Shown: in pieces, positions 1 through 64,000 of the stretch
Position numbering within the stretch: the stretch's first letter is position 1
Layout: each line of letters begins with the position of its first letter
Source of the DNA: Gemmatimonadota bacterium
GTDB lineage: Bacteria > Gemmatimonadota > Gemmatimonadetes > Gemmatimonadales > Gemmatimonadaceae
NCBI GenBank assembly: GCA_028287235.1
Contig: JAQBQB010000030.1
Coordinates: forward strand, 62,001 to 126,000
DNA length: 64,000 bases
Reading direction: 5' to 3'
Notes under the pieces: generated by a model
What the model saw: only the letters and a program-made list of their open reading frames with translations
Told to the model about the DNA's origin: nothing
The model's database searches: none
Made by a program: the position numbers and the translations under genes

Positions 1-480
1 CGTCTCGCCGACCATGACCTTGCCGTTGCCCGTGCTCACCGAAACGTCGGCGCCGGCGCGCTCGATGGTGACGTCGCCGTTGCCGGTGGAGGCGTTCACG
101 CGCGTCGAGCGCGGGACCAGCACCGTGAACTCCACGCGCACGCGGTTGGTGTTACGGTAGCCACGATTGCGATCGCCGCACGACTGCTGCTGATCGTAGA
201 GCGTACAGATCTCGACCTCGCCGTTCGATTCGCGAACGTCGAACGCAACGTCGCGCGTCGACCCGCCGCTTCGGACGATCTTCGCCGCGCGCACTTCGAC
301 GCGATTGCTCGACGATTCGCGCACGCTGATCGGGCCGTTGCCGTTGCGAATGGTGAGACGCGAGTCAGCGCCAAGCTGCTTGGACCACGTGAACGTCGCG
401 TCGTCCCGTCCCTGTTGCGCGAGGGAGGGCGAGGTGAGAAGCAGTGCGATGCCGGCGGCGGCAAGTGTGGAGCGAAGCAT
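1..480 (-). CDS. Exported DUF4097-type beta-strand repeat protein (partial, C-terminus outside window)
   Basis: Reading leftward from ATG at 480 the frame stays open to the window edge (160 codons). It starts with a signal peptide (MLRSTLAAAGIALLLTSPSLA, cleaved around SLA-QQ). The rest is short alternating beta-type segments with repeated N-G-N-G and S-T-G-N-G-D-V turns (for example ASTGNGDVTIERAGADVSV), the pattern of DUF4097/'putative adhesin' proteins thought to form a beta-helix. Two Cys in the visible part (EICTLYD, QSCGDR) could form a disulfide after export. Function in this family is unsettled. The 3' end, and therefore total length, is not visible. Confidence 0.8.
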   Translation of the reverse strand, partial: MLRSTLAAAGIALLLTSPSLAQQGRDDATFTWSKQLGADSRLTIRNGNGPISVRESSSNRVEVRAAKIVRSGGSTRDVAFDVRESNGEVEICTLYDQQQSCGDRNRGYRNTNRVRVEFTVLVPRSTRVNASTGNGDVTIERAGADVSVSTGNGKVMVGET

Positions 481-604
481 GAGGGGTCCGATGAGAAGAT
501 ACGGGGCGCGGGGCCGCAGCGCCTCCACTTGATTCGACAGCCGGACCACCTGCTGGGTTTGAATCGATCCCGCTGAACGTTGCCAGTGCGCCCGTCACAC
601 CCTT

Positions 605-632
605 TTCACATCCTCTTCACATCCTCTTCACA
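605..632. repeat. Short direct repeat at the 3' end of pntB
   Basis: Two exact tandem copies of the 11-mer TTCACATCCTC (605-615 and 616-626) are followed by a partial third, just downstream of and touching the pntB stop codon. It is probably replication slippage, and I see no function. The remaining 480-628 gap shows no gene. Confidence 0.6.
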
Positions 633-2016
633 CGTTCTTCATCTCCGCGATCAGCCCCGTGAGCGACGCCTTGGCATCGCCGAACAACATGCTCGTCCGC
701 TTGTCGTAGAACAGCTCGTTCTCGATGCCGGCGAACCCGGCGCTCATGCCGCGCTTCAGCACGATGACCGATTTGGCGCGATCGGCGTTCAAGATCGGCA
801 TGCCGTAGATGGGCGACGCAGGGTCGGTGCGCGCGGCGGGATTCACCACGTCGTTCGCGCCGATGACCAGCGCGACGTCGGCGCGGTCGAAGTCGCCGTT
901 CACCTCGTCCATGTCGAACAGCTTGTCATATGGGACGTTCGCTTCGGCGAGCAGCACGTTCATGTGTCCCGGCATGCGGCCGGCGACGGGATGCACCGCG
1001 AACTTTACTTCGCCCCCGCGCGCCTCGATCATCTCCGCCAGCTCGCGCACCGCGTGCTGCGCCTGCGCCACTGCCATGCCGTATCCCGGGATGACGATCA
1101 CGAGCTGCGCGTACGCGAGCTGGATCGCCGCGTCCTCCACGCCGATCGACCGCACCGAAAGCCCCTCGGCGGTCCGTCCGGCGATCGCCGTCGTCTGGCT
1201 GCCGAACGCGCCGAACAGCACGTTGGTGAACGACCGGTTCATCGCCTTGCTCATCAGGATCGACAGGATGAACCCCGATGCGCCGTCGAGCGAGCCGCTG
1301 ATGATGAGAATGACGTTGCCGATCGCGAACCCCGTCGCGCACGACGCGAGCCCGGAGTACGAGTTCAAGAGCGCGACGACCACGGGCATGTCCGCGCCGC
1401 CGATCGGCATCACGAGCATGACGCCGAAGATCACCGATGAGCCGATCATCGTGTAGAACGCCCACCGCTGCGTGGGATCGACGATCGTGTAGACGAACAG
1501 GCCAGCGATGCCGAGGAACACCAGCGCGTTCACGAAGTTCTGGCCCGTGAACGTCACCGGCTTCGACGTGATCCACTCCTGCAGCTTACCCGCGGCGACG
1601 ATCGTTCCGCCTACCGTGATCGCGCCCAGCATGATCTCGAAGTTGAGCGCCGCCATCTTGCCGTGCGACAGCGTGCCCACCGACGTGATGTCCGTGTAGT
1701 ACTCGGCGATGCCGACGAGCGTGGCGGCGAGGGCGCTGAAGGTGAGCGACAGCGCTATTCGCTGCGGCATCGCCGTCATGGGCACCCACATGCCCATGGG
1801 GTAGCCGATCACCACGCCGATCACCAACCCGCCGGCAATCCACCGGTAGTCGACGATGGTGTGGTTGAGCAGCGTACCCGCGATGGCGAACAACATGCCG
1901 ACCGCCGCCATCTGCATCCCGACCCGCGCCTTGTCGGGGCGAGTGAGACTGCGGAGTCCGAGAATAAAGAGGACCGACGCGATGAGGTAGCTGAGCTGGA
2001 TGAACGTCTCGCGCAT
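628..2016 (-). CDS. pntB: NAD(P) transhydrogenase subunit beta
   Basis: This 462-residue protein has the full length and layout of PntB. Multiple membrane helices fill about the first 260 residues (starting FIQLSYLIASVLFILGLRSL). The NADP(H)-binding domain III follows, with the family signatures GYGMAVAQAQHAVRELAEM, HPVAGRMPGHMNVLLAEA, IGANDVVNPAARTDPASPIYGMPI and VLKRGMSAGFAGIEN. Together with the two upstream genes it forms the proton-translocating transhydrogenase, which transfers hydride from NADH to NADP+ at the expense of the proton gradient. It is the last gene of pntAA-pntAB-pntB, 62 bp after pntAB. The start ATG at 2016 is supported by conservation from the first residues. Confidence 0.97.
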   Translation of the reverse strand: MRETFIQLSYLIASVLFILGLRSLTRPDKARVGMQMAAVGMLFAIAGTLLNHTIVDYRWIAGGLVIGVVIGYPMGMWVPMTAMPQRIALSLTFSALAATLVGIAEYYTDITSVGTLSHGKMAALNFEIMLGAITVGGTIVAAGKLQEWITSKPVTFTGQNFVNALVFLGIAGLFVYTIVDPTQRWAFYTMIGSSVIFGVMLVMPIGGADMPVVVALLNSYSGLASCATGFAIGNVILIISGSLDGASGFILSILMSKAMNRSFTNVLFGAFGSQTTAIAGRTAEGLSVRSIGVEDAAIQLAYAQLVIVIPGYGMAVAQAQHAVRELAEMIEARGGEVKFAVHPVAGRMPGHMNVLLAEANVPYDKLFDMDEVNGDFDRADVALVIGANDVVNPAARTDPASPIYGMPILNADRAKSVIVLKRGMSAGFAGIENELFYDKRTSMLFGDAKASLTGLIAEMKNV

Positions 2017-2078
2017 TGGGTCAGGGAATGGGGAAGAGGGAATTGGGAAGAAGAAAAGCCGTTCCGCCGTTCGCGTTG

Positions 2079-2372
2079 CTATTCCTTCCTTCCGACCCCC
2101 TTCCCGCTTCTGAACATTCTCAACATCCGGTCGGTGATCAGAAACCCGCCGACGATGTTGCTCGTCGCGCAGATCACGGCCACGAAGCCGAGCACCGTCG
2201 ATACTCTGTTGTGCGCGGCACCTGCCGCGATCAGCGAGCCGACCAGCGAGATGCCGGAGATCGCGTTCGTCGCGGCCATGAGCGGCGTATGGAGGAGCGC
2301 CGGCACCTTCGAGATCACCATGTAGCCGACGAACGCCGCGAGCACGAAGACGTACAGTTCGAGAATCTGCAT
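2079..2372 (-). CDS. pntAB: NAD(P) transhydrogenase alpha subunit, membrane part (PntAB)
   Basis: A 97-residue, three-helix membrane protein corresponding to the C-terminal membrane domain of E. coli PntA. The family pattern VFVLAAFVGYMVISKVPALLH, followed by TPLMAATNAISGI, is plain. Here, as in many bacteria, the alpha subunit is split in two. Its ATG (2372-2370) overlaps the TGA of pntAA by one base (TGATG), so translation is probably coupled. The tail is short and charged (FRSGKGVGRKE). Confidence 0.95.
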   Translation of the reverse strand: MQILELYVFVLAAFVGYMVISKVPALLHTPLMAATNAISGISLVGSLIAAGAAHNRVSTVLGFVAVICATSNIVGGFLITDRMLRMFRSGKGVGRKE

Positions 2373-3481
2373 CAGCGAAGCACCTTGCCGTCGTGGGTCA
2401 TCATCATTGCGCCGGTGATCTCGTCGGCCGCGTCGAGCTGGAGAACGCCGTCTTTCACCAAGTGCTTGAGCAGCTCCACGATGTTCCGCCCGAACATCTG
2501 GCTGGCGTGGAAAGCGACGGTACTCGGCAGGTTCAACGGCGCGATGATCGTGACGTCGTGCGCCTGCACCGTTTCGCCGGGTTTCGATAGCGCGCAGTTG
2601 CCGCCAGTCTCGGCCGCGAGGTCCACGATCACCGATCCGGCGCGCATCGACGCCACCATCGCTTCGGTGATCAGCCGCGGGGCCGGCTTGCCCGGGATCT
2701 GCGCGGTGGTCACCACGAGATCCATGTCGGCGATGTGTCTGCCGATCGCGGCGAGCGTACGCGCTTCCTCGTCCTGCGTCTGTGCGCGGGCGTAGCCACC
2801 AGCCGCCTCCGCCGACGCGTCGACCAATTCGTTCGCGACGAACGACGCGCCGAGGCTGAGCACCTGCTCGCGCGACGCGGGGCGCACGTCGAAGGCGGAG
2901 ACGACACCGCCCAGCCGGCGCGCGGTGGCGATCGCCTGTAAACCCGCCACCCCCGCGCCGATCACGAAGACCTTGGCCGGTGTGATGTTCCCGGCCGCCG
3001 TCGTGAGCATCGGCAGAAATTTGCCGAGTGCCGAGGCGCCGATGAGCACACCCTTATAGCCGGCCACGGTGCTTTGCGACGACAGCACGTCCATCGTCTG
3101 CGCTCGGGTGATGCGCGGCACGAGCTCCAACGCGAGCGACGTGACGTTGCGCGCCGCGAGCGCGGCGACGACGTCGGCGCTCTGGCCCGGCCGCATCAAC
3201 GAGATGACCGTGGCGCCCGGGTCGATGCGCGCGATCTCGTCGGCGCTCGGCGGCTGCACCTTGGCGATGATTTGCGCGCCCCCAAGCGCGGCGGCGGCGT
3301 CGGGCACGATCGCGGCGCCGGCGGCTTCGTACGCGGCGTCGCGAAAACCCGCGCGGAGCCCGGCTCCGCGCTGCACCACCACCTCGAGTTGTTGCTGCTT
3401 GATCAGCCGAGCGACACTATCCGGCGCGAGCGCGACTCTCTGCTCGCGCGGAGCGGTTTCTGTTGGTACGCTGATTCTCAT
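2372..3481 (-). CDS. pntAA: NAD(P) transhydrogenase alpha subunit, soluble NAD-binding part (PntAA)
   Basis: A 369-residue soluble subunit, AlaDH/PNT family. The N-terminal half opens with the typical start MRISVPTETAPREQRVALAP. The Rossmann NAD-binding motif is KVFVIGAGVAGLQAIATARRLG near residue 170. The later segment TAQIPGKPAPRLITEAMV is also characteristic. It binds NAD(H) and passes hydride to domain III of PntB. It is first in the operon. Upstream 3482-3682 is a divergent spacer of about 200 bp to the M28 peptidase gene, where I see no further gene and no promoter I would call. Confidence 0.95.
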   Translation of the reverse strand: MRISVPTETAPREQRVALAPDSVARLIKQQQLEVVVQRGAGLRAGFRDAAYEAAGAAIVPDAAAALGGAQIIAKVQPPSADEIARIDPGATVISLMRPGQSADVVAALAARNVTSLALELVPRITRAQTMDVLSSQSTVAGYKGVLIGASALGKFLPMLTTAAGNITPAKVFVIGAGVAGLQAIATARRLGGVVSAFDVRPASREQVLSLGASFVANELVDASAEAAGGYARAQTQDEEARTLAAIGRHIADMDLVVTTAQIPGKPAPRLITEAMVASMRAGSVIVDLAAETGGNCALSKPGETVQAHDVTIIAPLNLPSTVAFHASQMFGRNIVELLKHLVKDGVLQLDAADEITGAMMMTHDGKVLR

Positions 3482-3682
3482 TTAGGAGCGACTGAGTGGC
3501 GCGGCCTGCAATCCTGTCCCTGAAACGCGCGCCAAATGGCGAGTGCTGAGACGGGTTGATTCTACGCCTTTGGCTCCCATGCGCAAATCAGGGGGACGGG
3601 TTCCTCGCCCAACATTTTCCGCCCGGTACACGTAGCGGCCATCTACTAGTTTTTATGGGTATTCCACAACCGGAGCCCTCGC

Positions 3683-5383
3683 ATGTCCTTCGTCCGCATC
3701 CGTTTGCTCGCATCGATCGCCCTCAGCGCCGTGCCGGCGGCCGTCGTCGCGGGGCAAGCCTTGCCGCTCAAGCATGCGCCGCAGCCGACGGCGCCGGCGA
3801 TCACCGCGGCGGACCTCATGACCCGCCTCTACATCTTTGCCGACGATTCGATGATGGGACGCGAGGTCGGCACGCCGTACAACCTCAAGGGCACGGCCTA
3901 CATCGAGGGCGAGGTGCGGCGCCTGGGACTCGTCCCGGCGGGCGACAGCGGTACGTACTTCCAGAATCTTCCGGTCTTCAGCCATCCGCTCGCCGCGGGG
4001 AATACGATCGGCGTCGACGGCAGAACGTTCAAAGCCGCGCAGGACTACATTCCGCGCAACAATATGGTGTTTGGAAAGGTTCGGCCGTTCGACGGCGCGG
4101 AGGTCATCTACGGCGGCGTGTACAGTCCCGCCGGCGACACCAGCACGATGGTTTCGCCGCTTGCGGCGGTCGGCAAGTTCGTCGTCATCTCCGTGCCGAA
4201 CGGGCCCGATGGCAAGCCAATTTGGGGGCAAAACCGGCAGCAGCTCACCGGCTACTATCTCAGGTCGGCCGGCGTCGCCGTTGCGAGCATGGACGCCATC
4301 GACGCGGCGAGCCGGGCGTCGATCACGGACGACGGGCAGACACTCGACACCGACGACCCGAACGCGCTCGTCGTGCCCGCGTTCATGTACGTGTCGACGG
4401 CGATGGCCGAAGCCCTCGCCGGTGCGCCGTTGCGTAGCCTGGCGCGCGGAGCCGCGGGCCGCACGATTCACGGAACGCTCAAGTGGGATGACGTGAAAGC
4501 GCCGGGACGCAACGTCGTCGCCATTCTGCCGGGGAGCGATCCGAAGCTCAAGGGCGAGTACGTCGCGATCGGCGCGCACAACGATCACATCGGTTTCAAC
4601 CACACGCCCGTGGATCACGACTCGCTGCGCGCGTTCAACAGCGTCGTTCGGCCGAAGGGCGCGGACGACCGGGATCGTCCGGCCACGGCCGACGAGATGG
4701 CGAAGATCCGCGTCGTTCTCGACAGCCTGCGCAGAGTGCACCCGGCCCGGCTCGACTCGATCTACAACGGCGCCGACGACGACGGCTCGGGCACCGTGTC
4801 GGTGCTCGAGATCGCCGAGGCATTCGCCAAGGCGCCGGCCAAACCCAAGCGGTCGCTGCTCTTCGTGTGGCATGCCGGCGAAGAGAAGGGGCTCTGGGGA
4901 TCGCAGTATTTCACCGACCATCCAACGGTGCCGCGCGATTCGATCGTCGCGCAGCTGAACATGGACATGGTCGGCCGCGGCGGCGCGCAGGACGAGAAGG
5001 GCGGGGGACCGGGCTACTTGCAGCTCATCGGATCGCGGCGGCTCTCCACCGAGCTCGGAGATCTCGTGGAGAGCGTGGCGAAGACGGAGCCGCCGCCGCT
5101 CCACTTCGACTACCAGTACGACGCCAACGGCCACCCGCAGCAGTACTACTGCCGCAGCGACCACTACGAGTACGCGCGCTACGGGATTCCGATCACGTTC
5201 TTCTCCACCGGCGGCCACCGCGACTACCACCAGGTGACCGACGAGCCGCAGTACATCGACTACGACCAGATGGCGCGCGTGGCCAACCTGGTGCACGACG
5301 TCGCGGCGCGCGTGGCGAACCTCGACCATCGCGTGGTCGTGGACCACCCGAAGCCCGACCCGAAAGGCCAGTGCGTGCAGTAG
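3683..5383 (+). CDS. Exported M28 family zinc metallopeptidase
   Basis: A 566-residue protein with a signal peptide (residues about 1-24, IALSAVPAAVVAGQA). The catalytic M28 fold is split by a PA-like insertion at roughly 120-270. Di-zinc ligand motifs appear in the family order: GAHNDHIG near residue 298, NGADDDGSGTVSVLE, WHAGEEKGLWGS (catalytic Glu pair), NMDMVGRGG and YHQVTDE near the C-terminus. It is probably a periplasmic or secreted aminopeptidase; substrate cannot be read from sequence. A GGAG sits 7 bases before ATG 3683. It stands alone ahead of a small lipoprotein gene 25 bp downstream. Confidence 0.9.
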   Translation: MSFVRIRLLASIALSAVPAAVVAGQALPLKHAPQPTAPAITAADLMTRLYIFADDSMMGREVGTPYNLKGTAYIEGEVRRLGLVPAGDSGTYFQNLPVFSHPLAAGNTIGVDGRTFKAAQDYIPRNNMVFGKVRPFDGAEVIYGGVYSPAGDTSTMVSPLAAVGKFVVISVPNGPDGKPIWGQNRQQLTGYYLRSAGVAVASMDAIDAASRASITDDGQTLDTDDPNALVVPAFMYVSTAMAEALAGAPLRSLARGAAGRTIHGTLKWDDVKAPGRNVVAILPGSDPKLKGEYVAIGAHNDHIGFNHTPVDHDSLRAFNSVVRPKGADDRDRPATADEMAKIRVVLDSLRRVHPARLDSIYNGADDDGSGTVSVLEIAEAFAKAPAKPKRSLLFVWHAGEEKGLWGSQYFTDHPTVPRDSIVAQLNMDMVGRGGAQDEKGGGPGYLQLIGSRRLSTELGDLVESVAKTEPPPLHFDYQYDANGHPQQYYCRSDHYEYARYGIPITFFSTGGHRDYHQVTDEPQYIDYDQMARVANLVHDVAARVANLDHRVVVDHPKPDPKGQCVQ

Positions 5384-5408
5384 TGCCGTCACGCGGTATG
5401 TTTCCCCT

Positions 5409-5885
5409 ATGGCTCAACGCCACACCCTTCTCGTCTTCGCGGCGGCGCTCTCGCTGAGCGCCTGCCACGGAATGCAGGTCCGGAGTCCGCTCGCGCCGGT
5501 GTCCGGGCCGCCGCCCGCGTTCGCGCCTACGACGTCGGACGTACGCGCGACGCGGCTGATCGACGTGCGCGACGGCCTGACCAAGTCCGCCGAGTTTCGC
5601 GCCGCCACCGATCTGCTCACGCAGAAATTCTCGATTGACGTGAGCGACCAGCGCGCCGGATTTCTGATGACGCCCTGGCAGGCGAGCTTCGTGCGCGACG
5701 GCGTGCCCGACCTCCGCTATCGCACCCGGCTCATCATCCGATTCCTGGGCGACGACTGGAAGCAGGCGTCGGTGCGGTCGGAAGCCAACTGGCAGCGCGC
5801 CGACGAATGGGACGTCGGGTACGACAGCAAGATGCTCGACGACGTCGCGAACGATTTGCGAACGCGGATCGGGAAGAAACCGTAG
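5409..5885 (+). CDS. Small lipoprotein of unknown function
   Basis: A 158-residue protein with a lipoprotein signal (LLVFAAALSLSAC, Cys about residue 19), so it should be lipid-anchored. The mature part has a Pro-rich linker and then one compact alpha/beta region (DLLTQKFSIDVSDQRAGFLMT ... LRYRTRLIIRFLGDDW). I do not recognise the family; the shape resembles small outer-membrane-associated lipoproteins. It starts 25 bp after the M28 peptidase stop and is probably cotranscribed. It is followed directly by a palindromic repeat element. Confidence 0.75.
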   Translation: MAQRHTLLVFAAALSLSACHGMQVRSPLAPVSGPPPAFAPTTSDVRATRLIDVRDGLTKSAEFRAATDLLTQKFSIDVSDQRAGFLMTPWQASFVRDGVPDLRYRTRLIIRFLGDDWKQASVRSEANWQRADEWDVGYDSKMLDDVANDLRTRIGKKP

Positions 5886-5890
5886 ACTGT

Positions 5891-6052
5891 GTCATCCCGA
5901 GCGAACGCGTGCCATCCTGGGCGAACGCGTGCCATCCTGCGCGAACGCGAAGGATCTACTCAAACGTGCTCGTAGCCGGCCACCTCACCGGTACAGCAGA
6001 TCCTTCGGTCGCTTCGCTTCCTCAGGATGACAGACTAAGCTCCTGCAGGATG
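5891..6052. repeat. Palindromic GATCCTTCG repeat element with a 20-bp tandem array
   Basis: Between two convergent genes. Three 20-bp tandem units (5891-5910, 5911-5930, 5931-5950; consensus GCCATCCTGSGCGAACGCGT) lead into an inverted repeat: GCGAACGCGAAGGATC near 5941-5956 is complementary to GATCCTTCGGTCGCTTCGC near 5999-6018. After it, CAGGATGACAG occurs twice. The RNA would fold into a long hairpin and may act as a bidirectional terminator for the flanking genes. A relative with the same core and its own tandem satellites lies in the 5' end of flgI (47145-47330). Confidence 0.75.
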
Positions 6053-6057
6053 ACAGC

Positions 6058-7881
6058 CTAGCTCTGTGGAACGATCTCCACGATCACCCACCGCTCGCCC
6101 TTTCTCGCGAGCCGCGCCATGAGCCGTGCGTCGCTGCTCACCGGCGACCCCGTACCCCGCGCGCGATACTTGAGATGAATCGTCACCGGTAGGCTCGCGT
6201 CGTCGCCCGTGACGCGCGCCGGGCCGTAGACGCTGCTCGCGCGCACGCCGTCGTACAAGGCGTAGAGCTGCGAGAGAAATCCGGTGATCGATTTCGGCAG
6301 CAACGGGAATTTCTCGTTCACGACCTGAATGTTTCCGGTACTGATCGCGGCCGACAATCCGGCGAACGGCGCGCGCACGGCGGCGTCCGGATCGGGGGCG
6401 GGCTTGGGCTTCGCGGCCCCCGCTGAATCCGTTTTCGACAGCGTGGGGAGCTTCCGCGGCTGTGTGTCGGGCGCGACGACTCCCGCGGGCTGAACGCGCG
6501 TACTGTCGGCTCGATGCGCCACTGGCGGCGGGGTGCTGTCGCGCTGCGACCAGAGCACCAGTCCGACCAGAAATGCCACCGATCCCACCACGGCACCCGC
6601 GATGATGCGCGTCACGCTCATGCGCTGGCGCCGCATCAGGGCGGTGGGTTGCAACGATGGATCGGGCAGCGCCTGGCCCCAGCCGTGCGCCGTCTCGGGC
6701 GTGGGCCGCGGCGCGGTGACCATCGACGGATCCCACCCGCCGAGCGCGAGCGACGGGTCGAGTGCGTCGCGCGCCACGGCGGCGCTCGCGAGCCGGTCGC
6801 CGGGCGATCGCGCCAGCATGTGCACGATCAGCGTATCGAGCCGGCGTGGAATCTCCGGCAGCACGTCACGGACATGAGGAGGCGCTTCGTGCAGGCGCCG
6901 GCGAATCATCTGCTCGCGCGATTCCGCGGCGAACGGCTGCACTCCCGTCAGCATCTGATACAGGATGCAACCAAGACTATAAATGTCGGCGCGCGCGTCC
7001 ACCGGATCGCCGAGCAGTTGCTCGGGACTCATGTACTCCGGCGTGCCGATCACCAGGCCGCTGCGCGTCAGCGCGTCTTGTGGAGAGTCGGAGAGCGCCT
7101 TGGCGATGCCGAAGTCCACGACTTTCGGCGTCTCCTTGCCCGCGCGGTTGCTCGCCACGATCACGTTGTCAGGCTTGAGATCGCGGTGGACGATTCCCAG
7201 CTCGTGCGCCGCGGACAGCCCGTCGGCGATCTGCCGCGCGATGTCGATCGCGCGCCGCGGATCGATCGCGCCGTGCGTCAGGATGGCCGACAGCGATTCG
7301 CCGTCGACGTACTCCATCACGAGGTACACGATCTTGTCCGCTTCGCCGTAGTCGAACACGGCGGCGACGTTGGGATGAAGGATGCGCGCTGCGCTCGATG
7401 CTTCGCGCGCGAACCGCGCCAGCGATTCCGAGTCGTGCATCAGCGACGGATTCATCACCTTGATCGCGCACTGCCGCGTCATCTTCACGTGCTCGGCCAG
7501 ATAGACCCGGCCCATGCCGCCCTCGCCGAGCCGCGCCAGCACCAGGTACCGGTCCGCGATGACGCGCCCGATGAGCGGATCGCCGCCCGTCTTGGGACGG
7601 AGGGGCGAGCCGTCCTTCGGACAGAAGCGATCGCCCGTTTCGTACTCCGTGCCGCACTGCGGGCAGACTTTCGCGACGGCGACCGTCTCGTCGGCCTGTG
7701 GCGTGGGCTGCTGCGCGAGAAGCCCGGAGCCGATGCTGCTCGCGATCGGCGAGCCGCCGGCTTCGTTCATCGCGTGCCCCGTAACGGTCGAGCCCGTTTC
7801 AGCGGTGCGTGCTGACCCGGTCGGGGTTACGGAAGGAGGCGCGGCGTGTTCGTCTGGGTCGCGGTCGTTGCTGCTGGGCAT
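6058..7881 (-). CDS. Membrane-anchored Ser/Thr protein kinase with zinc-ribbon-like N-terminus
   Basis: A 607-residue Hanks-type kinase. A zinc-ribbon-like motif (CPQC at 73-76, FCPKDG at 86-91, fourth Cys replaced by Asp) precedes the kinase domain at about 105-375: glycine loop LGEGGMGRVYLAEH (118-131), catalytic Lys141 (AIKVM), HRDLKPDN with Asp234, and DFG at 256-258. The activation loop GTPEYMSPEQ is intact, so it should be active. A single transmembrane helix lies at about 424-445, then a Pro-rich linker and an extracytoplasmic domain ending KGERWVIVEIVPQS. It is probably a receptor kinase. It diverges from treZ with a 116-bp spacer. Confidence 0.93.
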   Translation of the reverse strand: MPSSNDRDPDEHAAPPSVTPTGSARTAETGSTVTGHAMNEAGGSPIASSIGSGLLAQQPTPQADETVAVAKVCPQCGTEYETGDRFCPKDGSPLRPKTGGDPLIGRVIADRYLVLARLGEGGMGRVYLAEHVKMTRQCAIKVMNPSLMHDSESLARFAREASSAARILHPNVAAVFDYGEADKIVYLVMEYVDGESLSAILTHGAIDPRRAIDIARQIADGLSAAHELGIVHRDLKPDNVIVASNRAGKETPKVVDFGIAKALSDSPQDALTRSGLVIGTPEYMSPEQLLGDPVDARADIYSLGCILYQMLTGVQPFAAESREQMIRRRLHEAPPHVRDVLPEIPRRLDTLIVHMLARSPGDRLASAAVARDALDPSLALGGWDPSMVTAPRPTPETAHGWGQALPDPSLQPTALMRRQRMSVTRIIAGAVVGSVAFLVGLVLWSQRDSTPPPVAHRADSTRVQPAGVVAPDTQPRKLPTLSKTDSAGAAKPKPAPDPDAAVRAPFAGLSAAISTGNIQVVNEKFPLLPKSITGFLSQLYALYDGVRASSVYGPARVTGDDASLPVTIHLKYRARGTGSPVSSDARLMARLARKGERWVIVEIVPQS

Positions 7882-7997
7882 TGAATGAAAGAGGTGCTCG
7901 CCAAGAGTATGCCGCGTGCGGAGCGATGGCTACTACGTGATGCCTCCGACGTCCCGTCAGAAGCGCTGGTCCCGATCCTGCCCGGGGCTTTGACGTC

Positions 7998-9911
7998 ATG
8001 GTACTACGTCAGACAACAACTGCTCCGCCAGCGAGCCGCCGATATCCAGTCGGCGTCGAGCTGGTACGTTCCGCCGACGGATCGCCTGTGGCGCACGCCC
8101 GCGTGTGGGCGCCCGAATCCGAATCGGTCCAGTTCGTCATAGATGACGATTCAGACACCGGTTCCGCTTCGCCGTTGGCGTCGGAAGGAAACGGGTATCA
8201 CTCGGCATACGTGGAGCGCGCGGGCGCGGGCACGCGCTACCGGTTCAGGCTCCATCCAACCGAGTCGTACCCCGATCCGGCGTCCCGATCGCAGCCGGAC
8301 GGTCCGCACGGCCCGTCGATGATCGTCGATCCGTTCGTCTACGAGTGGGCCGAGGCCGACTGGGGCGGCGTCTCGCTGCCGGGACAGGTGATCTACGAGA
8401 TCCACGTGGGGACGTTCACGAAGGCGGGCACGTTCCGCAGTGCGATCGACCGCCTGCCGGACCTCGTCGACGTGGGCGTCACGGTGATCGAGCTCATGCC
8501 GGTCGCCGACTTCGCGGGAAAGTTCGGGTGGGGGTACGACGGCGTGAATCTCTTCGCGCCCGCGCACCAGTACGGAACGCCCGACGACCTGCGGGCGCTG
8601 GTCGACGCCGCGCACGGGCTCGAGATCGGCGTGATCCTCGACGTCGTCTACAATCACTTCGGCCCCAGCGGCAACTATCTCAAGAAGTTCTCCCCGCGCT
8701 ACTTCAGCGAGAAGGGCACCGACTGGGGCGACGCGTTGAACTTCGACAGCCGCGACGCGACGTCGGTTCGTGAGTATTTTCTCATGAACGCGCGCTACTG
8801 GATCGAGGAATTCCATTTCGACGGCCTGCGCCTCGATGCCACGCAGCAGATTTACGATACGTCGACGCCGAACATCGTGGCGGAGATCGCCGCGGTGGTG
8901 CGCGAGGCCGCCGGCAACCGGCGGACGATCGTGGTCGGGGAGAACGAGCCGCAGGACGTCACGCTGCTCGAGCCGCTCACCGCCGGCGGCTGCGCGCTGG
9001 ACGGACTGTGGAACGACGACTTTCATCACGCCGCGCAGGTCGCGGCGACGGGCCGGGCCGAAGCGTTCTACACGGGCTACCGCGGTGCGTCGCAAGAGTT
9101 CGTCTCCGCCGCGAAATACGGATTCTTGTATCAGGGCGAGTGGTACATGTGGCAGCACAAGGGCCGCGGAACGCCCGCGCTCGACGTGCATCCGAGCCGC
9201 TTCATCGTATTCACCCAGAATCACGACCAGATCGCGAACTCCAGCGCGGGCCGGCGCATGCATCAGGACACGAGCCCGGGACGCTTTCGCGCGTTGACCG
9301 CGCTCCTCCTGCTGCTCCCCCAAACTCCGCTGCTGTTTCAGGGCCAGGAGTTCTCGGCGTCGAGCCCGTTTCTGTACTTCGCCGACCAAGGTCCGGAGCT
9401 CGCGCAGCTCGTGCGCGAAGGGCGCACGAACTTCCTCGCGCAGTTCTGGAGCTTGAGCAGCCCCGAGGGCGCGGCGCGCCTCGACGACCCCAACGACACG
9501 GCGACCTTCCTGCGCTGCAAGCTCGATTGGTCGGAGCGGCGCGCGAACGTCGAGACGGTGAGCCTGCACCGGGATCTCATCAAGCTCCGGCGCGACGATG
9601 CCGTGCTGCGCGCGCCCCGGCTGCGCGGTGTCGACGGCGCCGTGATCAACGACCACGCGTTCATTCTCCGCTTCTTCGGCGGCGGCAACGGCGATCGGCT
9701 GCTCGTCGTGAACCTCGGCGCGCGCGTTCACGCCGAGCCCTTTGCCGAGCCCCTGGCCGCTGCGCCGCGGGGCGCGCAGTGGCGGACGTTGTTCAGCACC
9801 GAATCGCCCGCGTACGGCGGGTGGGGAACGCCGGCGGTCGCCAGCGGCGCCGACGGCTGGTGGGTCCCCGGTGAGTGCGCCGTCCTCCTCAGCTCCGAGC
9901 CAGACCAATGA
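7998..9911 (+). CDS. treZ: Malto-oligosyltrehalose trehalohydrolase
   Basis: A 637-residue GH13 enzyme that releases trehalose from malto-oligosyltrehalose. The N-terminal early-set domain (YPVGVELV ... ARVWAPESESVQF) leads into the catalytic barrel: YEIHVGTFTKAGTF, ELMPVADFAGKFGWGYDGV, DVVYNHFGPSGNYL, nucleophile Asp280 in FDGLRLDA, general acid Glu315 in VVGENEPQD, and FTQNHDQIAN. These are TreZ signatures and separate it from GlgX and GlgB. The partner synthase TreY is not in the window. It overlaps the next gene by ATGA. The start ATG 7998 leaves a short N-terminal tail before the conserved region. Confidence 0.93.
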   Translation: MVLRQTTTAPPASRRYPVGVELVRSADGSPVAHARVWAPESESVQFVIDDDSDTGSASPLASEGNGYHSAYVERAGAGTRYRFRLHPTESYPDPASRSQPDGPHGPSMIVDPFVYEWAEADWGGVSLPGQVIYEIHVGTFTKAGTFRSAIDRLPDLVDVGVTVIELMPVADFAGKFGWGYDGVNLFAPAHQYGTPDDLRALVDAAHGLEIGVILDVVYNHFGPSGNYLKKFSPRYFSEKGTDWGDALNFDSRDATSVREYFLMNARYWIEEFHFDGLRLDATQQIYDTSTPNIVAEIAAVVREAAGNRRTIVVGENEPQDVTLLEPLTAGGCALDGLWNDDFHHAAQVAATGRAEAFYTGYRGASQEFVSAAKYGFLYQGEWYMWQHKGRGTPALDVHPSRFIVFTQNHDQIANSSAGRRMHQDTSPGRFRALTALLLLLPQTPLLFQGQEFSASSPFLYFADQGPELAQLVREGRTNFLAQFWSLSSPEGAARLDDPNDTATFLRCKLDWSERRANVETVSLHRDLIKLRRDDAVLRAPRLRGVDGAVINDHAFILRFFGGGNGDRLLVVNLGARVHAEPFAEPLAAAPRGAQWRTLFSTESPAYGGWGTPAVASGADGWWVPGECAVLLSSEPDQ

Positions 9912-11995
9912 CGCGACGCTTGCTCGACCGAGTCGTGCAGCGACTCGACCTTCCCGCCGACATCGGCGCTCGTGCACAGAAGCTCGTCGATATCGAATGG
10001 CTGGTGACGAACGGCCTCGGCGGCTATTCGTCGTCGACGATGTCGGGCCTCATCACGCGGCGCTACCACGGCATCCTCGTCGCCGCGCTCCCCAATCCAC
10101 TCGGCCGCACGGTGATGCTCAACCACCTCGGCGAGCGGCTCGTCGTGGGCGGCCGCGGCATCTATCTCACGAGCGAAGAGCGGACCGGCGGGCGCGCCAA
10201 TCCGGACGTCGCCGCGGTGATCGCCGACTGCCGGCTCGATGCGGGCTTGCCCGTATGGGAATACCAGTGGGAAGGCGTGCGGCTGGAGAAGCGCATTCTC
10301 ATGCCCTACCGGCAGAACACCGTGCACGTGATCTACCGCTTGCTCGAGGGGCCGGAGACCGCCACGCTCGAGCTGCATCCGGCCGTGCACTTTCGCGGCT
10401 ACGAAGATCGCGTCGATACGCCGAACAACTCGCCGGCGAACACGCGCTACGCGATGACGATGTCGGGCGGCATGCATCTGCTCGCGGTGGAGGGGAACCT
10501 GCCCCCGCTTCGGCTGCAGATCTTCGACGGCCTGGCCAGCCGTTTCATCGCCGACGAGCGCGTCACGAGCGAATTCCTGTATCCCGTGGAGGAGAGCCGC
10601 GGCTACGAATTTCGCGGAACGCTCTGGACGCCAGGCCATTTCGAGGTCGACTTGCAGCGCGATCACTGCGCGACGCTCGTGGCGTCGGTCGAATCGGAAG
10701 AGGTGATGCGCGCGCTGAGCCCGGACGAAGCAGCCGAATGCGAGCACGAGCGCCGCCGCCGCTTGATCTACTCGGCCGCGCCGCAGGCGCAGGACGAGAC
10801 GGGCGCGGAGCTGGTGCTCGCGGCCGATCAATTCATCATCACGCCGGCCGGCCGCATTCCCGACGCGACGCGTGCCGCCGCGTTGGGCAATGAGATTCGG
10901 ACGGTCATCGCGGGGTATCACTGGTTCACCGACTGGGGCCGCGACACGATGATCAGCCTCGAGGGCCTTACCCTCGCCACCGGCCGGCAGCGGGAGGCGG
11001 CGTTCATCCTGCGCACCTTCGCCCACTACGTGCGCGACGGCCTGATACCCAACATGTTCCCCGACGGGAGCAACGAGGGACTCTACCACACCGCCGACGC
11101 GACGCTCTGGTTTTTCCACGCCGTGGAGGCATACGTGCGCCGGTCGGGCGACCAGGTCACGCTCATGCACCTGCTGCCGACGATGCTCGACATCGTCGAC
11201 CATCATGTGAAGGGCACGAAGTTCGGCATCGGCGTAGACCCGAAGGACGGCCTGCTGCGCCAGGGCGCCGAGGGCTACCAGCTCACGTGGATGGACGCGA
11301 AGGTGGACGGCTGGGTCGTGACGCCGCGCCGCGGCAAGGCCGTGGAGCTCAACGCGCTCTGGTACAACGCGCTGCGGCTGCTCGAGGGGTGGCTGATCTC
11401 CATCCGCGGCGAGGACGCCGGCGCCGAGGTGCGCGCTCGCGCGGAGCGGGTATACGCATCATTCAATGAGCGTTTCTGGATACCCGACAAGGGCTATCTC
11501 TACGACATCGTCGACGGCGAGCAGGGCGACAGCGCCCTCTGCCGGCCGAACCAGATCTTTTCCATCTCGCTCGACCATCCGGTACTCGACCGGCCGCGCT
11601 GGGAGTCCGTGCTCGGCGTCGTGCAGACACGACTGCTCACGCCCATGGGGTTGCGGTCGCTCGCGCCGGGCGAGGAGGGCTACAGGGATCGCTACTTCGG
11701 CGATCTGCGCGCCCGCGACGCGGCGTATCACCAAGGCACCGTGTGGGGCTGGCTCATTGGACCATGGATCGACGCGTGGCTCAAGGTTCACCCCGACGAT
11801 CGTGCCGGCGCGCGGCGCTTTCTCGACGGTCTCGTCGGCGGGTTGGGCGTGTTCGGGATTGGCACGATCGCCGAGATCTTCGACGCCGAACCTCCGTACA
11901 CGCCCCGCGGCTGCATCGCGCAGGCGTGGAGCGTGGGGGAGGTCCTGCGCTGCTGGGTCAAGACCGCCCCCGACGAGCCCGTCGCTACGACGTGA
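9908..11995 (+). CDS. Glycogen debranching enzyme (amylo-alpha-1,6-glucosidase, GDE family)
   Basis: A 695-residue protein. The N-terminal GDE domain has LVTNGLGGYSSSTMSGLITR and RRYHGILVAAL. The C-terminal (alpha/alpha)6 domain has WFTDWGRDTMISLEGLTLA (catalytic region), IPNMFPDGS, YHTADATLWFFHAVE and DLRARDAAYHQGTVWGWLIG. This matches the prokaryotic GH133-type debranching enzyme that hydrolyses alpha-1,6 branches of glycogen. I chose ATG 9908 because it overlaps the treZ stop as ATGA; a GTG at 9875 is further inside treZ and less likely. The pair suggests conversion of glycogen or maltodextrin into trehalose and glucose. Confidence 0.92.
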   Translation: MTRRLLDRVVQRLDLPADIGARAQKLVDIEWLVTNGLGGYSSSTMSGLITRRYHGILVAALPNPLGRTVMLNHLGERLVVGGRGIYLTSEERTGGRANPDVAAVIADCRLDAGLPVWEYQWEGVRLEKRILMPYRQNTVHVIYRLLEGPETATLELHPAVHFRGYEDRVDTPNNSPANTRYAMTMSGGMHLLAVEGNLPPLRLQIFDGLASRFIADERVTSEFLYPVEESRGYEFRGTLWTPGHFEVDLQRDHCATLVASVESEEVMRALSPDEAAECEHERRRRLIYSAAPQAQDETGAELVLAADQFIITPAGRIPDATRAAALGNEIRTVIAGYHWFTDWGRDTMISLEGLTLATGRQREAAFILRTFAHYVRDGLIPNMFPDGSNEGLYHTADATLWFFHAVEAYVRRSGDQVTLMHLLPTMLDIVDHHVKGTKFGIGVDPKDGLLRQGAEGYQLTWMDAKVDGWVVTPRRGKAVELNALWYNALRLLEGWLISIRGEDAGAEVRARAERVYASFNERFWIPDKGYLYDIVDGEQGDSALCRPNQIFSISLDHPVLDRPRWESVLGVVQTRLLTPMGLRSLAPGEEGYRDRYFGDLRARDAAYHQGTVWGWLIGPWIDAWLKVHPDDRAGARRFLDGLVGGLGVFGIGTIAEIFDAEPPYTPRGCIAQAWSVGEVLRCWVKTAPDEPVATT

Positions 11996-12016
11996 TCGGC
12001 GCGAATGGCGCGACGA

Positions 12017-12544
12017 TCAGGACCAGCCGTTCCGCGCACGCAGTGACGTGATGTGCCCCACGTGATGCCGGCTGTGCCATGCGTACAACGCCAACATCTG
12101 GTCGAGCGTGAGCAGCCCGTTCTCCGGATGATTCAGCCGTCGCGCGTAATCCGGCGGCGACATCGCCTCGAGAATGCGCACCCAGCGGTCGTGAATTCCA
12201 TCGACGAGCGACAGCGACGTCTCGATCGGCGTGGTGCGCGCGTCCTCGAGCTCGGCCCACGCCGCCTCGTCGTACGGCTTGACCGTGGGCGTGTCTTCGG
12301 TGAGCGCGAGCTTGAAGCGGAAGAGCGCGTTGGCGTGGCTGTCGGGCACGTGATGGATCACCTGGCGAACGGTCCATCCGTCGGGACGATACGGCGTGTC
12401 GAGCTTGCTGTCGTCGAGACCCCGCACGGCGGCGCGGAGACTGGACGGCGCCGCGGTGACGACGTCGATGGCCGCACGGCGCTGCTCGGCCGTGAGTGAG
12501 TCCGGCCGCTGGAAGCGACCGACGGGGAAGCGGAGGTCTTCCAT
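12017..12544 (-). CDS. DinB/YfiT-like metal-dependent protein (bacillithiol transferase BstA family)
   Basis: A 175-residue four-helix-bundle protein of the DinB_2/YfiT group. MEDLRFPVGRFQRP is the typical family start, so I use ATG 12544 rather than an upstream ATG at 12586. The three-histidine metal site is visible: H64/H65 (RQVIHHVPDSH) and H160/H164 (WHSRHHVGH). The B. subtilis relative BstA transfers bacillithiol; whether this host makes bacillithiol is not shown here, so the substrate is open. It is convergent with the debranching gene (21-bp gap) and divergent from the Rieske-FAD gene, whose start lies 71 bp away. Confidence 0.87.
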   Translation of the reverse strand: MEDLRFPVGRFQRPDSLTAEQRRAAIDVVTAAPSSLRAAVRGLDDSKLDTPYRPDGWTVRQVIHHVPDSHANALFRFKLALTEDTPTVKPYDEAAWAELEDARTTPIETSLSLVDGIHDRWVRILEAMSPPDYARRLNHPENGLLTLDQMLALYAWHSRHHVGHITSLRARNGWS

Positions 12545-12615
12545 GATACCTGTGGCAAGAGTGAGGGCTTGATGCGGTACATTCAATTTATCGCAGCCTG
12601 GAAACGGAGCGTCGT

Positions 12616-14145
12616 ATGGCCGAACAACCGGAGCTCAGCGGACCCGATCTCGCGCGCGGGATCGATGCCACCACCGTTCAACCGGGCGGCACGCTGCTCG
12701 GCCATGCCAAGGGCGAGGCGGTGTTGCTCGCGCGGCTCGGCGACGATTTCGTCGCGATTGCCGCGACGTGCACGCACTACGGCGGACCGCTCGCCGAAGG
12801 AGTCGTCGACGGCGACAGCGTGCGCTGTCCGTGGCATCACGCCTGTTTCAGCCTGCGCACGGGCGAAGCGCTGCGTGCGCCCGCGCTGAACCCCGTTGCA
12901 TGCTGGAAGGTCGAGCGGCGCGGCGATACGGTGTGCGTCACCGAGAAGATCGAGCGCGATCCGCTCGCGCCGACCTATCCGGCCACGGTCGATCGCGCGC
13001 TGTGGCCGCGCGACGTCGTCATCGTCGGCGCGGGCGCGGCGGGAAGCGCTGCCGCGGAGATGCTTCGGCGCTGCGGCTACGACCGCAAGATCACGATGGT
13101 CGACGACGACACCGGTTCGCCGTACGACCGGCCGAACCTCTCGAAGGACTATCTCGCTGGCAACGCGCCCGAGGAGTGGATTCCCCTTCGGCCAGGGGAC
13201 TTCTTCAAGCAGCACGACATCAATGTGGTGCGCGGCCGCGTGACGCGACTCGATCCCGGCGCGCAGACGCTCGACGTCGACGGCGTGGGGGCGTTGTCGT
13301 ACGACGCGCTGTTGCTCGCGACCGGCGCCGAGCCGGTGCACCTCTCGATACCCGGCGACGATCAGCCGCACGTGCACTATCTCCGCTCGCTCGCCGACAG
13401 TCGGTCGATCATCGCCGACGCGCTGCCGGGCAAGCGCGCGGTCGTGATCGGCGGGAGCTTCATCGGTCTCGAGGTAGCAGCGGCGCTCCGCGCGCGCGAG
13501 CTCGAAGTGCACGTCGTGGCGCCGGAGAAGGTCCCGCTCGAGCGCGTACTCGGCACGTACCTTGGCGAGTTCATTCGACAGTTGCACGAGGACCGGGGTG
13601 TGACGTTCCATCTCGAGCACACGGTGGCGAAGATCGAGCGCACGGCGGTGATTCTCGACGACGGCGACCGGCTCGCGGCCGATCTCGTCGTGATCGGCGT
13701 GGGCGTGCGCCCGCGGATGCAGCTCGCCGAGCAAATGTGCCTGGCGACGGACCGCGGTATCTCGGTGAACGAGCATCTCGAGACGAGCGTGCCCGGGATC
13801 TATGCCGCGGGCGACATCGCACGCTGGCCCGACCCGCACAGCGGGGAGGCCATTCGCGTAGAGCACTGGGTCGTGGCGCAGCGGCAGGGCCAAACGGCGG
13901 CGCGCAACATCCTCGGCGCGAAGGAGGTGTTCGATCAGGTGCCCTTCTTCTGGAGCGCACACTACGACGTGAGCATCAGGTACGTGGGACACGCCGAGAA
14001 GTGGGACGACGTACAGGTGGACGGCGACACCGAAAAGCGGGACGTGGCGGTGCGGTATCTGCGCGGCGGAAAGTTGTTGGCGTTGGCGACGCTGTTTCGC
14101 GATCGGGAGAGTCTGGAAGCGGAGTTGGAGATGGAGCGGGGGTAG
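12616..14145 (+). CDS. Rieske-domain FAD/NAD(P)-dependent oxidoreductase (AIF-like)
   Basis: A 509-residue fusion. An N-terminal Rieske [2Fe-2S] domain (about 10-110) has ligands C52, H54 (CTHYGGPL) and C71, H74 (CPWHHACF). A pyridine-nucleotide-disulfide oxidoreductase follows: FAD site VIVGAGAAGSAAAEML (about 135-150), NAD site AVVIGGSFIGLEVAAAL near 275, the second FAD motif GIYAAGDIARWPDP, and a C-terminal reductase domain. This is the layout of AIFM3/Nfrl-like and ferredoxin-reductase-like proteins. It presumably moves electrons between NAD(P)H and an unknown acceptor. It is cytosolic, with no signal peptide, and shows no operon partner. Confidence 0.92.
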   Translation: MAEQPELSGPDLARGIDATTVQPGGTLLGHAKGEAVLLARLGDDFVAIAATCTHYGGPLAEGVVDGDSVRCPWHHACFSLRTGEALRAPALNPVACWKVERRGDTVCVTEKIERDPLAPTYPATVDRALWPRDVVIVGAGAAGSAAAEMLRRCGYDRKITMVDDDTGSPYDRPNLSKDYLAGNAPEEWIPLRPGDFFKQHDINVVRGRVTRLDPGAQTLDVDGVGALSYDALLLATGAEPVHLSIPGDDQPHVHYLRSLADSRSIIADALPGKRAVVIGGSFIGLEVAAALRARELEVHVVAPEKVPLERVLGTYLGEFIRQLHEDRGVTFHLEHTVAKIERTAVILDDGDRLAADLVVIGVGVRPRMQLAEQMCLATDRGISVNEHLETSVPGIYAAGDIARWPDPHSGEAIRVEHWVVAQRQGQTAARNILGAKEVFDQVPFFWSAHYDVSIRYVGHAEKWDDVQVDGDTEKRDVAVRYLRGGKLLALATLFRDRESLEAELEMERG

Positions 14146-14175
14146 AGGGAAGGACAAAGGGACTGACATTCCTGC

Positions 14176-14206
14176 TTGACTTTTCCGCGACGAGATAAAA
14201 TATTAT
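14176..14206 (+). promoter_or_regulatory. Candidate sigma-70-type promoter of blaI
   Basis: A -35-like TTGACT (14176-14181) is followed at 19 bp by TATTAT (14201-14206). The putative -10 lies inside the first operator palindrome, a layout that would allow repression by the BlaI protein encoded just downstream. The spacing is longer than ideal, so the assignment is tentative. Confidence 0.45.
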
Positions 14207-14209
14207 CTC
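14192..14209. promoter_or_regulatory. Operator-like palindrome 1 (BlaI autoregulation)
   Basis: GAGATAAAATATTATCTC: 7-bp arms GAGATAA/TTATCTC around a 4-bp A/T spacer. It sits over the putative -10 box. BlaI/MecI/CopY repressors bind such dyads, usually upstream of their own operon. Confidence 0.7.
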
Positions 14210-14212
14210 CAG

Positions 14213-14230
14213 GAGACAAAAAATTGTCCC
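14213..14230. promoter_or_regulatory. Operator-like palindrome 2, overlapping the blaI ribosome site
   Basis: GAGACAAAAAATTGTCCC: the same 7-4-7 design with one arm mismatch. Its centre is 21 bp (two helical turns) from that of palindrome 1, so two dimers would bind the same DNA face. It covers the AGGAG ribosome-binding sequence (14211-14215) and the TTG start codon at 14224. Confidence 0.65.
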
Positions 14231-14643
14231 CTTTTTCCGGCCCCTTTCCCCCTTCGCTCTTGGCCTCCTCCACCCAGCTCAGCCGCCGCGAACGACAGAT
14301 CATGGATCTCGTCTACCGCCACGGTCACCTGACCGCGTCGGAGATCCATGAACATCTCCCCGAGGCGCCGGTCGCGGCGGCGGTGCGCACGATGCTGCGG
14401 ATTCTCGAGGAGAAAGGCCACCTTCGACACGAGAAGGACGGGCCGCGGCACGTGTACTATCCCGTCACCCCGCGCAGTGTGGCGCAGCGGACGGCGGTGC
14501 GGCATCTCGTCGGCACCTTCTTTCAGGGCTCGCGTGCGGCGGCTGTCGCGGCGCTGCTCGAGGAATCGGATCGTCCGCTGTCGGCCGACGAGCGCGAGCA
14601 GATCGCGAGCGCCGTTCGGCGTCTGCGCGACGAGGGGAAGTAA
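14224..14643 (+). CDS. blaI: BlaI/MecI/CopY-family transcriptional repressor
   Basis: A winged-helix repressor of 139 residues from the TTG at 14224. The core is LSRRERQIMDLVYRHGHLTASEIHEHL, then a recognition-helix region AAVRTMLRILEEKGHLRHEKDG, the wing RHVYYPVTPRSVAQRTAVRHLV, and a C-terminal dimerisation helix. I prefer TTG 14224 because AGGAG lies 8 bases upstream; ATG 14176 has no such site and would precede the operators. The gene lies 3 bp ahead of an M56 peptidase, the usual BlaI/BlaR1-type pairing in which the protease inactivates the repressor after a signal. Confidence 0.9.
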   Translation: MSPFSGPFPPSLLASSTQLSRRERQIMDLVYRHGHLTASEIHEHLPEAPVAAAVRTMLRILEEKGHLRHEKDGPRHVYYPVTPRSVAQRTAVRHLVGTFFQGSRAAAVAALLEESDRPLSADEREQIASAVRRLRDEGK

Positions 14644-14646
14644 CGC

Positions 14647-15885
14647 ATGATTGCCGCGGCTCCGAGCACGTTGCTGATGGCGCAAGCCGATAGCGCGCGC
14701 ACGGTCGTGGCCATGTACACCGTCTCATTGCTGGCGACCGTGCCGTTGGTGATCGCCGGCCTGGCGGCCTTCGCGTTGCGGCGTGCGCCTGCCGGCGCTC
14801 GACTGCTCGTCTGGCGATCGGCCGTCGTCGCGCTGCTCCTGGCCGTGCTCGGCCGGTTGCCGGTGCATTCGCTCGCGTGGGCCGTTCCGTCCGCGCTCGC
14901 GGCGCCGCTCGTCGTGCTCGGCCGCGTGCAGGTGACGGCCGCGTCGCTGGTCGGTGGCCAAGACGCGGGCGGCTTCGCGTCGTCGATTGCGTTCGTCCGA
15001 CTGTTGCTCGGCGTGTATCTCGCCGGCGTCGGCGTCGTCTCGCTCACCACGCTAGTCGCGTCGATCCGCATGCGCCGCATCGCGCGCCGCGCGGCGCGCG
15101 TGGCCGGCGATGCGTGGCCGCTCGACGACGTACGCACCACGCTCGGTATCGCGCGACCGGTTCGGCTGTTCGTCTCGCCGGAGGTCGTCACGCCGATGAC
15201 GTGGGGGTATGTGCACCCGGTCGTCGTGCTGCCCGTCGCGGCAACCGCGTGGAATCGTTCGGAGCGGACCATCGTGCTGCTGCACGAACTGTCGCACGTG
15301 CGCGCCGCCGACTGGGCGTTCAATGTTGCCGGCCGCGCGATGTGCGCGTTGTACTGGTTCCATCCCGGCGCGTGGTGGATCGCGCGCGGGTTGCATGAGG
15401 ACTGCGAGCTCGCCTGCGACGATCGCGTGATCGCCGCCGGCGTTCGCCGTAGCGACTACGCGGAGCTGCTCGTGCGCGCCGCCGACGCACTCCGTGCGCC
15501 GCGGAGCACGGCCAACGTCGCGCTCGCGTTCTCTCGACGCGCCGGACTTCGCGCGCGGCTCGCCGCCGTGCTCGACATGCATGACGTGCGCCCGCTCGCT
15601 CGCGGGTGGGCCGTGGCCGCCGCGTTCGCCACGCTGTCTGTCGCTGGTCCGATGAGTGCCGTGCGTCTCACCCCGTCGCGCGACGTCCTGACGACGCTCA
15701 TGAGCGACGCGCGCTGGGAATCGCGCGCCTACGCGGTGTTGGGACTGGCGCAGCGGCAGGACTCCGTCGCCGTCGCGCGCAGCGCCGCCGAGTTGGATCC
15801 GAGCCCGCGTGTCCGCGCCTGGGCGCGCTACGCACTCGGCCAGCGCACGTCGCCGTTCGACGTGCGCACGCTTCTCCACGACTGA
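14647..15885 (+). CDS. M56 family (BlaR1-like) membrane metallopeptidase
   Basis: A 412-residue protein. N-terminal membrane helices (about 15-40, 50-70, 110-140) surround an M56 zinc protease domain with HELSH near residue 213 (IVLLHELSHVRAADW), followed by ARGLHEDCELACDDRVI, the family's Glu/Asp ligand region. Another hydrophobic helix near 320 precedes a short tail resembling HEAT-repeat helices (WESRAYAVLGLAQRQDSVAV ... VRAWARYALGQ). It lacks the penicillin-binding sensor domain of true BlaR1, so the signal is unknown; the HEAT-like tail may be the sensor. It probably triggers loss of BlaI. GGGGAAG upstream is a good ribosome site. Confidence 0.9.
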   Translation: MIAAAPSTLLMAQADSARTVVAMYTVSLLATVPLVIAGLAAFALRRAPAGARLLVWRSAVVALLLAVLGRLPVHSLAWAVPSALAAPLVVLGRVQVTAASLVGGQDAGGFASSIAFVRLLLGVYLAGVGVVSLTTLVASIRMRRIARRAARVAGDAWPLDDVRTTLGIARPVRLFVSPEVVTPMTWGYVHPVVVLPVAATAWNRSERTIVLLHELSHVRAADWAFNVAGRAMCALYWFHPGAWWIARGLHEDCELACDDRVIAAGVRRSDYAELLVRAADALRAPRSTANVALAFSRRAGLRARLAAVLDMHDVRPLARGWAVAAAFATLSVAGPMSAVRLTPSRDVLTTLMSDARWESRAYAVLGLAQRQDSVAVARSAAELDPSPRVRAWARYALGQRTSPFDVRTLLHD

Positions 15886-15906
15886 CGCTTTTCCTCGAGA
15901 TTCATC

Positions 15907-18378
15907 ATGAAAGTCTTGTCGTATTCCAAAGAGACAAAAATTTATCTCTTTGTCGGTGCCGCGCTCGCGATCCTACTCGGTTTCGCCGACTTGGTGCGCG
16001 GTGGAACGACGATCTCGTCCTTCCTGCTGTCCATCGGCTACTGCGCGCTGATTCCGCTCGCCATCTGGTATGCGCCCCCCAGCGGGGTCACCGCTGCGCC
16101 TGGCGACCAGCGTCCATCCTACGCCGCCGCCTTCATCACCGCGCTCGCCGTGCTCGGCATCTATCTCCTTACCATGGCGCCGTCGACGGCGATGTGGGAC
16201 ACGAGCGAATACATCGCGGCGGCGTACTCGTTCGGACTGCCGCATCCGCCGGGCAATCCGTTCTTCGTCATCGTCGGCCACATGTTCTCGCTGCTGCCGA
16301 TCGCGTCGAACGTAGCGGCGCGCATCAATGTGCTCGCCGCGATCTGCAGCGCCGTCGCGGCGGGCGTCTGGTTTCTGATCGCCGAGCATGTGTTGCGCGA
16401 CTGGCTCGAGTCGCGGTGGCAGCGGATCGCCGGCGGGGTGCTGGCGGCGCTCATCGGCGCGACGGCGTTCACGGTGTGGAACCAGTCCGTCGTGAACGAG
16501 AAGGTGTACACGGTGTCGCTCACCGGCATCGCGATCATCTCGTGGCTGGCGGTGCGATGGTCCGATGACCCCGACCAGCGAAAGGCCGACCGGCTGCTGA
16601 TCATGATCGCGTACCTCTGCGGACTCGGCTACGCGAATCACATGGCCGGCATGCTGCCCGCGCCCGCGGTCGCTCTCGCCGTGATCGTGCGCCGGCCATC
16701 CACGATCCTGCGCTGGAAGCTGCTGCTCGCCTGCGCCGTCGCGATGTTCGTGGGTATCACGCCGTTCGCGACGCAGCCGATTCGCGCCGCATACTTCCCG
16801 GCGCTCAATGAAGGCGAGCCCACCGCGTGCCGCACGAAGCTCGAGCTCTCGTGCACGCTGTCCGAGGGCACGTATCGCGCGTTCATGTACAACTTCAATC
16901 GCGGGCAGTACGGCAAGCCGGAGCTGAGCGACCGGCAGGCGTCGTTCGGCGACCAGATCGGGATGTGGTGGCTCTACTTCAAATGGCAATGGGTGCGCGA
17001 CGTCGACGGACGCGCGCCGTTCGCCCAGGCGCTGGCCGCGGCGACGTTTCTGGTGCTCGGACTCATCGGCGGTTGGGTACACTTTCGCCGCGACCGGAAC
17101 AGCTTCTGGTATTTCGGCGCACTGATGTTCACGATGACGTTGATGCTGATCTACTACCTCAACTTCAAGCTTGGCGCGTCGCAGGATCCGGGGGCGCAGG
17201 CCGACCATGAGGTCCGCGACCGCGACTACTTCTATTTGTGGAGCTATTCCGCCTGGGGTGTATGGGCCGCGCTGGGACTCGTCTACGTCTGGGAATCGAT
17301 CGCCGCACTCGCCGGCGCCGCTCCGCGCCGATGGATCTACGCGGCGCCCACGCTGCTCGTCGCGTTCGTGCCGCTCGCGTGCAACTGGAGCGTGGCGTCC
17401 CGCGCGAACCATCACGCCACGCGCGACGTCGCCGCCGACCTGCTCAACTCCGTGGAGCCGTACGGCGTGCTCGTGACGGTGGGCGACAACGACACCTTTC
17501 CACTCTGGTATGCGCAGGAAGTCGAAGGCATTCGCCGAGACGTCGTGATCGCCAACACGTCGCTGCTCAACACCGACTGGTACGGCCGCCAGTTGCTGCG
17601 CCGCCCGATCTACGACTACGACGACGCGAAGGGACCGGCGATCTATCGCGGTAAGCACTGGGTCAAGCCGACGCGCGCGCCGCTCAACATGACGCTCGAC
17701 GACGTAGACGCCGTCTCGGAGTACTACCCGCTCGCGCAGCCGATGCAGTTCGCGTCGCACGATCTGCGCGCCACGGTGGATGCGCGCAAGCTCGAGCACG
17801 GCGTGTTGATGCGTGCCGACGCGCTCGTGTTGCGCATGATCCAGGATTCATGGCCTGAACGGCCCTTCTACTTCGCACGCTCGGCGGTCGGCTACCCACG
17901 CGCGCTCGGATTCGAGAACAACGTCTTGATCCAGGGTCTCGCGTCAAAGCTGTGGGTGCCACCGGCGACCGCCGCGGCATCGCGAGACACGCTGTTCGTG
18001 CAGGGCGACGGCTGGCTCGACGTGCCGCGTACGAGCGCACTCTGGACGGACGTCTTTCAGGGACATCACTCCGTCGTGCGCGAAGGTCAGTGGGTCGATC
18101 GTCCGTCGGTGAGCATTCCGGCGATGTACATCTTCGCGGGCGCGGAGCTGGCGGACGCGCTGCGCGTCACGGGCCGCGCGTCGGCCGCAAACAGCGTGAT
18201 GGCAACGACGAAGCAGGTCGCGCAGGCAACGCACCTCGACGGACTGCTGCGCGGTGTGGAGCAAGCGTACCAGCCGTCCGCCGTCGGCGACTCGACCGGC
18301 GTCACGCTACGTGCAAATGCAGTGAGCCAGCCGAAGGTGCAGAGCACGCAACCGACGGTGGTGCGGAAGAAGAAATGA
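15907..18378 (+). CDS. DUF2723 polytopic membrane protein (putative glycosyltransferase-like)
   Basis: An 823-residue protein with about a dozen membrane helices in the first 500 residues and a soluble C-terminal part. The DUF2723 hallmark is at about residues 95-130: PSTAMWDTSEYIAAAYSFG and LPHPPGNPFFVIVGH. Family members resemble protein O-mannosyl/GT-C transferases, with the Asp-Glu pair at a luminal loop as the likely catalytic site; the substrate is unknown. The C-terminal half contains GDNDTFPLWYAQEVEGIRRD, also typical. It follows the M56 gene by 21 bp. An 18-bp operator-like palindrome lies in codons 9-14, hinting at separate control. Confidence 0.85.
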   Translation: MKVLSYSKETKIYLFVGAALAILLGFADLVRGGTTISSFLLSIGYCALIPLAIWYAPPSGVTAAPGDQRPSYAAAFITALAVLGIYLLTMAPSTAMWDTSEYIAAAYSFGLPHPPGNPFFVIVGHMFSLLPIASNVAARINVLAAICSAVAAGVWFLIAEHVLRDWLESRWQRIAGGVLAALIGATAFTVWNQSVVNEKVYTVSLTGIAIISWLAVRWSDDPDQRKADRLLIMIAYLCGLGYANHMAGMLPAPAVALAVIVRRPSTILRWKLLLACAVAMFVGITPFATQPIRAAYFPALNEGEPTACRTKLELSCTLSEGTYRAFMYNFNRGQYGKPELSDRQASFGDQIGMWWLYFKWQWVRDVDGRAPFAQALAAATFLVLGLIGGWVHFRRDRNSFWYFGALMFTMTLMLIYYLNFKLGASQDPGAQADHEVRDRDYFYLWSYSAWGVWAALGLVYVWESIAALAGAAPRRWIYAAPTLLVAFVPLACNWSVASRANHHATRDVAADLLNSVEPYGVLVTVGDNDTFPLWYAQEVEGIRRDVVIANTSLLNTDWYGRQLLRRPIYDYDDAKGPAIYRGKHWVKPTRAPLNMTLDDVDAVSEYYPLAQPMQFASHDLRATVDARKLEHGVLMRADALVLRMIQDSWPERPFYFARSAVGYPRALGFENNVLIQGLASKLWVPPATAAASRDTLFVQGDGWLDVPRTSALWTDVFQGHHSVVREGQWVDRPSVSIPAMYIFAGAELADALRVTGRASAANSVMATTKQVAQATHLDGLLRGVEQAYQPSAVGDSTGVTLRANAVSQPKVQSTQPTVVRKKK
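15931..15948. promoter_or_regulatory. Operator-like palindrome 3 inside the DUF2723 5' coding region
   Basis: GAGACAAAAATTTATCTC has the same 7-4-7 architecture and arm sequence as the two palindromes at blaI. The inverted repeat extends outward (AAAGAGACAAA / TTTATCTCTTT, 10 of 11 paired). It encodes residues KETKIYL, so codons alone may explain part of it, but the match to both other sites is close. Confidence 0.6.
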
Positions 18379-18432
18379 GAGGGGAGAGGGAAGCGTTGAT
18401 ACCATCCTCCGTTCTCTGTGCTCCCTTCTACC

Positions 18433-21400
18433 TCACACCTTCCGATAAAATCTCAACCCCGTCGTTCCCCGCTTGAACCCCGCGGCGCGGAACGCATCGA
18501 GATACCTGCTCCCGCTCGCCGGCTGCCCATCGATCGTCTCCACTGCGATGTCGCGGCTCACCTGCTCGACCAGATGCGCAAGCAGCGCACGCGCCGCTTC
18601 CGTGACGACCACATCGGGCGTCTCCGGTCGAATTACGATCCGAGCACCGCGGCGCTCGGCGATCATCATGACGATTCCGTCCACAGTGACCAGCAGCGCG
18701 CCGCGGCTGCGCGGCTTGACGAATGGATCGCGCTCGGCACTCTGCGGCATCGGCAGCGTGAACACGTTCGCCGGATCGGTCACGCTGATGACCACCGGCG
18801 CGGCGGGCCCGGTCTCCGCGCCACGCTCGGCGCGCAGCAGCTCGACCGCCTCGGGCATGGCGAACTGTGCGCCGGAGAGACCTCGGACGAAGTAGCCGCG
18901 CCGCACCTCGCCGCGAAACTCGAGGCGCTTGAGCTCCACGTAGATCGGACGCCAGCCGATCGCCGGCCGCTCGCGGCGCCAGATCTCGCGCGACACGACG
19001 CCGTACCGATCGAGCCATTGCCGCGCGATCATCTCGGCCCACGCCGCTTCTTCGACGTCGGGGCCGAGCACCCGCGGTGTGCGCACGAGGGACCACCGGC
19101 CGGGCCAGTTGGTCGTCTCCGCTCCTTCCTTGTCGGGGCGTCTCCACTTCGGCAGGCGGCGCAGATTCGGACGCCGCTGCACGACGTAGCGGTCGGCCGA
19201 CGGCGTGAAGTCGGTCGGCAACCAACGTGTGGGGTCGGCCTGGGTGCGGTCGCGCGGCGACACGACAGGGCGCCACTGCGTAACGAGACGTAACGACTCC
19301 ATCGTGTCGTTCGTGACCAGCGCAGCGCCGACGAGCTCACGTAGCGCGTCGCGAAGATTGCGCGACGTGAGCGCCGTGCCGGCCAGGACCTCGTCGAAGA
19401 ACGACGCGCCGTCGCGCTCGAGCGCCCCGAGAACGCTCTTGGCGTGGTCGCTCAACGGCACCGAGTCAGCCGGCAGCAACCAGGCGCGGGCCGAGCCGCG
19501 CCGCAGGAAACGGATCGAGGTCAGATTCGCTGCTTCGTCGGGCTTGGACGCCGAGCTTCCGCCGATCCAGACCATCTCGCCTGCGGCGATGAGTCGAGAC
19601 AGTGCGTCGGGATCGTAGCCCTCCACGCGCGCCGGCAGATAGTCGCGCTCCCACGAATCGGCGGGACGCGCGAGGCCGTACATCTGGCGAATGACGCGGA
19701 TGGTTCCGTCGTCGCCCTCGAGGCGCGTCAGTGGATCGATGTGCTGCCATCGCTGCACGAAACCGGAAAAGCGGCCGAGGTCCACCGCCTCGATCTGCTT
19801 GCGTGCTTGCGCGAGCTCGCGGCGGCGCGCCTGTTCCAGCAAGCGGCGCGACGCCCAGCGCGGCGTTGCATCACCGCCGAAGGTGCCGCGCACGAGACGG
19901 CCGTTGCGTGTCCATTCCTCGAGTCGTTCCTCGACCCAATCACGGTCGAAGTCATAGCGCGCGAGCACGTCGTCGACGGTGAATGCGCCGGCGAGCGAGA
20001 CGAAGCGCACGAGGAGCTCGCGCCGCGCGGCGAGCTGCGTGATCGCCGGGCGGTGCAGCGTTTCAGGCACCGCGTCGATCGCCCGCGCTGGGTCCAGCGT
20101 CGTTCCGGTGTACACCGTCGCGACGGCGTCGGCACCGAATGCGGCGACGTACCGCGCATAGGTCTCGGTGAGGATGATCCGCCGATGCGTCTGCGCCGTT
20201 GCCGCCGGTACGTCGATTCCGATCGCGCGTCCACGTCCGAGCAGCTCGAACAACGGATCGCCGCGCCGGCCTTCCTCGGCGGACGCGACGCGCTCGTGGA
20301 TCTCCTCGAGCGACAGGTCGGCGGCGCGGTCGATCAGGATGGCCAGCTCGTCAGCCGTTCTGGCGCGCGACTTCGGCGCGGTGCCGCGGCGCCGGGCAAG
20401 CATCGACTCGAGCATCGCGAGCGTGGTGTCGTCGGCGCCTTCGCCGCCCATCAGCTCGTCGAGCAGCGCACGGTCCAACGACAGCAGCGCCGCGCGCTGC
20501 TCGGCGCGCGGCGCGTCGTCGGCGTACATCCAGTCCATCACGAAGCCGAACTGCAGCGACGCCGCAAAGGGCGACGGCACCTCGGTCTCCACCGAGCGAA
20601 GCCCGATGCCGCCGCCGGCGAGATCGGTGAGCACCTTGTTCAGCGCCGGCATGTCGAACGCGTCCTGCAACACGTCGCGATAGGTCTCGACGAGTATCGG
20701 AAACGACGGAAACTCCTGGACCGCTTGCAAGAGGTCGAGCGCCTTGAGGCGCTGCAGCCAGAGCGGCATGCGCCGGCGCGGATTGCCGCGGGGCAGCAGC
20801 AGCGCGCGTGCAGCATTCATGCGGAAGCGCGCGCCGAAGAGCGACGACGCGCCGACTTCGGACAATACCCGGCGCTCCGCTTCGCCGGGCAGCATGTCGC
20901 GAAGAACGGCCGTGGGTAGCCACTCGCGCAGGCTCGGAAGGCGGAGCATGATGCCGTCGTCGGTCGTCTGCACCTGAAGCTCGAAGCTCGGGCCGTCGTA
21001 CGATCGCACCGTGCGCCCATGCTCGGCGAGCCATTCGCGCACGCGATTGGCGAGCGCCATGCCCCACGGCGCATTCACGCGGCCGCCGAATGGCGCGTGC
21101 AGCACGACACGCACCGCGTTCATCTCGTCGCGGAACTGCTCGACGATGAGCATACGCTCATCTGGCACCGCGCCGGTGGACGCGCGCTGCTGGTGCACGT
21201 ACTCCACGAGCGAGCCTGCCGTGGCCTCGTCGGCGTGATAGCGCTCGGCGAGCACCTTCAGCTGTTCGGCGGTGCGAACCGCGTCGAGCTCGCGCCGCAG
21301 CTCTCCCACGCGCGGCGCGAGATGCGCCGAGCGCGCTGCGTACTCGCCGTGCCAGAAGGGCATGCGCGCCGGCGCGCCCGGCGCGGGCGTGACGATCACG

Positions 21401-23172
21401 CGGTCGTGCTCGATCGCGTTCACCCGCCAGGTGGACGACCCGAGCTGGAACACGTCGCCCACGCGCGTTTCATGCACGAACTCCTCGTCGAGCTCGCCGA
21501 GCCGCGTGCGGTCGGGGAGATTCACGGTGTAGAGGCCGCGGTCGGGGATCGTGCCGCCGGAGATGATGGCGACCATGCGCGATCCGCGTGCCGACGTCAG
21601 CGTGTCGGTGACGCGGTCCCAGCTCATTCGCGCGTCGAGCTCCGCGGCAACGTCGGATGGGTACTTGCCGGAGAGCATCTCGAGCACCTCGACGAACGCG
21701 GCGCGCGAGAGCTGGTGATACGGATAGGCGCGGCGCACGAAGTCGTAGAGTGCGGCGCTCGTCCAATCGTCGTCGGCGGCGACGATGGCGACAATGATCT
21801 GCGAGAGCACGTCGAGCGCGTTCTGCACCACGCGCGTTGGCTCGACGTCGCCGTCGAGCATGGCACCAATGATGGCGAGGAGCTCCATGCCGTCGTCGCG
21901 AAAGGTGGGCACGAAGACGCCGCGGCTCACGGCGTCGAGCGAGTGACCGGCGCGGCCGACGCGCTGGAGCCCGTTCGCGACGCGCTTGGGCGATTGAAGC
22001 TGGAGCACGAGGTCGACCGACCCGATGTCGATGCCCAGCTCGAGGGAGCTCGTGCTGACGAGCGCGCGGAGCTTGCCCGCTTTGAGCGACTGCTCGAGCG
22101 TGAGCCGCCGCTCGCGTGACAGCGAGCCGTGGTAGGGAAGCGCCAGCTCCTCACCGGCCAGCGCGTTGATCCGCGCCGCCATCTTTTCGGCCTGGGCGCG
22201 ATTATTCACGAACACTAATGTCGTCGTGGCCGCGCGCATGTATTGCAGGATGAGCGGCGTGACCGACGACCAGATCGTGCCGCCCACGTGCGCGAGGTCT
22301 TCGACAGGCGACTTGACCGCGAGGTCGAGCTGCTTCACCAAGCCGCAGTCGATCACGGTGCAGGGTCTAGGGTTTAGGGTATAGGGTATAGGGTCGGTAC
22401 GCGCGGCGGAGCCGCGCTCTATTGAGCGGCGCTTCGCGCCGCGTTCATCCCCTAAACCCTCGACCCCAGACCCTAAACCCTGCGCCAACAAACCCTTCTC
22501 CATTCCCGCCAAATACTTTGCGATCTCTTCGAGCGGCCTTTGCGTCGCCGAGAGCCCGATCCGCTGCGGCGGGGTCTCGCAGAGCAGCTCCAACCGCTCG
22601 AGCGTGAGCGCGAGATGGGCGCCGCGTTTTGTGCCGGCCATCGCGTGGATCTCGTCGACGATCACGGCACGCACGCCACTGAACATGCCGCGGCCACGCA
22701 CCGTGGTCAGCATGATGTGCAGCGACTCCGGCGTGGTGATCAGGATGTGCGGCGACTTCCGAATCATGCGCGCGCGCGCCGACGCGGACGTGTCGCCCGT
22801 GCGCACGGCGACGCGGATCTCGGGGAAGCGCTCGCCCGCCGCGGCGAATCGCTCGCGCAGCGCGTTGAGCGGCCCCTCGAGGTTGCGCTGGATGTCGTTG
22901 TTCAGCGCCTTGAGCGGCGAGACGTAGAGAATCTGCACCGCATTCGGCAGCGGCTCGCGCATGCCGTCGACGATGAGCTGGTTGAGCTCCCACAGAAACG
23001 CGGTGAGCGTCTTGCCCGTGCCGGTAGGCGCGAGGATCAGCGTGTGCGCGCCGCTCGCGATCGCCGGCCACCCTTCGCGCTGCGGCGCGCTGGGCGCGCC
23101 GAGCGAGTCCTGGAACCAGCGGCGGACCAGGGGGTGGAACGGCTTCAGAGCAGGAGGAATGCGCGGCGGCAA
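18433..23172 (-). CDS. lhr: Lhr-like ATP-dependent helicase
   Basis: A 1579-residue SF2 helicase, similar in length to E. coli Lhr. Motif I is LILAPTGTGKTL with Lys54, then YVSPLKALNNDI, DEIH in VIVDEIHAMAGTKRGAHLAL, and SATQRPLEE. The second RecA domain has VSTSSLELGIDIGSVDLVLQ and QRVGRAGH. The Lhr winged-helix/beta-barrel core and a long C-terminal extension follow. Such enzymes unwind DNA or RNA:DNA hybrids in repair. An in-frame repeat element adds about 40 residues at roughly 231-271. The start is TTG 23172, preceded in frame by a stop inside a second copy of the element, so the native start region may have been altered. Confidence 0.93.
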   Translation of the reverse strand: MPPRIPPALKPFHPLVRRWFQDSLGAPSAPQREGWPAIASGAHTLILAPTGTGKTLTAFLWELNQLIVDGMREPLPNAVQILYVSPLKALNNDIQRNLEGPLNALRERFAAAGERFPEIRVAVRTGDTSASARARMIRKSPHILITTPESLHIMLTTVRGRGMFSGVRAVIVDEIHAMAGTKRGAHLALTLERLELLCETPPQRIGLSATQRPLEEIAKYLAGMEKGLLAQGLGSGVEGLGDERGAKRRSIERGSAARTDPIPYTLNPRPCTVIDCGLVKQLDLAVKSPVEDLAHVGGTIWSSVTPLILQYMRAATTTLVFVNNRAQAEKMAARINALAGEELALPYHGSLSRERRLTLEQSLKAGKLRALVSTSSLELGIDIGSVDLVLQLQSPKRVANGLQRVGRAGHSLDAVSRGVFVPTFRDDGMELLAIIGAMLDGDVEPTRVVQNALDVLSQIIVAIVAADDDWTSAALYDFVRRAYPYHQLSRAAFVEVLEMLSGKYPSDVAAELDARMSWDRVTDTLTSARGSRMVAIISGGTIPDRGLYTVNLPDRTRLGELDEEFVHETRVGDVFQLGSSTWRVNAIEHDRVIVTPAPGAPARMPFWHGEYAARSAHLAPRVGELRRELDAVRTAEQLKVLAERYHADEATAGSLVEYVHQQRASTGAVPDERMLIVEQFRDEMNAVRVVLHAPFGGRVNAPWGMALANRVREWLAEHGRTVRSYDGPSFELQVQTTDDGIMLRLPSLREWLPTAVLRDMLPGEAERRVLSEVGASSLFGARFRMNAARALLLPRGNPRRRMPLWLQRLKALDLLQAVQEFPSFPILVETYRDVLQDAFDMPALNKVLTDLAGGGIGLRSVETEVPSPFAASLQFGFVMDWMYADDAPRAEQRAALLSLDRALLDELMGGEGADDTTLAMLESMLARRRGTAPKSRARTADELAILIDRAADLSLEEIHERVASAEEGRRGDPLFELLGRGRAIGIDVPAATAQTHRRIILTETYARYVAAFGADAVATVYTGTTLDPARAIDAVPETLHRPAITQLAARRELLVRFVSLAGAFTVDDVLARYDFDRDWVEERLEEWTRNGRLVRGTFGGDATPRWASRRLLEQARRRELAQARKQIEAVDLGRFSGFVQRWQHIDPLTRLEGDDGTIRVIRQMYGLARPADSWERDYLPARVEGYDPDALSRLIAAGEMVWIGGSSASKPDEAANLTSIRFLRRGSARAWLLPADSVPLSDHAKSVLGALERDGASFFDEVLAGTALTSRNLRDALRELVGAALVTNDTMESLRLVTQWRPVVSPRDRTQADPTRWLPTDFTPSADRYVVQRRPNLRRLPKWRRPDKEGAETTNWPGRWSLVRTPRVLGPDVEEAAWAEMIARQWLDRYGVVSREIWRRERPAIGWRPIYVELKRLEFRGEVRRGYFVRGLSGAQFAMPEAVELLRAERGAETGPAAPVVISVTDPANVFTLPMPQSAERDPFVKPRSRGALLVTVDGIVMMIAERRGARIVIRPETPDVVVTEAARALLAHLVEQVSRDIAVETIDGQPASGSRYLDAFRAAGFKRGTTGLRFYRKV
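22361..22482. repeat. Palindromic element with GGGTTTAGGG arms, inserted in frame in lhr
   Basis: The left arm (22361-22415) has GGGTCTAGGGTTTAGGGTAT followed by GGTACG. The right arm (22450-22482) is the complement: CCCTAAACCCTCGACC, then CAGACCCTAAACCCTG. Between them lie two small hairpins (CGCGGC-GGA-GCCGCG and GGCGC-TTC-GCGCC). It keeps the helicase frame open and encodes a low-complexity peptide (QGLGSGVEGLGDERGAKRR). It lies between helicase motifs III and IV, where normal family members go straight from LEEIAKYL to the PCTVIDCG-type strand. Confidence 0.8.
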
Positions 23173-23181
23173 AACGGCGAC

Positions 23182-23336
23182 GGTTTAGGGTGTCGGGTCT
23201 GGGTTTAGGGAAGGTACGTCGCGCCTGCGGCGCGACTCAATGAGAAGACCTGGATGCATCTCAAAACAAAGCGGGCGCGCCCACGGCGCGCCCGCACACC
23301 TTCCCTAAACCCTATACCTCGAACCCTAGACCCTGC
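23182..23336. repeat. Second copy of the GGGTTTAGGG-armed element, upstream of lhr
   Basis: It fills the gap between the lhr start (23172) and the stop of the next lipoprotein gene (23339). The left arm, GGTTTAGGGTGTCGGGTCTG then GGTTTAGGG, is followed by GGTACG and a CGCGCC/GGCGCG hairpin, as in the lhr copy. The right arm is CCCTAAACCCTATACC, then CGAACCCTAGACCCTG. The inner part also carries a strong hairpin listed separately. Confidence 0.75.
23261..23295 (-). terminator. Rho-independent terminator downstream of the lipoprotein gene
   Basis: On the minus strand, an 11-bp perfect stem GCGGGCGCGCC/GGCGCGCCCGC with a 3-nt loop (23271-23295) is followed by the T-rich tract TTTGTTTTGA (23270-23261). 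It lies 44 bp past the stop of the lipoprotein gene and inside the repeat element. Confidence 0.75.
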
Positions 23337-23338
23337 CA

Positions 23339-24208
23339 CTACGACATCACGAGCCCCGAGTTGAACGTGAGCCTCAGCGCCGCTCCCGACGGCAGGCAGC
23401 CTTCCCACTTCTCGCCCGCCTTGCTCGCCGCCACACCTGCTGCCGCGCCCGCTGCCGCGCCGATCACCGTGCCTTTGGTGTTGTGTCCGATCATCTGACC
23501 GATGAGTGCGCCGGCGATCGCGCCGCCGATCACCTTCTTCTTGTCGGCGTTCGGATCGCTGCCCGCCACCTTCGTCTTCTCGAGCGGCGTCGTGGGCGCG
23601 ACGTCGGCCGCGACGTTGTAGGTCTTGTCGTTCACGACGACCGAGCGCACGCGAAACGCGATGTGCGCTGCGTCAGCGTTCTGTCCGGGTGTCACCGAGG
23701 CTACCTCGAGCACCACGGTCGAGCCGGCCGGTATCACGGCGCCGTTCGATCCTGTCACCGTCTCGTTTACCGTAGCGACCAGCTTGTCGCCCGGCAGGTT
23801 CGTGCTCGTGCACACCTTCGATCCGCTCGTGAGCGCGACGCCGGTTCCGGCGCCGATCTCTCCGTGTATCGGTGCCGCGACGGCGGCGGGAATGTGCATC
23901 GCCGGCGCGGGAACGGGCGCCGGTACCGGCGTCTGCGCGACGCGCTGTGGCGCGGCCGGCTTGGGCTGTCGTGCCGTGCGCGCGCGAACGGGCGCAGGTG
24001 CGTCCTGCTTCGCCCGCGCTGCCTGCGTCGGGGCTGGTGCGATCGATGTGTCCTGGAAAGTCGGCTGCGCCGTCTGCTGGCCGGCGAGCGCGAGATCCTT
24101 GGCGAGCGCCGAGTCGGTCGCGGCGCGACTCTTGGCCTTGTCCGAACAGGCAGCCGCCGAGAGCAATGCTAAGGTGACGGCGGAGAGGCGCAAACGTGAA
24201 AGCTTCAT
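23339..24208 (-). CDS. Lipoprotein with glycine-zipper segment, unknown function
   Basis: A 289-residue protein from ATG 24208 with a lipoprotein-like signal (TLALLSAAACSDKAK). A long Ala/Pro/Gln-rich linker (about 40-110) precedes a beta-rich domain (TSGSKVCTSTNLPGDKLVA ... VIPAGSTVVLEVASV) and a glycine-zipper helix pair KKKVIGGAIAGALIGQMIGH and GTVIGAAAGAAAGVAASKAG near the end. The glycine zipper suggests association with the outer membrane, as in SlyB/RcsF-type 17-kDa antigen proteins. A frame upstream of 24208 is only the antisense-frame extension into the kinase gene. It starts 68 bp after the histidine kinase stop and ends at a terminator. Confidence 0.8.
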   Translation of the reverse strand: MKLSRLRLSAVTLALLSAAACSDKAKSRAATDSALAKDLALAGQQTAQPTFQDTSIAPAPTQAARAKQDAPAPVRARTARQPKPAAPQRVAQTPVPAPVPAPAMHIPAAVAAPIHGEIGAGTGVALTSGSKVCTSTNLPGDKLVATVNETVTGSNGAVIPAGSTVVLEVASVTPGQNADAAHIAFRVRSVVVNDKTYNVAADVAPTTPLEKTKVAGSDPNADKKKVIGGAIAGALIGQMIGHNTKGTVIGAAAGAAAGVAASKAGEKWEGCLPSGAALRLTFNSGLVMS

Positions 24209-24276
24209 TGGAGGGGCTCCGTGCTGGGTCGTGCTAATGGACGACACTCGTACACCGGTGCCACCCTCATGTGTCA

Positions 24277-26514
24277 TCAGTCCGGATAACCCGCCGCCGT
24301 CAGCTCGTTCTCGATCGCCAGGGGCACCCGAAGCGGCAGGTACACCGAGAATCTGCTTCCGTCCCCATAGGTGCTCTGCACCGTGACCGACCCTCCGAGG
24401 CGCTCGAGCAGCTTTCGCGTGATGCTGAGTCCCAAGCCCGTGCCGCCGAACTCGCGCGTGCGCGACTGATCGACTTGGCGGAAATCCTCCCAGATCGCCT
24501 GGAGGTCGTTCTGCCGAATGCCGATACCGGTGTCGACGACGTCGACTCTCACCCCGCCCGGAGCGCATACCGCCTGGACGGACACGCCTCCCTGATTGGT
24601 GAACTTCACCGCGTTCGACAGAAGATTGAGGAGGATCTGCTTGATCTTCGTGCGGTCCGAGTAGATCGCCGGACAGTTCGGGGCGACGTCGATGGAGAAG
24701 TCGAGCTGCTTCTTGCGCACCATTGGCTCGATCTGCTGCGTGACCTCGAGGATCACGTGGCGCAGTTCCACGTCCTCGAGATGCAGCGGCATCTTGCCGG
24801 CCTCGATCTTGGCGAGATCGAGGATGTCGTTGATCAGCGCCAGCAGATGCTCGGCCGCGGCGCGCCCGCGCGCGAGCGCGTCGCGCTGCTTGGGATTCAC
24901 TTCGCCCAGCACGCCGTCGAGCAGCAGCGCCGAGTAGCCGATGAGCGCGTTGATCGGCGTACGAAGCTCGTGCGACATGCTGGCGAGGAACTCCGACTTG
25001 AGCTTGTTCGCGCGCTCCACTTCCTGCGACTGCCACTGCAGTCGCGCGTTCTGTTCGGCCAGATCGGCGGTCGCTTCGCGAATGCGCTCTTCGAGCTCGC
25101 TGTTCAGCCGCTTGAGCGCGTCGTACAGGCGTTCGTTCTCGACCTGCTTCGTGAGGTCGTGCAGCACCGAGACGATGGCGATCGGCTCGCCGCGCTCGTT
25201 CTTCACCTTGCCCGACACGACTTCCACCGGCAGCTCGATGCCGTTTCGCGGATGTAGGAGCGACATGCGCTCGCGGCGCGCGTCGTCGTCGAGTAGCGCG
25301 AACTCCGAGATGAACGACGTGAATTTGGTGTCGTTGCCGCGCACCGCCGCGACTTCGCGGCGGCTTCGGCTCTCGGCTTCACCGATCTGAAAGAGCTGCT
25401 CGGCCTGGTCGTTCATGAGAATGATGTTCGACCGCTCGTCGGTGACGAGGATGGGGTCGGCCACGTTCTCGAGCACGAGATTGAGCCGATCGCGCTCGCC
25501 CCGCACGGTGATCTCGGCGTGCCGCACGCGCTGCACCTGCCGCTCGAGCTCGTGCGAGGCGCGGCGCAGGTCGGTGACGTCGCGCAGCACGGAGAGCACG
25601 GCGTCCTCGGGGCCGACGCGCTCGCCGAGCGGATGTGTCAGCACCTCGAACAACAGGTCGTGCCCTTCGTCGGGGTCGACGAGGTTCAGCTCGCGCTGGC
25701 CGCCCTGTTGGCCGCCCGTCATCGCCGCCTTGGAGAGGAACGACGTGAACAGCAGGTTGTTCAGCTCGAGCGCGCGGCGCCGGCCCGGCGAGTCGTCGTC
25801 GCGCACGTGCAGCAGGCGATCGGCGCGATGGTTCTGCGCAATGATGTCGTTGGTCGCGTCGGTAATGACGACGGGATCGGGGAGCGAATCGACCATCAGC
25901 GTCAATCGGTCGCGCTGCTGGCCCAACCGGTCGCAGAGGTCGTGCGTCTCCTGCAGTGCGGCGAGCCGCGCGATCACGGGGCTGGCGAGCATCGCCAGCT
26001 CGAGCGCGTGCGCGAACTTTTCCTCGGCGACAGGACCTTCGAGCAGGATGATGCCGGCCGGCACCGCGCCGAGATGGCGCTCGTTGCTCGACAATATGGT
26101 CACGTGATCGGAGGCGATCAGCTCCGCGGCACGCTGTGGTGACATCGTCTCCGGCGCGCCGCGATACCGCGGCTGCGACAGCGGCAGCGTTGCCCACGAC
26201 TGAAACGACGCGAAGCGTCGCTGGGAGAATGGCGCGTCGCCGCGCAGCGGCTCGAGCGACAGCGCGCTGATGACGAGTGGACTCGAAAGATCGCTGAGCG
26301 GGATGTTGGCCGTGGCGTCCGCGTCGTCGAAACCGACCGAGGCGACGACGCCGAGGCTTTCCTGCGCCGGGTCCAGGCGCAACATGGCGGCCCGCGACGC
26401 ACCCGTGATGTCCGCGAGCTGCGTCAGAAGGAACGAGGCCGCCGCGGGAAAATCAGGAGCCTCCGCCAGAGCGGAAAGGAGACCGGCCAGCGCACGGTCT
26501 CCACCACCGGCCAT
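24277..26514 (-). CDS. GAF/PAS sensor histidine kinase
   Basis: A 745-residue cytosolic kinase from ATG 26514 (MAGGGDRALAGLLSALAEAP). A GAF-like region (about 1-190) is followed by two PAS domains (MVDSLPDPVVITDATNDIIA near 210, VLENVADPILVTDERSNIIL near 355), a coiled coil, HisKA with SMSHELRTPINALIGY (His near residue 515), and HATPase_c with N-box LNLLSNAVKFT, VDTGIGI and GGTGLGLSI. No receiver domain or response-regulator gene is adjacent. It begins 20 bp after the gvpA stop and may be the last gene of the gas-vesicle operon, which would tie buoyancy to a sensed signal; that link is inference. Confidence 0.9.
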   Translation of the reverse strand: MAGGGDRALAGLLSALAEAPDFPAAASFLLTQLADITGASRAAMLRLDPAQESLGVVASVGFDDADATANIPLSDLSSPLVISALSLEPLRGDAPFSQRRFASFQSWATLPLSQPRYRGAPETMSPQRAAELIASDHVTILSSNERHLGAVPAGIILLEGPVAEEKFAHALELAMLASPVIARLAALQETHDLCDRLGQQRDRLTLMVDSLPDPVVITDATNDIIAQNHRADRLLHVRDDDSPGRRRALELNNLLFTSFLSKAAMTGGQQGGQRELNLVDPDEGHDLLFEVLTHPLGERVGPEDAVLSVLRDVTDLRRASHELERQVQRVRHAEITVRGERDRLNLVLENVADPILVTDERSNIILMNDQAEQLFQIGEAESRSRREVAAVRGNDTKFTSFISEFALLDDDARRERMSLLHPRNGIELPVEVVSGKVKNERGEPIAIVSVLHDLTKQVENERLYDALKRLNSELEERIREATADLAEQNARLQWQSQEVERANKLKSEFLASMSHELRTPINALIGYSALLLDGVLGEVNPKQRDALARGRAAAEHLLALINDILDLAKIEAGKMPLHLEDVELRHVILEVTQQIEPMVRKKQLDFSIDVAPNCPAIYSDRTKIKQILLNLLSNAVKFTNQGGVSVQAVCAPGGVRVDVVDTGIGIRQNDLQAIWEDFRQVDQSRTREFGGTGLGLSITRKLLERLGGSVTVQSTYGDGSRFSVYLPLRVPLAIENELTAAGYPD

Positions 26515-26534
26515 GCTATGCCGACCCGAAATGC

Positions 26535-26834
26535 CTAGGCATTTCGTTCGGCGAGCTGCCGGCGCAAATCGGCATTCTCGGCTTTCATGCGATCGAACTC
26601 TCCGTCGCCGGCAGTCACTTCGCGCGGACGGGAGATCGGCGACGTGATGCCCACCGCCTCGGAGTACTTCAAGTACGTGTCGATCGACGCGACGACGATT
26701 CGTGCTTCGACCGTCACCAGGTCGATGCCGACGAGCGAGACTCGCACCCATGCATCGATCACGATTCCCTTGTCGAGTACGCGATCGAGTACGTCGATGA
26801 GGGAACTGCCGCTAGGCGTGCGTTCAACAGCCAT
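26535..26834 (-). CDS. gvpA: Gas vesicle major structural protein
   Basis: A 99-residue protein with the canonical GvpA core [54 protein letters not shown], which forms the ribbed shell. After the core a tail of about 35 residues ends in a charged, probably coiled-coil segment ([18 protein letters not shown]), longer than typical 70-75-residue GvpA. AAGGACGG upstream of ATG 26834 is a fair ribosome site. It follows gvpJ by 47 bp and is the last structural gene of the operon, although it should be needed in largest amount. Confidence 0.95.
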
Positions 26835-26881
26835 GGTGTTCCGTCCTTGAGACTAGGTTCCTGGGCGCGCTCAGCTCAATA

Positions 26882-27250
26882 TCACGGTTTGCGAGACTTC
26901 GTTGATGCAACGGGTGCCGTCGGGATCGCCGCCGGTTGTGTGCTCTGCGCGATCCGGGTCAACTGCTCTTCGATGCGGGCGAGCCGCGCCTCCATGTCGG
27001 ACGCTGCCGGAACCGTGCCGCTGCCCGGCCCGTCTCCCATGGTCAGCCGCGGATCGTTTCGCCACCAGTTCAAGCCGATCTGTTCCGCCTTGTCGATCGA
27101 GCAGATGAGCAGCCTGACCTGAATCGTCAGCAGCTCGACGTTCGCCAGGTTGATCTTGATGTCGCCGGCGATGACCAGGCCCTTGTCGAGGACGCGGTCG
27201 AGGATGTCGACCAGGCCGTGCGTGCGCGTCGGGTGAAGGGACTCAGGCAA
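26882..27250 (-). CDS. gvpJ: Gas vesicle protein GvpJ (GvpA family)
   Basis: A 122-residue GvpA homologue: [20 protein letters not shown], then KINLANVELLTIQVRLLICS and IDKAEQIGLNWW. The AGDIKIN variant in place of AWVRVS and the WW after the core are typical of GvpJ/GvpM, minor shell proteins thought to act at the conical tips or in assembly. The C-terminal 50 residues are a short predicted coil (MEARLARIEEQLTRIAQ) and a Pro/Ala/Lys tail. It lies 20 bp after gvpK. Confidence 0.9.
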   Translation of the reverse strand: MPESLHPTRTHGLVDILDRVLDKGLVIAGDIKINLANVELLTIQVRLLICSIDKAEQIGLNWWRNDPRLTMGDGPGSGTVPAASDMEARLARIEEQLTRIAQSTQPAAIPTAPVASTKSRKP

Positions 27251-27270
27251 TCGGTGGCTCCAAACAATAG

Positions 27271-27624
27271 TTAGCGCAGTCGGCCCAACGGCCCGAGATC
27301 GATGTTGAGGTCTTCGTCGGTGAGCCCGAATACCCCTTTCAACTCGTCCATCCGCTGATTGAGCTTGAGCAGCGCCAGCCCGACGCGTTCGATCTCCGCG
27401 TCGGTCAGCGTGCCCCCGTCCATCCGGCGGATCGCCTGGTGTTCCAACACTTCCCGTAGCAGTTCTACCACCGTCAGTACGAGTCGCGCAAGTCCTTGCT
27501 CGACTCGCTCTGGATCGGCGTTGATTCGCTCCGGCAACGCGCGGGCAAGGGCGTGCAGCGCCGCGGTCGCCAGGTCGTCGGATGGCTGCTCTACGCCCTC
27601 TCCACCCTCCACCGAATCAAGCAA
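27271..27624 (-). CDS. gvpK: Gas vesicle protein GvpK
   Basis: 117 residues matching GvpK along most of its length: RINADPERVEQGLARLVLTV-VELLREVLEHQAIRRMD, then GGTLTDAEIERVGLALLKLN and a tail FGLTDEDLNIDLGPLG. GvpK is an accessory protein required for vesicle formation, of unknown biochemical role. It lies 3 bp after the preceding gvpF/L gene. Confidence 0.93.
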   Translation of the reverse strand: MLDSVEGGEGVEQPSDDLATAALHALARALPERINADPERVEQGLARLVLTVVELLREVLEHQAIRRMDGGTLTDAEIERVGLALLKLNQRMDELKGVFGLTDEDLNIDLGPLGRLR

Positions 27625-27627
27625 GGT

Positions 27628-28380
27628 TCAGTCCGCCAGGTTCATTCCGTGAGTACCGCCCGCGTCGGACCCCAGCGCACAGAAGCTGTACGGCGCCCGC
27701 GGCCCAATCACGAGGAAGCGAAATTCCCGGCCGCTCCGAACGGAACCCACAGCGGCCTTGTACCGCTCGACGTCGTCGCGCGCCACGAGGTGGGAAATGG
27801 TCCGCAGCGGCATCGGCGTGATCGTCTGATGGTCGAGCGTCCGGTGCACCAACGGCCCCGCGGCGTCGGCGAGCTTGCTGGCGATGTCGTCGGAGGCATG
27901 GCTGATCTCACCGGTCCGCATCTCCCGTTTTCGCAGCGTATCGAGATACTGCCGCCCCACGCCGCGAGTGTTCGGATCGAACATCTCCGGCAGCACCGGC
28001 TCGAGATCGTCGATCATGCGCTTGGTGGACGGAGTCACGAGCACCGTCATCTCGACGAAACCCTGCATCGTCGCCAGCAGCGGCTCGACCGACGCGGCGC
28101 GGCTGACCAGCGCGGCGCGACAGGCTTCGTCGTCGTCGAAGCGCTGACCGTAGCGCGCCGGTACGGGCGTCGACCCGGTCTCCATTGCCGCCTCGACGAC
28201 GTCGTTGTGCGCGCGAATGCCGTCGATCGAGACGGGCACGCCGCGCTCGACGTCGCTCACCCACGCGACCAACCCGTCGACCGGAATGGCGCGAACCCGG
28301 CCGCCGGCGACGCCGTTGAGCCCCGCCGGTACCACGGCGCGAAACTGATGTGGAAGCACGCAATACAGATGCGTCGTCAT
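27628..28380 (-). CDS. gvpF/L: GvpF/GvpL family gas vesicle protein (copy 3)
   Basis: A 250-residue GvpF/L protein: N-terminal ferredoxin-like fold starting HLYCVLPHQFRAVVP, the linker motif RAHNDVVEAAMETGSTPVPA-RYGQ (target of the family signature 'H..V...... ..LP..FG'), and a second alpha/beta domain. The C-terminal GP-x-x-PYxF motif appears as GPRAPYSFCAL. The family interacts with GvpA during nucleation. Of the three copies here this is the most divergent. Its ATG overlaps the upstream small gvp gene as ATGA. Confidence 0.88.
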   Translation of the reverse strand: MTTHLYCVLPHQFRAVVPAGLNGVAGGRVRAIPVDGLVAWVSDVERGVPVSIDGIRAHNDVVEAAMETGSTPVPARYGQRFDDDEACRAALVSRAASVEPLLATMQGFVEMTVLVTPSTKRMIDDLEPVLPEMFDPNTRGVGRQYLDTLRKREMRTGEISHASDDIASKLADAAGPLVHRTLDHQTITPMPLRTISHLVARDDVERYKAAVGSVRSGREFRFLVIGPRAPYSFCALGSDAGGTHGMNLAD

Positions 28381-28616
28381 GAATTCTCCGATTCTCGTCC
28401 CGCGCCGGACGAGATTCCGCGCATCGACTGGTCGAGCCCGCGGCGTAGCGAGCTCTCGACGGACGTCAACAACAAGCGCAGATCGAGCACTACCAAGTCG
28501 ATGTCGGCAATCGAGATCGTCACGTTGCCGCTGATCACGACGCCCTTGTCGAGGACGTGATTGAGCAGGTCGCCGAGCACGAGCTCCTCGGTGTCGATCT
28601 CGTCATCATGTGCCAC
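28377..28616 (-). CDS. Small GvpA-family minor gas vesicle protein (GvpS/GvpM-like)
   Basis: A 79-residue protein with a GvpA-type core: LGDLLNHVLDKGVVISGNVT, ISIADIDLVVLDLRLLLTSV. The SGNVTISIADIDLV variant and small size fit minor members such as GvpS or GvpM; sequence alone does not choose between them. It overlaps the upstream gvpF/L gene by 11 bp and the downstream one by ATGA, so all three are probably translated together. Confidence 0.85.
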   Translation of the reverse strand: MAHDDEIDTEELVLGDLLNHVLDKGVVISGNVTISIADIDLVVLDLRLLLTSVESSLRRGLDQSMRGISSGAGRESENS

Positions 28617-29436
28617 GGGCGGCCTCGCTCACGAAATGATACGGGGGCCACGGCCCGGTGAAGTCGAACCGGAAACCGTGCGCCCCGTGCGCCGCCAGGA
28701 GCGACGTGAGCGTTTTCTGAAAATCGTCCATCGCCGTGGGCGCGACGAGAAACGCCGCGTTGAGCACCATCGTTCCGGTGATCGAGGCATCCGCGTCGGA
28801 CACCCGCGGAATGGGCGACCGCACATGGCGCAGCGCGTGGGGCGCGAGCGTGGTCACGATCTCGTCGACGATCCGCTGGCTCACGGCGCGTGCCTCGGTC
28901 TTCTTTTCCGCCTCGAGCTTCCGCTCGAGCAGGTAGCGCTGGCCCGGCGACGCGGCCGCCGCGCTCTTCGCCATCTCGTCGAGCCGTGCGCTGAGCGACG
29001 TCACCGCGCCGAGCAGCTCGGCTTCCACACGATAGACGCGTAGCGCATACTCGCGCCCCTCCGCCACGCTCGCCAACGCCGAGCCGAGCTGCTCCGAGCG
29101 GTCGCGCAGCATGGCCTGTAGCGCGTCGCGGCCGCTGAAGAGGGAGAACATCGGCAACGGCACCACGGCGCCCTTCGTCTGGTCGCTCGCCCAGGTGAGC
29201 ACGAGATCGTGCGTCACCGCGCGCGGGCTGAGCCAGTCGACGTCGCCGCTGTTCGCCTCCATCACCGCGGGCGCGTATTGCGCGCCGTCGAGCACCGACA
29301 CGAGCGCGGCGACGCCGTCGCACGGCTCGAGCGCGACACCGGCGTCGTCCAGGCCGTTCGGCACGCCCGCGAGCGGCAGGTCCGCGGGGACGATGCCGTA
29401 CACGTACCACATCGAGTTGGACGACGGCGAAGGCAT
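28606..29436 (-). CDS. gvpF/L: GvpF/GvpL family gas vesicle protein (copy 2)
   Basis: 276 residues. The family start is MWYVYGIVPADLPLAGVP, close to the usual YVYGIV; the eight residues before it may be extra. The middle signature VLTWASDQTKGAVVPLPMFS fits the family 'vlPl.fg' region. A charged helical hairpin follows (LERKLEAEKKTEARAVSQRI), then the C-terminal motif GPWPPYHFVSE shared with copy 1. It begins 10 bp after the ArsA-type gene. Confidence 0.9.
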   Translation of the reverse strand: MPSPSSNSMWYVYGIVPADLPLAGVPNGLDDAGVALEPCDGVAALVSVLDGAQYAPAVMEANSGDVDWLSPRAVTHDLVLTWASDQTKGAVVPLPMFSLFSGRDALQAMLRDRSEQLGSALASVAEGREYALRVYRVEAELLGAVTSLSARLDEMAKSAAAASPGQRYLLERKLEAEKKTEARAVSQRIVDEIVTTLAPHALRHVRSPIPRVSDADASITGTMVLNAAFLVAPTAMDDFQKTLTSLLAAHGAHGFRFDFTGPWPPYHFVSEAARGT

Positions 29437-29446
29437 TAGGCGACGA

Positions 29447-31300
29447 TCAGGTATTCGACGACAGCTCCATCCACGAGCGCGACCACTCGCGTAAGGCCGC
29501 CACGCCGATTGGCGGCGGGCGCGTTTCCCCGGCGCAAAACTGGTGTGCCGCGCGCGCTACAGGAAGAGGGGCGGGCGGATGCGTTACACGATTCCAACAC
29601 ACCGCCATCACGTCGATGCCGCGCTCGCGCACCGCCGCGACCAACCGCTCCGTCTCGGCGCGCACCACGGGCTCGTCGAGCGAGACGATCACCAACCCGC
29701 TGCGCGCCGGGTCGTGCAAGAGCGCATCCAGCACCTTCGTGCGCTTCGCGAAATCGAGGAGCTCTTGCGCCGTATCGCCCAGTCCGACGATGTCGCGGTA
29801 CTTGAGCAGGAGGCGCATGAGACGGTGCGACCAGTCGAGCGCGATCGCGGGCATCTCGAGCAGGCGGAGCAAGTGTCCCGTCGGTGCCGGATCGACGACG
29901 ATTCGCGCGAAGCGGCCGTCGGCCAGCGCGTCGCCGAGGATCGACAGCGCGTACAGCTCGTCGATGCCGGGCGGCGCGAGTGCGAGCAGATCGCGAACGA
30001 TGGCGCGATCCTGCTCGACGTCGACGCCGCGGCCGACGAGCGACTCGAACAGGGTGTCGATACGATTCTGATATTCGTCGCGAACGCGCGCGAAGGCCGC
30101 GGTGGCGTCCATCTGGCGAACGGTGAGTCCCGGCACCTCGGCCACCGCGTGCTCGACGTCGGCTTGCGCCCACTCGGCGTCGCTCCCGGCCAGGGCGTCG
30201 GCGATCGACGGTGCAGGATCGGTGGAGACGAGGAGCGTGGGTTTGGCGTCAGCATCTACCGCGGCGATCGCGATGGCGCAGGCGACGGTGCTCTTGCCCA
30301 CGCCGCCCTTGCCGCCGACGATGGTGAGCGTGCGCGCCGCGACCGCGTACGCCGTCGTTGGCAGGGCGCGACTAGGCCCGTCGGTGCCGGCCCGCGCCTT
30401 CGGCATGGACGCGCGCAGGCGCTCGAGTGTCTGCATCACAGCCGACAAACCCTGTGGCGGATTGGCGGCTCGCGGGATCCAGTAGGTCGGAATCGACGGG
30501 TCGAGCGACGCCGGCGTGCCGCGGCCGGCGGCGTTCACGATGACCGCCGCGATGCGGATGCGCAGATCGCGCAGCCGTTCGACGTAGCGCGCCGACTCGG
30601 CGGCGACGACGGGCTCGTCGCGCGTCACGACGAGGGCGGCGAGAGCGCGCTCGTCGGCGAGCGTGTCGCGCAGCGTGTCGATGCGCGCGCGCATCGCGTC
30701 GAGGAATTCGTCGGCGGCATCCCGGCGATACCGATGCGTCAGCGCGCGCACCATGAAGCGATGCTTGTTCTGCATCATGTCGAGCATGGACAGCAGCGCG
30801 CGAAACGTTTCCGGCAGCGCGAGGAGACGCAGCGTGTGTCCCGTGGGCGCGGTGTCGACGACGATGCGCGCGTAGCTGCCCGATCGGTCGGCGACGAGAT
30901 CGGCCAGGGCGAGCAGCGCAAAGATCTCGTCGACGCCCGGCAGCGCGGCGTCGACCAGTCCGTTCACGTCGTCGCGGTCGAGATACGTTCCGCGATCCAC
31001 GATCTCCGCGATGGTGTCGCGCCAGCGGTCGAGGAATTCCTGGCGAAGCTGCGCCGCCGAGAGTTGGCGCGCGTGGAGATTGGGCTCACCGTCGAGCGGA
31101 GCGGCGTGGGTCGACACCGGTACGCCGATCACGCTCGAGAGTGCAGCGGCGGGATCGGTCGACACGAGCAGCGTACGCTCGCCGCGGCGGGCGAACAGCG
31201 CGGCGAGACCTGCGGCACACGTGGTCTTGCCGACACCGCCCTTTCCAACGATCAACGACGTACGAGGTAGGCGGTCGAGGAGCGCCTCGACCGCGCTCAC
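29447..31300 (-). CDS. Tandem ArsA/Get3-family ATPase in the gas-vesicle operon
   Basis: 617 residues made of two SIMIBI ATPase halves. Half 1 has the deviant Walker A GKGGVGKTT (19-27), STDPAAALSSVIG and VVDTAPTGHTLRLLALPE. Half 2, from about residue 325, has GGKGGVGKST, STDPAPSIADALAG and VVDPAPTGHLLRLLEMP. Both P-loops look competent. The closest families are ArsA (arsenite pump ATPase) and Get3 (tail-anchored protein targeting). No arsR, arsB or arsD is nearby. Its ATG overlaps gvpG as ATGA and gvp genes flank it, so a role as chaperone or targeting ATPase for GvpA-type hydrophobic proteins is a reasonable inference. Confidence 0.9.
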   Translation of the reverse strand: MSAVEALLDRLPRTSLIVGKGGVGKTTCAAGLAALFARRGERTLLVSTDPAAALSSVIGVPVSTHAAPLDGEPNLHARQLSAAQLRQEFLDRWRDTIAEIVDRGTYLDRDDVNGLVDAALPGVDEIFALLALADLVADRSGSYARIVVDTAPTGHTLRLLALPETFRALLSMLDMMQNKHRFMVRALTHRYRRDAADEFLDAMRARIDTLRDTLADERALAALVVTRDEPVVAAESARYVERLRDLRIRIAAVIVNAAGRGTPASLDPSIPTYWIPRAANPPQGLSAVMQTLERLRASMPKARAGTDGPSRALPTTAYAVAARTLTIVGGKGGVGKSTVACAIAIAAVDADAKPTLLVSTDPAPSIADALAGSDAEWAQADVEHAVAEVPGLTVRQMDATAAFARVRDEYQNRIDTLFESLVGRGVDVEQDRAIVRDLLALAPPGIDELYALSILGDALADGRFARIVVDPAPTGHLLRLLEMPAIALDWSHRLMRLLLKYRDIVGLGDTAQELLDFAKRTKVLDALLHDPARSGLVIVSLDEPVVRAETERLVAAVRERGIDVMAVCWNRVTHPPAPLPVARAAHQFCAGETRPPPIGVAALREWSRSWMELSSNT

Positions 31301-31599
31301 TCCTCGTCGCGATCGCGTGCGACGCGCACCGGGCCGCCGGTCGTCGCCTTGCCGAGCCGTTCCTTCCAGGCGCGCACTTCGCGGAAGCGCGCCATCAGGT
31401 CCGCTTCACGGCGCATGTACTCCTCGTCATCGATGTCGCCGAGCTCGAGCTTCATCTGGAGCTCCATGAGCTCCTGCTTGATCGGCGTGTCATCGGTCAG
31501 CTCTTCTTCCGCCGCCTGCACCACCTTGCCCAACGACCACCGAATTCCCGCGACGGGACCGGTGACCGGGAAGAAGAGGACTTTGGACAGAAGGCCCAT
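31297..31599 (-). CDS. gvpG: Gas vesicle protein GvpG
   Basis: 100 residues with the GvpG pattern: hydrophobic start MGLLSKVLFFPVTGPVAGI, then RWSLGKVVQAAEEEL and an acidic helical hairpin ELMELQMKLELGDIDDEEYM-RREADLMARFREVR. GvpG is a small assembly factor found with GvpF/L. It lies 33 bp after the aldo/keto reductase stop and overlaps the ATPase gene by four bases. Confidence 0.93.
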   Translation of the reverse strand: MGLLSKVLFFPVTGPVAGIRWSLGKVVQAAEEELTDDTPIKQELMELQMKLELGDIDDEEYMRREADLMARFREVRAWKERLGKATTGGPVRVARDRDEE

Positions 31600-31632
31600 G
31601 TTGCCAAGGTACGAGCGACGAGCGGCCGGCCG

Positions 31633-32618
<986 letters not shown>

Positions 32619-32619
<1 letters not shown>

Positions 32620-33425
32620 CAGTCCGCCTTCTCCAGCTTGAGCTTGATGTTGACGAAATTGTACGGCGGCCACGGTCCCGAGTACTTGAAGGAGAGTACG
32701 TCCTCGTACTTACGGCTCGTCTCCTTCACGCGCTCGTCGAAGGCCTGTTCCTGCGCGCGGTCGACGAGGAATGCGGCATTGAGGATCATGCGATCGCCGA
32801 TTGGCTTGTTGGAGCGGCTCGCGACGGCGACCGGCTTGAGCGCGTCGTGGACGTCGGCGACGTAGCGCGCACCCATCTCTTCCAGCGCGCTCTCGATGAG
32901 CCGCCCGAGCTGCATACGCGCGAAGTAGGTCGAGCTCGACGTGTGCCGGCTGATCTCGTCCTTGAGCCGCCGAATCTCGTCGCTCTCGCGCTCGAGGTTC
33001 GCCACCACCTTCTCACGGTCCCACAGCACTTTGAGGCCGAACTCGATCTTGTCCTGCATCTTGGCGAGCACGTCGCTGAAGGCTTGATAGGTCGAGCGCA
33101 GCAGCTCGGTGACGTCGTCTTCCGAACGGAACACGGTGCCGAACGACATGGGGATCACGGTGTGCTCGCGCATCACCGTTTCATTCACGAACTCATGAGC
33201 GAGCACGTTCTCTCGCGTAGGATCGTAGATGACGATCGGCGTGTCGCTCACGACCGCGGCCAGGTCTTGGAACGCGACGGTGAACACTTTCTGGCCGCCG
33301 CCGATACCGATGGAGCCGAAGTCGCGCTGCCGGTCGACCCGTATGATGCAGTACACGTACTTTCCGCCGCCGTCCAGGGCGCCGTTCGAGGCGGAATCGT
33401 TATTACTGAGAGGAAGGTCCGTCAT
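32619..33425 (-). CDS. gvpF/L: GvpF/GvpL family gas vesicle protein (copy 1, first gene of operon)
   Basis: A 268-residue protein, the most typical GvpF/L of the three. It has [51 protein letters not shown], a helical middle, [16 protein letters not shown] and the C-terminal [13 protein letters not shown]. It heads the minus-strand operon. Upstream (33426-33542) is a spacer holding a weak promoter-like pair, so this is the likely transcription entry point. Confidence 0.93.
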
Positions 33426-33499
33426 TGTCGAGGTCGTCAGGATGCGATCGCGAAGGCAACCTCGCGAACTGTTAAACGTATACCAACCCCGAAGTCCCG

Positions 33500-33526
33500 A
33501 TCATACCGCGACGCACTCGGCGGCAA
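33500..33526 (-). promoter_or_regulatory. Weak promoter candidate for the gvp operon
   Basis: On the minus strand TTGCCG (33526-33521) and TATGAT (33505-33500) are separated by 15 bp. The -10 is good, the spacing short. It is the best candidate I see in the 117-bp spacer between the upstream lipoprotein gene and the first gvp gene. Confidence 0.25.
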
Positions 33527-33542
33527 CCTCGAGCCGTGTATC

Positions 33543-34199
33543 TCACTTCGCGGTCGACAACGCCTTGTCCGCCGTGAGCGATCCGTCGGCGGCTCTCTTG
33601 GCGAGCACCGCGAGCTGGTCGCCGGCACCGACCGCCTTGGACGTCAATTTGAATTCCGTCACGGGCGTATTGGGCGGCACCGTCACGTTCTGCGACCCAC
33701 CCGCATACTGAACGACGAGCGTCGAGCCGGTGGTGCTGGCGACGCTGCCGTTCGACATACGCGACGCCGCGACGCTGCCGTTGGTCATGCGGCTCGCGTT
33801 GGACGTCGTGTCGGGCGCCATCATGCGGCTTCCTTCACCCACCCCGCGCAGCTCTTCCGGAAAGACGTGAATCTCGGTGGCACGCTCCGAGCCGTCGGGC
33901 TGCTTCACGGTGGTCACACCGATGAACGACGTCTGCTTGACCTGCGCCAGATCGCTCGGCACGCGAGCGTAGACGTGAAAGGGTTGTGCCAACTTCACCG
34001 TCACGTTGCCTGTATCACCCTTGAGAACGAGCTCGGTGGGTGAGGCGCTGACGACCGTGCCTCGGAGCATGATTGGCGCGTCGGGGTTGGGCGCTTGCGC
34101 GCTCGACGGCGCCGGCGTGGTCGTGTCCACTGCTGCGTCGCGGCCGCGGCTGCACGCCGCGACGGCGATCGCCAACATTGGGACAATGAGCATTCTCAT
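33543..34199 (-). CDS. Lipoprotein, possibly DUF5666-like OB-fold
   Basis: 218 residues from ATG 34199, with lipoprotein signal LIVPMLAIAVAACSRGR (Cys about 16). The mature part has two short beta domains: MLRGTVVSASPTELVLKGDT, and later TLVVQYAGGSQNVTVPPNTP with VTEFKLTSKAVGAGDQLAVLA. The form 'V..V....L.V......VTVT..T.V' resembles DUF5666 OB-fold proteins. A Ser/Met/Asn-rich linker with repeated SRM-NGSVA lies between. An ATG 36 bases further upstream is possible but would place extra residues before the signal. Unknown function. Confidence 0.75.
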   Translation of the reverse strand: MRMLIVPMLAIAVAACSRGRDAAVDTTTPAPSSAQAPNPDAPIMLRGTVVSASPTELVLKGDTGNVTVKLAQPFHVYARVPSDLAQVKQTSFIGVTTVKQPDGSERATEIHVFPEELRGVGEGSRMMAPDTTSNASRMTNGSVAASRMSNGSVASTTGSTLVVQYAGGSQNVTVPPNTPVTEFKLTSKAVGAGDQLAVLAKRAADGSLTADKALSTAK

Positions 34200-34299
34200 A
34201 AGCACGAATCCTTTTGCGTAAACATGCGAAGTCAAAGGGACGAGCTCCCTCAGGTCTGCATGTCTCGTGCTCAGCTACTCCGCTGCCTGCCCGTGATGC

Positions 34300-34980
34300 T
34301 CAGGCGAAAACGCGCTTGCGCGAGACAGCAGGCCAGAGCTCCGTCTGCGGCAGCTCGCCCTCGAGCTCCACACGGAGGCGGCCCGCAATCTCCTCGATGG
34401 CGTTCGGATCGGTCACGAGGTCGTAGTCGCGAATGTCGAGCGGAAGCACGCGGCAGTGCCGGAATTCGGCGATCCATTGCTCGTAGCGCGCGTGCAGCGA
34501 CGTCCAGTATTCCACGGCCGCATCCTTCTCCTTCGGCCGGCCTCGCGTCGCGATCCGATCGAGCACCACGTCGATCGGGCCGTGCAGATAGATCAGGAGC
34601 CGCGGTGGGCGCGCCGCCGGCGAGTGCAGCAGCTCGGAGTACAGGCTCCGATACAGCGTCCACTCATCGGACGTCATCAAGCCCTGCTCGAACAGGCCGC
34701 GAGCGAAGATCTCCGCGTCCTCGTACCAGGTGCGGTCGAGGATCCAGCTGCCGCCCAATCCGCGCATGCGGCGCATGCTGGCGAAGCGCGTGGCAAGGAA
34801 GTGCAGCTGCAGATGGAGCGCGTAGGCGCGCATCTCGTCGCGGCCGCCGTAGAAGCTTTCCAACCACGGATTGTCCGCGTCGACGCTCTCGAGCGCGAGC
34901 TGGAGACCGAAGCGCGCCGCAAGGGCTCGCGTGAGCGTGGTCTTTCCGGTTCCAACCATTCCCGCGACGCCGATCAGCAT
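34300..34980 (-). CDS. Deoxynucleoside kinase family protein
   Basis: 226 residues. P-loop GMVGTGKTTLTRALAARFG at 7-25, substrate region ESVDADNPWLESFYGG, helix LHLQLHFLATRF, the DRxWYED motif (DRTWYEDAEIFARGL), and a lid-type segment DVVLDRIATRGRPKEKDA. This is the dCK/dGK-like fold that phosphorylates deoxynucleosides in salvage. The exact nucleoside cannot be told. It stands alone between spacers of about 100 bp. Confidence 0.92.
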   Translation of the reverse strand: MLIGVAGMVGTGKTTLTRALAARFGLQLALESVDADNPWLESFYGGRDEMRAYALHLQLHFLATRFASMRRMRGLGGSWILDRTWYEDAEIFARGLFEQGLMTSDEWTLYRSLYSELLHSPAARPPRLLIYLHGPIDVVLDRIATRGRPKEKDAAVEYWTSLHARYEQWIAEFRHCRVLPLDIRDYDLVTDPNAIEEIAGRLRVELEGELPQTELWPAVSRKRVFA

Positions 34981-35075
34981 GAAAACAAACTAAGAAATCG
35001 GCGGATGTTGCGGCAACGGTTAGTCGCCGGAGAGCACTAATGCGGCCGCGGATGCAGCTGAGAATGTAGCTGCGG

Positions 35076-35510
35076 CTACGCGATCGTGAGTGTTCCGGCC
35101 GCCTGGTCCACGGTCACCGACAGCTTTGGGAGTGGACTGATTCGCTCCCCCGTGCTCGGGCCGCGCACGACGGTGCCGTCGCTGGCGAACACCGAGAGAT
35201 GACAGGGGCACTCGAAGCGGTTGTTGGTAACGCTCGTCTCGCATCCCTGATGCGTGCAGATCTTCGAGAGCGCCACGAAGGCCGTGGCGCTCGTGCGCAT
35301 CACCGCGCGCTCGTGGCCGACGTCGACCAGCGCGCCCACGGTCGCGAGCGCGGGAAAGTCGGCCAGCTTGATCGTCGTGCCCGAGCCCAGCGTGACCGCC
35401 GTTGGACCGATCTGGCCGTCGCCGCAGCCCTCGGCCACGACGAACGCCGCGGCGGCGAGCGCCGCCTTCGCGAGAAAGTCGCGCCGGTTCACACAGTTCT
35501 GGCAGGCCAT
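35076..35510 (-). CDS. TAT-exported Rieske iron-sulfur protein
   Basis: 144 residues from ATG 35510. A twin-arginine signal (NRRDFLAKAALAAAAFVVAE, ending near a Cys) precedes a compact Rieske domain with ligand boxes CTHQGC and CPCHLSVF and the following GPSTGERISPLPKLSVTV. These are the full cytochrome-bc-type boxes with both extra cysteines for the disulfide. It is probably exported folded and held at the membrane by the uncleaved helix or lipidated at EGC. It is the last gene of a four-gene module, 40 bp after another Rieske gene. Confidence 0.9.
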   Translation of the reverse strand: MACQNCVNRRDFLAKAALAAAAFVVAEGCGDGQIGPTAVTLGSGTTIKLADFPALATVGALVDVGHERAVMRTSATAFVALSKICTHQGCETSVTNNRFECPCHLSVFASDGTVVRGPSTGERISPLPKLSVTVDQAAGTLTIA

Positions 35511-35550
35511 GACGTTGCGGGTTCGCGGGTTCGTGGTGAGAGTGTCGGCG

Positions 35551-36078
35551 TCAGAGGGTGACGAACGCGGTCTTCCACGCCGCTTCCTCTTCGTCTTCCT
35601 GATAGAGCTTATCCAGGTTGGCCACCACATTGTTCCCGTCTTTGCGCACGGCGAAGCGATCGAGCCCGCGCGTCGCACGGCCGCTGTCCTTCACGTAGAC
35701 CCCGTCGGCCAGATAGCGCGAGTGATGCTTCGGACACTCGAACTGGTTGTCCTTGTCGTACCAGCGAATCGCCGTGTTCTGGTGCGGGCAGGCGAGCGAG
35801 AAGAGGTACACCTTTCCCTGCCAGCGCGTCACGATCACGCCGTTGTCCTTGTCGATCTGCGTGCCGTCTTTCGCGGGGATCGCGTAGCTCTTGTCCTCGC
35901 GGCCGCCGCCCAGCGCGGCGATCAGCTCGAGCGGTGCGGCCGACGCGCCACTCGGCGTCGCGCCGAGGGCGATCAGCGCGCCCGCGGCGATCAGGCCGGC
36001 GTCGCGAAAAAAGTGACGGCGATCGACGAGGGCGCATCCGTCGCACGCCCCGCCGTCCTTTTCCTGGATGTCGGACAT
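35551..36078 (-). CDS. TAT-exported Rieske-domain protein
   Basis: 175 residues from ATG 36078. N-terminal CDGC, then a twin-arginine signal VDRRHFFRDAGLIAAGALIA. The Rieske-type boxes are CPHQNT and CPKHHSRY, with spacing fitting a [2Fe-2S] cluster but lacking the disulfide cysteines. The next residues, LADGVYVKDSGRATRGLDRF, are typical of this subgroup. It probably acts as a periplasmic electron carrier. It starts 8 bp after a membrane-protein gene and is clearly cotranscribed. Confidence 0.88.
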   Translation of the reverse strand: MSDIQEKDGGACDGCALVDRRHFFRDAGLIAAGALIALGATPSGASAAPLELIAALGGGREDKSYAIPAKDGTQIDKDNGVIVTRWQGKVYLFSLACPHQNTAIRWYDKDNQFECPKHHSRYLADGVYVKDSGRATRGLDRFAVRKDGNNVVANLDKLYQEDEEEAAWKTAFVTL

Positions 36079-36086
36079 CAGTCTCC

Positions 36087-36590
36087 TCAAGAGAAATTGG
36101 CGAGTGCCACGCCGGCGAAGGCGATCGTGAACCAGAGCGCCAGACTCCACTTCGCCGTTCGGCGCAGGCTGCGCCAACCGCGGGAGTCCTCGCCCGCGTC
36201 GCGTCGGAGCGTCTCCTCGGCACGCGTCATCATCAGTCCGTTGATCAGCAGCAGCACCACGAGCGCCATCTTGGTCCAGAAAATCCATGAGCCGAAGAAG
36301 GTCTCGATGTCGGCCGTCAGGAACGCGAGGCCGCTCACCACGATCACCGTGAGGCCGGTGATCACCCAGCGGTGAACCGACGCCAACTCCAGCAGCGGAC
36401 CCTCGCGCGCGGCCACCGGCAGCCGCAGCGCGCGAAACGTCGCGCGGTCCGAGGCGATCGCCAGCCCGCCGGCGAGCACCAATCCGCCAATGTGCAGGAA
36501 CTGGACGATCGTCGCCGCCAGCTTCGAATGACTATAGAAGTCCGCCCAGGGCTTGAGCAGCTGAACCAACGATTCCGGTGGTGTGATCAT
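36087..36590 (-). CDS. Four-helix membrane protein with conserved-looking histidines
   Basis: 167 residues with four predicted membrane helices: [20 protein letters not shown] (about 26-45), [20 protein letters not shown] (about 72-91), [20 protein letters not shown] (about 101-120) and [17 protein letters not shown] at the C-terminus. Histidines fall in or near helices (SHSK, FLHIG, SVHRW), which would suit haem b or quinone binding. I do not recognise the family with certainty. Four bp separate it from the upstream membrane gene and 8 bp from the downstream Rieske gene. Confidence 0.8.
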
Positions 36591-36594
36591 TCCT

Positions 36595-37218
36595 CTAGTG
36601 GTTCCAGAGTTTCATGGCGAGACCGCTCGCGATGGTCAGGCCCATGGCCGATAGGGCGATGGTGCGGTGCAGGCTCCGCTTGTCGGCGCTCGTCTCCGCC
36701 TCGTTGGAGAGCTTCGCGCCGGCATAGGTGAACGCACCGTCGGCGGTCAACATCGCCAATGCGTGCACGGTTCGCAGGGTCCTTCCTTGTTTGACCGAAC
36801 GGGAGTCCCACAAGTTCCACACGCCGGTGACCGTATTCACCGTGAACATGCCGGCGAGCGCGGTGGCCCCGACGCGATGGAATGTCTTCGCCCACGTAGG
36901 CGCGCCGCTACTCTTGTTGTATAGTTGTTCGCCCGCCGCATACTGCACTGCGAACACCGGAATCGTGGCGTACGCCACGTACCGGTGAATGGTGAGCCGG
37001 CGCGAGTACCATTCGCTGACCTCGACGACTCTGGGACGTCTTCGATTGGTGTCTGGCGGCGCCACCACCAACCTGGCGAGCGCCGTGTCGGCGGTCGGTG
37101 CGTCGCCGGCGACCGTCTGAACGCTGTCCAGTCGTGGTCGTGACGCCGCAACCGAATCGGCGGTCAAGCGGGCGCTAGTGGAGCCGATAATCAGAGACAG
37201 GAGTCCTAGCACGAGCAT
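36595..37218 (-). CDS. Membrane protein, cytochrome b561-like helix pattern
   Basis: 207 residues: a hydrophobic N-terminal signal or anchor, about 55 periplasmic residues, then four helices each with a histidine at a helix end: [58 protein letters not shown] and [20 protein letters not shown]. Four helices with one His each is the arrangement of b-type dihaem proteins such as cytochrome b561, although overall family is uncertain. It is first in the module with two Rieske proteins and diverges from the EAL-HDOD gene by 135 bp. Confidence 0.78.
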
Positions 37219-37353
37219 GAACGTCCTGGGGTCGAGGTAAGGTCAAGTTTGCCGTGATGCCCGCGACCCGCGTTCGCGCTGTCGCTTCGTACTGTTTGCA
37301 ATCAACCCGGCATACCGGGCCCCACGTTCCCCGCCAAAGCCGATTCACCACCG

Positions 37354-38574
37354 ATGAGCTCAATCTACGTCGCACGTCAGCCGATTTTCGAGCTCGGCAA
37401 GGGCCTGTACGGCTACGAGCTGCTGTACCGGCGCGACGCCTCCATCGAGCGGGCCGATGGTGAAGACGGTTACATGAGCGCAGACGTAATCGCCGGTGCG
37501 CTGCTCGGAATCGGCTTGCGGGCGATCTCCGGCGGCGGCGTGGCCTTCGTCAACTTCTCGCGCGGACAGCTGCTCGCCCGAAGCTGGGAGCTGTTCGACG
37601 CCGGCGGCGTGGTCATCGAGCTGCTCGAGAACGTGGAGTGCGACGAAGACACCGTGGCCGCCTGTCAGCACATGGTGCAGGCCGGGTACCGCTTGGCGCT
37701 CGACGACTACGTCTACGACGAGCGCACGCTGCCGCTGCTCGAGTTGGCGTCGATCGTCAAGATCGACGTCCTCAATCGGCCCATCGCCGAGTTGGAGCTC
37801 GTCGCCCAACAACTCGCGCCGTTCGGCGTGCGGCTGCTCGCCGAGCGCGTGGAGACCGCGACCGTCCGCGACGTGTGCGCGGATTTTGGCTACGAGCTGT
37901 TTCAGGGCTACCTGTTCAGCCGTCCCGAGACGCTCACCAAGACCGACGTCTCAGCGAGCCAGTTGGCGATCATGCGGTTGCTCAACCTGCTGCAGGACCC
38001 GAATACGCCCGACACGGTGCTCGACGCCGCCTTCCAGAGCGACGTGGCACTCTGCTACAAGCTGCTGCGCATCGTGAACGCCGCGTCGCTGGGCGGGCGT
38101 GGGATCACGTCGATTCCGCACGCCGTCCGCATGGTCGGCCGCGAAACGCTGCATCGGTGGCTGGCCGTGATCCTCGTCGCGTCACTCGGCCGGAAGGGCG
38201 ACGTGACCCATGAAATTGCCCTCACCGCGATCACGCGCGCGCGCATGTGCGAGCTGCTCGCTTCCAATGCCGGGAACGACAACCGCGGGGCCGGATCCGC
38301 ATTCATCGTTGGCCTGCTGTCCCTGCTCGACGTGCTGCTCGAGGTGCCGATGGAAAAGATTCTCGGCCGTCTCGAGCTCAGCGACGAGGTGCGCGGCGCG
38401 CTCCTCGGCCGCGGTGGCCCGTTCGGCACACCGCTGCAGCTCGTCGAAGCCTACGAGCGCGCCGACTGGAGCACCACGCGCGGCATGGCGAGCGACAATG
38501 CGGTGTCCGACGAGATTTTGCCGACGATGTACATGGATGCGCTGCAGTGGGCGGCGCAGCGCCTCACGGCGTGA
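37354..38574 (+). CDS. EAL-HDOD signalling protein, EAL motif degenerate
   Basis: A 406-residue protein. The N-terminal EAL-fold domain (YVARQPIFELGKGLYGYELL) carries YEL where active enzymes have EAL; VNFS, IELLE, LDDY, VKIDV, LAERVE and FQGYLF follow in order. Some metal and catalytic positions remain, but this subgroup (YuxH/CdgJ-like) is generally inactive as a phosphodiesterase. The C-terminal HDOD domain starts near 210 (NLLQDPNTPDTVLDAAFQSD ... LRIVNAASLGGRGITSI). CdgJ-type relatives influence motility; the nearby flagellar genes fit. Confidence 0.9.
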   Translation: MSSIYVARQPIFELGKGLYGYELLYRRDASIERADGEDGYMSADVIAGALLGIGLRAISGGGVAFVNFSRGQLLARSWELFDAGGVVIELLENVECDEDTVAACQHMVQAGYRLALDDYVYDERTLPLLELASIVKIDVLNRPIAELELVAQQLAPFGVRLLAERVETATVRDVCADFGYELFQGYLFSRPETLTKTDVSASQLAIMRLLNLLQDPNTPDTVLDAAFQSDVALCYKLLRIVNAASLGGRGITSIPHAVRMVGRETLHRWLAVILVASLGRKGDVTHEIALTAITRARMCELLASNAGNDNRGAGSAFIVGLLSLLDVLLEVPMEKILGRLELSDEVRGALLGRGGPFGTPLQLVEAYERADWSTTRGMASDNAVSDEILPTMYMDALQWAAQRLTA

Positions 38575-38585
38575 TCGAATAGCCG

Positions 38586-41039
38586 CTACGACCCCCGCAG
38601 CACGTTCATAGGGTCCACGCGCGTAGCCCGTTGTGCCGGCAACCAGCTCGCGAGCAGCGCCACGAGCGTCAACAGCGCGATCACGCCGCCGAACGCCGCG
38701 GGGTCGGTCGTGCTCACGCCGAACACGAGCCCCTTGAGCAGCCGCGTGAGGAAGAGCGCTCCCACTCCGCCGATCGCAATGCCGACGATCGCGAGCCACG
38801 CCCCCTGGCGCAGCACGAGATTCAGCACGTCGCCGCGCTGCGCGCCGAGCGCAATGCGCACGCCGATCTCCTGGCGCCGCTGCGTCACGAGGTACGACAC
38901 CACGCTGTAAACGCCCAGAGTCGCGAGCACGAGCGCCGCGCCGCCGAACACCCCGACCAGCACCAGCACGAAGCGACGGTCGGCCACCGAGGTGGCGACG
39001 ACCGTTTCCATGGTGCGCAGCACCGGGGGTACGTCGGGCCGAAGTTCGCGCACTATTGTACGGGCCGAGGCGATCACCGGCGCCGGATCGCCCACCGTCT
39101 GCATTACGACGTGAAAGGTCTGCGCCGCCTTGTGCCGCTGCGGTTGATAGGCATAGAACGTCGGCCCGGGGTCGCTGGCCAGGCTCTGGTCGCGCACGTC
39201 GCCCACCACGCCCACGATGGTGAACGGCCGCAAGTCGCCGTCCATGTTGCCGTACTCGATCACCTTGCCGATGGGATTTTCACTCCGCCACTTCGCCTTG
39301 GCGAGCGACGCGCTGATCACGCCGACGTGCGGCGCGCTCTCGACGTCGCCGGCGTTGAACACGCGCCCGCGAATCACCGGGATGTTCATCGCCGCGAAGT
39401 AGTCGCCGTCGGTGACCATGTAGTTCGCGTAGCCACTGCGCGTGGGATCCTTGAACAGCGCGCCCATGTCTTCCTGGCGGAGCGGCTCGTCGGCGCGCGA
39501 CAGGACGATGAAGGCGCCGTCGCTTCCGCCGCCGAGAAGCGGAAATCCGCTCACACCGCCCACCGTCGTTACGCCAGGAATTGTTCGCGCGCGCTCCATG
39601 AGGTCGCGGTAGAACGACACCCGACGCTGTGCACCGTCGGCTCCTCCCTCGGAGGGAATCGCCGCGTCGAGAATCACGGCATGCTGCAGCCGGTAGCCGG
39701 GGTTGATCTCCAGCAGCCGGACGAAGCTTCGTCCGAGGAGGCCGGCGCCAACCAGCAAGACAACCGTCAGGGCCATCTGCGACACCACTAGCGTGCGGCG
39801 AATGCGAGCGCCCGATCCCGATCCGGCTTGCGTGCGCTGCGCCGACGACAATGTCTCGCGGATGTCGCTCTGGGTGCCGTGCCAGGCGCTCAGGAGTCCG
39901 AGCGCGACCGCGGTCACGATCGACACGCCGAGCGCGAACGCCATCACCGGCCAGTTGACGTGCACTTCGGCCGCTCGCGGGAGACTCGTCGTCTGCATGG
40001 CGAGCAACAGGCGTACGCCGACAGCGGCGAGCGCCACGCCGGCCACACCTCCGGCGAGCGACAGAACGCCGGCTTCGGTGAGGAACTGCCGCGCCAGCCG
40101 GCCGCGGCTGGCGCCGAGCGCGAGACGTAGCCCAATCTCGCCGCTGCGAAGCGTCATGCGCGCCACCAGAAGATTCACGACGTTCGCGCAGGCGATGAGC
40201 AGCAGAAACGCCGACGCGCCGAGCAGCACGAGTAACGTGGGTCGAATCTTCCCCACCGTGAGCTCGTGCAGCGTGACCGTCTCGGCGTCGGACATCCAAG
40301 TGTCTTCGCCGTATTGCTGCTTCATCCGCCGCGAGATGGCGCTCAGGTCGTGCTGCGCCTGCGCGAACGTCACACCGTCCTTCAATCGTGCGAGTGCCCG
40401 ATAGCCTCCGCTCGTACGGCTGTTGTTCCGTTCATTGAGCTCGTACGGCATCCACAGCTCGTTGCCGGCGGGATAGTTCATGAATTCCGGAAGCACGCCC
40501 ACGATCGTGTACGCCTTCTGCTCGACCGTCACCGTTCTGCCCAGAGGAGTCGTGCTGGCGCCAAGATATTTCTGCCAGAAAGCGTGGCTCACGACCACGG
40601 CCGGCGGCGCGCCAGGTCGAAGCTCCTCGTTCACGAACGTGCGTCCGATCTCCGGCTTGACGCCGAACACGTCGAAGAATTCGTGCGTCACCGAAGTCGC
40701 CCGTGCGCGCGCCGGTTCGGCGAGGCCGTTCACCGTGACGGTGGATGCTTGCGTGACCAGCGCCATGGCGGAGTAGCTGTGCGCCTGCGCCTTCCAATCC
40801 TCGTAGTTCGGCACGGAAAGGCCGGATCGCTTGCCGTCCTTGCCGGTTGCAAAGAGCTGGACGATGCGCTCGGAGCTCGGATATGGCAGCGGCTGTAGCA
40901 GTACGCCGTTCACGACGCTGAAGATCGCCGTGGTCGCACCGATTCCCAGGGCGAGCGTGAGCACGGTGACGATGAAAAAGCCCGGACTGCGAGCGAACGA
41001 GCGCGCTACGTACCGGAGATCGTGCGACAGCGTTTCCAT
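38586..41039 (-). CDS. MacB/FtsX-type (ADOP) ABC transporter permease
   Basis: 817 residues from ATG 41039 (METLSHDLRYVARSFARSPG); a GTG or ATG 33 bases upstream is also possible. The ADOP layout is two MacB periplasmic-core and FtsX permease halves. N-terminal helix VTVLTLALGIGATTAIFSVV with NGVLLQPLPYP, the first FtsX helices near 290-420, the second periplasmic domain, and the last three helices ending SWLPAQRATRVDPMNVLRGS. No ATP-binding protein gene is adjacent. Large paralogous families of this kind are common in Acidobacteriota and Gemmatimonadota; substrate unknown. It is convergent with the EAL-HDOD gene. Confidence 0.92.
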   Translation of the reverse strand: METLSHDLRYVARSFARSPGFFIVTVLTLALGIGATTAIFSVVNGVLLQPLPYPSSERIVQLFATGKDGKRSGLSVPNYEDWKAQAHSYSAMALVTQASTVTVNGLAEPARARATSVTHEFFDVFGVKPEIGRTFVNEELRPGAPPAVVVSHAFWQKYLGASTTPLGRTVTVEQKAYTIVGVLPEFMNYPAGNELWMPYELNERNNSRTSGGYRALARLKDGVTFAQAQHDLSAISRRMKQQYGEDTWMSDAETVTLHELTVGKIRPTLLVLLGASAFLLLIACANVVNLLVARMTLRSGEIGLRLALGASRGRLARQFLTEAGVLSLAGGVAGVALAAVGVRLLLAMQTTSLPRAAEVHVNWPVMAFALGVSIVTAVALGLLSAWHGTQSDIRETLSSAQRTQAGSGSGARIRRTLVVSQMALTVVLLVGAGLLGRSFVRLLEINPGYRLQHAVILDAAIPSEGGADGAQRRVSFYRDLMERARTIPGVTTVGGVSGFPLLGGGSDGAFIVLSRADEPLRQEDMGALFKDPTRSGYANYMVTDGDYFAAMNIPVIRGRVFNAGDVESAPHVGVISASLAKAKWRSENPIGKVIEYGNMDGDLRPFTIVGVVGDVRDQSLASDPGPTFYAYQPQRHKAAQTFHVVMQTVGDPAPVIASARTIVRELRPDVPPVLRTMETVVATSVADRRFVLVLVGVFGGAALVLATLGVYSVVSYLVTQRRQEIGVRIALGAQRGDVLNLVLRQGAWLAIVGIAIGGVGALFLTRLLKGLVFGVSTTDPAAFGGVIALLTLVALLASWLPAQRATRVDPMNVLRGS

Positions 41040-41139
41040 GAATTCGCCTGTTCGAGGTGGGCCGGAGAACATCTACGATGTTCCGCGTGTCCTCGTTTGG
41101 ACAGACGAATTGTGTCAGGAGGTTGAAAGGCGGCTCGAA

Positions 41140-41985
41140 TCAGGTGCCGCTGGGGCGAGCTGTCGGCGCGGCTGCTTTTGCTGCCTCGGGATTCGCGGTC
41201 ACCGTCGGCGTGTTCGGGTCGCCCGTCATGAACGGCAACAGGATCGTGATGCGTCGGTTTTTCGGGTCGAGCGGATCCGCCGGATTGCGCAGCTCGCGGT
41301 CGGCCATGCCGCGCACTTCCACCACGCGCGCTCCATCCAGCCCCGCTGCCTGCATCACGCGGCGCGCGGCGTTCGCACGGTCGGCCGAGAGCTCCCAGTT
41401 CGAGTAGTCGCCGGCATACTGCGCGGCGTCGGTGTGTCCCTCGATGATGACCGGATTGCGAAGTCCGCCCAGCTCCTGCGCGATGATCTCCAGCGTCTTC
41501 TTCATGCCGCTGGTCATGTTCGACGACGCGACTTCGAAGAACTCGCGCCCCGACGTACCCTCGGCGAGCTCGATCCGCAGGCCGGAATTCGTGCGCACGA
41601 TCTCGATCTGTTCGCCAATGGCCTTGAGCCCCGCCTCTTCCAACCGCGACTTGATCCGGTCGCCCGTGCCCTGAAGCGCCTCGGCTTCCTGCCGGCGCGC
41701 GACGAGCTTGATCGGCGTGGTCTGCACGTTGCCCGGCGAGTTGCCCGACGAGAGCGGGCTCTTGCCGGCGGAATATCCCTTCTTGTAGCCGATGGGATTC
41801 GCGAAGTAGCCTTCGATGGAATCCTTCACGTTGGGATCCATGCCGAGGATCCACATGACCATGAAGAACGCCATCATCGCCGTCACGAAATCGGCGTAGG
41901 CCACCTTCCAGGCACCACCATGGTGCCCAGCGTGGCCATGCCCTTTCTTCTTGACGATGATGATCGGCCGCTTGTCGCTCTTCAC
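41140..41985 (-). CDS. motB: Flagellar motor stator protein MotB
   Basis: 281 residues, GTG start. N-terminal basic tail (KRPIIIVKKKGHGHAGHHGG) and the single stator helix WKVAYADFVTAMMAFFMVMW with the proton-carrying Asp in YADF. After the plug region lies an OmpA/MotB peptidoglycan-binding domain: IIEGHTDAAQYAGDYSNWEL-SADRANAARRVMQAAGL and PKNRRITILL. It forms the motor stator with MotA, whose gene ends one base upstream. YADF fits a proton-type stator. Confidence 0.95.
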   Translation of the reverse strand: MKSDKRPIIIVKKKGHGHAGHHGGAWKVAYADFVTAMMAFFMVMWILGMDPNVKDSIEGYFANPIGYKKGYSAGKSPLSSGNSPGNVQTTPIKLVARRQEAEALQGTGDRIKSRLEEAGLKAIGEQIEIVRTNSGLRIELAEGTSGREFFEVASSNMTSGMKKTLEIIAQELGGLRNPVIIEGHTDAAQYAGDYSNWELSADRANAARRVMQAAGLDGARVVEVRGMADRELRNPADPLDPKNRRITILLPFMTGDPNTPTVTANPEAAKAAAPTARPSGT

Positions 41986-41986
41986 C

Positions 41987-42841
41987 CTACGCCGCCTTGC
42001 GCGTGAGCGCTTCGAGCTCGGCGAAGGATGGGCGTTCGACCGGCTCGATGTTGCGGCGCGCGAATTCCACGCACGTCATGGGGGCGTCGCCGCGCGCGAA
42101 TGCCAGCAGCGCGGTCCGGATACAGTTCATGTAGTCGTGCTCCGCACGCAGCCGCGACTCGATCGCGTTGGCGAGCGGGTTGACCAGACCGTAGGCGAGC
42201 AAGATTCCGAGGAACGTTCCGACGAGGGCCGCCGCGACTTTCTCACCGATCTCCTGCGCACTTCCGCCGATGGCGCCCATCGTGATGACGACGCCCAACA
42301 CGGCGGCGACGATGCCGAAGCCCGGCAGGGAATCGCCGATCTTGGCGAGCGCGCTCGGAACCGCGCGCGCTTCTTCACCCTGACGCTCGAGATCCAGGTC
42401 GAGAATCTCGGCGAGGTGATGGTCTTCGACGGCGCCGGTGAGCAGCACCTTGAGCGTGTCGCAGAGGAACGGGAGCGCGTGATGGTTGTTGGCGAAGAAC
42501 GCGTATTTCTTGAAGATTTCGCTCTTCTCCGGATCCTCGATGTGTGCTTCGAGTCCAACGAGGCCGTCCTTTCGCGCCTTTTGAAATACGTCGTACAGCA
42601 CCTGCAGCAGCTCGCCGTAGGCCTTTTCGTTGTATGGATTAGGTTTGAGCAGTCCGAGCAGCGCCTTGAAGCTCCCCTTCACCACGGCCATCGGATTGCT
42701 CACGATGAACGAGCCGAACGCCGCGCCTCCGATGATCAGAAACTCCGTCGGCTGGAAAAGCACGATCAAGTGCCCGTGATCCAATACGAATCCGGCCAGG
42801 ATGCTTCCAAATACGAGGATGATTCCGACGATGACGAACAC
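41987..42841 (-). CDS. motA: Flagellar motor stator protein MotA
   Basis: 284 residues, GTG start, four membrane helices: two near the N-terminus (FVIVGIILVFGSILAGFVLD; TEFLIIGGAAFGSFIVSNPM) and two after the cytoplasmic loop (GDSLPGFGIVAAVLGVVITM; AALVGTFLGILLAYGLVNPL). The loop holds the charged rotor-contact residues (EARAVPSALAKIGDSLP). It is the first gene of motAB. The 114-bp spacer to the divergent gene at 42956 is the likely promoter site; I found no convincing sigma-28 box there. Confidence 0.95.
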   Translation of the reverse strand: MFVIVGIILVFGSILAGFVLDHGHLIVLFQPTEFLIIGGAAFGSFIVSNPMAVVKGSFKALLGLLKPNPYNEKAYGELLQVLYDVFQKARKDGLVGLEAHIEDPEKSEIFKKYAFFANNHHALPFLCDTLKVLLTGAVEDHHLAEILDLDLERQGEEARAVPSALAKIGDSLPGFGIVAAVLGVVITMGAIGGSAQEIGEKVAAALVGTFLGILLAYGLVNPLANAIESRLRAEHDYMNCIRTALLAFARGDAPMTCVEFARRNIEPVERPSFAELEALTRKAA

Positions 42842-42955
42842 GGGCGGCTCGGTGAAGGCAAACGAACACGGGCGTTCGGCGGACGGGACTCGACGAAACG
42901 GTCGCCCTCAGTCAGTATCGACCCGCGCCGCCAGTACCTATAGAACGGACGGCGC

Positions 42956-43621
42956 GTGATACACGACGACGGCGGAGGCCCCGTGTTTGAGGGGGTCGAG
43001 GAATGGCTCGAGCTCGTGGACGAGGCCTTACAAGGCCTCCACCACGCCCTCAATAACCGTATCGGCTCCCTCTCGGCCTTAGTTGAGCTGTATCAGCTCG
43101 GCGATTTGCCGCCCGACGGCTCGGGCTTCGAGAATCTCGCTGCCGACTTGACGCGCCTGGGCGAGTGCAATCGCATCGTCCGCCTCCTGCCCCGCGACGC
43201 AGTGCCTGGCGAGGAGCCGCTGATCCTGGACGACGTCTTGGCGGACGTGTTCGCCATCCACCGGTTCCTGCACGAGATCCGGGATCTCCAGGTCACGATC
43301 GTCCCCACACGCTACGTGGAGCCCGTTCGCGTCGAGCGGTGGGCGCTCGTTCGGGTGCTCACCCTGCTGCTCAACGACGCGAAGCGGTTGGCCAAGCAGG
43401 ACAAGTCCGTCGTCCGGGCGGTGACCGAGTCGGACGAACAGTGGGTTCGCGTGGAGTTTCGAGTCGGCTCGCCGCTCGTCGCCGAGGTGCCGGTGTCTGG
43501 GCGCGGCCCTTATGCGGAGCGAGTCGCCGCGTCGTTCGGTGGCGTGGTCGGACGTCGAGCGGGCGTGGCCGAGCTGCGGATGCCCACGCTCAAGGCTCGT
43601 CGCGCCGCGGACCGCCAATGA
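42956..43621 (+). CDS. Orphan DHp-like (histidine-kinase-like) protein next to csrA and motAB
   Basis: A 221-residue protein without membrane segments. Near residue 30 is a helix resembling the phosphoacceptor region of some kinases (LHHALNNRIGSLSALVELY), and a second helix DLTRLGECNRIVRLLPRD would complete a DHp hairpin. The C-terminal half has an ATPase-like alpha/beta order (RWALVRVLTLLLNDAKRLAK as an N-box-like helix; GPYAERVAASFGGVVG) but no clear G-boxes, as in ChpT/Spo0B-type phosphotransferases. Start GTG 42956 is tentative; GTG 42983 has a GGAGG just upstream. Its last 32 bp overlap csrA tail to tail. Confidence 0.65.
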   Translation: MIHDDGGGPVFEGVEEWLELVDEALQGLHHALNNRIGSLSALVELYQLGDLPPDGSGFENLAADLTRLGECNRIVRLLPRDAVPGEEPLILDDVLADVFAIHRFLHEIRDLQVTIVPTRYVEPVRVERWALVRVLTLLLNDAKRLAKQDKSVVRAVTESDEQWVRVEFRVGSPLVAEVPVSGRGPYAERVAASFGGVVGRRAGVAELRMPTLKARRAADRQ

Positions 43622-43832
43622 CGCGCAGCCACTGCTGGCCTTCGGGACCCACGGCGCCGGCGCGCTGATTTTCCGCGGTCACGTCGCTCACGATCTCGCC
43701 GCGCAAAATGGTGACGTCGTCGGGTGCTTCGATGCCGAGCCGCACCCCTCTACGGTCGCACGCCAGCACGACGACCTTGATCCCGTCGCCAATCTGAATC
43801 GAATCACCAACTTTCCGGCCAAGAATCAGCAT
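43590..43832 (-). CDS. csrA: Carbon storage/flagellar translational regulator CsrA
   Basis: An 80-residue RNA-binding dimer protein: MLILGRKVGDSIQIGDGIKV, RRGVRLGIEAPDDVTILRGE. The RNA-contact residues of beta1 (LILGRKVG) and beta5 (VRLGIEAP...) are kept. The tail is longer than in E. coli CsrA (61 residues). In flagellated bacteria with this gene order CsrA represses flagellin translation and is antagonised by FliW; fliW is not in the window. It lies 9 bp after flgK, at the end of the flgF-csrA run. Confidence 0.95.
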   Translation of the reverse strand: MLILGRKVGDSIQIGDGIKVVVLACDRRGVRLGIEAPDDVTILRGEIVSDVTAENQRAGAVGPEGQQWLRVIGGPRRDEP

Positions 43833-43841
43833 CCGATAATA

Positions 43842-45272
43842 CTACTGCCCGAGACCGATCAATGTCTGCATCATCTGGTCGACGGTGTTGACGAGACGCG
43901 CGGCGGCCTGGTAGGAATGCTGGTGCTGAATCACGTTGATGAGCTCCTCGTCCGTCGTAACGCCGCTCACGCTCTGTCGCCGCGTGTTCGCGTTGGTCAT
44001 CATGGTGGTCTTGACCGTCGAATCGTCCTGGGCCTGGCTGGTCGTGGTCGCCAGATCGCCGATGATCGAGTTGTAGAAGTCGCCGAGGGTCGTCGTGGCC
44101 ACCGTGGCGCCGGCCGCTGACGTGATCGTCTGCGACGAGCTCTGCAACCCGGCGAGCGCGAGTGCCGCGTCGTTGTTGCCCGGACCGGTCGCGGCGGCAC
44201 CCGAAACCGCCACGGCATTCGCGTCCGTCATCGTCGTCGCGAGCCGCATTCCGCGCGCCGTCAGCCGCGGATCGACGCCCGACGGCGCCGGGTTGGTCAC
44301 GTCGAAGAAGTTGCCGGCGGCGCTCGCCACCGGCGGAGTACCCGAGTAGATCTTGCCCGTGGAGTGAATCGCGTTCACGCTCTGGACGATGCCCTTGGCG
44401 AGCGAGTCGAGCTTCGCCATCACGTCGGGAATGTGCGTGGACGACAGCGTGATCTCCGCGCCCAGACTTCCACCAATTCCCGCGAGCGGAATGTTGCTCC
44501 CCGAATAGGCCACCGTCGGCGGTTGGCCGTCGATCATCTGCAGCGGCTTCACCGTGGCGCCGTCGACGATCATGCGGCCCGAGATGTAGACGCCCACCGT
44601 GCCGTTCGTCCGCTCCACGACCTGGCCGCCGGCGAGCTTCGACAGCTGGTCGAGCAACCGGTCGCGCGCGTCGCGCAGGTCGTTCGCCGAGTTGCCGTTC
44701 GACTCGGCCGACAGGATCTGCGTGTTGTACTGGGCGATCTGGCCGCCGAGCTCGTTCACCTTGTTGACGTCCGCGTTCATCGCTTCGCGGTTGCTCTGAT
44801 CGAGCTGGTCGATCTGCGACGCCATCTGATTGAGCTTCGTGGCGACGGTCTGGCCGGATTGCCGTACCACGGATTTCGCCGCGGTGTTCGTCGGGTCAGT
44901 CGACAGGTCGCTCCACGAGGACCAGAACGCGTCCAGCGACGCGGAGAGTCCGTTGTCGCTCGGCTCGTTGAAGATGCCTTGAATCTGATTCAGCGAGGCC
45001 GCGGTCGTGTCGGCGCCCGTCGCACCCGATGCGTCGGAGCGGTAGGTCGCGTCGAGGAGCACGTCGCGCGCGCGAGAGATCCCCGTGATCTCCACGCCGG
45101 TGCCGATGGTTCCATAGGGAAACACCGTCGGCAGCGAGGTTGCCGTGTCGGCGCGCTGGCGTGAATAGCCCTCGGTCGTGGCGTTGCTGATGTTCTGCGA
45201 CGCGGTCTGAATGGCGGCCTGCTGCACACTCATGCCCGCGCGGGCCATGTTGAGAATGCTGCCGATGCTCAT
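43842..45272 (-). CDS. flgK: Flagellar hook-associated protein 1
   Basis: 476 residues. N-terminal rod/hook-type helix IGSILNMARAGMSVQQAAIQ-TASQNISNATTEGYSRQRAD, the FlgK signature. A mid-part domain region (LNQMASQIDQLDQSNREAMN) follows, and the C-terminal helix with VTTDEELINVIQHQHSYQAA and ARLVNTVDQMMQTLIGLG. It is exported by the flagellar secretion system and forms the hook-filament junction. ATG overlaps the flgN stop by one base. flgL, which normally follows, is not found. Confidence 0.95.
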   Translation of the reverse strand: MSIGSILNMARAGMSVQQAAIQTASQNISNATTEGYSRQRADTATSLPTVFPYGTIGTGVEITGISRARDVLLDATYRSDASGATGADTTAASLNQIQGIFNEPSDNGLSASLDAFWSSWSDLSTDPTNTAAKSVVRQSGQTVATKLNQMASQIDQLDQSNREAMNADVNKVNELGGQIAQYNTQILSAESNGNSANDLRDARDRLLDQLSKLAGGQVVERTNGTVGVYISGRMIVDGATVKPLQMIDGQPPTVAYSGSNIPLAGIGGSLGAEITLSSTHIPDVMAKLDSLAKGIVQSVNAIHSTGKIYSGTPPVASAAGNFFDVTNPAPSGVDPRLTARGMRLATTMTDANAVAVSGAAATGPGNNDAALALAGLQSSSQTITSAAGATVATTTLGDFYNSIIGDLATTTSQAQDDSTVKTTMMTNANTRRQSVSGVTTDEELINVIQHQHSYQAAARLVNTVDQMMQTLIGLGQ

Positions 45273-45805
45273 CAGATCCTCCGATCGAGAAGGCTGTGCA
45301 TCTGCGTCCGTCCCGCCGTCGTACCGGACGCGGTGGGATAGACCGGCGATTCCTGCACGCCCGCTAGTGTGCGGGCGAACGCGTCGCCCGAGGCGAGCGC
45401 GTCGCGCAGCACGCGGCGGTTGATCGAGACTTCGCGCGAGAGGGCCCGGGCGGCGTCGTGCAACTGGTCGCGCGCGTCGCGCAACGCCTGAGTCATGCGG
45501 TTGCCGAGCACTTCGTCGAGCGCGTGAATGCCGAGGTCCTCGCGCTGGCCGATGAGCGTGTTGAGTTGGCGGCGCCGGCGGCGCGCTTCGCTGAGCGTCA
45601 CGAGCACGCGGTGCGTCGAGAACACGCTATCGTCCACCGACTGTAGATCGTCCTCGCCGACGGCGTTCCGCTGCCGGCGCATCACCGCGATGAGCTCGTC
45701 GAGCAGACGACGCTCGGTCGTCAGCGCGTCGGTGAGCGAATCGATCGGCGACACGACGGTCCGCGTGGTCGGCAGGTTGTCGTGCGGATGTTCGGTGAGC
45801 GTCAT
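45272..45805 (-). CDS. flgN: FlgN-like flagellar export chaperone
   Basis: 177 residues from ATG 45805, which overlaps the flgJ stop (ATGA). The protein is almost wholly helical, with a long coiled region (DALTTERRLLDELIAVMRRQ and VLVTLSEARRRRRQLNTLIG), typical of FlgN. In the family it chaperones FlgK and FlgL; its place directly before flgK supports this. Sequence conservation of FlgN is low, so the call rests on fold and position. Confidence 0.8.
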   Translation of the reverse strand: MTLTEHPHDNLPTTRTVVSPIDSLTDALTTERRLLDELIAVMRRQRNAVGEDDLQSVDDSVFSTHRVLVTLSEARRRRRQLNTLIGQREDLGIHALDEVLGNRMTQALRDARDQLHDAARALSREVSINRRVLRDALASGDAFARTLAGVQESPVYPTASGTTAGRTQMHSLLDRRI

Positions 45806-46134
45806 CGCGGTTCTGAGCCCGTGGTTGGAGCCGTGGCCTGCGACCCGAGCCGCTGGCGAAGTTGATGGTACAGTGCCTGCGCGAGGGAGTGCTGGCCGTC
45901 CCACTGCGCCGGGACCTTCTCGGCCATCTTCTCGTCGAGCATGCCGGTAAACGTGCTTTCAGCGCTGCTCGGCGCCGCGATTCCTCCATCGGGAACGGTA
46001 TCGCGCATGGCGGCGAACATCCGCTGCACGAACACGCCCTCGAGCTGGAGAGCCGTCTTCTTCAGCTTCGCTTCCGCCGGTGAGAGCGGAGCGGCGCCTG
46101 GAAGGACGGGCGGAGTCGAGCCGATGCCGTTCAT
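45802..46134 (-). CDS. flgJ: Rod-binding protein FlgJ, N-terminal domain only
   Basis: 110 residues: LKKTALQLEGVFVQRMFAAM, RDTVPDGGI and FTGMLDEKMAEKVPAQWDGQ match the rod-binding domain of FlgJ. The C-terminal muramidase domain of enterobacterial FlgJ is absent, so another enzyme must open the peptidoglycan for the rod. A candidate lies in the fliK gene of this locus. The gene overlaps flgI and flgN by ATGA. Confidence 0.93.
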   Translation of the reverse strand: MNGIGSTPPVLPGAAPLSPAEAKLKKTALQLEGVFVQRMFAAMRDTVPDGGIAAPSSAESTFTGMLDEKMAEKVPAQWDGQHSLAQALYHQLRQRLGSQATAPTTGSEPR

Positions 46135-47357
46135 CGAACGATGATCTCGGCCGCGATGGCGCCGATGGCGCGCAACGATTCGAAGATCGCGGCGATCTCC
46201 GACGGCGGCGCCTGCGCGGCATGCAGCGCCGCGGCGACGCGAGTCACCGCGGTGCCCGACGCCATGCGAAGATTTCCCGGCGGGGCCGCGGTCGTGTCGA
46301 CCGCGCCCACCGAGATCGTGATGCCGCCGTGACTGACCGTCGCTTCGCCGACCGTGAGGTCGCCGCCGGCGATGATCGTTCCGTCGCGGCTGTCGATGAT
46401 CAAGCGCGCGAGGCGCTGCGTTGCCACGCGCATGTCCTGAATGCGCGCGATCGTCATGGCCTTCTCTTCCTTCTTGTCCTTGAACTCGAGGGAGATCGAG
46501 CCGGGATCTTCGACCGAGGCCGCACCGTCGCCGAGCTCTTTGTTGATCGCCGTCGCGATGCGCGTCGCCATGGTGATGTCCGGCTCACGCAGCAACAGCT
46601 TGGAGCTCGACGCGAATTGCGGCCGCGGCATCTCGACCTCGAGTAAGCCGCCCGTGGGAATCCGCGCCGAGTTTTCGATCGCTCCGCTCTTGCCGCTGCC
46701 GAGATCGGCCAGCAACAGCGGACCCTGCGCCGACGCGACGGGTTCGCCGCCGACGTCGGACAGCATGGGCGTCATCCATAGAACGCCGCCGCGCAGCGAG
46801 CGCGCGTCGCCCACCGAGGACACGTGAATCTCGAACTTGCCGCCGGGCCGCAGGTACGGAGAGACCTCCGCCGTGACCAGCACCGCGGCAATGTTGCGCG
46901 TCTTCATCGCTTCGAGCGGAATCGTCACGCCGAAGCGCTTGAGCAGGTTCACGACGGAGTTCACCGTCATGCCGCCTTGCTTGCCGCCGCCGGACCGGTC
47001 GCCGCTGCCGTCGAGACCGACGACGAGCCCGTAACCGAGCAGCCGCACGGGGATCGCCTTGTCCTCGATCGTGAGATCGCGAACGCGTACCATCTCCTGC
47101 GCCGAGGCCGGCGCGAGGGCGACGAGCAATAACGAACCTGTCATCAGGAGGGAGCGCAGCGACCGAAGGATCCTCGTGGAGGCGAGGCGATCCTTCGCTG
47201 CGCTCAGGATGACAAGAGCTGCGTTTCGGACGACAAGCGCTGCGTTCGGGATGACAAGAGCTGCGTTTCGGACGACAAGCGCTGCGTTCGGGACGACAAG
47301 CGCTGCGTTCGGGATGACAAGAGCTGCGTTCCGGATGACAACTGATGGAGTTCTCAT
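46131..47357 (-). CDS. flgI: Flagellar P-ring protein FlgI with repeat-derived N-terminal extension
   Basis: FlgI forms the periplasmic P-ring around the rod. The conserved protein runs from a signal peptide MTGSLLLVALAPASA, then QEMVRVRDLTIEDKAIPVRL, LGYGLVVGLDGSGDRSGGG, through KFEIHVSSVGDARSLRGGVL-WMTPM to the C-terminal PPSEIAAIFESLRAIGAIAA. From ATG 47357, which overlaps the flgH stop (ATGA), it has 408 residues, the first 71 encoded by a repeat element: six NAALV-[IV]-[PRL] heptapeptides plus a palindrome-encoded stretch. ATG 47144 would give a normal 337-residue precursor but has no good ribosome site. Which start is used is open. Confidence 0.92.
   Translation of the reverse strand: MRTPSVVIRNAALVIPNAALVVPNAALVVRNAALVIPNAALVVRNAALVILSAAKDRLASTRILRSLRSLLMTGSLLLVALAPASAQEMVRVRDLTIEDKAIPVRLLGYGLVVGLDGSGDRSGGGKQGGMTVNSVVNLLKRFGVTIPLEAMKTRNIAAVLVTAEVSPYLRPGGKFEIHVSSVGDARSLRGGVLWMTPMLSDVGGEPVASAQGPLLLADLGSGKSGAIENSARIPTGGLLEVEMPRPQFASSSKLLLREPDITMATRIATAINKELGDGAASVEDPGSISLEFKDKKEEKAMTIARIQDMRVATQRLARLIIDSRDGTIIAGGDLTVGEATVSHGGITISVGAVDTTAAPPGNLRMASGTAVTRVAAALHAAQAPPSEIAAIFESLRAIGAIAAEIIVR
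47145..47330. repeat. Palindromic GATCCTTCG element plus six 21-bp tandem repeats inside flgI
   Basis: The palindrome core (47152-47205) pairs GAGCGCAGCGACCGAAGGAT with CGATCCTTCGCTGCGCTC. It is followed by six 21-bp tandem units (47205-47330; pattern AAGMGCTGCGTTYGGRAYGAC), each containing the GATGACAAG/GACGACAAG end motif. It relates to the intergenic element at 5891-6052, where units are 20 bp. Here the 21-bp length keeps the flgI reading frame. Confidence 0.82.
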
Positions 47358-47980
47358 GGCCAAAATACCGTGAGCAGGCGTCCGATGATGCCGCCGCGCG
47401 TCTTGCCGATGTCGCCGGAGAGCTGATAGGTCATGCTCGCGTCGGCGACGCGCTCGCTCTGCACGAGGTTGTCGCGCGTGATGTCGTCCGGGCGCACCCA
47501 GCCGGTGAAGTTGAGCGTCTGCTTGTTTTTGTCGACGTCCACGACCTTGACGCCTTTGAGCTGGAGTTGCCCGCTCTTGTCGACCGCGACCACCCGCACG
47601 GTGATATCGCCCTGAAACTTGGTCGCGCGGCTCGCATCGCCGCTCTGCTTGGACGACGAGTTCTTGCCGGCGCTCATGTTGCCGTCGATCGCGGGCAGCG
47701 TGGCGAGCGGTCCGATCTTCGGCGCCGCGAGGCCCATGTCGTTCTTTCGCGTTTGCTGATCGCTTCCGCTCTGCGACTTGGTCGCCGTGGCAAGCGTGGC
47801 TTCGCTGACCAGCACCGTGATGATGTCGCCCACCTGATATTCGCGGCGGTCTGCCGTCCACGACATGAGGTGGCGGGTCGGCGCCGGCGCTTGCTCCTTG
47901 TCTTTGGACTGGGCGAGCAACATCGGAGCGCTGAGCACCAGACAGATGATGGAGAAGACGAACTTGAAATACAGCTTCAT
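47354..47980 (-). CDS. flgH: Flagellar L-ring protein FlgH, apparently without lipid anchor
   Basis: 208 residues from ATG 47980. FlgH signatures: EYQVGDIITVLVSEATLATA, DMGLAAPKIG, FQGDITVRVVAVDKSGQLQL, KGVKVVDVDKNKQTLNFTGW-VRPDDITRDN and GIIGRLLTVFW. It forms the outer-membrane L-ring. The signal peptide (FSIICLVLSAPMLLA-QS) has its only Cys too early in the hydrophobic core for a lipobox, so the protein seems to be cleaved by signal peptidase I rather than lipidated. Confidence 0.94.
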   Translation of the reverse strand: MKLYFKFVFSIICLVLSAPMLLAQSKDKEQAPAPTRHLMSWTADRREYQVGDIITVLVSEATLATATKSQSGSDQQTRKNDMGLAAPKIGPLATLPAIDGNMSAGKNSSSKQSGDASRATKFQGDITVRVVAVDKSGQLQLKGVKVVDVDKNKQTLNFTGWVRPDDITRDNLVQSERVADASMTYQLSGDIGKTRGGIIGRLLTVFWP

Positions 47981-47990
47981 GTGATGATCC

Positions 47991-48461
47991 TCAATCGATG
48001 CGAACACGGCCCGGCCCCACGACCGTTGCGTCCAGTCGGCGTCCCTGCTCGGTGCGCACGATCACGCGCTCACCGATCGATCCGTTCCGCGTGACGGTAC
48101 CGCGCATGCTCACGCGAATGTTCTGGTCCTTCCATTCGATCTCCACGGGCTGGTTGGCCGTGACGACCTGCGGCGGCTCGACGGCCGGCGCGCGCAGCAC
48201 TTCGCCGGCGGTGATCACTCGGCGCGCCACCCATCCCGCCGCGACTCGAGCCGTGTCCACCGGAGCGCGCATGGTGGAATCGCGAAACTCGAAGTCGTCG
48301 GCGGTGAGCACGCTGCCGCGCGCGATCGCGCGCGTCGCGATCGCCAATCGGCGCGGACTCGCCTGCTGTGCGCCAATGCGGCGGGCAGGGAAGAGGCCGA
48401 GCGCAACGAGCGCGACGAACAGGAGCGGCTGCAGCATGCGGCGCGTACGGCGCGTCATCAA
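47991..48461 (-). CDS. flgA: P-ring assembly chaperone FlgA
   Basis: 156 residues, signal peptide LLFVALVALGLFPARRIGAQ, then the SAF domain (LAIATRAIARGSVLTADDFE) and the C-terminal FlgA domain (GEVLRAPAVEPPQVVTANQP, RTEQGRRLDATVVGPGRVRI). It is a periplasmic chaperone for FlgI. It overlaps flgG by ATGA and precedes flgH by 10 bp. Confidence 0.92.
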   Translation of the reverse strand: MMTRRTRRMLQPLLFVALVALGLFPARRIGAQQASPRRLAIATRAIARGSVLTADDFEFRDSTMRAPVDTARVAAGWVARRVITAGEVLRAPAVEPPQVVTANQPVEIEWKDQNIRVSMRGTVTRNGSIGERVIVRTEQGRRLDATVVGPGRVRID

Positions 48462-49246
48462 CGCACCATTTCCGTGGCGGTCTGCGACATCTCGTCGGCG
48501 GCTTTCACGGCCTTCGAGTTGAGCTCGTAGGCGCGTTGCGCGCTGATCATGTCGACCATCTCCTGCACGATCTCGACGTTGCTTCCCTCGAGCTGTCCCT
48601 GTACGAGACTGCCCATGCCTTCGTCGCCCGGAAAGCCCGTCGTCGCTTCGCCGGAGGCCGGCGTGGCGGCGAGCAGGTTCTGTCCCATCGATTCGAGACC
48701 GCTCGGGTTGGCGAAGCGCGCCAGCTCGAGACGTCCGAGCTCCGTCGCCTCGGTGCCGGCTCCCTTGGAGCCGCTCACCACGCCGGTCGGCGAGATGGTG
48801 ACGCTCGTGACGTCACTCGGGATCTTGATGCCGGCGCCGACCTGAAAGCCGTCGGACGTCACGAGCACGCCTTGATCGGAAATCTGGAAGCTGCCGTCGC
48901 GCGTGTAGGCCGCGGTGCCGCTGGGGAGCTGCACGGGAAAGAATCCCTCGCCGTTGATCGCGACGTCCATCGACCGGCCGGTCTGCTCGAGCGCGCCCTG
49001 GGTGTGCAGCCGCACCACGGCGGTGAGGTGCGTGCCGCGGCCGACCTGGATCGCCGGAGAGGTGTTCGTCTCCGAGCTGCCGAGGACCTGCGGACCCTGC
49101 ATGTTCTGATAGAGCAGGTCTTCGAACTGCGCGCGGCCGCGCTTGAAGCCCGTGGTGTTCACGTTCGCGAGGTTGTTCGCGATGACTTCGGTGCGGGTCT
49201 GCTGCGCGGCCATGCCGGTCGCGGCGGTTCTGAGGGCGGGATTCAT
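48458..49246 (-). CDS. flgG: Flagellar distal rod protein FlgG
   Basis: 262 residues. N-terminal rod motif MNPALRTAATGMAAQQTRTE-VIANNLANVNTTGFKRGRAQ, then GRSMDVAINGEGFFPVQLPS and GSFQISDQGVLVTSDGFQVG, and the C-terminal VQGQLEGSNVEIVQEMVDMI-SAQRAYELNSKAVKAADEM. It is exported and builds the distal rod. It lies 47 bp after flgF. Confidence 0.95.
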   Translation of the reverse strand: MNPALRTAATGMAAQQTRTEVIANNLANVNTTGFKRGRAQFEDLLYQNMQGPQVLGSSETNTSPAIQVGRGTHLTAVVRLHTQGALEQTGRSMDVAINGEGFFPVQLPSGTAAYTRDGSFQISDQGVLVTSDGFQVGAGIKIPSDVTSVTISPTGVVSGSKGAGTEATELGRLELARFANPSGLESMGQNLLAATPASGEATTGFPGDEGMGSLVQGQLEGSNVEIVQEMVDMISAQRAYELNSKAVKAADEMSQTATEMVR

Positions 49247-49293
49247 ATGGACGGTGGGCTAGTGACTATTCGCTGATTGATATTCGATATCGC

Positions 49294-49989
49294 TTACAGC
49301 GGCTTGGCGAGCTGCGTGGTGATCGTCTCGTTGGTCTGGTCGACCTGCATGATCGCTTTCTGCACCGACGCGTACGAGCGCTGCACCGAGACCATGTCGA
49401 TCAACGCGGTCATCGAGTTGACGTTGCTCTCTTCGATGTAGCCCTGCTTCACGGCGCGATCCTTCGGCGCCACGATCTCCTTCGTTGCCGCGGGCACCCA
49501 GAGCGACTCGCCTTCGCGCGCCGGCGCGGTACCCTTCGGCGCGTTCTCGACGCGCAACGTGTCGACGAGCTGGCCGCCCTGCGTGACTTCACCGTCCGCC
49601 GCGATGTTGATCGGTCCGTCGGCCAGCTTCATCGGTCCTTTGGTGCCGAGCAGCTGGTTGCCGTTGGCGTCGACGAGGAAATGCTTGTCATCGACGCGAA
49701 GGCTGCCGCCGCGCGTATAGCGCTCACCGTTCGCGCTCTTCACGACGAAGAACCCGTTACCGTTGAGCGCGACGTCCATGGAGTTGTTGGTCTGCTTCAG
49801 ATTGCCAGTGCTCATGTCCGACGTCGCCTCGGCCACCGGCCGAACGCCGTCGAGCAGGCGCGCGAACACGCGCTGCGCCTTGAAGCCGTCGGTCGAGACG
49901 TTGGCCAGGTTGTTGGCGACGACTTCCTGCTTGCGCTCCCAGTACCGGAGGGCGCTGGCGGCGCTGTCCATCCCATTTAGAGGGGGCAT
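49294..49989 (-). CDS. flgF: Flagellar basal-body rod protein FlgF
   Basis: 231 residues from ATG 49989 (MPPLNGMDSAASALRYWERK); ATG 49971 is an alternative. Rod-protein motifs: EVVANNLANVSTDGFKAQRV, NNSMDVALNGNGFFVVKSAN, RGGSLRVDDKHFLVDANGNQ and the C-terminal SNVNSMTALIDMVSVQRSYA. The order flgF-flgG and the shorter central domain favour FlgF. It is the first gene of the flgF-csrA run, downstream of a terminator. Confidence 0.88.
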   Translation of the reverse strand: MPPLNGMDSAASALRYWERKQEVVANNLANVSTDGFKAQRVFARLLDGVRPVAEATSDMSTGNLKQTNNSMDVALNGNGFFVVKSANGERYTRGGSLRVDDKHFLVDANGNQLLGTKGPMKLADGPINIAADGEVTQGGQLVDTLRVENAPKGTAPAREGESLWVPAATKEIVAPKDRAVKQGYIEESNVNSMTALIDMVSVQRSYASVQKAIMQVDQTNETITTQLAKPL

Positions 49990-50333
49990 GTTTTGGGAGC
50001 CTGGCTGGAAGCGAGAGGAGGGAAACTGCTGGCACAGCGGTGGTACACGTGCCACTGCAAAGGCAACCCACATGCCCTCTGCGAGCGAACGAAAAGTACG
50101 GCTGTAAGCTGTTGTCAGGAAACGACTTGTGCGTTGATATGTCCTAAATTAAGGACGACCATTCGGTTAGGCAGTTATTGCCGATGTGGTCAGAGTTGCC
50201 GGGTCGTTCCGGCGATCGGCGCACTTTGCCGCTTAGCCGGCCCGAGCGGCTGTTCACAACAAGAAAGTCCGAGCTCGAGAGCCCGGACTTTTCTTTTTGC
50301 CCACCCAATCCCCCCGCGAGCGAAGGCGCCGAG
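49990..50333. other. 344-bp intergenic region between flgF and fliA
   Basis: No gene of its own. It holds the fliA-side terminator hairpin (50264-50291). The 270 bp between that hairpin and flgF should contain the flgF operon promoter. I looked for sigma-28 (TAAA-N15-GCCGATAA) and sigma-54 (GG-N10-GC) elements on the minus strand and found no acceptable match. Confidence 0.5.
50264..50291 (-). terminator. Intrinsic terminator after fliA, possibly bidirectional
   Basis: An 8-bp stem AAAGTCCG/CGGACTTT (50264-50271, 50284-50291), continued by GCTC/GAGC after one mismatch. On the minus strand it is followed by CTTGTTG; on the plus strand by the stronger TTCTTTTT. It lies 42 bp past the fliA stop. 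Confidence 0.65.
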
Positions 50334-51086
50334 TTACGACGCCAGCGCTACGCCAATCGTCTCCCGCAACCGCGACAACGCCTTCGACCGAATCTGCGAC
50401 ACGCGCGATTCCGTCAGCCCCAAAATCTCGGCGATCTCGTGCAGCTTGAGCTCCTCGAAGTAGTAAAGCGCCAACACCGTCCGCTCCTGCTCCTTGAGCT
50501 TCATGATCGCTTCGCGCAGCATCGCGACTTCCTGCTCGCGGCCGAGCTGCTCGTCGACGCCGTTTTCCGGGTCGGTGTGCAGGAGGTCGAGCGGCGACAC
50601 GTGGTTCTCACCGCGGTCGTTCGCCGGCCGGTCGATCGGCACGCGGATCGCGCCCTCGACGTCGGACTCCCACTTCCAGAGCGTCTTCACGTCGACGCCA
50701 AGTGCCGCGGCGACTTCGTGATCTTCGGGCACGCGGCAGAGCTTCGCCGCGAGCGTCGAACGCGCCGAGGTGATGTCGCGCGTCTTGCGCCGCACGGAGC
50801 GCGGCACGTGATCCTGGCGACGCAGCTCGTCGAGGATCGCGCCGCGGATGCGCGGCACGGCGAACGTGCTGAACGCCAGTCCGCGGTCGGGGTCGAAGGC
50901 GCTCATCGCCGACATCAGGCCGAGCGTACCGGCGCTGACCAACTCGTCGTGATCGAGCTCGTTGCTCAACTTGCGCTCGAGCTGCCGTGCAACGTGATGC
51001 ACGAGGCTCAAGTTCTCAGTGAGGAGCACGTCTCGGGCGGCCAGGTCGCCATTGGCGAAGGCAGTCCAGTTGGCTCGCGATTCCAT
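50334..51086 (-). CDS. fliA: Flagellar sigma factor sigma-28 (FliA)
   Basis: 250 residues with sigma-70 family regions: region 2 (LVHHVARQLERKLSNELDHD, AFDPDRGLAFSTFAVPRIRG, AILDELRRQDHVPRSVRRKT), region 3 (LAAKLCRVPEDHEVAAALGV) and region 4 (ERTVLALYYFEELKLHEIAE, ILGLTESRVSQIRSKALSRL). It directs transcription of late flagellar genes. One base separates it from flhG. The anti-sigma factor gene flgM is not visible in the window. Confidence 0.95.
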   Translation of the reverse strand: MESRANWTAFANGDLAARDVLLTENLSLVHHVARQLERKLSNELDHDELVSAGTLGLMSAMSAFDPDRGLAFSTFAVPRIRGAILDELRRQDHVPRSVRRKTRDITSARSTLAAKLCRVPEDHEVAAALGVDVKTLWKWESDVEGAIRVPIDRPANDRGENHVSPLDLLHTDPENGVDEQLGREQEVAMLREAIMKLKEQERTVLALYYFEELKLHEIAEILGLTESRVSQIRSKALSRLRETIGVALAS

Positions 51087-51087
51087 A

Positions 51088-51882
51088 TCAGCTCCAGCGT
51101 CGGGAGAAAGAGGGAGGGACGGTCATTGCGGTGGGACGCGGAGCGGTCGACCGCAACGGGATCAAACGAGAGAGCACGCCGCGCATCGTTTCCGCGGCGG
51201 GAGAACCATCCAACGCGTCGCGCACGGTCATGCCGGCTCCGACGGCAGCCTGCAGACACGGGTCGTCGGGGATTGCACCCGCGACGTCGATCGTACGTCC
51301 GAGAAAGTGCGAGCACGCGCCGACAAGGAACTCGCACGCCTCTTCGGCGAGCGCTTCACCGTGACGGTTGGCCAGCACCGAGATGGCCGTCTCCGAACGC
51401 TTGGCGCGCACGGACTTCACGAGCGCGTAGTTCGCCGCGAGCGCGAGACGGTCGGCCGAGGTCACCAGCACCAGCGACGGATCGGCCAGCTCGGCGATCG
51501 CGGAGATGGTGTCGAGCCGCGACCCGCCGTCGAAGACGACGATGTCGTAGTTCTCGTACACGTGTGCCAGCCGCGTCAACGCGGCCCGGCGCTCGTGATC
51601 GGTCGTCGGCGTCACCGCGGCGCCGCTCATGCCGCCGGCCACGAGAGTGAGATTGTCGTCGAGCGCAATGAGCGTGTCTTCGGGAAACGAGCGCGGGTCG
51701 GCGAGCATCCACAGGCTGTTCGCCGGACGCACACCGAACAGATGATGCTGCGTGCCGCCGCTCTCGCTCGCGTCCACGAGCAGCACGCGCTGCTCGCGCT
51801 CTGCCGCCGACAGCGCCGTGAGCGCCGCCACGACGGAGGTGCCCACACCACCCTTGCCGCTCGCGACCAGGAGTCTATGCAT
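51088..51882 (-). CDS. flhG: MinD/ParA-type ATPase FlhG (FleN)
   Basis: 264 residues. Deviant Walker A SGKGGVGTSVVAALTALSA (8-26), Walker B-like YDIVVFDGGSRLD, and VLVTSADRLALAANYALVKS. FlhG controls flagellar number and placement and usually works on the SRP-type GTPase FlhF. Here it directly follows flhA (8-bp overlap) and no flhF is found. It has no extended C-terminal amphipathic helix that I can pick with confidence; the tail is Pro/Ser-rich. Confidence 0.9.
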   Translation of the reverse strand: MHRLLVASGKGGVGTSVVAALTALSAAEREQRVLLVDASESGGTQHHLFGVRPANSLWMLADPRSFPEDTLIALDDNLTLVAGGMSGAAVTPTTDHERRAALTRLAHVYENYDIVVFDGGSRLDTISAIAELADPSLVLVTSADRLALAANYALVKSVRAKRSETAISVLANRHGEALAEEACEFLVGACSHFLGRTIDVAGAIPDDPCLQAAVGAGMTVRDALDGSPAAETMRGVLSRLIPLRSTAPRPTAMTVPPSFSRRWS

Positions 51883-53962
51883 TGGCCATCTCCCAGGTCG
51901 CGACGCTGCTCAACTTCACGTACGGCGGCAGCTCGGCGAGCGAGACCACCGGAAGGTTCGGCAACACCGGCTCCACGAGGCGGCGCAGACCCACGCGCAG
52001 TGACGGCGGCGCGAGCAGCGGCACCGGACGTCCCTCCACCATGTTCGAGCTGGACATGTAGTCGAGCTCGCGCAGCAACTGGCCGAGACTGTCCGGCGTG
52101 ACCAGCATCGCCGGGTTCTGGTTCGAGCGGGGGCTGAACAGACCGAGGAGCGACATCTCGAGCTTCGGACCCACGGTGATACCGCGGACCGTGCCGCTCT
52201 CGTCCATGTGCAGGCGCGCAATGGTGTTCGTCAGCGCGCGGCGAGCGTGCTCGGTGAGAATTTCCGGATCCTTCGTCTGGTCCGCCGCGTCGGCGACCGC
52301 TTCGAGGATGGTGACGAGATCGCGAATCGGCACCCGCTCCTTGAGCAAACGCTGAAGGATGCGGTGGAGCACGCCGAGCGTGAGCTTGCCGGGAACCACG
52401 TCGTCGACGAGCGCCGGATGCGTCTTCTTGAGCGTGTCGACCATCTCCTGCACGTCCTGGCGGCCGAGCAGATCCGCGGCGCTGGACTTGAGCTTTTCCA
52501 TGAGATGCGTCGCGACTACCGTAGCCGGTTCCACGACCACGTAGCCGAGCGACTCGGCCTCGACGCGCTTCGTCGTCGCGATCCAGCGCGCCGGCATGCC
52601 GAAGCTCGGGTCGATCGTGTCGATGCCTTCCACGGCGCCGATGACGCGGCCCGTATCGAGCGCCAGCAGGAAGCGCGGCATGACTTCGCCGCGCGCGATC
52701 TCGGCGCCGCGCAGCTTGATGATGTATTCGTTGGCCGGCAGGCGAATGTCGTCGCGGATGCGAATTGCCGGGACGAGAATGCCCAGCTCCTGCGCCGACT
52801 GCTTGCGGAGCATCGAGAGGCGGTCGAGCAGGTCGCCGCCCTGCTTCTCGTCGACGAGCGGGATGAGCGCGTAGCCGACTTCGAGCTCGATCGGATCGAT
52901 TTGCAGCAAGTCGGTCATCGGATCGGCGATCGGAGCCGGCGGCTCGGCGGCCACCATGTTCGCGGCGTCCTGCACGATCCGCTTCTTCTCCGCGGTGGCG
53001 GAGATGCGTCCCAGCGCGAGCAGTCCGCCGCCGAGCAACAGGAACGGAAGCTTCGGAAGACCCGGCACGAGACCGAAGCCGGCGAGCACGGCACCGGCGA
53101 TCGTCATCGAGCGCGGCTGCGCGCTCAACTGCGTGGCCAGCGTCACACCCATGCGCGAGCCGCTCGCCGAGTGCGTCACCATGATGCCGGCGGCGGTGCT
53201 GATGATCAGCGCCGGGATCTGCGTGACGAGACCGTCGCCCACGGTGAGAATGGTGTATTGCGACATCGCCTGGCCGATCGGCAGTCCGCGCTGGAACGCG
53301 CCGATGAAGATGCCGCCGACGATGTTGATGGCCGTGATGAGCAAGCCCGCGATCGCGTCGCCCTTCACGAACTTTGACGAGCCGTCCATGGCGCCGTAGA
53401 AGTCGGCGGCGCGGGAGATCTCGTCGCGGCGCTTGCGCGCCTGCTTTTCGTCGATGAGACCGGCGCTCAGATCGGCGTCGATCGCCATCTGCTTGCCGGG
53501 CATCGCGTCGAGGGTAAAGCGCGCCGCGACTTCGGCGACGCGGCCCGCGCCCTTCGTGATGACGATGAAGTTGATGCCGACGAGGATCAGGAAGAGCACC
53601 AGGCCCACGACGTAGTTGCCGCCGATGACGAACTCGCCGAACGCTTGAATCACCGCGCCGGCATGGCCCTGGCTGAGCACGAGCCGCGTGCTGCAGACAT
53701 TCAACGCGAGCCGGAACAGCGTGAGCAACAACAGGAGCGAGGGAAAGGAGCTGAACTCGAGCGGATCGCTGGTGTTCAACGCCACGAGCAGCACGACGAG
53801 CGACATGCCGATACTCGTCGCGAGGAGCAGGTCGAGCACGACGGCGGGCAACGGCACCATCAGCAGGGCGACGATGCCAAGCACGACGATCGCGAGGCCG
53901 ACTTCGGCGTTGCGCTTGCCGGAGGTCTCGAACATGGGGAGCGGTGCGAGCGCGGCACTCAT
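51875..53962 (-). CDS. flhA: Flagellar export gate protein FlhA
   Basis: 695 residues. Eight membrane helices in the first 320 residues, with the FHIPEP-region motifs SFPSLLLLLTLFRLALNVCS-TRLVLSQGHAGAVIQAFGEF, GRVAEVAARFTLDAMPGKQM and DFYGAMDGSSKFVKGDAIAG. The cytosolic ring domain follows (IPLVDEKQGGDLLDRLSMLR, HLMEKLKSSAADLLGRQDVQ). It is the main export gate. ATG overlaps the flhB stop (ATGA). Confidence 0.97.
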   Translation of the reverse strand: MSAALAPLPMFETSGKRNAEVGLAIVVLGIVALLMVPLPAVVLDLLLATSIGMSLVVLLVALNTSDPLEFSSFPSLLLLLTLFRLALNVCSTRLVLSQGHAGAVIQAFGEFVIGGNYVVGLVLFLILVGINFIVITKGAGRVAEVAARFTLDAMPGKQMAIDADLSAGLIDEKQARKRRDEISRAADFYGAMDGSSKFVKGDAIAGLLITAINIVGGIFIGAFQRGLPIGQAMSQYTILTVGDGLVTQIPALIISTAAGIMVTHSASGSRMGVTLATQLSAQPRSMTIAGAVLAGFGLVPGLPKLPFLLLGGGLLALGRISATAEKKRIVQDAANMVAAEPPAPIADPMTDLLQIDPIELEVGYALIPLVDEKQGGDLLDRLSMLRKQSAQELGILVPAIRIRDDIRLPANEYIIKLRGAEIARGEVMPRFLLALDTGRVIGAVEGIDTIDPSFGMPARWIATTKRVEAESLGYVVVEPATVVATHLMEKLKSSAADLLGRQDVQEMVDTLKKTHPALVDDVVPGKLTLGVLHRILQRLLKERVPIRDLVTILEAVADAADQTKDPEILTEHARRALTNTIARLHMDESGTVRGITVGPKLEMSLLGLFSPRSNQNPAMLVTPDSLGQLLRELDYMSSSNMVEGRPVPLLAPPSLRVGLRRLVEPVLPNLPVVSLAELPPYVKLSSVATWEMANA

Positions 53963-55047
53963 ACGACTGCGCTCCCCTTCCAGCTGCCGCGCGTGGCGCG
54001 GGTACGAAGAACGAAGGCGAGGATTTCAGCCACGGCCATATAGAGCTCGTAAGGGATCAGCGTGCCCACTTTCGCGCTCTTGAGGAGCGCGCGGGCCAGC
54101 GGTCGATTCTCGATCATCGGTACGCCGGACTCCGCCGCGATCGCCTTGATGCGTTCGGCCACTTTGCGTTGGCCAATGGCGAGCACGATGGGGGCGGGCG
54201 CGATCGTGGGGTCGTACTTGATCGCGATGGCGATGTGCGTCGGGTTGATGATCACGACGTCCGCCTTCGGAACGTCGGCCATCATCTGCTTGCGCGCGTA
54301 CGAACGCGCGACTTGCCGGCGGCGCTGCTTGATGTGCGGGTCGCCGTCGTTCTGCTTCGACTCGAGCTTCACCTCTTCCTTGCTCATGCGAAGCGACTTC
54401 TCGTGCTCCCACCACTGCCACGCGTAGTCGGCGGCGGCGAGCGCGAGGTACGCGGTGCCCGCCGAGGTCAGCATGCGGATCGCGTACTTCTTGACGACGT
54501 ACAGAAACCCGAGCTGCGACTGCTGGGAGAGCACGATCGCGTCGGGAAGCGCGGCCTTGACCGCGCCCCACACGGCGAATCCGACGATCGCCAGCTTGCC
54601 GAGCGACTTGAGCAGCTCCACGATCGAGCGCGTGCCAAGCAGGTTCTTGGCGTTGGCGGCCGGGCTGATGCGCGCGAACTGCGGCATGATTGGCTTGAAC
54701 GACATCGTACCGCGGGCCTGCAGCGTTGCCATGAGCACCGCCGCGCCGGTGGTCGCGACGAGCATGCCGATCATCGCGGCAAAGCCGCGAATCGCCGTCT
54801 CGCGGAGCAGCGCCGTGGCCGACTGGCTGTCGAGCGTGTAGTTCCCGACGTTGGAGAGGCCGCGTCCCATGATCTGAAACAGTCCGCTGCCGGCAATCGG
54901 CGCCACGCTGCTGAGCACCGCTGCGCTGCCGAGCAGCGAGGCGGCCACCGTCAGCTCGGGGCTGCGCGGAATCTTGCCGTCCTTGCGCGCCTCGTCGCGG
55001 CGGAATTGCGTCGCTTCTTCTGTCTTTTCCGCTTCGTTCTCAGCCAT
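53959..55047 (-). CDS. flhB: Flagellar export switch protein FlhB
   Basis: 362 residues from ATG 55047, which overlaps the fliR TAA by one base (TAATG). N-terminal EAEKTEEATQFRRDEARKDG-KIPRSPEL, four membrane helices, and the cytosolic domain with the autocleavage site INPTHIAIAIKYD (Asn-Pro-Thr-His). It switches export from hook to filament substrates together with FliK. Confidence 0.96.
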   Translation of the reverse strand: MAENEAEKTEEATQFRRDEARKDGKIPRSPELTVAASLLGSAAVLSSVAPIAGSGLFQIMGRGLSNVGNYTLDSQSATALLRETAIRGFAAMIGMLVATTGAAVLMATLQARGTMSFKPIMPQFARISPAANAKNLLGTRSIVELLKSLGKLAIVGFAVWGAVKAALPDAIVLSQQSQLGFLYVVKKYAIRMLTSAGTAYLALAAADYAWQWWEHEKSLRMSKEEVKLESKQNDGDPHIKQRRRQVARSYARKQMMADVPKADVVIINPTHIAIAIKYDPTIAPAPIVLAIGQRKVAERIKAIAAESGVPMIENRPLARALLKSAKVGTLIPYELYMAVAEILAFVLRTRATRGSWKGSAVV

Positions 55048-55826
55048 TAGGCGACTCCGCGCGTGAGCGCGCTGAGAACGTGGTCGAGCGTGTTGTTGTA
55101 CACGCTCGCCCAACCGTTGTAGAAGGCGGCGATGAACGGGATCGACGCGGCGAGGGCCGTGAGACCTACGCCGATCTGAATCGGGAACGCGACGGAAAGA
55201 ATGTTGAGCGCCGGCGCCGCGCGGCCGAGGATCGCCAGCGCCGTGTTGACGACGAGCGTCGCCGCGGCCACGGGAGCGGCGAACTGGAGGCCGAGCGCGA
55301 AGAGGACGCTGGCGCCGCGCACCATGGTGCGCAGGCCTTCAGGATTGAGGCCGCTGCCGATGGGAATGACGCGAACGCTGCGCGCCACCGCGTCGATCAT
55401 CACGAGATGTGCGTTGACGGCAAGCAGCAGCGTGATGGCGAAGAGATTCGCGAACACGCCGAGCACGTTTTCCGTGCTGTTGTTGATCGGATCGAAGATC
55501 GAAGCGCCGGAGAGGCCGATCTGCATGCCCATCACGTCGCCGGCCAGGCTGGCAGCGCCGACGAGGAGCGCCGCGCCGAGCCCGAGACCGAAGCCCACGA
55601 GCGATTCGCCAATGAAGGTTTCGGGCGTGATCTGCGGAATGCCGTGCGTCTGGGCCAGCGCCATGGGCTGCAACAACGCGGTGAGCAGCACGATGATGCA
55701 TGTCTTCACCATCACCGGTACCGCCTTCGTCGAGAAGACGGGGGCGACCAGCACCAAGCCGCCCACGCGCGCTGCAAGCAGCACGAGGGTTTGCGGGGAG
55801 CCGGGGGCGAAGAGGTCGATGGACAC
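55047..55826 (-). CDS. fliR: Flagellar export protein FliR
   Basis: 259 residues, six membrane helices. Typical features: LLAARVGGLVLVAPVFSTKA-VPVMVKTCIIVLLTALLQPM at the start, FIGESLVGFGLGLGAALLVG, and AFPIQIGVGLTALAASIPFI near the end. Part of the FliP5-FliQ4-FliR1 export channel. It follows fliQ by 11 bp. Confidence 0.94.
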   Translation of the reverse strand: MSIDLFAPGSPQTLVLLAARVGGLVLVAPVFSTKAVPVMVKTCIIVLLTALLQPMALAQTHGIPQITPETFIGESLVGFGLGLGAALLVGAASLAGDVMGMQIGLSGASIFDPINNSTENVLGVFANLFAITLLLAVNAHLVMIDAVARSVRVIPIGSGLNPEGLRTMVRGASVLFALGLQFAAPVAAATLVVNTALAILGRAAPALNILSVAFPIQIGVGLTALAASIPFIAAFYNGWASVYNNTLDHVLSALTRGVA

Positions 55827-55837
55827 GGGAGGCAGCG

Positions 55838-56107
55838 CTACGAGATCAGCGAGGGCAGGGAGCGGAACAGTTCAGTCGTGTACTTCACGAGCAGCTGGAG
55901 CACCCAGGGCAGGGCGAGCAGGAACACCGCGCTCACGCCGACGAGCTTGGGCACGAAGGCGAGCGTCTGTTCCTGGATCTGCGTCACGGCCTGCAGCACG
56001 CTCACCGTGAGTCCGATGATGAGCGCGACCACGAGCATGGGCCCCGAGATGAGCAGAGCGAGCATGATCGCGTTGCGAGCGAGGTCGACGACGAGCGTGT
56101 GCGACAT
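55838..56107 (-). CDS. fliQ: Flagellar export protein FliQ
   Basis: 89 residues, two membrane helices: AIMLALLISGPMLVVALIIG and ALPWVLQLLVKYTTELF near the end, with SVLQAVTQIQEQTLAFVPKL, the family signature, between. It follows the fliOP stop by 3 bp. Confidence 0.95.
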   Translation of the reverse strand: MSHTLVVDLARNAIMLALLISGPMLVVALIIGLTVSVLQAVTQIQEQTLAFVPKLVGVSAVFLLALPWVLQLLVKYTTELFRSLPSLIS

Positions 56108-56110
56108 GAG

Positions 56111-57403
56111 TTATCTGAAGCTCGTGATGAGACTCTGAACGATCAGCGACCAGCCATCGACCAGAACGAAGAGGAGCAGCTTGAAGGGCAGGGCGATCAT
56201 AGCCGGCGGGAGCATGAACATGCCCATGCTCATGAGGACCGACGACACGGCGATGTCGATGACGATGAACGGCAGGAAGAGCGCGAAGCCGATCTGAAAG
56301 GAGGTGCGCAGCTCGCTGATCACGAACGCGGAGGTCAGCGTGACCATCGGGACGTCGTTGATCGTCGCTGGTGCCACGGAGCCGCTCATGCGCACGAACG
56401 TCTCGATGTCCTGCCGGCGCGTCTGGCGCAGCATGAAGGCGCGAAAGGGGCGCGAGCCCACGTCGAGCATCTGCGCCTGGTCGATCTTGCCGTCCATCCA
56501 GGGTGTCAGCGCCGTGCGGTTGACCTCCGACAGCGTGGGCGCCATGACGAACCCGGTCAGCAGCAGCGCGAGCGCGGCCACGAGCTGGTTCGGCGGAGCG
56601 CTCTGCGTGCCGAGAGCCTGCTTGAGAAAGTTCAGAACGATGAGGATTCTGGTGAATCCGGTCATCATCAGTAACAGCGTGGGCAGGAGCGTCATGAGGC
56701 CCATCATCACGACGACGCCCACGGTGCCGCTCAGATGAAGTCCGTCGCCGCTGCCAACCTTGAGATCCATCTGCGGCGCGAGCTTCGACACCGGCGCGTC
56801 GAGCAGCGAGCGCGAGGCGGCAGCGGTCGTGGTGCCGCTCTTCGCGTTCTTGCTCTGCGCATCGAGGATCGCCTGGGCCACGGCGGCCGGCGATCCGCCG
56901 GCGCGTGTTCCGGCGACGGCCTGCGCGGCGATCTGCTGGAGCTGCGACGTCGTGGGCGGGCGCGCTGTGACTCGCGGCGCCTGACCCTGCACCTGGCCCT
57001 GGGCGGTGCCCGACGACGCGGCAAGTGCAATCATGAAGACGACGGCCAACCCCGCGTTGCGCAGCGCGCCGCGAAAGGCCGACTTGAAGTCCAGCGGCGA
57101 CGTGGGGCGCTCGCCTGTCAGCACCAGGTCGGGCACGGTCTGCGGAAGCTCCGAAGCCTCGAGCTCGAACAGGCGATTGATGCCGCCTTCGCCGACCGAC
57201 ACCGCGACGAGTCGCTCGCCGACGCGGATCACGGCGATCCCCTGCTTGGGACCGAGCGCGAGCCGTTGGACGACTTCCATACGCATGCGCGCGTTGGTCG
57301 TCGACGTCGGAGCGAAACGACGGAGCAGCTTGAGCGCGACGCCCAACAGCGCCAGGACGAATCCCAGCGTGAGCAGCACGCCCATGATGGAGCCGAACGT
57401 CAC
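56111..57403 (-). CDS. fliOP: FliO-FliP fusion, flagellar export apparatus
   Basis: 430 residues. Residues 1-100 are FliO-like: membrane helix SIMGVLLTLGFVLALLGVAL, then ARMRMEVVQRLALGPKQGIA and VIRVGERLVAVSVGEGGINR. An internal hydrophobic stretch (AGLAVVFMIALAASSGTAQG, about 117-136) looks like the cleaved signal peptide of FliP. After an Ala/Gln linker comes complete FliP from about 225: GFTRILIVLNFLKQALGTQS, PPNQLVAALALLLTGFVMAP, ISELRTSFQIGFALFLPFIV and MFMLPPAMIALPFKLLLFVL. No separate fliO exists between fliN and fliP. No internal start with a ribosome site was seen. Confidence 0.93.
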   Translation of the reverse strand: MTFGSIMGVLLTLGFVLALLGVALKLLRRFAPTSTTNARMRMEVVQRLALGPKQGIAVIRVGERLVAVSVGEGGINRLFELEASELPQTVPDLVLTGERPTSPLDFKSAFRGALRNAGLAVVFMIALAASSGTAQGQVQGQAPRVTARPPTTSQLQQIAAQAVAGTRAGGSPAAVAQAILDAQSKNAKSGTTTAAASRSLLDAPVSKLAPQMDLKVGSGDGLHLSGTVGVVVMMGLMTLLPTLLLMMTGFTRILIVLNFLKQALGTQSAPPNQLVAALALLLTGFVMAPTLSEVNRTALTPWMDGKIDQAQMLDVGSRPFRAFMLRQTRRQDIETFVRMSGSVAPATINDVPMVTLTSAFVISELRTSFQIGFALFLPFIVIDIAVSSVLMSMGMFMLPPAMIALPFKLLLFVLVDGWSLIVQSLITSFR

Positions 57404-57756
57404 GCCGTGCCCTCGTTGAGCGCGAGGTTGGCGATGATGCGGGTGATACGAACGCCGAAGTGTTCGCCGAGGACCACGACTTCGCCTTCGGCAAAGCGCC
57501 GGTCGGCGACGTAGAGGTCGATTGGCTCGCCGGCGAGGCGCTCGAGCTGCACAACGGAACCGCGGCCGAGGCGCAGAATGTCCTGCACCGTCATCCGCGT
57601 GCGTCCCAGCTCGATCGAGAGCGGAAGCGTGAGGTCCATGAGCATCGCGAGCGGGACTTCCGAATGGCTCGCGACGCCGGCTCCGAGTTCCGCGAAATCC
57701 GGCGTCGGCTGCGCGCCGCCGCCGTTCGTGAGGGCGTCGATCTCGGATTGATTCAT
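57400..57756 (-). CDS. fliN: Flagellar C-ring protein FliN
   Basis: 118 residues: N-terminal MNQSEIDALTNGGG, then the SpoA/SPOR-type domain LMDLTLPLSIELGRTRMTVQ, DILRLGRGSVVQLERLAGEP-IDLYVADRRFAEGEVVVLGE-HFGVRITRI. It is a switch-complex subunit. Both ends overlap neighbours by ATGA. Confidence 0.96.
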   Translation of the reverse strand: MNQSEIDALTNGGGAQPTPDFAELGAGVASHSEVPLAMLMDLTLPLSIELGRTRMTVQDILRLGRGSVVQLERLAGEPIDLYVADRRFAEGEVVVLGEHFGVRITRIIANLALNEGTA

Positions 57757-58787
57757 GAGTGGTCGTCCATGGAATGCGGAAGAGGATCGGAGGTCAGCGG
57801 ATCGAGCACGCGGACGGCGAGTTTGCGGCCGACGCGGCCCGCGGCGGACTTGAAGCGCGGCTGGTCGCCGACGAGCAGGTTCACGTCGGAGTCGACGGGA
57901 ATGCCGGTCGCGAGCATGCTGCCGGTCTTGAGTCCGGCGATGTCGCGCATCGACAAGCGGAAGTCCGGGAGGCGCGCCGCGACTTCGACGCGCGTGCCGC
58001 GCAGCGCGCCTTCGGTGATCTGGCGCTGCCCGGGCAGCTCGCGGCGCGGCGTATGGGCCACGGCGTTCGCGCTGCCGGTGACGAAGAACTTTTCGAGCAC
58101 GGACAGCGGAAGCGCGATCGAGACGAGGCTCGACGTGCCCGCGAAGCTGGCGTAGATGTTGGTCACGAGCACCGGCGCTTCACGCGCCGCCGCCTGAATG
58201 ATTTCCGGAATGGATTCGAAGCCCGACAATCCCAGCTCGAGTTCGACGTGGTCTTCCCAAATCTCCTGGACCAGTGCCATCACACGCTCGGCCACCACGC
58301 GAACGGCAAGGCGCTCGATCGGTGTCATGGCGCGATCGAGGATCGTCGCCTCGGAGCCGCCGCCGAATAGCCGGTCCACGAGGAAGTAGGCGAGCTCGCG
58401 GCCGATGTCGATCACGGCCTGCTCACCCACGGCGTCGTCGCCCGCGCGATCCTTAATGTCGAGGAGGAAGGAGTTGCAGCTCGTCGGCAGCGAGAGGATG
58501 TATTCGCCGAACGACAGCTGTTCCACGCTCTGCAGGCGCAGCTCGACGACGCCGCGCACGCGGCCCATGAGCCACCCCTCGAACGACTTCACGAGGCGGC
58601 CGTACATCGCCTCGAGCGTGCGCAACCGGTCCTTGGAGACGCGGTGCGGACGGCGAAAGTCGTAGATCTGCACGTCCGACAGCGGACGCTGAACGACGGG
58701 ACGCTCGGGCGCGACGCCGAGCATCATCTTGTCGATGTCCTTCTGTGAAAGCTGTTGCGACGTGTTCGGAGTGCGCGGAGCGGTCAT
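57753..58787 (-). CDS. fliM: Flagellar motor switch protein FliM
   Basis: 344 residues. The N-terminal LSQKDIDKMMLG is in the place of the CheY-binding peptide. The CheC-like middle domain starts YDFRRPHRVSKDRLRTLEAM and includes ALVQEIWEDHVELELGLSGF. The C-terminal SpoA domain is near 260-335 (VEVAARLPDFRLSMRDIAGL). It makes the C-ring with FliN and FliG; fliG is outside the window. Confidence 0.96.
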   Translation of the reverse strand: MTAPRTPNTSQQLSQKDIDKMMLGVAPERPVVQRPLSDVQIYDFRRPHRVSKDRLRTLEAMYGRLVKSFEGWLMGRVRGVVELRLQSVEQLSFGEYILSLPTSCNSFLLDIKDRAGDDAVGEQAVIDIGRELAYFLVDRLFGGGSEATILDRAMTPIERLAVRVVAERVMALVQEIWEDHVELELGLSGFESIPEIIQAAAREAPVLVTNIYASFAGTSSLVSIALPLSVLEKFFVTGSANAVAHTPRRELPGQRQITEGALRGTRVEVAARLPDFRLSMRDIAGLKTGSMLATGIPVDSDVNLLVGDQPRFKSAAGRVGRKLAVRVLDPLTSDPLPHSMDDHS

Positions 58788-59287
58788 TGGATCACGAACT
58801 GCGGAAAGAAGACCTTGAGGACGGCGCCCTTGGGAAAGAGCGGAGCGATGGCGTTGAGCGTCTCGGTCTTGATGCGCTCGCGCTGCGTGATGTCAGTCAG
58901 CTCCTCGACCGTTTTCTTGCCGAGCAGCGCGAGGATGTGATCGCGCACTTCGGCTTCGTGCTCCTTCATGAGCTGCTCGGTGCCGGCATCCTTGAGCTGG
59001 AACGTCGCGGTGCACATCAGGAAGCGCGTGCCGTTGCTGCCCGCGGGATTGAGCACGAGGTTCTCGATCGCGTGATTGACCGACGTGGTCGATGCTTCGA
59101 CCGGCTTGGGTGCCGACGTGGCGCTGGCTGCGCGCCGCTTGACGAGCACCGGGCCGGCGCCGAACAGGCCAGCCGCGACGCCGGCCGCGACCCCAGCGAC
59201 AGCCAGAATGAGGACGCCGCGCTTCCCCTTGGCGGGGGACGCTGCTTCGTCGATTTCCGGTACTTGCTCTATGGCTTGAGTCGCCAT
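58784..59287 (-). CDS. fliL: Flagellar basal body-associated protein FliL
   Basis: 167 residues from ATG 59287. A short cytosolic tail, one membrane helix (GVLILAVAGVAAGVAAGLFG) and a periplasmic domain with ENLVLNPAGSNGTRFLMCTA-TFQL and the C-terminal LKVFFPQFVIQ typical of FliL. It surrounds the stator units. The sequence right before the start is pyrimidine-rich (CTCCTCCCCCCC) without a Shine-Dalgarno site. First gene of the fliL-fliA run. Confidence 0.93.
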   Translation of the reverse strand: MATQAIEQVPEIDEAASPAKGKRGVLILAVAGVAAGVAAGLFGAGPVLVKRRAASATSAPKPVEASTTSVNHAIENLVLNPAGSNGTRFLMCTATFQLKDAGTEQLMKEHEAEVRDHILALLGKKTVEELTDITQRERIKTETLNAIAPLFPKGAVLKVFFPQFVIQ

Positions 59288-59455
59288 GGGGGGGAGGAGG
59301 CGAGGAGGGAGGCACTGCAAACGAGGGATTACGCCACTGGGAAAGGCAGGCGGCATACCAACTGACAGGGCGCTGTGAACTGCGCTCTGTGAACAGCGTA
59401 AACGAAATAAAAACAACATCTTACAGCGGTAGAGCCCGCAACACATTCAGCAAGG

Positions 59456-59508
59456 AAAAAACAGCCACCCGAGAGGCCCGGGGAACAATTTGCCGGGTCC
59501 CCAGTGGC
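59456..59508 (-). terminator. Intrinsic terminator downstream of flgE
   Basis: On the minus strand, outer stem GCCAC/GTGGC (59508-59504 with 59468-59464) encloses a G/C-rich inner hairpin (GGGGACCCGG facing CCCCGGGCC) and is followed by TGTTTTTT (59463-59456). The plus strand also has a T-run (59509-59515), so it may work in both directions. Confidence 0.7.
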
Positions 59509-59540
59509 GCTTTTTGCCGAGTGGGTGGTGGGCAGCAGAA

Positions 59541-59570
59541 AGCGGCGAAGGGCCGAGGCCCTTCGCCGCT
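59541..59570. terminator. Perfect 14-bp hairpin just after flgE
   Basis: AGCGGCGAAGGGCC / GGCCCTTCGCCGCT with GA between. It lies 50 bp past the flgE stop. The minus-strand tract after it (TTCTGCTG) is only weakly T-rich, so it may stabilise the mRNA 3' end rather than terminate alone. Confidence 0.55.
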
Positions 59571-59619
59571 CTCACCAATGACTACCAATCGCTAGGCTAT
59601 TTCTAGCGAGCTCAACAGT

Positions 59620-60939
59620 TTACTGCTTGATTCCGAGCAGGTCGTTCAGCATCTGATCGCTGGTCGTGATCACCTTGCCGTTTGCCTGGAAGCCGCGCTG
59701 TGCGACGATCATGTCGGTGAACTCCTGCGCGAGATCGACGTTCGACATTTCGAGCGCACCGGCGGCGATGCTCGACGAGATGCCCTCCGACGCGTAGCCG
59801 AGCACGGCGCCGCCAGAGTTGCCGGTGGTGCGGTACATGTTGTCGCCCACGCGCTCGAGGCCCGTGGGGTTGTTGAAGTCGGCGAGCGTGATCTGGCCGA
59901 GCGCCTGCGCCGTTCCGTTCGTGAACGCGCCCGTGACCGTTCCGGTCGCGTCGATCGTGAAGCTCTGCATCGTGCCGTTGGTGTAGCCGTCCTGGTCGCG
60001 CATCACGGCGTTGGACGAGCCGGCGAACTGCGACAGGCCGTTCAGACCCGTGCCGAGGTCGATCTTGATGTCCACCGCGGCCGCGCCGCTGTTCGGCGTG
60101 AACTTGATCTCCGGCGCCGCGAAGCCGCTCACGGTCGTGTCCACGGTGCCGTCGCTCTTGAAGGTGAGCGCGCTGCCCGTCGCGGTCACGCCGGCTACGG
60201 TGATGTCCAAGCCGGTCGGGTCGACCTTCCAATTCCACTTGTCGGTCGCCGTCTTGTAGAGGACGATCTTCAGCTCGTGCTTGGTGCCGAGCGAGTCGTA
60301 CGTCGTGATCGACATGTCCTTGTACGAATTCGCATTGCCGGCCAGCGCGCGCTGCGTCGCGTCGAGCGGGTCGACGGCCAGCGCCGTACCCTTGTCGAAG
60401 ACCTGGGCCGATGCATCGATGTTGCCCGAGAACGCGACCTTGGTCGTCGCGTTGGCCGGCGCCGTCTGACCGATGGGAATCTTGATCGGGCCAACCGTAT
60501 CGGTCAGCTTGCCGTTGAGCGCCTGGCGGCCTTCCACGGCGTAGCCGTTGGAGCCGGAGACCAACGTGCCCGTTGCGTCGATCTGGAAATTGCCGGCGCG
60601 CGTGTAGAAGCTCTCCGTGCCCTTTTTCACGACGAAGAACGACTGGCCCTGAATGGCGAGGTCGGTGTTCTGGCCGGTCGTCTCCAGGTTGCCCTGAGTG
60701 AACAGCGTGTCGACGCTGCCGATCTGCGAGCCGAGTCCAACCTGCACCGGGTTCGTGCCGCCGTTGGTGCCGTCGGGACGCTGGCCGCTGCTCACGAGCT
60801 GCGCGAAGCCTTCCTTGAAGGTGACGCGCCCGGCCTTGAAGGCCATGGTGTTGACGTTCGAAACGTTATTGCCGATGACGTCCATGCGGGTCTGCTGATT
60901 GCGAAGGCCCGAGACTGCGGAAGAGAGCGAGCGAAGCAT
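59620..60939 (-). CDS. flgE: Flagellar hook protein FlgE
   Basis: 439 residues. N-terminal MLRSLSSAVSGLRNQQTRMD-VIGNNVSNVNTMAFKAGRVT-FKEGFAQ, GQNTDLAIQGQSFFVVKKGT, a central variable domain, and the C-terminal ALEMSNVDLAQEFTDMIVAQ-RGFQANGKVITTSDQMLNDL. It polymerises into the hook. CAGGAG lies 6 bases upstream of ATG 60939. A 7-bp hairpin (ACGCCGG/CCGGCGT) sits in the 77-bp gap after flgD. Confidence 0.96.
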   Translation of the reverse strand: MLRSLSSAVSGLRNQQTRMDVIGNNVSNVNTMAFKAGRVTFKEGFAQLVSSGQRPDGTNGGTNPVQVGLGSQIGSVDTLFTQGNLETTGQNTDLAIQGQSFFVVKKGTESFYTRAGNFQIDATGTLVSGSNGYAVEGRQALNGKLTDTVGPIKIPIGQTAPANATTKVAFSGNIDASAQVFDKGTALAVDPLDATQRALAGNANSYKDMSITTYDSLGTKHELKIVLYKTATDKWNWKVDPTGLDITVAGVTATGSALTFKSDGTVDTTVSGFAAPEIKFTPNSGAAAVDIKIDLGTGLNGLSQFAGSSNAVMRDQDGYTNGTMQSFTIDATGTVTGAFTNGTAQALGQITLADFNNPTGLERVGDNMYRTTGNSGGAVLGYASEGISSSIAAGALEMSNVDLAQEFTDMIVAQRGFQANGKVITTSDQMLNDLLGIKQ

Positions 60940-61016
60940 TGGAGCTCCTGCGAATGAGAATGATGAAGCGAGCGAAGATGCGAACGCCGGTGAGGGGCCG
61001 GCGTGGAGTTGGTGAC

Positions 61017-61697
61017 TTAGTTGAGGATCTGAACGATGTTCGCGTATGGAATCGTGAGCCCGCCGGAGGTGAGCACGAGACCGTTCGCTCCGGTGCTGAT
61101 GCCGTCGACGCGTCCGGTCACGTAGGTCTGCACCGCCACCGCTGCGCCGGCGCTGTCCTTCGCGTCGACCGAGTACGTGTAGGTGCCGGCCGGCAGTCCG
61201 CTCGATGCGCTGCCGATGTCGACCGACTGCTTGCCGGCGCTCAGTGCGCCGAGGTCGCGCTTGCCCACTTCGTTGCCGGCGGCGTTGAAGATGTGCAGCG
61301 TCCCAGACTTCGCGGCGCCCGACACGTCCACCGCGACGTTGGTCGCGCCGTTCGCGCCGCCGATCTGTAGGCCGTTGCCCGCCGCCACTACCGTGTGCCC
61401 GATCGTGTTGATCGCCGACGACGCCTGCATCGCGCCGAGCAGCGTGCCGTTCGACGACTGCTGGCCGGTGAGCGTGGTGTTGATCTGCTGGAGCTGCTCG
61501 AGGCTGGAGAACTGCGCGAGCTGCGAGGCCATCTGCGATCCGTCCATCGGGTTCGTCGGATCCTGGTTTTGCATCTGGGCGATCAGGAGCTTCATGAATT
61601 GATCCTTGCCCATCGCGCCGCCGGCGGCGACCGCCGGTTGTGCCGCCGCAGCGAGTGCGCTGCCGCTACTTGCCGTGGAATTCGCGGACGTGATCAT
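61017..61697 (-). CDS. flgD: Flagellar hook assembly (cap) protein FlgD
   Basis: 226 residues. N-terminal signature GKDQFMKLLIAQMQNQDPTN, PMDGSQMASQLAQFSSLEQL-QQINTTL, then a FlgD Ig/tudor-like part: GTLHIFNAAGNEVGKRDLGA and GLPAGTYTYSVDAKDSAGAA. It is the scaffold for hook polymerisation. ATG overlaps the fliK stop (ATGA). Confidence 0.94.
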   Translation of the reverse strand: MITSANSTASSGSALAAAAQPAVAAGGAMGKDQFMKLLIAQMQNQDPTNPMDGSQMASQLAQFSSLEQLQQINTTLTGQQSSNGTLLGAMQASSAINTIGHTVVAAGNGLQIGGANGATNVAVDVSGAAKSGTLHIFNAAGNEVGKRDLGALSAGKQSVDIGSASSGLPAGTYTYSVDAKDSAGAAVAVQTYVTGRVDGISTGANGLVLTSGGLTIPYANIVQILN

Positions 61698-63265
61698 TGC
61701 TGCTGCTCCTGGCGCTGGTCGCGCTGTTGTTGACGGCGCTCGTCCTGCGAGCGCTGCCGGTCTTGTTGCTGCCAGAGGCCGTCGCGCTGGAAGCGCGAGC
61801 CGGCCGAGGAATCGGACGACGTCTGTGACGACTGCGACGCGGCCGGTGCCGCGGTGCCGGCCACGGCGCGGACGCGCATGGACTCGACCTCGATGCCATC
61901 GCGCGACAGAGCGCGAACCAGCTCGTCGCCGCGTGCGGTCATCACCTGCGCGGTGCGCGCGTCGGCGACGTCGATCGTGGTGTTGAGCGAGGATCCGCGC
62001 ATCGCGACGTGAATGCGATCAGTCGTGCCGTTTCCGGCGTCGACGTTCATCGTGAGCTGCGAGAGCGGGCGAACAGGTGCGTCGTCGATCGCCGCCATCA
62101 CCCGAGCCGTGCGCTCGGCAGCCGACGTTCCGGAGACGGCGCTCGCCGCTGGAACCGACTGGTGATCGCGCAGCGTGAAGGTCGAGCCGAGGGCGGCGTA
62201 GCCACCGCGCTGATCGCCGCGCGAGCTACCGTCCTTGGTGTCGCCGTCGGAGCTCGCCGAGCCGCTGTCGCGCTGTGCGATCTGCGCGGCGGTGACTCCA
62301 GGAACGGCGGCCTGTTTGTCGGGAGTGCCCGGCTGCGCCGAAACAGCGGCTGTCGCGGCGGTCGCAGATGTGGCGACCGGTCCGACGCGTGCAGCCTGAG
62401 CACCCCGAGTCACCTGCGCGACCTGAGTGACTTGGGCGACCTGAGCGATCTGAGCAGCCTGCGCGGGCCGCGCCACTCTGACGTCGGCGACCTGTGCAAC
62501 TTGTGCCACCTGTGCGAGGCGTGCGATGGACACCCGTCCCGGGCCTGACGCGTCAGCCGGCGCGACGGGATTCATGGATGTCACATCGTTCGCCGCATTG
62601 GCGGTGGCCGTCGTGCCCTTGGTGGGCAACTCGAGATGGCCGGGATCGCGCGCACCGAGAGTGCGCAGTCCTTCTTCGTTGGCGATGCGCTGCAGCGCCG
62701 CGTATGCCGCCGGGGCGGCGGTGCCGCCGTCCAGCACGACGTCGACTGCGCGGCCTTGCGTGTGTTTCGAGCTCTGCGTCCAGGTGACCACCGGGCCCGC
62801 GGTGTCGCGGCCCTGCGCGTAGAGCGCGTCCTGGCGCGGCTGGGAGCGGAACGTCTCGGCCACCGTCACGTCGTGGCCCGTCTCGGCGTGAACGCGGTCG
62901 ATCACACGCGCGAGCTTGGCCTGCAACTCCGGGTTCAACGCGGCGATCGAGTTGATCACTGTGCTTGCCGAGACGGCGTTCGTCGCCGCCGTGGTGCCGG
63001 TCGCGTCGATCGTCACGGCGGTCGAGCCGGTGGCGTCGTCACTCGCCCCCGTCGTCTCCGTCGCGTCTGCCGGCGCATTGGTTCCGTCGAGCTCCGACGT
63101 GCCGACCTTCGGCTTCGGTGCTTCGGGCTTTGGGGCTTGCTGCGCGTGCGCCGTGGCGAGCATGCCGGCGAACCGGTCTCTCGTCTGATCGTCGGTGGTC
63201 GTGTCGCGGACCGGCGTCGAATCCTGGACTGGCATCGGCGCCGCGCTGATTGCGGTGATGGCCAC
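61694..63265 (-). CDS. fliK: FliK-like hook-length protein with embedded M15-type peptidoglycan peptidase domain
   Basis: 523 residues. An Ala/Thr-rich N-terminal region is followed, at about 110-214, by a complete M15-type peptidase (VanY / phage L-Ala-D-Glu endopeptidase-like): ETFRSQPRQDALYAQGRD with Arg140, zinc ligands His168 and Asp175 in SSKHTQGRAVDVVL, and Asp207-x-x-His210 in GARDPGHLEL. A linker of AQV repeats follows. The C-terminal part (about 398-470) resembles the FliK switch domain: LTMNVDAGNGTTDRIHVAMR ... RALSRDGIEVESMRVRAV. The tail is very Gln/Arg-rich. Position between flgD and the motE-like gene is the normal fliK place. Domain calls are by motif; no search was run. Confidence 0.85.
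   Translation of the reverse strand: MAITAISAAPMPVQDSTPVRDTTTDDQTRDRFAGMLATAHAQQAPKPEAPKPKVGTSELDGTNAPADATETTGASDDATGSTAVTIDATGTTAATNAVSASTVINSIAALNPELQAKLARVIDRVHAETGHDVTVAETFRSQPRQDALYAQGRDTAGPVVTWTQSSKHTQGRAVDVVLDGGTAAPAAYAALQRIANEEGLRTLGARDPGHLELPTKGTTATANAANDVTSMNPVAPADASGPGRVSIARLAQVAQVAQVADVRVARPAQAAQIAQVAQVTQVAQVTRGAQAARVGPVATSATAATAAVSAQPGTPDKQAAVPGVTAAQIAQRDSGSASSDGDTKDGSSRGDQRGGYAALGSTFTLRDHQSVPAASAVSGTSAAERTARVMAAIDDAPVRPLSQLTMNVDAGNGTTDRIHVAMRGSSLNTTIDVADARTAQVMTARGDELVRALSRDGIEVESMRVRAVAGTAAPAASQSSQTSSDSSAGSRFQRDGLWQQQDRQRSQDERRQQQRDQRQEQQQ
62391..62518. repeat. Degenerate 9-bp tandem repeats in fliK (AQV linker)
   Basis: Repeated units like GCGACCTGA and GTGACTTGG encode A-Q-V or T-Q-V triplets (ARLAQVAQVAQVADV ... 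AQIAQVAQVTQVAQVT) at residues about 248-292, between the peptidase and FliK-like domains. This is probably slippage-expanded and may change linker length between strains. Confidence 0.75.
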
Positions 63266-63849
63266 TATTTCTTCCCTTGCATTGCGAGTTTGCTCAACGT
63301 CGCGACCCGTTCGGGCGGCAGCGCGGTCATGATCGACGCCGCCTGTCGCGGCCCGACATAACCCAGGATGACCTGTACGTCAGTGTCCGTCATGTGCTCG
63401 AGCACCTTGGCCGCCTGCTTCGCGTCCATCGACGTGAACACCTTGGCGATACGTTTCTCCGACGCCTGCTTCATCGTGTCGTTCGCTGCCGCCGCCGCGG
63501 CTGCGGCCGTTGCGCGCGCCGCGAGTGCGGGAACACCGCCGGCCACCATCAGCGGCGGCGGGTTGACCGCGCCGGGCGCGGCCGTCGCGGGCGTAGCTGC
63601 GGCAGGCGCCGCTTTCGCGCTATCACCGACCGGCACCACGGCTGCCGGATGCGCGCTATCGGTGGGAGGCGTGACCGGCAGGCCGGACGCGACGATCGCC
63701 GTGTCGGTTTGCGTCGAATCCTTGTGGGACTTTGACGAGTCGGCCTCCGCGCGCGGCGGATGCACCGTCTTCGTGAGCGCCACCTTGGCACCGGTCGACG
63801 CCGCCGTCGCAATGACGAACGTCAGCACGAACACAACTGCGGGTTTCAT
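63265..63849 (-). CDS. motE: MotE-like / FliG-interacting helical protein with MgtE-N-type repeats
   Basis: 194 residues. An N-terminal hydrophobic anchor (VVFVLTFVIATAASTGAKVA) is followed by a long Ala/Pro/Thr-rich stretch and a C-terminal helical domain: ASEKRIAKVFTSMDAKQAAK-VLEHMTDTDVQVILGYVGPR-QAASIMTALPPERVATL. This is the MgtE N-terminal type fold seen in the flagellar chaperone MotE and in FliG. MotE assists motor/stator assembly in the periplasm. Its ATG overlaps the fliJ stop (ATGA). Confidence 0.82.
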   Translation of the reverse strand: MKPAVVFVLTFVIATAASTGAKVALTKTVHPPRAEADSSKSHKDSTQTDTAIVASGLPVTPPTDSAHPAAVVPVGDSAKAAPAAATPATAAPGAVNPPPLMVAGGVPALAARATAAAAAAAANDTMKQASEKRIAKVFTSMDAKQAAKVLEHMTDTDVQVILGYVGPRQAASIMTALPPERVATLSKLAMQGKK

Positions 63850-64000
63850 GCGCTCGCCGCCCCAGAGTCGTTGCCGGCGTCACGGCGCGAGAAGCGCGTG
63901 AGGGCCAGCTCGTCCATCTGACGCAGATCCTGCGCGTTGTCCTCCACGCGCCAGGTCTGGAAGTGGCGGTCGCGCAACCGGCTCAACACGCGGCGCGCCT
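63846..64000 (-). CDS. fliJ: FliJ, C-terminal part (partial; runs off the window)
   Basis: 51 codons are visible, ending at TGA 63848-63846. The peptide RLRDRHFQTWRVEDNAQDLR, QMDELALTRFSRRD matches the C-terminal helix of FliJ (…E.. .LDELA..RF.R). FliJ is the coiled-coil stalk of the export ATPase complex. Gene order before fliK also fits. The 5' end lies beyond 64000. Confidence 0.78.
   Translation of the reverse strand, partial: ARRVLSRLRDRHFQTWRVEDNAQDLRQMDELALTRFSRRDAGNDSGAASA

Follow-up and report, generated by a model that had tools for sequence, protein, structure and literature searches.

In energy metabolism, Rieske proteins are known best as partners of a single type of membrane protein, cytochrome b. 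In MsrPQ, a haem-b membrane protein supplies a redox partner exported by Tat with electrons from the quinone pool. Di-haem bundles of the 4D2 kind have so far been made by design. The design of 4D2 started from the haem-binding core of bc1/b6f, its ligating histidines being placed on alternating helices, and CytbX, its membrane version, exchanges electrons with diffusive carriers including quinones (PMC10120048).

Gemmatimonadota are a soil and freshwater phylum in which electron transport is poorly known. The window analysed here is a stretch of 64,000 nucleotides from a 5.7 Mb genome of this phylum. Four genes, designated A, B, R1 and R2, follow one another on the minus strand of the window between 35076 and 37218 with gaps of only 4, 8 and 40 bp (Table 1). 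Thus the tight packing on which the initial annotation had based a four-gene electron-transfer module is real. A codon-usage gene caller, trained on the genes of the window with A, B, R1 and R2 among them, picked exactly these four. Our searches of papers yielded no description of the module. The operon is flanked by unrelated genes for a deoxynucleoside kinase, an HDOD/EAL protein, an ABC-F-like ATPase and an M20 peptidase; other genes were assigned by eye. Because the flanking genes are unrelated to the operon and depend on the lineage, a function deduced from neighbours was rejected, and no gene for an electron acceptor or donor was found near the module in the neighbourhoods examined. The window also carries a gas vesicle gene cluster at 26535-33425, of which GvpL/F at 32622-33425 was confirmed by Pfam while the others, several of them GvpA-like, were recognized by eye. 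In addition, a large run of flagellar-looking genes was seen by eye at 41140-63834. The organism may therefore carry both.

Table 1. Features of the operon and its upstream border; positions refer to the window.
Feature	Position	Strand	Length	Assignment	Residues and plan
Gene A	36595..37218	minus	207 aa	Predicted four-helix bundle; candidate di-haem b membrane cytochrome	Hydrophobic N-terminal segment, Pro/Thr-rich linker, helices 69-105, 108-138, 146-174 and 178-205; near-invariant H78, H114, H152, H184, one per bundle helix
Gene B	36087..36590	minus	167 aa	Four-helix integral membrane protein	Invariant H33, H73, K107, D48, D94, N117, W153
Gene R1	35551..36078	minus	175 aa	Tat signal (DRRHFF) and Rieske 2Fe-2S domain	Cys pair C12/C15 before the twin arginine; ligands C97, H99, C115, H118
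Gene R2	35076..35510	minus	144 aa	Tat signal (NRRDFL) and Rieske domain	Cys pair C3/C6; lipobox-like Cys29; ligands C85, H87, C101, H104; disulfide-type Cys C90 and C103
Intergenic region A / HDOD/EAL gene	37219..37353			Presumed site of the operon promoter, from gene coordinates	
HDOD/EAL-domain gene	37354-38574	plus		Divergent from gene A	

The distribution of the genes was determined in 298 Gemmatimonadota genomes. A was detected in 89 of these, strong-score matches of B and R1 in 86 and 98, and all three proteins together in 76. Every pair among A, B and R1 co-occurred with a Fisher p < 1e-46, a value which ignores shared ancestry. In 46 neighbourhoods with full flanks we found B 38 times, R1 39 times and R2 36 times; all four genes were together in 32. 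The standard gene order was A-B-R1-R2 (27 loci), and the set recurred in several families of the phylum in differing neighbourhoods. Beyond the closest relatives the neighbours were mostly unrelated to one another, which implies that the unit stands alone. Given this recurrent gene set and near-invariant histidines in 63 relatives of A and 58 of B, at about 30-67% identity to the query, the pattern is more than chance. The data thus support the view that A, B, R1 and R2 form a conserved four-gene unit. The initial annotation had staked its proposal on co-occurrence elsewhere and on conservation of the histidines, and it came through on both counts. Other phyla were covered by a genome-wide scan with a single pattern; among the best 80 loci all named ones belonged to Gemmatimonadota or a lineage of it. 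A search of plasmids with A and R1 gave no match, and plasmid-borne spread of the module was rejected on this ground.

The variants of gene order were informative as to pairing. Some loci carried A-R2 only, one family member had B-R1 alone (L157), and in permuted loci of the order A-R2-B-R1 one had an unrelated gene between the two pairs. A relative assembled as a single contig carried A-B-R1. We read the variants as suggesting two membrane-protein/Rieske pairs, A/R2 and B/R1, probably cytochrome/Rieske pairs which are also able to occur apart. The pairings are not strict; subsets and B-R2 occur. The same genome as that of the window has a second B followed directly by an R2-type Rieske gene on contig C28 (L149:9521-10582). 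Contig C9 harbours a lone R1 (L150) and a lone A (L039:9524-10123) between GlgE-like and amylase-like/maltokinase-like genes, the amylase-like gene being a trehalose synthase by gene order. A lone A is arranged in the same manner in a second genome (L114). In order-level relatives a B-type gene without A or Rieske gene lies about 5 kb or less from cupredoxin-like genes (L152, L161 and L163), which were confirmed by Pfam at L152 and L161 and identified by eye at L163. At L155:6377-7465 an R1-type Rieske gene directly follows a gene whose product, another kind of small hydrophobic protein, matches no Pfam family, an arrangement which suggests that the Rieske partner can be swapped.

The AlphaFold2 model of A consisted of four long helices with one His near the start of each; from residue 71 onward the mean pLDDT per ten-residue block was 89-98. 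H78, H152 and H184 were present in all 63 A sequences and H114 in 62 of them. The likeness to cytochrome b561 claimed initially, one His in each of four helices, is thereby upheld as a near-invariant feature of the predicted helices. Charged residues made up 0.1-5% of the helix cores of A compared to 24-42% of the loops between them (63 sequences), and they were scarce or absent in all eight helix cores of A and B (0.1-8%). On account of this low core charge A is most likely an integral membrane bundle, if one of only moderate hydropathy with family Kyte-Doolittle maxima of 0.8-1.45. In helices 1 and 2 the His is part of a heptad-spaced pattern with Ala/Ser at +4, Phe at +11 and Gly at +18. 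Helix 3 retains the Phe and has Met at +4 and Leu at +18, while helix 4 has Ala at +4 and Met at +18. In an up-down bundle, as predicted, H78 and H152 would lie close to one membrane face and H114 and H184 close to the opposite one. Apart from the putative His ligands, conservation was strictest at the H78/H152 face (Y71, R74, N128, T129, T131, G132, N135, R140); 11 positions conserved to at least 95% were located there as opposed to 4 at the other face, an overall difference that was not significant (p 0.25). Cues for the topology conflict. Going by charge counts the conserved face is inside, but it would be outside if A had a cleaved signal peptide; the hydrophobic N-terminus of A lacks the positive charge usual for a signal peptide. 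A comparison of helices 1-2 with helices 3-4 gave a P of 0.028, which is only suggestive of an internal duplication.

No Pfam or NCBIfam family was found above its cut-off for A. PF13301 (DUF4079) reached 15.6 bits, below the cut-off of 31.4, and matched 31 of the 63 relatives weakly. Neither of the cytochrome b561 families PF03188 and PF01292 exceeded its cut-off; PF01292, the prokaryotic one, gave weak matches in six of the 63 relatives and none for the protein of the window. The best matches of the A profile in the PDB were the designed di-haem bundle 4D2 and its variants with a whole-sequence E of 0.0017, yet each single stretch of the match was insignificant. The A model was superimposed on 4D2 with 2.0 Å over 104 residues (Z 12.3) and on cytochrome b6 (2e74_A) with 3.5 Å over 129 residues (Z 12.4), and designed bundles of other kinds outscored 4D2. 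A Foldseek search with the A model returned nothing at E 0.001. The match to the b561 structure 4o6y was weak (E 1.3) with generic helical bundles scoring higher, and cytochrome b561 was not among the 50 VIA-align matches listed, an absence which carries no weight. Because helical bundles match one another easily, we take the 4D2 match as suggestive and not as proof. The fold searches returned no specific fold for A beyond that of a four-helix bundle.

B displayed four clear transmembrane helices in a model with a mean pLDDT of 95.5 (AlphaFold2). Its two histidines, H33 and H73, are located within predicted helices and were conserved in 57/57 and 58/58 sequences, so that the description of B as a second membrane protein with His near its helices was justified. 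Weak profile matches were obtained with DUF2214, DUF6644, UPF0093 (HemJ) and CopD, all below the cut-offs, e.g. 17.7 bits for UPF0093 (cut-off 34.2) and 14.4 bits for TIGR00701 (HemJ, cut-off 138). UPF0093/HemJ matched 18 of the 58 relatives weakly, while DUF2214 and DUF6644 matched more members. Going by these profiles, B is a distant relative of the HemJ/CopD/DUF2214/DUF6644 membrane proteins. Charge counts put loops 1-2 and 3-4 inside, whence H33 and K107 would be oriented outward and H73 inward. With its two histidines near opposite faces, B could not simply use both to ligate one haem. Judged by these charge counts and by its relatives in the HemJ/CopD group, B is not b561-like.

The Rieske domains of R1 and R2 were recognized by Pfam (PF00355) with 26.6 and 42.6 bits, above the cut-off of 20.3, and the ligands C-x-H / C-x2-H were invariant in 42 R1 and 39 R2 sequences. 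The Tat signal of R2 scored 20.1 bits with TIGR01409 (cut-off 16.7). In addition, R2 has the RRxFL motif, a hydrophobic stretch and the lipobox-like Cys29, which was found in 37 of the 38 sequences with a residue at this position. Thus we regard both proteins, as was anticipated, as predicted Tat-exported Rieske proteins and R2 as a probable lipoprotein. Ser and Tyr near the cluster raise the potential in bc1. R1 retained both, S120 in 42/42 and Y122 in 39/42 sequences, and was devoid of the disulfide pair. In R2 the corresponding positions were mostly Ala and Phe. The initial annotation had attributed full bc-type boxes to one Rieske protein and a different subtype to the other. The disulfide Cys that give R2 this bc-type appearance here were present in only 12 of 39 R2 sequences, and it is R1 that keeps the bc-type Ser and Tyr. 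The R1 profile spans AioB, the Rieske subunit of arsenite oxidase, nearly end to end including the Tat signal region. Among PDB chains, the R2 profile matches the Rieske proteins of b6f and bc1. TIGR02694 (AioB) scored 22.5 and 39.4 bits, below its cut-off of 95.65, and the gene calls of the window contain no gene for a molybdenum enzyme adjoining the operon. Elsewhere in the window (12616-14145) lies a gene for a protein of about 509 aa, the N-terminal part of which includes a Rieske domain; judged by eye, this protein may be a Rieske-flavoprotein.

In both Rieske families the twin arginine is directly preceded by a Cys pair, in most cases of the form C-x2-C or C-x3-C. At least two Cys preceded RR in 34 of 47 R1 and 29 of 37 R2 sequences, and some of the exceptions had a short called N-terminus. 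Among 30 further RR-type N-termini from these loci none had a CxxC before RR; a loose pattern was used to select this control set, and some of its proteins are no Tat substrates. The Cys pair would belong to the portion of the Tat signal that faces the cytoplasm. One idea is that it serves as a check on cluster insertion before export.

A relation of the module to the bc1 complex was considered with regard to the host. The host genome and two congeners lack a cytochrome b of the bc family, and PF13631 is absent from the whole host genome. Alternative-complex-III-like genes, ActABC- and ActDEF-like, are situated at two contig ends of the host (L175/L176, contigs C4/C26); their names are a reading of gene order and of weak Qrc/Dsr-type matches. 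Across the phylum cytochrome b was found in 50 of the 89 genomes with the module (39 without) compared to 107 of 209 others (Fisher p 0.45). As the module does not follow the occurrence of cytochrome b, a replacement for a missing bc1 was rejected as a general rule, and this independence favors an accessory line over a substitute complex III. No cytochrome b match of the PF13631/PF00033 type was obtained for A, B or their relatives, and none of A, B, R1 and R2 contains the haem-c motif CxxCH. The missing family match and a different His pattern led us to reject a standard bc1 complex, in accord with the initial annotation.

What the sequence itself shows are the four genes with their linkage, the motifs of His and of Cys/His, two Tat signals, a lipobox-like Cys and helices nearly free of charged residues. 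We consider it an even call that the operon is a cytoplasmic-membrane electron-transfer module in which two membrane-cytochrome/Rieske pairs, A/R2 and B/R1, connect the quinone pool to a periplasmic partner. A would bind two b haems, one by H78 and H152 near one face and one by H114 and H184 near the other, and B, a four-helix scaffold resembling HemJ, may hold one haem b or more. Quinol or another membrane donor would most likely reduce the haems of both proteins, which would exchange electrons at the periplasmic side, A with R2 and B with R1. The Tat pathway would export the folded Rieske clusters, R1 being periplasmic or signal-anchored and R2 a lipoprotein, which may in turn pass electrons to a periplasmic partner encoded outside the operon. 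The reverse direction, from the outside to quinone, is also allowed.

A more ambitious version, to which we give a low probability, is an independently evolved quinol oxidoreductase of the Rieske/cytochrome b type that moves electrons between quinone and periplasm. In it a natural di-haem bundle, A, laid out as in 4D2 and without homology to cytochrome b, would work together with both Rieske proteins and with B as a haem protein of the HemJ type. Doubtful, in our opinion, is one stable complex of all four proteins that acts as an independent bc-like quinol oxidase with a Q-cycle-like electron split. Quinol would be oxidized between a haem of A and a Rieske protein, one electron going to the Rieske cluster and one across the haems of A. 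Two stacked haem sites are predicted in A, the genes are usually contiguous and the host is without a bc-family cytochrome b. The invariant polar cluster Y71, R74, N128, T131, N135 and R140 beside H78/H152 might be a quinone pocket. Yet the alignment with cytochrome b6, which also favors such a complex, is unspecific for a bundle, gene subsets occur alone and a cytochrome c subunit is missing. The host already possesses the alternative-complex-III-like cluster, and with cytochrome b in 50 of the 89 module genomes the distribution is not replacement-like. By analogy to MsrPQ, the haem-b proteins may instead take electrons from quinol and hand them to the exported Rieske proteins for delivery to a separate periplasmic enzyme encoded elsewhere, e.g. 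an oxygenase, a reductase or a repair enzyme. The small size of the proteins, the exported redox partners and an operon without a catalytic subunit are consistent with delivery of this kind, as are solitary relatives of R1, A and B in unrelated places (L150, L039, L152) and the cupredoxin-like genes near B in order-level relatives. However, no client enzyme was linked to the module in any neighbourhood examined, and a need for two cytochromes plus two Rieske proteins is left unexplained. We rate this analogy as possible but unlikely.

Two further readings concern the membrane proteins individually. B could be a divergent HemJ-like protoporphyrinogen oxidase, in which case the role of the operon would be in tetrapyrrole synthesis and the Rieske proteins would accept the electrons. 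As in HemJ, helix 1 of B retains a His and helix 3 a Lys. Of 40 genomes searched, 38 lacked canonical HemJ, as did the host genome, HemY matches in the host genome were below cut-off only, and the weak UPF0093/HemJ matches among the relatives of B fit as well. On the other side, these matches are far below the family cut-offs and are outnumbered by those of DUF2214 and DUF6644. The module is present in less than one third of the genomes, whereas haem synthesis is presumably needed far more widely, and exported Rieske proteins are not known to act as acceptors in tetrapyrrole synthesis. We find this reading very unlikely. It is also very unlikely that A operates without haem, i.e. that its four histidines bind another metal or serve the structure while the Rieske proteins work with B alone. 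Such a role would agree with the moderate hydrophobicity of A and with the fact that no family of known cofactor claims the protein. Yet the equivalent placement of a His in every helix, together with Ala, Phe and Gly at heptad spacing, resembles the layout of di-haem bundles, and the six weak matches to prokaryotic cytochrome b561 also speak for haem.

If the two-pair electron-transfer module we prefer is correct, a Rieske set has a different, unnamed di-haem-like partner, and this kind of coupling would have been built more than once in nature. If A were a di-haem subunit reactive with quinol, this would amount to a second invention of the Rieske/cytochrome b principle. A would then also be a small natural test case for designed di-haem bundles.

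Like bc1 and b6f, the module combines a four-helix bundle in the membrane, predicted to hold two b haems by bis-His ligation, with Tat-exported Rieske proteins encoded next to it, and R1 and R2 have the two Cys and two His ligands of the exported Rieske protein of those complexes. In contrast, bc1/b6f have two His on each of two helices and A has one on each of four; the module is without cytochrome c1/f, contains two Rieske proteins of which one is a probable lipoprotein, and occurs in genomes with and without cytochrome b. With cytochrome b561 A has in common four core helices with one His each, predicted to be ligands, and one haem site per membrane face, but it stays below every Pfam cut-off and is partnered with Rieske genes. 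4D2 and CytbX, the best profile match in the PDB, resemble A in the His on alternating helices; they are designed while A is natural, with longer helices and a distance of +18 from H114 to the invariant G132. B is similar in size and four-helix plan to HemJ/CopD/DUF2214/DUF6644 proteins, the DUF2214 and DUF6644 matches extending over most of its length; it differs by scores below the cut-offs, two invariant His near opposite faces and the link to Rieske genes. R1 differs from AioB in that it lacks the disulfide Cys and no molybdenum subunit AioA is adjacent. The likeness to MsrPQ is one by analogy, with a molybdenum enzyme there and Rieske proteins here. Going by the features compared, the module is outside the bc family, the b561 families and HemJ, and it resembles other haem-b/Rieske lines.
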